24,347 nucleotides of DNA. Origin: Campylobacterales bacterium (GTDB lineage: Bacteria; Campylobacterota; Campylobacteria; Campylobacterales; Hydrogenimonadaceae). Positions within the stretch are counted from its first letter, which is position 1. Each line of letters begins with the position of its first letter. This document shows, piece by piece, positions 1-24,347 of the stretch. Location: assembly GCA_027067015.1 (NCBI GenBank), contig JAMOMS010000267.1, positions 1 to 24,347 of the forward strand, given 5' to 3'. The notes below the pieces were generated by a model. That model made no database searches and was not told the DNA's origin. It saw only the letters and a program-made list of their open reading frames with translations. Position numbers and translations under genes: made by a program.

Positions 1-1
1 A

Positions 2-3000
2 ATCTCCAATCCCCAGGGCGGCGGCTTTGAGAATGTGACGATCGATAACGACACGGTGGCCACCACCATTCAAGACGGTAGCAGTGAGCCTGACGGGGGA
101 ACGGGTGAGGCCGATACGGTTTACGCTCGTATCGATGGGGATAATAGTGCGTATGAGGGAGAGAGTATCACCCATACCGTCACATTGGTCGATAAAGACG
201 GCAATGCCGTGACCGTACCGGATGATGAAACCGTCACGATCAATCTGACTTACGCCGGTAGCGGTGCCGATGCGGCTGAAAACGACGATTATACACCCCG
301 ACAAAGCGTCACCATCAGCGGTGGTAGCAGTGCGCAGGCCGAGATACCGGCTCTTGATGACTATCTCAATGAGAATGATGAGAGCTATACGGTGACCATA
401 GAGTCGGTTTCGCAGGCCAACGGTACGTTTGAGAACGTGGCCGTCGATACGGATCATGAGAGCGCTGTCGGTACGATATTGGGCGATGAGGCCAACGAGC
501 CTGACGGCGGCGTGGGTGAGCCCGATACGGTGTATGCCGTGTTGGAAGGCCCCGCTCCCACGGATGAGGGTGAGCAAACCGGCGACTTTACCGTTACGCT
601 GATGGACAAGGACGGTCAGGAGGTGCGCGTTGCGGAAGATACCGACGTGCGGATCGTCTTTGAGGATGTGACCTCGGAGGCGGAGGATTTTGACCATACG
701 GCGCAAACCGTTACTATCGCCGCCGGTAACGCATCGGCAACCTTTAACGTCCAGACCCAAGAAGACAGCGACGCGGATGATGAGACGTTCCGCGCGAAGA
801 TCGATGCGGTGCAGACCGCGGAGTTTGAGCATGTGGATATTGACGGCTTTACCGACTCGGCGGGCAATACGCATGTCGGTGCCGTTGAAGCGGATATTGT
901 CGATCAGGGTGTGAGCGCGACCGTAAGCGTTGATGACGTGAGTGTCAATGAGGATGCGGGAACCCTTGAGTTTACCGTTACGCTTTCAGAAGCGTTGACG
1001 GACGATGTCACCTTTGACTATCAGACCGCCGATCAAACAGACGGAAGCGGCGACGCGACCGCCGGTAGCGACTATACCGCCGTCAGCGGAAGCGGAACCA
1101 TTGCCGCGGGCGATACGCAAACCACGATCTCCGTTCCCATCGCCGATGACTATTTCAAAGAGGGCGATGAGCAGTTTGAGATCCATCTAAGCAACCTGAG
1201 CGACAACGTGGACGAGGCCAACTCCGACCTGCTTGGGATCGGCACCATTCAGGATGCGGGCAGTACCGACGACAACGGCGATAGCGCCGAGTCGCCTTTG
1301 GGCGCGGAAGATACGCTCTTTGTGGAGATTACCCACAATGATGAAGTCGCGGAAGGTCAAACCCTGAGTCACACGGTGAAGCTGGTGGACAAAGACGGCA
1401 ACGCCGTGACCGTGGCCGACGGCGAGACGCTTACGGTTCACCTGGGCTACAATCAAGCCGGCGATGACAGCGCCGAGAGCGACGACTACACCGAAGTCGC
1501 GACCGTGCAGATCGGTGCGGGCGAATCGGAAGCGACGGTGGAGATCGCCAGCGTGGATGACGATTTGGCCGAAGGGGATGAAGAGTATACGGTGACAGTG
1601 ACCGCGGTGGATCAGGAGAACGACACCTACGAAAACGTGGCCCCCGCCAATACCGCCAACGGTTATGTCAGCGACAGCGATACGGCGACCGGTACCATCC
1701 TGGCCAGCGACCTGACGGCCGAGTCGAGGGTGTCGGAAGAGGGCTTAAGCGGCGGCAATCCCGACAGCAATCCCGACGCGACGCTCGATACCACCGACAG
1801 CGCCACCGACAGCGGTACGTTGGAGGTGGAAGCGGGCAGTACGGTTACGCTTTCGGCGCCGACGGGCAGTTACACCTCCGGCGGGGAGACGATTGCCTGG
1901 TCGACATCCGACAGTGACCACACCCTCACCGGTTCGGTGGCTGACGGGGAGGTGATTAGGATTGAGATTGATGATGCGGGCAACTACACCACCACCCTCT
2001 CCCAGCCTTTGGATCATGCCGACGCCGATATGGAGGACAATCTCTCCATACCCGTCACCGTCACGATCGATGACGGGGCGGGCAATACGACGGACGCGAC
2101 GCTAAACGTGGTTGTCGAAGACGACGCGCCGACGGCTCAAAGCGCCGATACGTTGATTGATCTGGACGTGGTACCCAAGACCACCAACCTCTCCTTTATT
2201 ATCGATATCTCCTCCAGTATGTCCGATGATGACCTGCTTTCAACCGAGGATGCGATTCAAACGGCCATCGAAGAGTACGGCAAAAACGGTCCGGTCAATG
2301 TCAACCTGGTGCAGTTTTACGGGGACGGGCATCATCAGACTACATGGATTAAAGATGTCACAAGCATTGATGACCTCCCCCACGATTATGACTGGAGTGA
2401 CGCGAAGGATGATACGGTAGACAGCTCCGAGTATGATCACAACCATGTGCTCGATAACGACAAGAGCGGTACCGACCCCGAACAGGGTATGCGCGCGCTG
2501 GTGGAAAACGCCTATAGCGGCCATCAGCCCGACGCGGATCAGAATGTTGTCTACTTTATGGGTGACGGTGACTCCTATGACGCGTACCAGACCGATTTTG
2601 ATGATTATACCGGCGTGTTGGAGCGTGACGATGACGGCAATGTAACCAGTTACGATCCGGATAACCCCTGGACCAACTTTGTTACCGGCGGGGATATTGA
2701 CAAGCTCTATACCTACAGTGTCAATACTTCCGATGTCTTAAAAGACCTGGTCCATCTGGCCGATAACGGCGAAGATGCGGTGTCTCAGCCAGCCGAGGCG
2801 CTGGATGTGGATCAGTTGGGTGATGAGATCGCGTCAACCGTCGAGTTGACCGAAACCGGCGATTTGGTGCATGACAGCCAAACCGATGAGACCTATATCC
2901 ATTACGGCGCCGACGGCGGTCATCTGGAGTCGGTTACCATCGGTGACAATACGGTGCAGTACGATCCTGATAATCCGACTCAGACCGTAACCGGTACCCA

Positions 3001-5068
3001 TGGAGACTTTACCATCGATTTTAATACCGGTCATTACACATTCAAGTCGACCGATGACAACCGGGTTGAGTATACCGAGTCGGTGGAGGCCAAAGTACAA
3101 GACGGTGACGGCGATACGGTCGATACGGTATTGTTGGATATCAATGTCTCCTACGGTGACGGCCTTAGCAGTTCGCCGCATATTAATCCGGTTGATACCA
3201 GTGTCGTGAAAGATCAGCAACAAAGTATCGGTAACGTTACCGACGACGGCAGTATCGACAGCAGTTCCCTTTCGGCCGATCACGGTACGGCGGAGCTGGA
3301 TAGCGAGGGCAACATCATCTATACGCCCGATAGCGGTTATCTGGGAAGTGACGTGGTGGATGTCAGCGTAACCGACAACGATGGCAATACCAGCTCCCGC
3401 AAAATCGAAATCAACGTCGTGGAAGAGGCGGACAACGCCGATGCTCCCGATCTTTCTATGGATATATCCGATGCGCAGGTTTCGGTAGAGGGTGTGGATG
3501 AGAGCGACACCTTTGACAGCGATACCGAGGGGTGGGTAGACGAAGACGGCGGAAACGATTATGTCTGGGAAGAGAATGAGCACCTGCATATTACCAACCC
3601 GCACCATGATGCGCTTAAAACCTTTGATTTTGGTAGCGAAAAGGCCAATATGGGTGTGACGGTCTCGTTTGATGCCTTTATTGATGAGAATGAGTGGGAC
3701 AGCGATGACAGCATGAGTGTCTATATTAACGGGGAAGAGGCCATTACCCGCAATCGTGCCGAGCTTTTGGATGATAGTGCCCAATCGTTTGAGACCAATC
3801 TGGATGATGAGGGCAAACTGGCGGTCAAGATTGTCAACAACACAGACAGCGGCGGTAGTGATTCGGAGTGGTTGGAGATTGACAATTTCCATATCTTTAA
3901 AGAGACGGAGTATAAATATGAGGTGGACCTGACGCCGACACTGACCGATACGGAGGGTAACGAAAGTTTGGAAGATTTGTTGCTTTTGCAACTGCCTGAC
4001 AATGTCAAACGGGTTGAAGACGCCTCCGGCAATGCGTTGAGTAAAGAGGATGACGCGTATACCGTTGCTTCCGATCCTGTTAGCGGTGATACGGTCAGCG
4101 TGACGGTCTATACCGATGGGCAGATGAGCGATACCGATTTGGACGCCATTCGCAGTCGGGTCTCTTCCGTGGTGGCCGATAGCGGTGACAAGGCGACCGT
4201 GGAGGTTGATCGTAACGATGACGCGACACTGATTGACGGGATTGTTTCGGGCATCTATTACGAGACCGATTCGGGTCTGAACGGCTATACCGATGAAGCG
4301 GGCAATTTTGAATACCGCCACGGTGATACGGTTACCTTTAAAGTCGGTGATCTGGTGGTCGGTCAGATCGCGACGGAGAAGATTGAGGACGGCAAGGTCT
4401 TCTTGCAGGATATCGCCGGTGTCGAGCGGGAGGATATGGATGACGCGTATGTGCAGAATATGGCCATTTTCCTTCAATCGCTGGATGCGGACGGCGATGC
4501 CGATAACGGCATTGAGATTACCGAAACGGCCCATGAGGCGTTTGAAGAGAGTGACGGGGAACTGCTCTCTTTGGATAGAGAAGAGCTGGTGGAGATACTA
4601 AAGGATGTGAGTGATCATGTGGTGGATGAGGCGTCGGCCATGGCACACGTAGAGCGGATGCTCGCGCAATATGATAAGGATGAAGAAGGTACGGCGCAAA
4701 CAGAGGAGAATGAAGATACGCAAGCCAAAACCCTGATGCTGAGTGATGAAGAGGCAAAACCTGACGTTTTGGTCGATAAGAGTGAGATGTCGGAAGAAGC
4801 TATGGCCTCTGAGGGTGAGAGTATCGATCTAAGCGGTTTGGATACATTGGCTGACGAACAAGAGGAGAAACCGACGCAAGAACCCGAAGCGCTCTCTTCC
4901 TTGGATGATGTGTTGGTTGAAGATGAGAAGGGTGACATTGAGGACTTGCCCGAAAGCTCGCACACCGTTCTCTCCTCAACAGAGGCGACACAAGAGAGTA
5001 TGGCCAAAGAGATCGATCCTACCGTGATGCCCAAAGTGGAAGAGGAGACGGCCTTAACGCTTTGCTAA
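2..5068 (+). CDS. Giant repeat-containing surface/secreted adhesin-like protein with vWA domain (5' partial)
   Basis: The frame is open to the first base of the window, so the N-terminus and true start lie outside; the GTG at 35 is internal. About 1690 residues are visible. In order: Calx-beta-like acidic repeats (86-1711), a region like the T1SS-143 domains of large RTX adhesins around the GLSGGNPD motif (1740-2130), and a von Willebrand A domain (about 2180-2830). The vWA domain has a complete-looking MIDAS: DISSS at 2204, a Thr in SGTDPEQG, and an Asp in FMGDGDS. Cadherin-like modules follow (2870-3420), then a lectin-like stretch (3500-3900) and an acidic tail. The protein is very rich in Asp, Thr and Ser. 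I see no GGxGxD RTX nonapeptides. The last residue is Cys, which is unusual. A TolC-like gene follows, which fits type I secretion. Family membership is inferred from domain pattern; function (adhesion or biofilm) is uncertain. Confidence 0.8.
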   Translation: MSNPQGGGFENVTIDNDTVATTIQDGSSEPDGGTGEADTVYARIDGDNSAYEGESITHTVTLVDKDGNAVTVPDDETVTINLTYAGSGADAAENDDYTPRQSVTISGGSSAQAEIPALDDYLNENDESYTVTIESVSQANGTFENVAVDTDHESAVGTILGDEANEPDGGVGEPDTVYAVLEGPAPTDEGEQTGDFTVTLMDKDGQEVRVAEDTDVRIVFEDVTSEAEDFDHTAQTVTIAAGNASATFNVQTQEDSDADDETFRAKIDAVQTAEFEHVDIDGFTDSAGNTHVGAVEADIVDQGVSATVSVDDVSVNEDAGTLEFTVTLSEALTDDVTFDYQTADQTDGSGDATAGSDYTAVSGSGTIAAGDTQTTISVPIADDYFKEGDEQFEIHLSNLSDNVDEANSDLLGIGTIQDAGSTDDNGDSAESPLGAEDTLFVEITHNDEVAEGQTLSHTVKLVDKDGNAVTVADGETLTVHLGYNQAGDDSAESDDYTEVATVQIGAGESEATVEIASVDDDLAEGDEEYTVTVTAVDQENDTYENVAPANTANGYVSDSDTATGTILASDLTAESRVSEEGLSGGNPDSNPDATLDTTDSATDSGTLEVEAGSTVTLSAPTGSYTSGGETIAWSTSDSDHTLTGSVADGEVIRIEIDDAGNYTTTLSQPLDHADADMEDNLSIPVTVTIDDGAGNTTDATLNVVVEDDAPTAQSADTLIDLDVVPKTTNLSFIIDISSSMSDDDLLSTEDAIQTAIEEYGKNGPVNVNLVQFYGDGHHQTTWIKDVTSIDDLPHDYDWSDAKDDTVDSSEYDHNHVLDNDKSGTDPEQGMRALVENAYSGHQPDADQNVVYFMGDGDSYDAYQTDFDDYTGVLERDDDGNVTSYDPDNPWTNFVTGGDIDKLYTYSVNTSDVLKDLVHLADNGEDAVSQPAEALDVDQLGDEIASTVELTETGDLVHDSQTDETYIHYGADGGHLESVTIGDNTVQYDPDNPTQTVTGTHGDFTIDFNTGHYTFKSTDDNRVEYTESVEAKVQDGDGDTVDTVLLDINVSYGDGLSSSPHINPVDTSVVKDQQQSIGNVTDDGSIDSSSLSADHGTAELDSEGNIIYTPDSGYLGSDVVDVSVTDNDGNTSSRKIEINVVEEADNADAPDLSMDISDAQVSVEGVDESDTFDSDTEGWVDEDGGNDYVWEENEHLHITNPHHDALKTFDFGSEKANMGVTVSFDAFIDENEWDSDDSMSVYINGEEAITRNRAELLDDSAQSFETNLDDEGKLAVKIVNNTDSGGSDSEWLEIDNFHIFKETEYKYEVDLTPTLTDTEGNESLEDLLLLQLPDNVKRVEDASGNALSKEDDAYTVASDPVSGDTVSVTVYTDGQMSDTDLDAIRSRVSSVVADSGDKATVEVDRNDDATLIDGIVSGIYYETDSGLNGYTDEAGNFEYRHGDTVTFKVGDLVVGQIATEKIEDGKVFLQDIAGVEREDMDDAYVQNMAIFLQSLDADGDADNGIEITETAHEAFEESDGELLSLDREELVEILKDVSDHVVDEASAMAHVERMLAQYDKDEEGTAQTEENEDTQAKTLMLSDEEAKPDVLVDKSEMSEEAMASEGESIDLSGLDTLADEQEEKPTQEPEALSSLDDVLVEDEKGDIEDLPESSHTVLSSTEATQESMAKEIDPTVMPKVEEETALTLC
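86..1711 (+). repeat. Calx-beta-like tandem repeats inside the giant protein
   Basis: Diverged repeats of about 137 codons. Units one and two begin at the EPDGG codons at 86 and 497 (411 nt apart). The peptide LVDKDGNAVTV is encoded at 185 and again at 1382, with the degenerate form LMDKDGQEVRV at 599. Units end in a GTI(L/Q) strand. A more canonical Calx-beta unit (VSVNEDAGTLEF) lies at about 911-1260. At DNA level the copies have diverged, so the array looks old rather than freshly duplicated. Confidence 0.7.
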
Positions 5069-5072
5069 CCAT

Positions 5073-5096
5073 TTCGCCCGTTTTAAAACGGGCGAA
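5073..5096 (+). terminator. Perfect palindrome terminator after the giant protein gene
   Basis: TTCGCCCG-TTTTAAAA-CGGGCGAA is a perfect 24-nt palindrome that starts 4 nt after the stop codon. It can form an 8-bp GC-rich stem, or up to 10 bp with a tight loop. The downstream tract is only moderately U-rich, so it may act as a terminator or as a 3'-end stabiliser. Confidence 0.7.
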
Positions 5097-5133
5097 GGTG
5101 TATTGCTTCTTCTTATGCTTCAAAACTTTTTTA

Positions 5134-5142
5134 TGCTATACT
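5134..5142 (+). promoter_or_regulatory. Extended -10 promoter candidate for the TolC-like gene
   Basis: TGCTATACT gives an extended -10 (TG-N-TATACT), placing the transcript start near 5149 and leaving a leader of about 45 nt. No good -35 hexamer sits 17 nt upstream, as expected for an extended -10 promoter. It follows directly after the terminator palindrome, which suggests the TolC-like gene has its own promoter. Confidence 0.45.
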
Positions 5143-5194
5143 TCACAAATATTCATAAGTAGAAACTTTTATTGACAATTTTTAGGGAGTATTG

Positions 5195-6601
5195 ATGAGA
5201 AAGCTCGCCTTGGTGGCGTTATGGCTGTGGGGAAGTTATGCGACGGCGGAGTGGAGTTTACTAAAAGCGGTGTGGCATGCCAGCGGTCGTAGCAAGGAGG
5301 TTAATCGGTGTGAGGCTCTCTATGTTCAAGAACCGGTCGGCAGGGTAGGATTGGCCGATCTGGAAAAGAGCGCGCCGGGTAGTTATAATGCCTATAACGC
5401 GTTGGTATCGGCGTTACAAGGCGCAGATGAAGGCGCGGCTCAATGTCTAAAACAATTTGATGAAGTGGTTTTAAAGGCGGTGGATGCCTATTTGGATGTT
5501 GTAAAAACCCGCCGCCTCAAGGAGCTGGCCGATTATAAAATCGTTCAAAATGAGACCATTTATCATCGGGTCGATCACCTATATAGCGGGCAAAAGGTGA
5601 CAGAACAGGAGATGAAACAGGCGACATCGGCCCTTCTGCTTGCCCATACCGATTATGTGGTTTATGCCAACGATTTGAATAAGGCACTTGAGGATTTTGG
5701 TCAACTTTTCGGTGTCGATCTGCCGGCGCAAAATTTTAAGAGTATCGATTTTTCCGCCCCGCTTCCCACCACCTACGCGGTCGGTGTGCAAACGGGCAGT
5801 CGTCTGCGCAAAGGGCTCTTTTCGGAAGAGCGGTATAGCCGCTTATGGGACGAGATAAACAATCAAAACGAGCGGTTGGCCCTTTTGAAACGTTATGAAG
5901 CCTATGCCGTGGAATCAGCCAAACAGGCTCTGAACGATTTGCGTCAAAAGAGGGGATCGCTTTCGGTTTACATGAAGGCGTTAAACGAAATGATAAACGC
6001 CCGACTTCGTTTGGCGAAAGGGTTGTATGATTATCAATCGGCCAAATACCGCCTGTTGGTAGAAACCGGCGCGTTGGTCCCCTATTTAACCGGTACGCTT
6101 TCAGCATCCTGGCAAGCCGATAAGAAGACGGCAGAGCGCGCAAAAGCGTTATGGCAAAGCGTGGCCAAAGAGGCGTGGGAGATTCCCGAGATATCGATGG
6201 GACTGGCCGGAGCCTTGCGACAAAAAGAGGAAAAACCCGCAGAGGACAGCCTGCCTGTGCAAAAGGTTTCAACATCCGAAATTCTATCGGCGACCCGTAA
6301 AAAACTTGAGAAAAAGGTAGAAGAAAAACCCGCTTTGGCGCCAAAGCGGCAAATACGGGTGGTTCAGCTTGTCATGAGCGACCGGGCACATCGCAAGGAG
6401 TGTCGCGCTTTAATTCCCGAGTATGAGGCGTATGGGATGCGCTGTTACATTAAAGACTCTATTGACGGCGTGCATATCTACCTGCGTTGTCTTCCCGCTC
6501 CCCAAAGCGGTGCGGTGTCGCGACTGCGGAATGAGGGCATCGATTTTATTTATACACGTGAAGACAGTGCTTTTTTGCAAAAGGTTTTGAAACAGCGCTA
6601 A
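5195..6601 (+). CDS. TolC-like outer-membrane secretion protein, reduced, with C-terminal extra domain
   Basis: 468 aa from the ATG at 5195. The TTG at 5192 lies too close to the ribosome site GGGAG (5185-5189), so the ATG is preferred. A signal peptide is visible at residues 1-19 (ends TA). Two helical halves resemble the TolC/LapE family. Residues about 75-165 carry AYLDVVKTRRLKELAD and the pattern of a periplasmic helical hairpin; residues about 215-315 carry LSVYMKALNEMINARLRL and YRLLVETGAL, a typical TolC second-half signature. The strands expected for the beta-barrel are hard to find, so the protein looks reduced. The last 80 residues form a Cys-containing alpha/beta segment that may be SPOR-like. 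Its place behind the giant protein suggests it helps export it; the membrane-fusion and ABC subunits are not in the window. Confidence 0.7.
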   Translation: MRKLALVALWLWGSYATAEWSLLKAVWHASGRSKEVNRCEALYVQEPVGRVGLADLEKSAPGSYNAYNALVSALQGADEGAAQCLKQFDEVVLKAVDAYLDVVKTRRLKELADYKIVQNETIYHRVDHLYSGQKVTEQEMKQATSALLLAHTDYVVYANDLNKALEDFGQLFGVDLPAQNFKSIDFSAPLPTTYAVGVQTGSRLRKGLFSEERYSRLWDEINNQNERLALLKRYEAYAVESAKQALNDLRQKRGSLSVYMKALNEMINARLRLAKGLYDYQSAKYRLLVETGALVPYLTGTLSASWQADKKTAERAKALWQSVAKEAWEIPEISMGLAGALRQKEEKPAEDSLPVQKVSTSEILSATRKKLEKKVEEKPALAPKRQIRVVQLVMSDRAHRKECRALIPEYEAYGMRCYIKDSIDGVHIYLRCLPAPQSGAVSRLRNEGIDFIYTREDSAFLQKVLKQR

Positions 6602-6642
6602 GGGCGAAAGTGGTATGATTGGCAAAAACAAAAGGAGCGGTT

Positions 6643-6852
6643 ATGGCCCATCATAAAGATCACGAGAAACTGGCCCGTCTCAAAGAAGCCATCGCCAGTC
6701 ATGAGAAGCTGGACTCAGCGCAAAAAAGCGAGGCCATGAAACATATAGAGGAGTGGTACGCCGAGGACAAGGGGCTTGGCACGCTGGCCCAGGCGCTGGC
6801 AGAGAGGTTTGCGGTCTTAGAGCCCGTTTTGGCTGAGCTGGGACTGCTTTAA
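6643..6852 (+). CDS. Small DUF4404-like helical protein
   Basis: 69 aa. The ATG at 6643 follows AAAGGAG at a 5-nt spacing; an upstream in-frame TTG at 6619 has no ribosome site and would add eight residues. The pattern of an N-terminal Leu-rich helix, a central KHIEEWYAEDKG segment and a C-terminal LAQALAERFAVLEPVLAELG resembles the DUF4404 family, whose function is unknown. The protein is soluble and highly charged. Its stop codon overlaps the stop of the convergent permease gene by 4 nt. Assignment rests on pattern only. Confidence 0.6.
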   Translation: MAHHKDHEKLARLKEAIASHEKLDSAQKSEAMKHIEEWYAEDKGLGTLAQALAERFAVLEPVLAELGLL

Positions 6853-8135
6853 AGCACAAAAAAGAGCAAAAGGGCGCAGGCGGCAAAGAGCCAGAGCGCC
6901 TTTTCAATTTGTCGGGGCGCCTTTTGAAAGAGGCGTCCGGCCACATAGACCAAAGAGCCCAACAGCAGGCCGTCGGTAATGGAGTAGGTTAACGGCATAC
7001 CGACAATCATGAAAAAACTTCCCGTAGATACCGCCGGATCGTCAAAGTCGATGTGGCGGATCTCTGAAAACATTGAAATCCCCACCAATATCAGCACCGG
7101 ATAGACCGCAAATCCAGGAATGGCCGAAAAGAGCGGAAAGAGTATAAAGGTTAGCGCAAAGAAGAGGGCGGTAAAGAGGGCACTCCAGCCGGTTCGTCCC
7201 CCCGCTTCCACACCCGCGGCGCTCTCAATAAACGCGGTGGTGGTGCTTACGCCCGCAAGAGCGCTGAGCAGGGTGGCTGTCGCGTCGGCCTCTACCGTGC
7301 GTTGCAGGGCTTTTTCTCCCTCTTGTGAATCAAAAAGGCCGGCTCTTAACCCGACACCCGTTAACGTCCCCATGGTATCAAAGATGTCGGTAAGCAAAAA
7401 AGTCAGTACCACGGGAAAGAGGCTTAGGCTCAGTGCCGATGAGATGTCAAGGCGGCCAAGCAGAGGAGAAAGGGAGGCGGGAGTACCGACAATATTTTGC
7501 GGCGGCGGAGCCAGGTGCAATACCCAGGCCAGTGCCGATGTGATAAAAATGGCCAGAATAAAGGCGGCCCGATAGCCCCGCAGACGGAAAAAGAGTGCCA
7601 GCAGAAAGCTTAAAAGGGCCATCAGCGCATGGGGATCTTTGAGATTACCAAGGCTCACCAAAGTGGCCTTGTTCGCGACGATCCAGCCCGATTGCACCAT
7701 ACCGATAAAGGAGATAAAGGCGCCGATCCCCGCGCTGACGGCCCGTTTGAGGTGCAAGGGAATGGTTTCGATCATCCAACGGCGCAGGGGGGTAAAAGAG
7801 ATAAGCAGATACAAAAGGCCTGAAAGAAACACCACTCCCAGCGCCGTTTGCCAGCTTAGTCCCATCCCCTTGACCAGTCCGAAAGCAAAATAGGCGTTGA
7901 GTCCCATGCCTATGCTCATGGCCACGGGTACGTTAGCCCAAAGAGCCGTCAGGGCCGTGGCCAGGACGGTCATGAGGATGGTGGCGCTTATTAGGGCGTC
8001 ATGGGGCATACCCGCCTGCGAGAGGATGGCGGCGTTGACGGGGATAATATAGAGCATGGCCAAAAAGGTGCTAAAGCCTGCCGTCAGTTCTGTGTTGTAG
8101 TCTATGTTTTCAAATGAGAGATTGATCAGTCGCAT
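6849..8135 (-). CDS. NCS2-family (AzgA-type) purine/nucleobase permease
   Basis: 428 aa with about 12 to 13 membrane segments. Family signatures seen: an N-terminal NTELTAGFSTFLAMLYIIPVN followed by the AGM motif, GMGLNAYFAFG, the TDIFDTMGTLTGVG segment, and the TTTAFIESAAGVEAGGRTGWSAL motif near the start of the C-terminal half. These match AzgA-like permeases that take up adenine, guanine or hypoxanthine by proton symport. The ATG at 8135 has AAAGGAG 5 nt upstream. A 36-codon ORF ends 2 nt before it, suggesting translational coupling. The precise substrate cannot be read from sequence. Confidence 0.9.
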   Translation of the reverse strand: MRLINLSFENIDYNTELTAGFSTFLAMLYIIPVNAAILSQAGMPHDALISATILMTVLATALTALWANVPVAMSIGMGLNAYFAFGLVKGMGLSWQTALGVVFLSGLLYLLISFTPLRRWMIETIPLHLKRAVSAGIGAFISFIGMVQSGWIVANKATLVSLGNLKDPHALMALLSFLLALFFRLRGYRAAFILAIFITSALAWVLHLAPPPQNIVGTPASLSPLLGRLDISSALSLSLFPVVLTFLLTDIFDTMGTLTGVGLRAGLFDSQEGEKALQRTVEADATATLLSALAGVSTTTAFIESAAGVEAGGRTGWSALFTALFFALTFILFPLFSAIPGFAVYPVLILVGISMFSEIRHIDFDDPAVSTGSFFMIVGMPLTYSITDGLLLGSLVYVAGRLFQKAPRQIEKALWLFAACALLLFFVL

Positions 8136-8137
8136 CT

Positions 8138-8248
8138 TTACTCCTTTGGGCCATATAGGTGGGTGCGGACGAAACAGTGGAGCATCTCTATTCCGGCGGG
8201 ATAGTGATTTTGGGTGGGAATGTCAACCAGCTTGGCGTGCAAGAGCAT
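8138..8248 (-). CDS. Putative 36-aa leader peptide/small ORF upstream of the permease
   Basis: The ATG at 8248 is preceded by a strong AAGGAGG at a 4-nt spacing. The 36 codons end with TAA at 8140-8138, two nucleotides before the permease ATG, and the ribosome site of the permease lies inside its last codons. It contains a HYPAGIEMLHCF segment and has no membrane helix. I do not recognise it. It could be a translational-coupling leader peptide, a true small protein, or the end of a decayed gene. The very good ribosome site and tight junction are the only support. Confidence 0.45.
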   Translation of the reverse strand: MLLHAKLVDIPTQNHYPAGIEMLHCFVRTHLYGPKE

Positions 8249-8250
8249 GA

Positions 8251-8309
8251 CGCCTCCTTCCTCATAGGGCCATGACAATCGGTAGGGATATTGCCTTGGT
8301 ACTCAGGCG
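8251..8309 (-). promoter_or_regulatory. Candidate structured 5' leader masking the ribosome site of the 36-codon ORF
   Basis: On the minus strand CGCCT (8309-8305) is complementary to AGGCG (8255-8251), which includes the end of the ribosome site for the ORF at 8248. Inside, GGCAAT (8295-8290) can pair with ATTGTC (8279-8274), and a short CAT/ATG hairpin could follow. This would be a three-way junction that hides the ribosome site. It does not match the purine riboswitch consensus that I know. Short helices such as these also arise by chance. Confidence 0.22.
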
Positions 8310-8472
8310 GCTTGGGGATAGTTGCATCAAACAGCCTTAATTTGGCATTATTACATATATTTGTTAAATGGGTATTAAGATTTAAATGCTGAAGATGGAG
8401 ATGGTATGGATATAACGCGTTTTTAAACCAAAGGGTACTACACTCAAAAAAGGTATTGATAAGGAGTGATGT
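8310..8472. other. AT-rich divergent intergenic region
   Basis: Part of a 224-nt gap between the 36-codon ORF and the + strand gene at 8473. It is AT-rich. A TATAAC hexamer at 8411-8416 and TACACT at 8439-8444 are possible + strand -10 elements without good -35 partners. On the minus strand TAATAAT near 8350 could serve the permease. No FNR-type box, repeat or RNA gene is seen. Confidence 0.3.
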
Positions 8473-8976
8473 ATGACAAAGGCATTACGGGTAGTTTTAA
8501 TGACTGGGTTGTGGGCCGGCTCGCTTTGGGCCACCTCTCACTGCTATTTGCAACGGAACCACTGTTTTGACGTTTCAGACGGCAAAGAGAGGGTACAGAT
8601 GTATACCAAGCGCCATACATTCGCGGATGCGGGTCGGCGTTTTGGTATATCCAAGAATGAGATTGAATCGCTTATTAGGGCCGCGGAAGGGGATGAAGCG
8701 GCCAATGAGCGGCAGGATCTTCGTGATAGCGGCGGCTACTACGGCGGGGTCTATTGGCCCGTTCCCGTCTACGCCTATCCATATCATCACCATCGGCCTC
8801 ATCATAACAGGCCCGACAAACCGCATAAACCTTTGCGTCCTGATGGGCCGGTGACCATTCAACCGACCCAAAACCCGGCCTTTAACCGGCCCCGTCCCAT
8901 ACAGCGCCCTGTTCAGCGTCCGGCGCGTCCCATACAACGCCCCCGTTCCGTTCCGCGCACCATGCGAAGAGGCTGA
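8473..8976 (+). CDS. Exported His/Pro/Arg-rich protein of unknown function
   Basis: 167 aa; the ATG at 8473 follows AAGGAG with 6 nt spacing. A signal peptide is visible at residues 1-20 (ends LWA). The mature part starts with a Cys pair (CYLQRNHC), then a helical segment, a Gly/Tyr linker, a His-rich stretch (YHHHRPHH, possibly metal-binding) and a basic Pro/Arg tail with repeated RPIQRP and RPVQRP units. The low-complexity tail suggests an envelope location. The family is not recognised. It is the first of three closely spaced + strand genes. Confidence 0.65.
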   Translation: MTKALRVVLMTGLWAGSLWATSHCYLQRNHCFDVSDGKERVQMYTKRHTFADAGRRFGISKNEIESLIRAAEGDEAANERQDLRDSGGYYGGVYWPVPVYAYPYHHHRPHHNRPDKPHKPLRPDGPVTIQPTQNPAFNRPRPIQRPVQRPARPIQRPRSVPRTMRRG

Positions 8977-9004
8977 GACTTTAAAAAATCGAAAGGAGAT
9001 GTAC

Positions 9005-9604
9005 ATGAAACTGGCTTATGTGGGGCCCATGCCGAAAGTATCCGATAAGGGTGTGATGTTCGATAAGAACAATCCCGATAAATATCACTACCTTAGTGCC
9101 GCGTTGGAGTTGGCGGAAGCGTTCGATTTCAATCCTGAAAATGAAAGAGAGCACATCTACCATCCCAAAGGGGTGGAGATGAAATCGGAGGAGATGTTGG
9201 CACGACTGCACAGGTATTGCGACGATATCGAGCAGGTGGTGGCTAAAAGGGAAGCCAAAGCGCGGGAGATCGTGGAAGATCTGCGTCGTCGGGTAGGAGA
9301 AGCTGTCACCATTTCCGAAGAGGGTCGGCAGGCCTGGTTGAAAAACATCGACGCCATGTATGACTACTATTTGCAGTTTGTGACCAACGAAGCCGCGTAT
9401 CGCTGTGTGTTGGAGAAGATAGCATCCGAAATCGCCGCCGCGAAAATTGCGGAGATCAAGGTGCCGCTCTTTCAGAACTTCGGGGTCGTGTTGCATGACC
9501 TTGTGGATGTGCTTGAAAACCGCCGTCCCCCGGTTGACTCGGAGCTGGTTATCGAAAAACGGAAGGAAGGGCTTTTTGGCGTTATGCGTTTAAGACATAT
9601 ATAA
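9005..9604 (+). CDS. Conserved-looking cytoplasmic protein of unknown function
   Basis: 199 aa. An upstream ATG at 8999 touches the ribosome site GGAG (8995-8998) directly, so the ATG at 9005 with 6-nt spacing is chosen. There is no signal peptide or membrane segment. The N-terminus MKLAYVGPMPKVSDKGVMFD looks like a beta-strand with a short motif, followed by long charged helices (about residues 70-110) and a second helical region around 120-160. I do not recognise a family. It lies 28 nt after the His-rich protein gene and 13 nt before the next gene, so the three are probably cotranscribed. Confidence 0.7.
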   Translation: MKLAYVGPMPKVSDKGVMFDKNNPDKYHYLSAALELAEAFDFNPENEREHIYHPKGVEMKSEEMLARLHRYCDDIEQVVAKREAKAREIVEDLRRRVGEAVTISEEGRQAWLKNIDAMYDYYLQFVTNEAAYRCVLEKIASEIAAAKIAEIKVPLFQNFGVVLHDLVDVLENRRPPVDSELVIEKRKEGLFGVMRLRHI

Positions 9605-9617
9605 AAGGAGGGAAAAA

Positions 9618-10085
9618 ATGAGAAAATGGATTCTGGCTCTCTCTTTGACGGCGGTGGCGGCCCTGGCGCTTCCCAATGACGAGAACCAACTACTTATGAT
9701 CGCCAAGATGGCCGAGAAGAAAGCGGTGGTTTTGGCCTCTATGGGACTTCAGGGTGAGAAACGGGAGGCTTTCGGGAAGCTCTATGACGAGTACCAGCTT
9801 AAGATGGCTTCGGTATTGGGTGAGAAGCTGGGGATTATGATGCGATATATTCATGCGCATAAAGAGTTGGATGCTCCAACCGCCCGGAAACTTCTTAAGG
9901 AGTGGTTTGAGGTCAAAAAGCAGGCTTTACGACTCCAGGAGTCCTATGCCGGGAAATTTGGAAAGTTTCTCTCACCTGTTGAGGTGATACGCTATTTGCA
10001 GATAGAGAACCGTTTTAGAATGATACAGGAAGCGGAACTGGCAAAACTTGTGCCTGTGGCGGAGGTAGGCAAAAAGGGGAAATGA
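9618..10085 (+). CDS. Small exported helical protein of unknown function
   Basis: 155 aa; ATG after AAAGGAGGG. A signal peptide is clear at residues 1-18 (ALALP region). The mature protein is almost entirely helical and charged, with a segment LSPVEVIRYLQIENRFRM near the C-terminus. This organisation recalls Spy/CpxP-like periplasmic helical proteins, but no LTxxQ motif is visible, so the resemblance is weak. It is the last gene of the three-gene unit and its 3' end forms one arm of a bidirectional terminator. Confidence 0.65.
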   Translation: MRKWILALSLTAVAALALPNDENQLLMIAKMAEKKAVVLASMGLQGEKREAFGKLYDEYQLKMASVLGEKLGIMMRYIHAHKELDAPTARKLLKEWFEVKKQALRLQESYAGKFGKFLSPVEVIRYLQIENRFRMIQEAELAKLVPVAEVGKKGK

Positions 10086-10101
10086 GCTAGCTTCCCCTTT
10101 T
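10072..10101. terminator. Bidirectional terminator shared by the 9618 gene and napD
   Basis: AAAAGGGGAA (10072-10081) and TTCCCCTTTT (10092-10101) form a perfect 10-bp stem around a 10-nt loop. The A-run of one arm is the U-run of the other strand's transcript, so it can stop transcription from both sides. The stop codon of the + gene is in the loop and the napD stop overlaps the right arm. Confidence 0.85.
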
Positions 10102-10456
10102 AGATATCTTTTTTCTTCAGGTCGCCGTGGTAGACAATATCCTCGGCGCGGATGGAGTCGTCGTTGAGCATAGGAGGAACGTTGGGGCCGCCCATCTCCA
10201 GTTTACTGCGCTCGGCATCCAGCTCCTCTTCGCTGTAGGCCATCATCATCTCGGCCGAGATGACATGGGGTAACGCCTGGATCTGTTTGACTTTGCCGAT
10301 CTCTTCACTGATATTCTCTCCCTCGACCGTCACAATGATCTTGCCGATCGATTTATCATGGAAATGGTAGTCGCAAAAGTCGGCGTTTTTGAGTGTTTCG
10401 ACCACTTCGTCGATATGCTCCTGCCGAACCTGTACGACAATACTGGAAATGTTCAT
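10100..10456 (-). CDS. napD: NapD, chaperone for NapA signal peptide
   Basis: 118 aa. It begins MNISSIVVQVRQEHIDEV, the typical start of NapD, a small ferredoxin-fold protein that binds the Tat signal peptide of NapA and holds back export until the Mo cofactor is inserted. The acidic C-terminal extension of about 40 residues (MMMAYSEEELDAE) is longer than in short enterobacterial NapD. The ATG at 10456 with GGAGG 5 nt upstream is preferred over an in-frame TTG at 10468. It overlaps the napL stop by 4 nt (ATGA), the sign of translational coupling. It is the last gene of the nap operon, followed at once by the shared terminator. Confidence 0.9.
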   Translation of the reverse strand: MNISSIVVQVRQEHIDEVVETLKNADFCDYHFHDKSIGKIIVTVEGENISEEIGKVKQIQALPHVISAEMMMAYSEEELDAERSKLEMGGPNVPPMLNDDSIRAEDIVYHGDLKKKDI

Positions 10457-11409
10457 GGAAGCCTCCAAATTAAGATGTGGTTGTCATCGGATGAGCTGAT
10501 AAGGGTTTTGTCATCCACGAAAAGAATGGTATTGAGTACCGAGTGTTGACCGATTAGCCGATACTTTTCGCTTTTGGTTGTGTTGTCGAAAATGGCGATC
10601 TCGTTGTTTTCGTTGTATTGAAAAGCGCTTAGCGTCGCTTGGGCGTTTAGCGCGCCGGCATAAACAAGGAACTGGGTCGGATAGATGATCGGTGTATCGT
10701 ATCCCAACGAGTAGAGCACCGCTTTGCGATCCTGCCCGCAGGCCAGGACTTTGTAATTTTTGAAATCGACTTTAAAAACGTTGTCTTTATTGCCCCCTTC
10801 GAGGGTCTTGAGGATTTTGCCGCTTTTGACATCGACAATATAGACAATGCCCGATTCGCAGGTGCTGGCTGTTTTGGTGTGGTCTTCACTGAGTTGAAAA
10901 TCAGAAAAGGTGGAAAGACTGAGCTGTTTGCGCCAAAGAATCTTTTTGGGGTTGATGGAAAAGTAGAGCATCTCATTGCTCATGGTGGCGACAAGCATAT
11001 GGTTGTCATCGACAAACCGGGCTTCACGCATCTGAATATGGTCGTTTTTATCCAGAAAGCGGGTTTTGCGTTGGCCGTTATAGAGGTACAAAATACGCTC
11101 ACCGCCCTCATCCTGAACCATGACGGCCATGGTATCCCCTTTGGGGCTAAGATCGACACCGAAAACTTTGGGTTTCATAGGATCGCCCATGAAATCATGA
11201 ATTTGCGGATAGCGTATCTCTTTGACTTTTTGATGCTTCTGCCAGTTATAGATCTCCAGTTTTCCTGCGTCCGTGGCGATATAAAGCAAATCTCCGCGTC
11301 GAACGAACTCAACCACGTTGCCCTCTACGTCAATGCTGTATTGAGGTTTAACAACGGTTGCGCCAAAAAGTGTGGCCACCAGTAGTAGCCAAAGTGTTAT
11401 GCGTCGCAT
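10453..11409 (-). CDS. napL: NapL, beta-propeller-like periplasmic protein of the nap operon
   Basis: 318 aa with a signal peptide at residues 1-17 (ends FGA). The rest is a series of WD40/YVTN-like blades, for example IVYIVDVKSGKILKTLEGG and a final NHILIWRLP strand. NapL is found in the nap operons of Campylobacter and Wolinella between napB/napF and napD; its role is not settled, though it affects nitrate reductase activity. It has no heme or Fe-S motif. The start overlaps the end of napF by 13 nt, and its own stop overlaps napD by 4 nt. Confidence 0.88.
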   Translation of the reverse strand: MRRITLWLLLVATLFGATVVKPQYSIDVEGNVVEFVRRGDLLYIATDAGKLEIYNWQKHQKVKEIRYPQIHDFMGDPMKPKVFGVDLSPKGDTMAVMVQDEGGERILYLYNGQRKTRFLDKNDHIQMREARFVDDNHMLVATMSNEMLYFSINPKKILWRKQLSLSTFSDFQLSEDHTKTASTCESGIVYIVDVKSGKILKTLEGGNKDNVFKVDFKNYKVLACGQDRKAVLYSLGYDTPIIYPTQFLVYAGALNAQATLSAFQYNENNEIAIFDNTTKSEKYRLIGQHSVLNTILFVDDKTLISSSDDNHILIWRLP

Positions 11410-11918
11410 GGTTGATCCTTTTTCCCTTGTACAATGGTAATGGCATCAGACGGACAGACCGAAAGGCACCATCCGCACGCGGTACATCGCGCCGGGTCGA
11501 TAGAGGGGCGAAAAAGGCCCAAAAACGCAATGGCGTCTTCCAGGCACGGCTCTTTGCAACTGTGGCACATCACCTGGTGCCACGCCATACATTTGAGTAT
11601 ATCTATCTCTACCGTCGCGTCGAGGAAGTTTAGCGATTTGTCGCTTAAAACTCCCGCAGGGCAGGCGTCGGCGCAGGCCTCACAGAATGTACAGCCCTTT
11701 TGCGTGAAAACAAGTTGCGGGATACCCTTCGCGTCCAGTTCAATAATCGACTCTTCACACGCTGAAACACAGGGTTTGTCACGGCACTCTATACACAGCG
11801 TCTGAAAAAGCGAAGGATTGTCAGCGTAAGGGGGACGAATAGGTTTTGGCGGTCGGGGGGCCTCTTTGAAAGGGGCGGAGAGGGAGGCAAAAAGCCTCCG
11901 TCTTCCACTATCCTCCAT
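11397..11918 (-). CDS. napF: NapF, cytoplasmic 4x[4Fe-4S] ferredoxin-like protein
   Basis: 173 aa from the ATG at 11918; the frame stays open upstream across napB but that part is a shadow. Cys clusters in order: CIECRDKPCVSAC, CTFCEACADACP, a CHSCKEPC group, and CTACGWCLSVCP, consistent with four [4Fe-4S] clusters. NapF has no export signal and is thought to act on NapA in the cytoplasm, in maturation or in electron supply during cofactor insertion. The start is 1 nt after the napB stop, with GAAGGGG upstream. The end overlaps napL by 13 nt. Confidence 0.88.
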   Translation of the reverse strand: MEDSGRRRLFASLSAPFKEAPRPPKPIRPPYADNPSLFQTLCIECRDKPCVSACEESIIELDAKGIPQLVFTQKGCTFCEACADACPAGVLSDKSLNFLDATVEIDILKCMAWHQVMCHSCKEPCLEDAIAFLGLFRPSIDPARCTACGWCLSVCPSDAITIVQGKKDQPCDA

Positions 11919-11919
11919 C

Positions 11920-12501
11920 TTATTTGACCCCTTCGTTGAGGGTGTCGATGAGGTTGGAGCGTTTGGTTTCGTCAGGCCGGCGAAAATCGGGTTTGAATTT
12001 GTTTTCAACCAGCGGTTTGACGTTGGCCTGGGGTACGTGGCACTGAGAGCAGTTGTAGCGCTGTTGTGCCAGGTGATCCAGCTTTTTCTGGGTCCTGAAG
12101 TCCATAAAGTGGGTCGGCGGAATCGGCGTGGCTCCCATGCTTTTGGCAACGTTGGGCATATGGCATCCCAGGCAGGCGTTGTTGTTTTTGGTAATGGGAA
12201 GCAGGCCGTCCACGCTGTGGGGAATAAGCGGCGGCGCGTTTTCATAGGAGCGCGCGAAGGTTTTGGCCTGGCCGGGTGCCGGGCGGTTAAATTCCGCTTT
12301 GACCGGTTTAACGCCTTTTTCGGTATAGAGGTTTTCATTGCGCAGACCCAGCTCCTCTTCCGTAACAACCGGAGCGGTTTTGGAGTTGAGTTCTTGCTCA
12401 TCCATTTTGACGGCACTCTCTCCTCCGGTGTTGTTGCCGGCGCACGCGGTGAAGCTGAGCGCGACGGCGGCGGAAAGCGCCGTTAAGATCAATTTTTTCA
12501 T
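11920..12501 (-). CDS. napB: NapB, diheme c-type cytochrome subunit of periplasmic nitrate reductase
   Basis: 193 aa. Two heme-binding motifs are seen, C110-LG-C113-H114 and C151-SQ-C154-H155, as in NapB, which passes electrons to NapA in the periplasm. The signal peptide ends in FTAC-20, an approximate lipobox, so the protein may be lipid-anchored rather than soluble; the -3 Phe is not ideal. Conserved NapB features are PPLIPHS and the PTHFMDFR segment between the hemes. The start overlaps the napH stop by 4 nt (ATGA). Confidence 0.95.
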   Translation of the reverse strand: MKKLILTALSAAVALSFTACAGNNTGGESAVKMDEQELNSKTAPVVTEEELGLRNENLYTEKGVKPVKAEFNRPAPGQAKTFARSYENAPPLIPHSVDGLLPITKNNNACLGCHMPNVAKSMGATPIPPTHFMDFRTQKKLDHLAQQRYNCSQCHVPQANVKPLVENKFKPDFRRPDETKRSNLIDTLNEGVK

Positions 12502-13328
12502 TGTGTTTCTCCTTTGGATTTACTTTTTGCGAAATCTCGAATGCTAAACCCAAGCGCGTCATCGTCGCACACTTCAATACAGCGGGCGCAGTTGACGCAT
12601 TCACCCATATCGACAATCTGACTCTTTTTGCCGATCATGTAAAGCACCTGCGACTCGGGGCAGACCTCTTTGCACTTCATACAAAGGGTGCAGTTGGGCT
12701 CGTTGTGGGCTACCCGGATCAGGCTGTATTTGCCGATGATCGAGTAGACGCCGCCCAGCGGGCAGATGTGACCGCACCAACCGTTTTTGACCCCAAAAAG
12801 GTCAAAGAGGAAAATAGCCAGCAGTACGCCTCCGGTCATCCCCATGCCGAAGATTACGCCCCGGTTGAAGATGGTGATGGGACTAACCAGCTCAAACGCG
12901 GCCAGGCCGGTGACGGCCGATACCACCAAAGAGAGGCCCAGTACCCAATAGCGGGCGTTGCGACTGACCCACACTTTGCGCTCTACTTTGTCCAGCAGAA
13001 GTTTGCGTCTTAGCCAGTTGGCCAGATCGGTGATCATGTTGACCGGACAGACCCAGCTACAAAAGGCCCGGCCGCCCACGACCCCGTAAAAGAGGATAAT
13101 GATGGCCGCGCCGATAAAGACGTTGACGCCCATGACCGCGCCGGCGGAGAGCATCTGCAAAACCGCGAACGGATCGGCCAGGGGAATGGCGCCGAAGAGC
13201 TCCGAGGAGCTGAGTGTACCTTTTAGCACTTTCCAGCCCCAGGCGTTGCCCGCGAAGTAGAGAAAGAGCAGTCCGATCTGTGTAGCCCGCCGCGCGATCA
13301 GATAGCGGTATTTGTAGAGCTTACTCAT
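12498..13328 (-). CDS. napH: NapH, membrane Fe-S quinol dehydrogenase subunit
   Basis: 276 aa from the ATG at 13328 (MSKLYKYRYLIARR); the longer open frame up to 13385 lies within napG. At least four membrane helices are seen, with two cytoplasmic-facing CxxxCP motifs (CSWVCP and CGHICP) and two C-terminal ferredoxin motifs, CTLCMKCKEVCP and CVNCARCIEVCD. In the last motif the usual Pro after the fourth Cys is Asp. NapH, with NapG, oxidises menaquinol and feeds NapB/NapA, replacing NapC, which is missing here. It overlaps napG by 8 nt and napB by 4 nt. Confidence 0.93.
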   Translation of the reverse strand: MSKLYKYRYLIARRATQIGLLFLYFAGNAWGWKVLKGTLSSSELFGAIPLADPFAVLQMLSAGAVMGVNVFIGAAIIILFYGVVGGRAFCSWVCPVNMITDLANWLRRKLLLDKVERKVWVSRNARYWVLGLSLVVSAVTGLAAFELVSPITIFNRGVIFGMGMTGGVLLAIFLFDLFGVKNGWCGHICPLGGVYSIIGKYSLIRVAHNEPNCTLCMKCKEVCPESQVLYMIGKKSQIVDMGECVNCARCIEVCDDDALGFSIRDFAKSKSKGETQ

Positions 13329-14157
13329 CGAACAACTCCTCATCCATATTGAGGTAATCCTGCGGCTTGTTTTTACTACGCTCATCTTTGGTGGTCAGCT
13401 TGTTAAGATCGCGCTGTTTGATGCGTTCCTGGTCTTTTTTGTCCCACCCTTTGACATAGTAATCACCCGGTTTACCCATGGCTACTTCGCGCGGCAAGAC
13501 AAAGATGGCCGCTTTTTCCGTGACACAGGCGTGCTCGCAGAGCCCGCAACCTGTACAGTGGTCGGCATGGACGACGGGAACCAGTTTGGCGTGTTTACCG
13601 GTGCGTTCATTGCGCATGAACTCGATGCTAATGGCTTGCCCCAGAATGGGACAGGCCCGATAACACGCGTCGCACTGAATACCCCAAAACGCCACGCACG
13701 ACTCGTGGTCCACCACCGCCAGGCCCATGCGGGCCTTGTTGATATCCAGAACCTCTTTGCCGTCTTTTTTACTGCTGACCGACTCCTGATCCAGCGCGCC
13801 GGTCGGGCAGACGGGCACGCAGGGGATGTCGGGGCACATATAGCAGGGCACGTCCCGCGCGATGAAGTAGGGAGTACCCATCGGCAGGCCGTCGCCCGGC
13901 TTGGCCATCAGCAGTGTGTCGTAAGGACACGCTTCCGCGCATTGGCCGCATTTGATGCAGGTGCGCAGAAAGTCGCTTTCAGGCAGTGCGCCCGGCGGCC
14001 GCAACAGCAGGGGCGAGGCTTTGGCCTCTTCCACATAGCCGGTCCAGACAATGCCGCCCAGTGCTGAGAGTCCCACGCTTTGGGCCATAATGGTCAAAAA
14101 TCGCCGACGTTCGGTGATTTTGGGTTTGGCTTCTTTTTTTGGATTTTGAGTGTTCAA
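13321..14157 (-). CDS. napG: NapG, periplasmic 4x[4Fe-4S] quinol dehydrogenase subunit
   Basis: 278 aa. The N-terminus has a Tat signal (ERRRFLTIMAQSVG). Four Fe-S cluster motifs follow: CIKCGQCAEACP, CYMCPDIPCVPVCP, CDACYRACP and CTGCGLCEHAC. NapG works with NapH to pass electrons from menaquinol toward NapB. The start is a TTG at 14157, preceded by AGGTGG with a rather long spacing of about 9 nt; no better ATG or GTG exists before the Tat motif. A weak start here would give less NapG than NapA. The end overlaps napH by 8 nt. Confidence 0.93.
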   Translation of the reverse strand: MNTQNPKKEAKPKITERRRFLTIMAQSVGLSALGGIVWTGYVEEAKASPLLLRPPGALPESDFLRTCIKCGQCAEACPYDTLLMAKPGDGLPMGTPYFIARDVPCYMCPDIPCVPVCPTGALDQESVSSKKDGKEVLDINKARMGLAVVDHESCVAFWGIQCDACYRACPILGQAISIEFMRNERTGKHAKLVPVVHADHCTGCGLCEHACVTEKAAIFVLPREVAMGKPGDYYVKGWDKKDQERIKQRDLNKLTTKDERSKNKPQDYLNMDEELFDE

Positions 14158-14205
14158 AGACTCAATCCACCTTTTTATGAAATTTGCAGTTTCCCGCTTA
14201 AATCA

Positions 14206-14228
14206 GCCGCCGGCCGGGGCCGGTCGGC
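14206..14228 (-). other. GC-rich intercistronic hairpin between napA and napG
   Basis: CCGGCC-GG-GGCCGG (14210-14223) is a perfect inverted repeat, 12 nt after the end of napA, with a partly paired flank. No U-run follows. In a 78-nt gap inside an otherwise overlapping operon, it probably stabilises the napA mRNA 3' end or partly slows transcription, rather than ending the operon. Confidence 0.5.
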
Positions 14229-14235
14229 AAAGACA

Positions 14236-17040
14236 TTACGCCTTGTAAATCTTGACCGCACACTTTTTGTAGTCGGTCTGCTTGGACATCGGGCAGGTGT
14301 GGTCCAGGCACACTTTGTTAATGAAGACCCGCTCATCGAACCAGGGCACAAAGACCAGACCGCGAGGCGGTCGGTTCCGTCCACGGGTTTTGATGTGGGC
14401 TTTGACTTTGCCCCGGCGGCTTTCCACCCAGACCAGATCGCCGTCTTTGAGGCCTTTGGCTTTGGCGTCTTTGGGGTTCATGTAGCAGAAGGCCTCGGGC
14501 ATCGCGCGGAAGAGTTCAGGAACACGCATGGTCATGGTACCGCTGTGCCAGTGCTCGATCACGCGACCCGTACAGAGCCAGGTGTCATACTCTTTATCCG
14601 GCTGTTCGGTCGGATCCATGTAAGGTCGGAAGAATATCTTGGCCTTACCGTGCAGGTCGATCTTGCCTTTGGAGGGATCGATCTTTTTGAGGTTACCGCG
14701 TTTGATGACTTTAAGCGCCGGACCGTAGAAGTTGAACTCCTCGCCCGGTTTGGCGTATTTGCGCGCGTAGGGGTCATATTTGACGTTAAAGCGCCAGGGG
14801 GTGTCTTTGCCGTCCACAACGGGCCAGCGCAGACCGCGGACGCGATGGTAGGTATCGAAATCGGCCAGGTCGTGTCCGTGTCCGATACCGAATTTGCGGT
14901 ACTCTTCCCAGAGCGCTTTTTGAATGAAGAAGCCGTAGCCTTTCCAGGGTTTGCCGTCACTTCCCAGCACGTTTCGGCTATCACCGAGAACTTCGGTGTT
15001 ATCGAAACCTTCGCTGATCGGATCGTCGGCACGGAAACTGCGATAGAAATCATTGGCGAAGAGGATCTCAAACATGGTGGTATCTTCGTCATAACCCATC
15101 TTTTTGGCCTCTTCGATGACGTTGGGCAGTTTCTTGCCGCCTTTGATGGTCCACTCACCCCACAGATCCTTCACGGTAAAGCGTTTGGAGAGCTCAACCC
15201 ACTGCCAGGTGTCACTCATGGCGTCACCTACGGGCAGAACCTGTTGTCGCCAGTGTTGCGTACGGCGCTCGGCGTTACCGTAGGATCCCCATTTTTCATA
15301 AATCATGGCCGAAGGCAGAACCAGGTCGGAGACTTTGGCCGAAATGCCGGGGTAACCGTCGGAGGTGACGATAAAGCAGTCTTTGGTGCGGGCCGCTTTG
15401 ATCCAGTGGTTGGCGTTGGCCGTGTCTTGGAAGGGGTTACAGACGTTGACCCACGCGAACTTGATTTTGCCGTCTTCGATCTGGCGTTGAATGTTCATGA
15501 TGTGCTGATAGCCCACCGGGTTGATGGTGCCTTTGGGCAGGCGCCAGATCTTCTCGGCGATTTCGCGGTGTTTGGGGATCTTAACCAGCATATCGGCGGG
15601 CAGACGGTGGGTAAAGGTACCGACTTCGCGGGCCGTACCGCACGCGGAGGGCTGACCGGTCAGTGAGAAGGCGCCCATGCCCGGTTTGGCCTGTTTGCCC
15701 AGCAGGAAGTGAACCATATAGGATTGCTCGTTGACCCAGCTACCGCGGTAGTGCTGGTTCATACCCATGGTCCAGAAGCTGACCATCTTGCGGCTCTTGT
15801 CGATGTAAAGGTCGCGCAGGGCTTCCAGTTTTTTCTTGAACTCTTCGATCGGCTCATCCGGGTCACCCTTGGCGACACTGGCGACATAGTCGAGAGTATA
15901 GGGTTCCAGACCTTTTTTGAACTCTTCAAAGCTGATCTCCCAGTGCCCAAGAGCGTGACCGCGGTGAACCATTTTCATGTTGTCGCCGGCTTTGTAACCC
16001 AGCGGCGCAAGTCCGGGCGCTTCACGTTCGGAAACGGTGTGGTTGGCTTCTTGTTTGATGGTCTCCAGCTCTTTGTCGCTGTAGCCCAGTTTTTTCGCTT
16101 CATCGGGCATACGCATACCGTAGCCGGTTTCAACGAAGCCGGTGGCGAAAATGATATGTTTTTTGACAAAATCCCAGTCAATGACATCGGGATGGTTGTA
16201 GACAATCTCGCGGGCCAGGTAGTTCCACATGGCCAGGTCGGAACCGGGACGGAAGATGATCTCCATGTCCGCCAGGTCTGAACAGCGGTGGCGATAGGTG
16301 GAGATGTTGACCACTTTGACACGATCGGGATCGGAGAGCTTGCGGTCGGTGACGCGGGCCCACAGAATCGGGTGCATCTCGGCCATGTTGGCGCCCCAGG
16401 TGACGATGGTATCGGTGATTTCAATATCATCGTAACAACCGGAGGGCTCGTCGATACCGAAGGTCTGGAAGAAGCCGACAACCGCGGATGCCATACAGTG
16501 GCGGGCGTTGGGGTCGATGGCGTTAGACCTAAAGCCCGCTTTCATCATCTTGGCCGCGGCGTAACCTTCCTGAATGGTGTACTGACCGGAACCAAATACC
16601 GCAACCGCTTCGGGGCCGCCCTCTTTGAGCGCTTTGCGGATGGCGCGTTCCATTTCGTCGAATGCGCGTTTCCAGCTGACGGGGCGGAATTTGCCTTTTT
16701 TGCTGAAGTTGCCGTTTTCATCCATCCGCAGAAGCGGGGTGGTCAGACGGTCGGCACCGTACATGATTTTGGCGTTGAAGTACCCTTTAATACAGTTTAG
16801 ACCGCGGTTGACGGGTGCGGCGGGGTCCCCTTTGACGGCGACGATCTTGCCGTCTTTGGTTGCGACCATAATACCGCATCCGGTACCGCAGAAGCGGCAA
16901 ACCGCTTTGTCCCAGCGCCAGCCCGCTTCGGCGGCGTTGGCTTTGGCCTCAACTTCGCTCGGAACCGACATCCCGACAGCGCTGGCGGCCGTTGCGGCCG
17001 CTGCGCTCTTGAGGAAGTCGCGTCGTGACATGGATGACAT
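14236..17040 (-). CDS. napA: NapA, catalytic subunit of periplasmic nitrate reductase
   Basis: 934 aa; reduces nitrate to nitrite in the periplasm at a Mo-bisMGD site. Visible features: Tat signal [16 protein letters not shown] at residues 5-20; a [4Fe-4S] site at C48, C51, C55 and C83; the Mo-ligand Cys at C182 in [10 protein letters not shown]; and the C-terminal cofactor-binding region with [16 protein letters not shown]. The length fits the longer epsilonproteobacterial NapA form. The ATG at 17040 has AGGAGG 5 nt upstream; the frame is open to an ATG at 17112 without a ribosome site, and that extension would displace the Tat motif. It is the first gene of the nap operon, under the FNR-type promoter described separately. 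Confidence 0.97.
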
Positions 17041-17080
17041 ATTTACCTCCTGTAATTTTGCACGTTTCTGGAACCGCCAG

Positions 17081-17137
17081 GCGCCCAGATAGAAAAAATG
17101 AAATTTAAACATTTCTTGAATCTGGGCGCTTAGATTC
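17081..17137 (-). promoter_or_regulatory. napA leader with two mutually exclusive hairpins
   Basis: In the transcript, the segment at 17129-17118 can pair with either of two partners. The first is the upstream GAATCT/AGATTC pair (17132-17137 with 17118-17123, 6 bp). The second is the downstream ATCTGGGCGC (17081-17090 pairing with 17120-17129, perfect 10 bp), which encloses a further 5-bp helix (17100-17104 with 17111-17115). The ribosome site AGGAGG lies about 30 nt further downstream. Competing hairpins in a leader of about 100 nt resemble an attenuator or riboregulator; the function is not known. Confidence 0.45.
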
Positions 17138-17149
17138 CAACACCAAACA

Positions 17150-17191
17150 ATTCTACAGAAGGGAGGCTGAATTATTCTTGATATTTGTCAA
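17150..17191 (-). promoter_or_regulatory. napA promoter with FNR/DNR-type box at -41.5
   Basis: TTGAT-ATTT-GTCAA occupies 17178-17191. On the minus strand a -10 hexamer TAGAAT lies at 17155-17150, which predicts a start near 17143. The box centre (17184.5) is then 41.5 bp upstream, the classical class II position for FNR/CRP activators. The leader to the napA ATG is about 100 nt. Confidence 0.75.
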
Positions 17192-17242
17192 AGAGACTGA
17201 TAAAAATAAGAAGTAAAACTAAAGAAGGTAAACAAAAAGAGT

Positions 17243-17884
17243 TTAAAGATAAAAAGTTTCCAATCCCTCTTTGTCCAGGATCAGGATCTCATCCTTTAGT
17301 TTTTCAATGAGTCCCATGGTGGAGAGTTTTTTGAGAATACGCGAGAGGGTTTCGGGGGTCATGTTGAGATTGGCGGCGATGTGGCTCTTTTTGAGCTTGG
17401 AGATTTTGTCTCCGTTCTCACACAAAAACTTGGCGACCCGGGCGGTGGAGTTCATGACCATGTTGGTGGCGATGACGTTTTCAAGGTATTTGATCTTTTT
17501 GCTTAAAGATTTAATGAACGCGAAGGAGATGTCGGGATTTTTGAGAAACTCTTTTTCAAAGGTATCGTAGTTGATGCTCAAAACCTTGCCGTCACTCTCA
17601 AATTCAGCCGAAGCGGGGTAGCGCATATGCTCGAAGTTGACAATCTCGGCGATGACGTCTACGGGAAAGAAGTGGTGCAAAATGACTTTGTTGCCCTTCT
17701 GGTCGGTTTTGTAGACTTGTAAAATACCTTCAAGCAAAATAATGAGATTGGCGGCTTTGTCGCCCTCGAAAAAGAGGATGGAACCTTTTTTATACTCAAT
17801 GACGTTGGAGATCTCATCCAGTCGGGCCAGGCTTTTGTCGTCGAGATCTTTAAAGAGGTAAAACGATTTAAGTTGCTTCGTCAC
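17243..17884 (-). CDS. CRP/FNR-family transcription regulator of denitrification (DNR/NssR-like)
   Basis: 213 aa with an N-terminal cyclic-nucleotide-binding-like beta-roll (GSILFFEGDKAANLIILLEG), a long dimer helix (about 115-140) and a C-terminal winged helix (SHIAANLNMTPETLSRILKKL). The recognition helix has E178, S181 and R182, the E-x-x-S-R set that reads TTGAT in FNR. Only one Cys (C155) is present, so there is no FNR-type [4Fe-4S] sensor; a heme/NO sensor as in DNR, or a nitrosative or nitrate signal as in Campylobacter NssR, is more likely. The start is a GTG at 17884 with AGGA upstream. It lies 9 nt behind a 61-aa membrane protein gene and reads toward napA; no terminator is visible in between. 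Confidence 0.88.
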   Translation of the reverse strand: MTKQLKSFYLFKDLDDKSLARLDEISNVIEYKKGSILFFEGDKAANLIILLEGILQVYKTDQKGNKVILHHFFPVDVIAEIVNFEHMRYPASAEFESDGKVLSINYDTFEKEFLKNPDISFAFIKSLSKKIKYLENVIATNMVMNSTARVAKFLCENGDKISKLKKSHIAANLNMTPETLSRILKKLSTMGLIEKLKDEILILDKEGLETFYL

Positions 17885-17893
17885 GCCTTTCCT

Positions 17894-18079
17894 TTAAGCA
17901 AATCTTAAAAATAGTCCAATTGCCAAAGAGAGAAGGACAACCATCGTAAGCATCACGGGTTTATAGTAACCCTCCGGAATCGGATAACGGGCATCGATCC
18001 ACTCGGTGATCCGCATGGCGGGGTAGATCATGAAAAAGAGCATCACGATCGAAAAGACGAGTGTTAATACAAGATCCAT
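17894..18079 (-). CDS. Small two-helix membrane protein upstream of the regulator
   Basis: 61 aa from the ATG at 18079, which follows AAGGAG; the open frame further upstream has no ribosome site. Two hydrophobic helices (about residues 2-22 and 40-59) flank a polar loop with EWIDARYPIPEGYYKP. The family is not recognised. The stop is 9 nt before the GTG of the CRP/FNR regulator, so the two genes form one operon, driven from the divergent region with the perfect FNR box. It could be a membrane partner of the regulator or of the nitrate pathway; this is inference only. Confidence 0.65.
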   Translation of the reverse strand: MDLVLTLVFSIVMLFFMIYPAMRITEWIDARYPIPEGYYKPVMLTMVVLLSLAIGLFLRFA

Positions 18080-18131
18080 TTTATCTCCTTGCCCGTCGGG
18101 AAGTCCATTATAGGCGGGTGGGACTGAAAAT

Positions 18132-18203
18132 AAGATAAAAATTATCCCTTTTTTCGTCATTTGATCGGGATCAAGGCGCCGAGAGGAGGAGAGTGGTTAC
18201 TAT
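18132..18203. promoter_or_regulatory. Divergent promoters around a perfect FNR box
   Basis: TTGAT-CGGG-ATCAA (18161-18174) is a perfect FNR consensus palindrome. To the right, TACTAT (18198-18203) is a + strand -10 with a start near 18210. To the left, TATCTT on the minus strand (18137-18132) gives a start near 18125. The box is about 42 bp from each, so one dimer could act on both the regulator operon and the 123-aa protein gene. Confidence 0.65.
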
Positions 18204-18238
18204 AGGGGTAGAGACTCTTGTTAGCGTGGAGTAGATGG

Positions 18239-18610
18239 ATGAAACAGTTTTTATATATAGAAGGGGCTTACCTCATTTTTTCGGGGGTCATTTTGCTGAT
18301 TACGCTTTTTGTGGTGACACGCCCTTTTATGACGGTGAGGGCAAGAAAAAGGGGATTGCCGGCGGTGGCGCTCTTTTTGGCTTTGGCCATCGCGCTACAT
18401 TATAAAGTGACAACCGGCCGGATGGCGCGGGTAAAAAAGAGTTTTGAAGAGGGAAGGCCGGTCATTTGCGAAAACCGTGTTATACGCAAGGGCTCCCAGT
18501 CCATTATTATCAGGCGCTCTTTGGGGTGGCGGCTGGAGGGTGACTATTTTGTCTCCGACGCCTATACCCGTCCCTTTTTTACGGCCCGATGTGTCGAATA
18601 TGAGAAGTGA
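18239..18610 (+). CDS. Membrane protein of unknown function, divergent from the regulator operon
   Basis: 123 aa. The ATG at 18239 is chosen since GGAG (18228-18231) lies 7 nt upstream; the ATG at 18235 is in another frame. Two hydrophobic helices (about residues 9-30 and 42-60) are followed by a soluble basic domain of about 60 residues with two Cys (VICENRV and ARCVEY). The family is not recognised. It shares the perfect FNR box with the regulator operon, which ties it to anaerobic or nitrogen-oxide regulation. Confidence 0.65.
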   Translation: MKQFLYIEGAYLIFSGVILLITLFVVTRPFMTVRARKRGLPAVALFLALAIALHYKVTTGRMARVKKSFEEGRPVICENRVIRKGSQSIIIRRSLGWRLEGDYFVSDAYTRPFFTARCVEYEK

Positions 18611-18727
18611 CAAAAAAGTGTCGAAAAAATAGTTCCATTTTTACATCAAAAATATTGTTTAACTTCCCCCATCTCCTCATTTTAATTTAGTATAAATAAT
18701 CAAAACTAAGAAAAATATATAATTTTC

Positions 18728-18769
18728 TTGATGTAAGTCAACGTTGAATCCGATAAAAAGAGTCATAAT
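18728..18769 (+). promoter_or_regulatory. nor-nir operon promoter with FNR/DNR-type box at -41.5
   Basis: TTGAT-GTAA-GTCAA lies at 18728-18741. A -10 hexamer CATAAT (18764-18769) predicts a start near 18776. The box centre (18734.5) is again exactly 41.5 bp upstream. The surrounding region (18611-18827) is AT-rich and holds no other gene. The GTCAA half-site matches that at napA. Confidence 0.78.
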
Positions 18770-18828
18770 TATCCCGTGCCTTATTCTTTTAAGCAATAAG
18801 GTCTGCCTAACCAAAAGAAAGGAGTGTC

Positions 18829-19191
18829 ATGGAGTCGGTCATCCATATGCCCCAACTGGCACCGGATGCGTTTTTGGGAATATTTATCGTGGCGACGCTG
18901 GTTCTGGTTTTTGGAGTCGGTTACGCCGCGTTGATTACCCTCTCGAAGATGGGGTTTATTCCCAAAAAGTGGCAACCTTTCGGCTATCTTTTCTGGATAT
19001 TGCAGGCTTACAGCCTGTATGACCTGGCCCAGCGGGTACAGAGCAACCCTTTCACGACAAAAGTATTGATGGTGGCCATGGTGATCTACCTCTTTGCCCC
19101 CCATCTCTACTTTTATCTGATTGAGGAGTCCGAGAACCGCTACGACCCGGTTGAGGATGGGCAAACTACCAAATCATTAAAGGAGGCGTGA
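18829..19191 (+). CDS. Three-helix membrane protein leading the NO reductase operon
   Basis: 120 aa; ATG with AAAGGAG 4 nt upstream. Three hydrophobic helices (about residues 14-37, 47-64 and 74-96) connected by short loops, with an acidic C-terminus (EESENRYDPVEDG). The family is not recognised and it is not similar to NorE, NorD or NorQ as I know them. The stop codon overlaps the norC start by one base (TGATG), so translation is coupled. The FNR-type promoter lies directly upstream. A role as an accessory subunit or assembly factor of the NO reductase is inferred from position. Confidence 0.75.
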   Translation: MESVIHMPQLAPDAFLGIFIVATLVLVFGVGYAALITLSKMGFIPKKWQPFGYLFWILQAYSLYDLAQRVQSNPFTTKVLMVAMVIYLFAPHLYFYLIEESENRYDPVEDGQTTKSLKEA

Positions 19192-19856
19192 TGAGCAAGA
19201 AGAGTGCGTCGGTATGGACAAGCATACCGTTTTGGCGCCGTTCGGCGGCGTGGGTCACGGGTGTGGCCACCGTGTTGCTGATATGGCTGACGTTTGACAC
19301 GATGGGACAGATTAGTATGGGAAGTGACGAGGATCTTAAAAACGGCGTTACCAAACGGATTCCCGCCGCATCGGTCATCAACTACCATATTGATTACCAG
19401 TTTGATGACAAACGGGGCCATGAGGTGCCGGTGATCGGCGAAAAAGAGCCCTTTTTCGGAAAAGAGTGGAGCGCTGAAGAGGCGGCTAAACTGCTGCATC
19501 TTGGCAAGCTGACCTCTCAGGCAAAAAACTGTATGAACTGCCATACCCTGCTGGGTAACGGCGCCTACTACGCGCCCGATCTGACCAAAGCGTGGCTGGA
19601 TCCCAAATGGAACGACGGCACCATGACCGGCATTACGGGCAAAGCGAGCAAAGAGGAGGCGATGGCCGAATTTTTGATGCATCCTTCCCAATATCCTACC
19701 CATGCGCGGATGATGCCCAACCTTGGTATTACCAAAGAGGAAGCCGTGGCGCTGGTGGCGTTTTTGAAACATATGAGCGCCATCGACACCAACGGATTCC
19801 CCCGCAACTTCTCGCAATCGGCGAAGCGTCTTGAAGGAGGTACCCATGCTCATTAA
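19191..19856 (+). CDS. norC: NorC, cytochrome c subunit of nitric oxide reductase
   Basis: 221 aa from the ATG at 19191, with GGAGG 4 nt upstream; the GTG at 19188 is too close to the ribosome site. One N-terminal membrane anchor (about residues 18-36) is followed by a periplasmic cytochrome domain. The heme motif is C114-MN-C117-H118, in the NorC-typical context CHTLLGNGAYYAPDLTKAW, and a Met in HARMMPNLG (174 or 175) is the likely sixth ligand. NorC passes electrons to NorB. The end overlaps the norB start by 11 nt. Confidence 0.95.
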   Translation: MSKKSASVWTSIPFWRRSAAWVTGVATVLLIWLTFDTMGQISMGSDEDLKNGVTKRIPAASVINYHIDYQFDDKRGHEVPVIGEKEPFFGKEWSAEEAAKLLHLGKLTSQAKNCMNCHTLLGNGAYYAPDLTKAWLDPKWNDGTMTGITGKASKEEAMAEFLMHPSQYPTHARMMPNLGITKEEAVALVAFLKHMSAIDTNGFPRNFSQSAKRLEGGTHAH

Positions 19857-21297
19857 CGGTCAATTGAAATATGAGTCGCAAAAGCTTGCGATGAACTATT
19901 TTCGGGTCGCAATCGTATTGTTTGGCGCCCAGCTTCTGATGGGGCTGATTGCCGCCATTCAGTTCCTTTATCCCGGATTTTTGTTTGAACTCTTTGATTT
20001 CAGCGTGGCGCGGATGGTGCACATCAACGCCCTGGTGGTCTGGATGCTTTATGCGATGATCGGTTCGGTCTACTACATGATTCCCGATGAAACGGGACAT
20101 GAAGCGGTCGGTATCGCGTTGGGCAAACTGGCTTTCTGGATTCTGACCGCGGCGGTGACCGTGGTGGTACTGGTTTATATCTTCATTCAGGTGGGATCGG
20201 GTAGCGAATCGACCATCTGGTTCATCAACGAGGGCCGTGAATACCTGGAAGCGCCGCGCTGGGCGGACCTTGGTATCGTGGCGGTGGTGCTTGTCTTCTA
20301 TTACAATGTATTCTTCACCTACCTGAAGTCTGAGAAGAAGACGGGTATCATGACCGTTATGGTCGCCAACCTCTTCGCGCTGGCGGGCCTGTATCTGTGC
20401 GGTATGTTCTTTACCGACAACATCTCCATGGATCAATACTGGTGGTGGTGGGTTATCCACCTGTGGGTTGAGGCGACTTGGGAAGTCTTTGTCGGAACCC
20501 TGGCCGCTTACGCCCTTATCAAAATCCTGGGCGCCAAACGCGAAATTGTTGAAATGTGGCTCTGGATTGAGGTATTGATGCTCTTTGGATCCGGAATTTT
20601 GGGGCTGGGTCACCACTACTTCTGGATCGGAACGCCTGAATACTGGTGGGAGATCGGTGCGCTCTTTAGTGCCCTTGAGCCGGTGCCGCTGGTGGCGATG
20701 TTTGTGCACGTACTGTATGACTGGGGTAAAGAGCAGGGCCATGCGGAAGCCGGCGGCGCCGATACGGCGGTTAAAAACAGCCCGGCCATGGCGTGGATCG
20801 CCTCCAACGCGTTTGGAAACTTCCTGGGCGCGGGTATCTGGGGCTTTTTCCACACCTTACCGCAGGTGAACATCTATACCCACGGTACGCAGTTTACGGC
20901 GGCCCACGGCCACCTGGCCTTCTTTGGCGCCTACGCGACCATTCTGATCGGTATGATGTATCTGGGCGTACAGGGCGCGTACGGCATCAAAAAAATGACC
21001 ATGACCTTTAAAAGCAAGATGGCGCTCTTTTTGATTATTTTCGGCGTGCTTGGCATGACGGTGGCGCTGACCATCGCCGGGTATGAGCAGGTGCTGGTTG
21101 AGCGGGCCGATCTTGGCGGCGGCTGGGACGCCTTCTTTATCGCACAGGAACTTCCCTGGTATGTACAGGCCCAAGCCTGGCGGCTGGTGATGGGGATTGT
21201 GACGCTGGTGGGCTTTGTCTACCTGGCCTGGGATCTTCTGACCATCGGTCAGGAGGTTTCGCAAAAAGAGAGCGAAAGCGTAGCGGCGACTGCGTAA
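19846..21297 (+). CDS. norB: NorB, catalytic subunit of cytochrome c-dependent nitric oxide reductase
   Basis: 483 aa; reduces NO to N2O in the membrane. The ATG at 19846 has AAGGAGG 5 nt upstream, inside the end of norC. About 12 membrane helices. The non-heme iron site is complete: H205 and E209 in IHLWVEATWE, and H256-H257 in GLGHHYFWIGTPEYW. H354 and H356 in TAAHGHLAFFGAY are the heme b/b3 ligands, and H59 in ARMVHINALVVW is the other low-spin ligand. There is no N-terminal quinol-oxidase extension, and norC is adjacent, so this is the cNOR type rather than qNOR. Confidence 0.96.
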   Translation: MLINGQLKYESQKLAMNYFRVAIVLFGAQLLMGLIAAIQFLYPGFLFELFDFSVARMVHINALVVWMLYAMIGSVYYMIPDETGHEAVGIALGKLAFWILTAAVTVVVLVYIFIQVGSGSESTIWFINEGREYLEAPRWADLGIVAVVLVFYYNVFFTYLKSEKKTGIMTVMVANLFALAGLYLCGMFFTDNISMDQYWWWWVIHLWVEATWEVFVGTLAAYALIKILGAKREIVEMWLWIEVLMLFGSGILGLGHHYFWIGTPEYWWEIGALFSALEPVPLVAMFVHVLYDWGKEQGHAEAGGADTAVKNSPAMAWIASNAFGNFLGAGIWGFFHTLPQVNIYTHGTQFTAAHGHLAFFGAYATILIGMMYLGVQGAYGIKKMTMTFKSKMALFLIIFGVLGMTVALTIAGYEQVLVERADLGGGWDAFFIAQELPWYVQAQAWRLVMGIVTLVGFVYLAWDLLTIGQEVSQKESESVAATA

Positions 21298-21307
21298 AAA
21301 TGTTTTG

Positions 21308-21340
21308 AATCGTAGGAAAACGGCAAATTTTCTTACGATT
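21308..21340 (+). terminator. Strong stem-loop after norB
   Basis: AATCGTAGGAAAA and TTTTCTTACGATT form a 13-bp stem (one G-U pair) around a 7-nt loop, 11 nt after the norB stop. The following tract, TATATTTAC, is only partly U-rich. It may be a partial terminator or a 3'-end protector between norB and the small-ORF/nirS part. Confidence 0.6.
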
Positions 21341-21372
21341 TATATTTACTATAAGAATTGAAGGAGTAAACT

Positions 21373-21531
21373 ATGTGGGAAGCATGTACTGATGTCGCAT
21401 GCGGCAATCTATTTGCCTGGTTGAACCAGGGACCGTTAACGTTGACGATCTTCTTGCATACAGTGGTCGTTATACCGATGTTCTTCATCTACTTTCAGGA
21501 GAAAAAACGCCTGGAAGAGGGTGGGGAATAG
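21373..21531 (+). CDS. 52-aa single-helix membrane protein between norB and nirS
   Basis: The ATG at 21373 follows AAGGAG with 6 nt spacing; the ORF ends with TAG at 21531. The N-terminal part has two Cys (C5 and C10, EACTDVACGN), then one hydrophobic helix (about residues 22-41, LTLTIFLHTVVVIPMFFIYF) and a charged C-terminus (QEKKRLEEGGE), which suggests an N-out, C-in orientation. The family is not recognised. The clean ribosome site and its place in the operon support a real gene. It might be a small subunit of the NO reductase or help NirS assembly. Confidence 0.7.
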   Translation: MWEACTDVACGNLFAWLNQGPLTLTIFLHTVVVIPMFFIYFQEKKRLEEGGE

Positions 21532-21537
21532 GAGGCG

Positions 21538-21583
21538 GGCGCGGTTTTCAACCGTGCCTCGGCAATAGGGGAGAAAACCTATT
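21538..21583 (+). other. Two intercistronic hairpins before nirS
   Basis: GGCGCGGTT-TTC-AACCGTGCC (21538-21558) gives a 9-bp stem with one G-U pair; AATAGG (21564-21569) with CCTATT (21578-21583) gives a 6-bp stem. Both lie between the stop of the 52-aa gene and the nirS ribosome site. Neither has a U-run. They probably protect the 5' end of a processed nirS message. Confidence 0.5.
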
Positions 21584-21609
21584 CTAACAATCCCAAAGAA
21601 GGAGAAAAG

Positions 21610-23319
21610 ATGAAGATTGCGAAGCTTCTGAGCATGGCGGCGGCGGCCTCCATGGTGACCGGATCGCTTTATGCCGGTACCTCGAAGATGGATTTTGGTA
21701 AAGTCTATGAGAAAGAGTGCCAGGGATGTCACGGCCCGATTCACCAAGGTGGTGTCGGATCCGACCTGCGCCCCAAAGCGCTGAAGAAGAAAAACGCCCA
21801 GATGCTGGCTGAAACCATTCTTAACGGTCGTCAAGGTACGGCCATGCCTTCCTGGAAACACCTCTTTAGCAAAGACGATGCCGCCGGTATGGTTGAGTGG
21901 CTTATGAACTGGAAAAACACCGTCGAGCTCAAACTCTCTTTGGATGAGGTAAAAAAGAGCTGGAAGATTCTGGCGGATCGCAACGCCCTTTATAAAAAGT
22001 ATCCGAAACCGACCGATGTCAAAGATGTCAAAGATATTGTCTTCGCCACCGAGCGGGACGCCTCTTTGGTTGATTTTATCGACGGTACGACCGGTAAGGT
22101 TCTCTCTCGTCACAAAGCGGGCTTCGCGGTTCACGTCACCGTCACCAACAAACGGATGCCCCGCTACGCCTACTCCATTAGCCGCTCCGGTCGTCTGACC
22201 ATGTTTGATCTCAATGCACCCGGTCAACCGGCTCTTGCCAGCGTTCAGGTAGGACAGGAGTCTCGCGGTCTGGCTGTTTCTCCCGACGGTAAATATGTTA
22301 TGGCCGGTAACTACAATCCCGGCGGCGCGGTTCTTTGTGACGCCAAAACCCTTGAGCCTTTGAAAGTCTTCCCGACATCAAGCGTTATCGATCCTGACGG
22401 TAACATCGGACCCAGCCGTGTCGCCTTTATCGCGGATACCCCGTACGCGCCCTATTTTGTCTTCGCGCTCAAAGACGGCGGCCATGTCTATATTGTAGAC
22501 TACTCCAAACCCGGCTTCCCGATTGTGGGTGACGTGCCCAATGTCGGTAAAATCCTGCATGACGCGTTTGAAAACGAAGGCAAGCAGATCGGCCGGTTTG
22601 TCTATGTGGCTTCTCAGGGCAGTGACCTGATGGGTGTTATTGACCTTAAAACCAAAAAGCTGGCGGCCAAGATTTATACCGGTCCCGGTACCAAACCGCA
22701 CCCGGGTCAGGGAAGCTCCTGGTATAACGAAAAATATGGTCAGCTCAACGCCACCAACAGCATGAACGTCGGTGACGTGGTTATCTGGGATATGAACAAC
22801 GAAGTGGTCGCCAACGTACCGACCGCGGGCGGCGGTCTGTTTGTGGGAACCAGCAAAGATACCCCCTATATCTGGTCTGACTGTGTACTTGGCGGACCCC
22901 ACAACTACAACAAGGTCTATCTGATCAACAAGCAGACCCTTGAGACCGATCGCATTATTGAAGTCGGTAAGAAAAAAGGTCACCTGATCGACGCGCATAC
23001 CGGTAAAATTCTGCAAACCTGGGACGCTACCCAGTATCAGACCGTCAAAGGCAAAGAGGTTAACTCCAAACTCTCCAAAGAGAAAGTGGTTACCTATACC
23101 GCCAAACACGGTCCCCGTGTTAAAAATCCGGTTCAACCCCGCCTGCTCCACGCAGAGCCCGCGAACCACGGCAAGTGGACCTTTATCTCCGAGTGGACGA
23201 CCGGACGGATTGGTGTTTATGACGCCAAAACCGGTAAGTTCATCAAATATATCTACAATATGACGACGCCGACTTTCACCTACTCTGTCGAGCATCGTCA
23301 AGAAGTACCCGGCGCGTAA
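21610..23319 (+). CDS. nirS: NirS, cytochrome cd1 nitrite reductase
   Basis: 569 aa, the usual NirS length; reduces nitrite to NO in the periplasm. Signal peptide at 1-22 (ends LYA). The N-terminal cytochrome c domain has C37-QG-C40-H41 and a Met in GTAMPSW. The rest is an eight-bladed heme d1 propeller. H175 in FAVHV corresponds to the proximal d1 ligand, and H317 (ILHDAF) and H364 (KPHPGQG) to the two active-site His. These three separate it from decayed homologues. A Lys-rich insertion lies near residues 455-500. The C-terminus is divergent from Pseudomonas NirS. No heme d1 biosynthesis gene (nirF, nirD, nirJ and others) is in the window. It is most likely transcribed from the nor promoter, since no closer FNR-type box is seen. 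Confidence 0.9.
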   Translation: MKIAKLLSMAAAASMVTGSLYAGTSKMDFGKVYEKECQGCHGPIHQGGVGSDLRPKALKKKNAQMLAETILNGRQGTAMPSWKHLFSKDDAAGMVEWLMNWKNTVELKLSLDEVKKSWKILADRNALYKKYPKPTDVKDVKDIVFATERDASLVDFIDGTTGKVLSRHKAGFAVHVTVTNKRMPRYAYSISRSGRLTMFDLNAPGQPALASVQVGQESRGLAVSPDGKYVMAGNYNPGGAVLCDAKTLEPLKVFPTSSVIDPDGNIGPSRVAFIADTPYAPYFVFALKDGGHVYIVDYSKPGFPIVGDVPNVGKILHDAFENEGKQIGRFVYVASQGSDLMGVIDLKTKKLAAKIYTGPGTKPHPGQGSSWYNEKYGQLNATNSMNVGDVVIWDMNNEVVANVPTAGGGLFVGTSKDTPYIWSDCVLGGPHNYNKVYLINKQTLETDRIIEVGKKKGHLIDAHTGKILQTWDATQYQTVKGKEVNSKLSKEKVVTYTAKHGPRVKNPVQPRLLHAEPANHGKWTFISEWTTGRIGVYDAKTGKFIKYIYNMTTPTFTYSVEHRQEVPGA

Positions 23320-23328
23320 CGCCGTTTT

Positions 23329-23349
23329 CTCTTCCCCTTGCGGGAAGAG
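23329..23349 (+). terminator. Hairpin terminator after nirS
   Basis: CTCTTCCC-CTTGC-GGGAAGAG is a perfect 8-bp stem with a 5-nt loop, 9 nt after the nirS stop. It is followed by TTGTAT rather than a clean U-run, so termination may be partial. Confidence 0.65.
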
Positions 23350-23352
23350 TTG

Positions 23353-23358
23353 TATAAT
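23353..23358 (+). promoter_or_regulatory. -10 element candidate for the multiheme cytochrome gene
   Basis: A perfect TATAAT directly behind the nirS terminator predicts a start near 23365 and a leader of about 33 nt. The -35 region overlaps the terminator stem (TCTTCC) and is poor. No FNR-type box lies at -41.5. Confidence 0.35.
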
Positions 23359-23397
23359 ACTCTTCATAAACAACTCCCGATAGCAGGTTCTATTACG

Positions 23398-24347
23398 ATG
23401 AAAAAGAGTCTTCTTTCATTAACAATATGTGTATTGCCGCTTTTTTGTACAGAGTATCTGACCAACAAGTCGTGTAACGAGTGTCATCCCGATATCTATG
23501 AGGAGTATCAGCACTCCTGGCATTCAAAAACATGGTTTAACGATAAACTGCACAGGAAAGTGGCAAATAAGATTCCCGTCTATGATTGCGCCCGGTGCCA
23601 TATGCCGGCGGCTAAAAACAAAGAGCAGATGGCAGAGGGGAAAGTATGGCCTAACGCTTCGGATAAAAGAGAGACCGACGCGATCTCCTGTTTCTACTGC
23701 CACCAGATCGCCTATGTCAAAAAGGCGCACAAATTTGACCAGATCACGCTGGCCCGGCAGGCGGAAGGGTACAAACCCTCTTTGTACGGCTCACTGGAGA
23801 ACCCGGATGAGAATGACAAACACGCCTCCGTCAAAAGCCCCATTTACGACAAATACGCCTGTATGGGGTGTCATGCCCACAAGCGTAACAATCAGGGTGT
23901 CTTGATTTTTCAGGCGATGCGGGATGATCAGACCAGCGAATCGTGTATCAAGTGCCATATGCCCAAAACCCCCGGTCCGGCGGAGAAGATGAACAAGCGG
24001 GCCAGGGAGCATCACCATAGCCACGATTTTGCCGGTATCCATGACAGTCATATGCGTAGCAAAGGACTGGATATGGCGGTAGAGACCGCCAAAGACGAGA
24101 TCAGGGTGACGCTGACCAACAAGATGGGCCACCCTCTTATCATCCAGCCGGCGCGGTTGAAGTATCTGGAGTTGAAGATCATCAGAGACGGCAAAGTGAT
24201 CTGGCGAAATTTTGAAAAAAGTCCCAAAGAGGACGCGCAGGGCGCCTTTTATATCGATTTTGCGGACAAGAAGGGCAACCTTGTGCCGATTCCCTATTTT
24301 GCAGAGAAGATTTTAAAAAGTAACAATCTCGATGAAAAAGAGAGCCG
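23398..24347 (+). CDS. Multiheme c-type cytochrome, at least five hemes (3' partial)
   Basis: 316 codons are visible and the frame is still open at the window edge. A hydrophobic N-terminus (KKSLLSLTICVLPLF) serves as signal peptide. Five CxxCH motifs are seen at C26-NE-CH, C64-AR-CH, C98-FY-CH, C155-MG-CH and C183-IK-CH; two are followed by MP (CHMP), as in cytochrome c554-like proteins. A His-rich segment (REHHHSHD) and a beta-rich domain (VRVTLTNKMGHP-like) follow from about residue 205. No CxxCK, so it is not a typical NrfA. A role in electron transfer around nitrite or NO metabolism is inferred from position; it is separated from nirS by a terminator. Confidence 0.85.
   Translation, partial: MKKSLLSLTICVLPLFCTEYLTNKSCNECHPDIYEEYQHSWHSKTWFNDKLHRKVANKIPVYDCARCHMPAAKNKEQMAEGKVWPNASDKRETDAISCFYCHQIAYVKKAHKFDQITLARQAEGYKPSLYGSLENPDENDKHASVKSPIYDKYACMGCHAHKRNNQGVLIFQAMRDDQTSESCIKCHMPKTPGPAEKMNKRAREHHHSHDFAGIHDSHMRSKGLDMAVETAKDEIRVTLTNKMGHPLIIQPARLKYLELKIIRDGKVIWRNFEKSPKEDAQGAFYIDFADKKGNLVPIPYFAEKILKSNNLDEKES

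Follow-up and report, generated by a model that had tools for sequence, protein, structure and literature searches.

A predicted Nss/DNR-type regulon over nap, nor-nir and an orphan membrane gene in Hydrogenimonas

Three FNR-like boxes surround a Crp/Fnr-type regulator gene that lies between nap and nor-nir, and the question raised by this locus is whether these boxes are the sites through which that regulator controls denitrification. The window, which is the whole stretch of DNA analysed here (24,347 nt), belongs to the genus Hydrogenimonas (Campylobacterota), the name borne by the nearest loci with a name in the GTDB collection and likewise by the nearest named proteins, and not to Sulfurovum, Sulfurimonas or Nitratifractor, the genera mentioned in the original prediction. 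On the minus strand lies napA (14236..17040), encoding the periplasmic nitrate reductase, a twin-arginine protein that matches NCBIfam PRK13532 and TIGR01706 above cut-off; napG and napH were also identified in the window by NCBIfam. On the same strand are the gene of the Nss/DNR-like regulator (17243..17884; 213 aa, GTG start) and, directly ahead of it, a gene for a small protein of 61 aa (17894..18079) that is membrane-like by look, has no Pfam family, keeps its position in 14 genus loci and is probably in the same operon as the regulator. On the plus strand, a divergent gene (18239..18610) encodes an orphan membrane protein of 123 aa without a Pfam or NCBIfam family. The nor operon is headed in the genus by a gene for a 120-aa protein (18829..19191, plus strand), membrane-like by look and likewise without a Pfam or NCBIfam family, and continues on the plus strand with the genes for a cytochrome c subunit (19191..19856; PF00034 above cut-off) and a nitric oxide reductase subunit (19846..21297; PF00115 above cut-off), which are called norC and norB from their context. 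The cytochrome cd1 nitrite reductase gene nirS lies at 21610..23319 on the plus strand (PF02239 and PF13442 above cut-off). These family matches agree with the gene identities given for nap, the regulator, nor and nir in the original prediction. At 35-5068 of the window, a frame that runs from near the contig start encodes a 1677-aa acidic repeat protein that is adhesin-like by look.

The exact pattern TTGAT-N4-RTCAA occurs in the whole window only at 17178-17191, 18161-18174 and 18728-18741, as the original prediction had claimed, and the sites lie where it had placed them, at napA, between the regulator operon and the divergent gene, and at the nor-nir operon. Box 1 (17178..17191, minus strand) reads TTGAC-AAAT-ATCAA toward napA, and its end lies 138 bp from the likely napA ATG (17040), a longer open reading frame start at 17112 not being used. 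Box 2 (18161..18174, plus strand) is the perfect palindrome TTGATCGGGATCAA, which is matched on both strands, and Box 3 (18728..18741, plus strand) is TTGATGTAAGTCAA; the window has 4 strand-hits in total. Dinucleotide shuffles of the window (n = 100) gave a mean of 0.09 hits with a maximum of 2, and none reached 4, which bears out the earlier estimate that fewer than one box is expected by chance. When up to 2 mismatches to TTGAT-N4-ATCAA were allowed, 18 sites were found against 11.0 expected. The exact form alone is therefore informative, and the weaker boxes were set aside.

One alternative is that the boxes are chance matches or neutral remnants of common ancestry. Little divergence separates the window from its nearest relative (their regulators are 98% identical), and a box before an NfeD-like gene in the window genome was rejected as just such a chance site, being seen in 1 of the 9 genus genomes that have the gene. 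The regulator was sought in 60 relatives, and the surrounding regions were compared. The results show that every evaluable Hydrogenimonas intergene (40/40) holds exactly one TTGAY-N4-RTCAA box, i.e., the intergene between napA and the regulator in 13/13 loci, that between the small gene and the divergent gene in 14/14 and that between the divergent gene and the nor operon in 13/13. When the 40 intergenes were shuffled (letter shuffles, not dinucleotide shuffles), a box was found in 0.047, 0.013 and 0.033 loci for the napA, middle and nor intergenes, respectively, with a sum of 0.09. As a negative control, the reversed pattern was absent from the 40 intergenes, and no box was found in the 93,432 bases of adjacent coding sequence scanned in the genus loci. 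The middle box has 13 distinct spacers among 14 loci and its flanks diverge, and the boxes are therefore not frozen sequence; the invariance of the box arms in this spacer alignment is by construction, and the count over the 40 intergenes is the actual test. Two loci in which the regulator is present, not beside nap and nor (L076 and L077), were excluded from the genus locus count, and napA of the L076 genome has a box at the same distance. Contig edges remove one or two intergenes from three loci (L064, L069 and L073), and L063 and L064 come from one genome (G004). In this genome the regulator-nor locus is present twice, on two short contigs whose middle boxes differ, and a third contig (C28) has a second napA leader.

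Outside the genus, the box is found upstream of napA in 8/9 evaluable loci, before the first nor gene in 11/11 (10/10 without a duplicate) and before nirS in 2/3 (1/2 without a duplicate), and the backward control upstream of these three genes gave 0. The duplicates are L078 and L122, which are the same region, and L050 and L141, which are likewise the same region. These counts cover evaluable upstream regions in a biased sample, since the loci were chosen for encoding a relative of the regulator. One of the 8 napA boxes (L123) is far upstream, at -292, and the locus scored as a napA miss (L124) has a box just over 300 bp upstream. The original prediction had turned on the boxes being kept in relatives, and kept they are, both within the genus and at napA and nor in other families. 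With exactly one exact box in each of the 40 intergenes while the spacers differ and the flanks diverge, chance or neutral descent is a negligible explanation.

The original prediction had described the regulon as local and had suggested a scan of the genome for the motif. Across the assembly (1.62 Mb, 91.8% complete), the exact pattern occurs at 15 places (12 forward and 11 reverse hits) and the backward-read control at 0; the window contig (24 kb) holds 3 of the 15 places, and 9 further sites (L001, L003-L007, L009, L011 and L015) lie inside reading frames in a crude view of the open reading frames. Two other sites lie upstream of nosB-nosD (NosD, PF05048) and upstream of a precorrin-2 dehydrogenase-like gene (PF13241), here called the siroheme gene. 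The term local thus does not hold, since the same box also precedes nosB and this siroheme/d1 precursor gene elsewhere in the genome. Both sites are conserved: nosB is preceded by a box in 13/13 genus genomes in which the gene was found (18 searched), and the siroheme gene in 17/17 evaluable of 18 genus genomes (L111 was not evaluable). The heme d1 of nirS is made from siroheme. In the nearest relative, one contig carries the siroheme gene, a run of cytochrome-like genes, a radical-SAM-like protein (by look), nirS, nor, the regulator and nap. Whether nosZ belongs to the predicted regulon is uncertain: a box at one distance, 119-121 bp before its start, is present in 5 of the 11 loci that are evaluable by having the start and 198 bp upstream (present in L212 and L214-L217, absent in L206, L208-L211 and L213; L207 is cut off). 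No nosZ was found in the window assembly, in which the nosB contig starts 278 bp before nosB, and one relative has, by look, the end of a nosZ-like gene cut by a contig edge.

A box centre at -41.5 is the classical activating (class II) position. We scored -10 hexamers downstream of the boxes with a matrix of E. coli frequencies, so that the starts given here are predicted. For napA, the best -10 hexamer puts the start 41.5 bp from the box centre in 13/13 genus loci; in the window this hexamer is TAGAAT (17150..17155, minus strand), with a predicted start at about 17143 and the centre of Box 1 at 41.5 bp upstream of it. For nor, CATAAT or TATACT is found at the -41.5 spacing in 13/13 genus loci and is the best or tied-best hexamer in 10/13, a different hexamer outscoring it in the other 3/13; the window has CATAAT (18764..18769, plus strand), with a predicted start at about 18776 and the box centre at -41.5. 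The -10 hexamer lies at 41.5 or 42.5 for nosB in 13/13 genus loci and for the siroheme gene in 15/16, a count that excludes L105, where the box is at -157. Among boxes outside the genus, only 9/20 have their best -10 hexamer at the distance expected, or 10/21 when one Hydrogenimonas is counted. At the predicted napA, nor, nosB and siroheme gene promoters of the genus, the boxes thus lie at, or within one base of, the class II site position in nearly all loci.

The middle box lies between two divergent units, so it could serve the divergent gene, the regulator operon, or both. On the divergent side of the window, the predicted -10 is TACTAT (18198..18203, plus strand), which puts the predicted start at about 18209-18210 and the box centre at -42.5. 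On the regulator side, the best -10-like hexamer is TATAAT (18107..18112, minus strand), with a predicted start 67.5 bp from the box, a distance that is not conserved in the genus. An alternative is autoregulation, in which the middle box would let the regulator control the operon that encodes it, be it this operon only or the divergent gene as well. Bound to a palindromic site, a dimer could act in both directions, and the window alone has a hexamer at 42.5 on both sides, the one on the regulator side being the weaker TATCTT. Two-way class II activation, which the window hints at, was weakened by the genus comparison. A TANNNT hexamer is found at -41.5 or -42.5 on the divergent side in 10/14 genus loci (4/14 are without it), although offsets near 55.5 score on average as well as 41.5 on this side. 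On the regulator side it is found at 41.5 or 42.5 in 2/14 loci, little different from the background (about 0.1 per two-base window), and the distances of the top-scoring -10 hexamers are scattered there. These results suggest that the middle box most likely serves the divergent orphan membrane gene, which it fits better than the regulator operon, and autoregulation is the less likely use of this box, at rather less than one chance in two.

The divergent gene itself was found in 13/18 genus genomes. Its protein has 43 homologues at E <= 0.001, and those with names are from Hydrogenimonas or from one epsilonproteobacterial MAG; the gene is not strictly bound to the genus, as a 45% match lies near the regulator in one genome of another family (L049). 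Two cysteines, C77 and C118, are invariant across 37 aligned sequences. The AlphaFold model (pLDDT 92.6) predicts two long helices plus a small beta domain, and a comparison of this model with the PDB gave no fold match at E <= 0.001.

Which protein reads the boxes was addressed through the regulator and its paralogues. The regulator matches PF00027 (63.4 bits) and PF13545 (49.6 bits), both above cut-off. Residues E-x-x-S-R of the recognition helix read TTGAT half sites, and the claim that the regulator carries them stands, as its helix is MTPETLSRIL and E178, S181 and R182 are invariant in 28/28 aligned relatives. Its best relative in the PDB is DNR (3dkw; E 2.4e-24 with a profile), and the model of the regulator has a pLDDT of 83. 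H70, which is also invariant in 28/28 aligned relatives of the order and stands opposite a Glu in DNR, is a possible sensing residue.

It could be that another protein, an FNR-type oxygen sensor or another Crp/Fnr paralogue, reads the boxes and that the adjacent regulator gene has no part in this. The consensus given for FNR in PMC1274295 is likewise TTGAT-N4-ATCAA, and position alone does not name the reader; moreover, with an assembly that is 91.8% complete and a search limited to the Crp_2 helix-turn-helix family, a reader could have been missed. However, 7 genomes (5 of them 100% complete) have 19 Crp_2-type domains above cut-off, of which only those of the 7 orthologues of this regulator carry E-x-x-S-R. 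The only other Crp_2-type member of the window genome has the helix VRHVVNR, and its gene (L219:3685-4356) lies directly after a pair that, by look, encodes a fumarate reductase/succinate dehydrogenase-like flavoprotein and an iron-sulphur protein. FNR has several essential cysteines that ligate its iron-sulphur cluster. The regulator (213 aa) has one cysteine, so it is no iron-sulphur protein of the FNR kind. With these observations on the Crp_2 family, a different reader is improbable. In two genus genomes (76 and 88% complete), the boxes of the target genes are kept and a close regulator was not found. In a Hydrogenimonas with the regulator about 7 kb from nap (L240, G010:C48), a second related protein has VTLSR in its helix, not ETLSR.

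Taken together, we give a probability of about 0.85 to the reading that the boxes are binding sites of the Crp/Fnr regulator at 17243-17884, through which a signal of the NO type would lead to class II activation of nap, nor-nir, the orphan gene, nosB and the siroheme gene. The boxes, their conservation, the fixed -10 distance and the helix that sets this regulator apart from the other Crp_2-type proteins searched are the sequence-based parts of this reading; binding by the regulator, activation and the gas sensed are what we infer. The Nss/DNR-type regulator would sense a nitrogen oxide, probably NO, and its dimer would bind TTGAY-N4-RTCAA centred about 41.5 bp upstream of the start. The bound dimer would then recruit RNA polymerase as a class II activator, which would switch on napA, the nor-nir operon and the divergent orphan membrane gene, together with nosB and the precorrin-2 dehydrogenase-like gene feeding siroheme and heme d1 elsewhere in the genome.

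The 5' leader of napA, from the predicted start at 17143 to the ATG at 17040, carries a stable hairpin (17068..17140, minus strand), which fills the upstream part of the leader and was found by fold z-score, covariation and a covariance model. Its z-score is -4.4 in the window and ranges from -4.4 to -8.3 across 7 of the 13 leaders when folded singly. Across the 13 leaders, 95.7% of pair cells are standard versus 92.6% in shuffles, and 7 pairs change on both sides, which was reached in 4/500 shuffles; when the partner was slid by one column, pairing fell to 54-55%. The covariance model has matches in 10/149 genomes of the order, and all 10 are Hydrogenimonas; the genomes listed include 12 of the genus, of which 2 are without a match in a search whose filters can lose weak matches. 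One strong match (E 8e-20) lies outside the training set, and apart from the napA leaders there are only weaker opposite-strand matches at the same places. A search of the window against Rfam at gathering thresholds gave 0 matches, and no paper title on napA leaders was found that describes this hairpin.

The distance from the box end to the napA ATG is about 131-142 bp inside the genus; in 7/9 loci outside the genus, the corresponding distance for the promoter-proximal box is 56-69 bp. The hairpin ends ahead of the ribosome-binding site and is not followed by a U run, so nothing marks it plainly as a terminator or as a fold masking the start; as a guess, it could be a 5' stabiliser or a protein target. 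We tentatively propose, at slightly below even odds, a lineage-specific second control of Hydrogenimonas napA under the box of the regulator, in which the 73-nt hairpin at the mRNA 5' end (at about +4; other Campylobacterota leaders are about 22-35 nt) would tune the stability or translation of nap mRNA, possibly via a protein or ligand. The napA leader hairpin is a candidate RNA element without an Rfam match at gathering thresholds.

Crp/Fnr-family control of nap and nos through a TTGA-N6-TCAA box is known from other Campylobacterota. In Wolinella succinogenes, the three regulators NssA, NssB and NssC upregulate nap, nrf and nos on nitrate, NO or N2O (Kern and Simon 2016, as cited in PMC6682613 and PMC8139620), and the Nss box is TTGA-N6-TCAA as cited in PMC11539149. 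Wolinella has three regulators and the ammonifying nrf pathway, whereas in the window a single regulator gene is placed between nap and nor-nir. In Nitrosophilus labii, exact TTGA-N6-TCAA boxes are reported to start 49, 48 and 48 bases upstream of the predicted napA, norE and nosB starts (PMC11539149), which is like the arrangement here, with boxes that begin at -48 from the predicted start. An N. labii homologue (P0110) is 60% identical to the regulator. By the same account, the nap and nor loci of N. labii each have a regulator of their own, in contrast to the single regulator here, and Hydrogenimonas differs further by the extra boxes at the orphan gene and the siroheme/d1 gene and by the napA leader hairpin. 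Both N. labii regulators are reported to correlate negatively with nosZ (PMC11539149), which suggests that action at nos genes may not be plain activation.

Other members of the superfamily were also compared. According to a 2005 comparative study (PMC1274295), DNR of Pseudomonas reads an FNR-like box at nir, nor and nos; it is the best solved relative of the regulator yet a distant one, with the Glu in place of the invariant H70. NssR of Campylobacter jejuni, as described in the same study, has specificity positions occupied by Ala/Gln, reads TTAACnnnnGTTAA and switches on a globin gene. It belongs to the same superfamily and has a role in nitrosative stress, but its boxes are TTAAC-N4-GTTAA whereas those here are TTGAY-N4-RTCAA, which sets the present sites apart from the NssR type. 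The sequence features of an Nss/DNR-type regulon were found here, i.e., effector and Crp-type helix-turn-helix domains, E-x-x-S-R and boxes at nap, nor-nir and nos. The arrangement is therefore, as predicted from these features, the known Nss/DNR one of Wolinella and Nitrosophilus, here with a single regulator and an added orphan target. A search of literature titles on a denitrification regulator of Hydrogenimonas or on epsilonproteobacterial Nss/DNR boxes, in which subscription journals were thinly covered, gave none on the regulon of this genus.

A vent enrichment dominated by Hydrogenimonas is reported to reduce N2O (PMC6279868). For this genus, the present reading predicts one regulator over the reduction of nitrate, nitrite, NO and at least part of N2O, plus a step toward the heme d1 precursor, and it singles out the orphan membrane gene as a probable part of the denitrification response.
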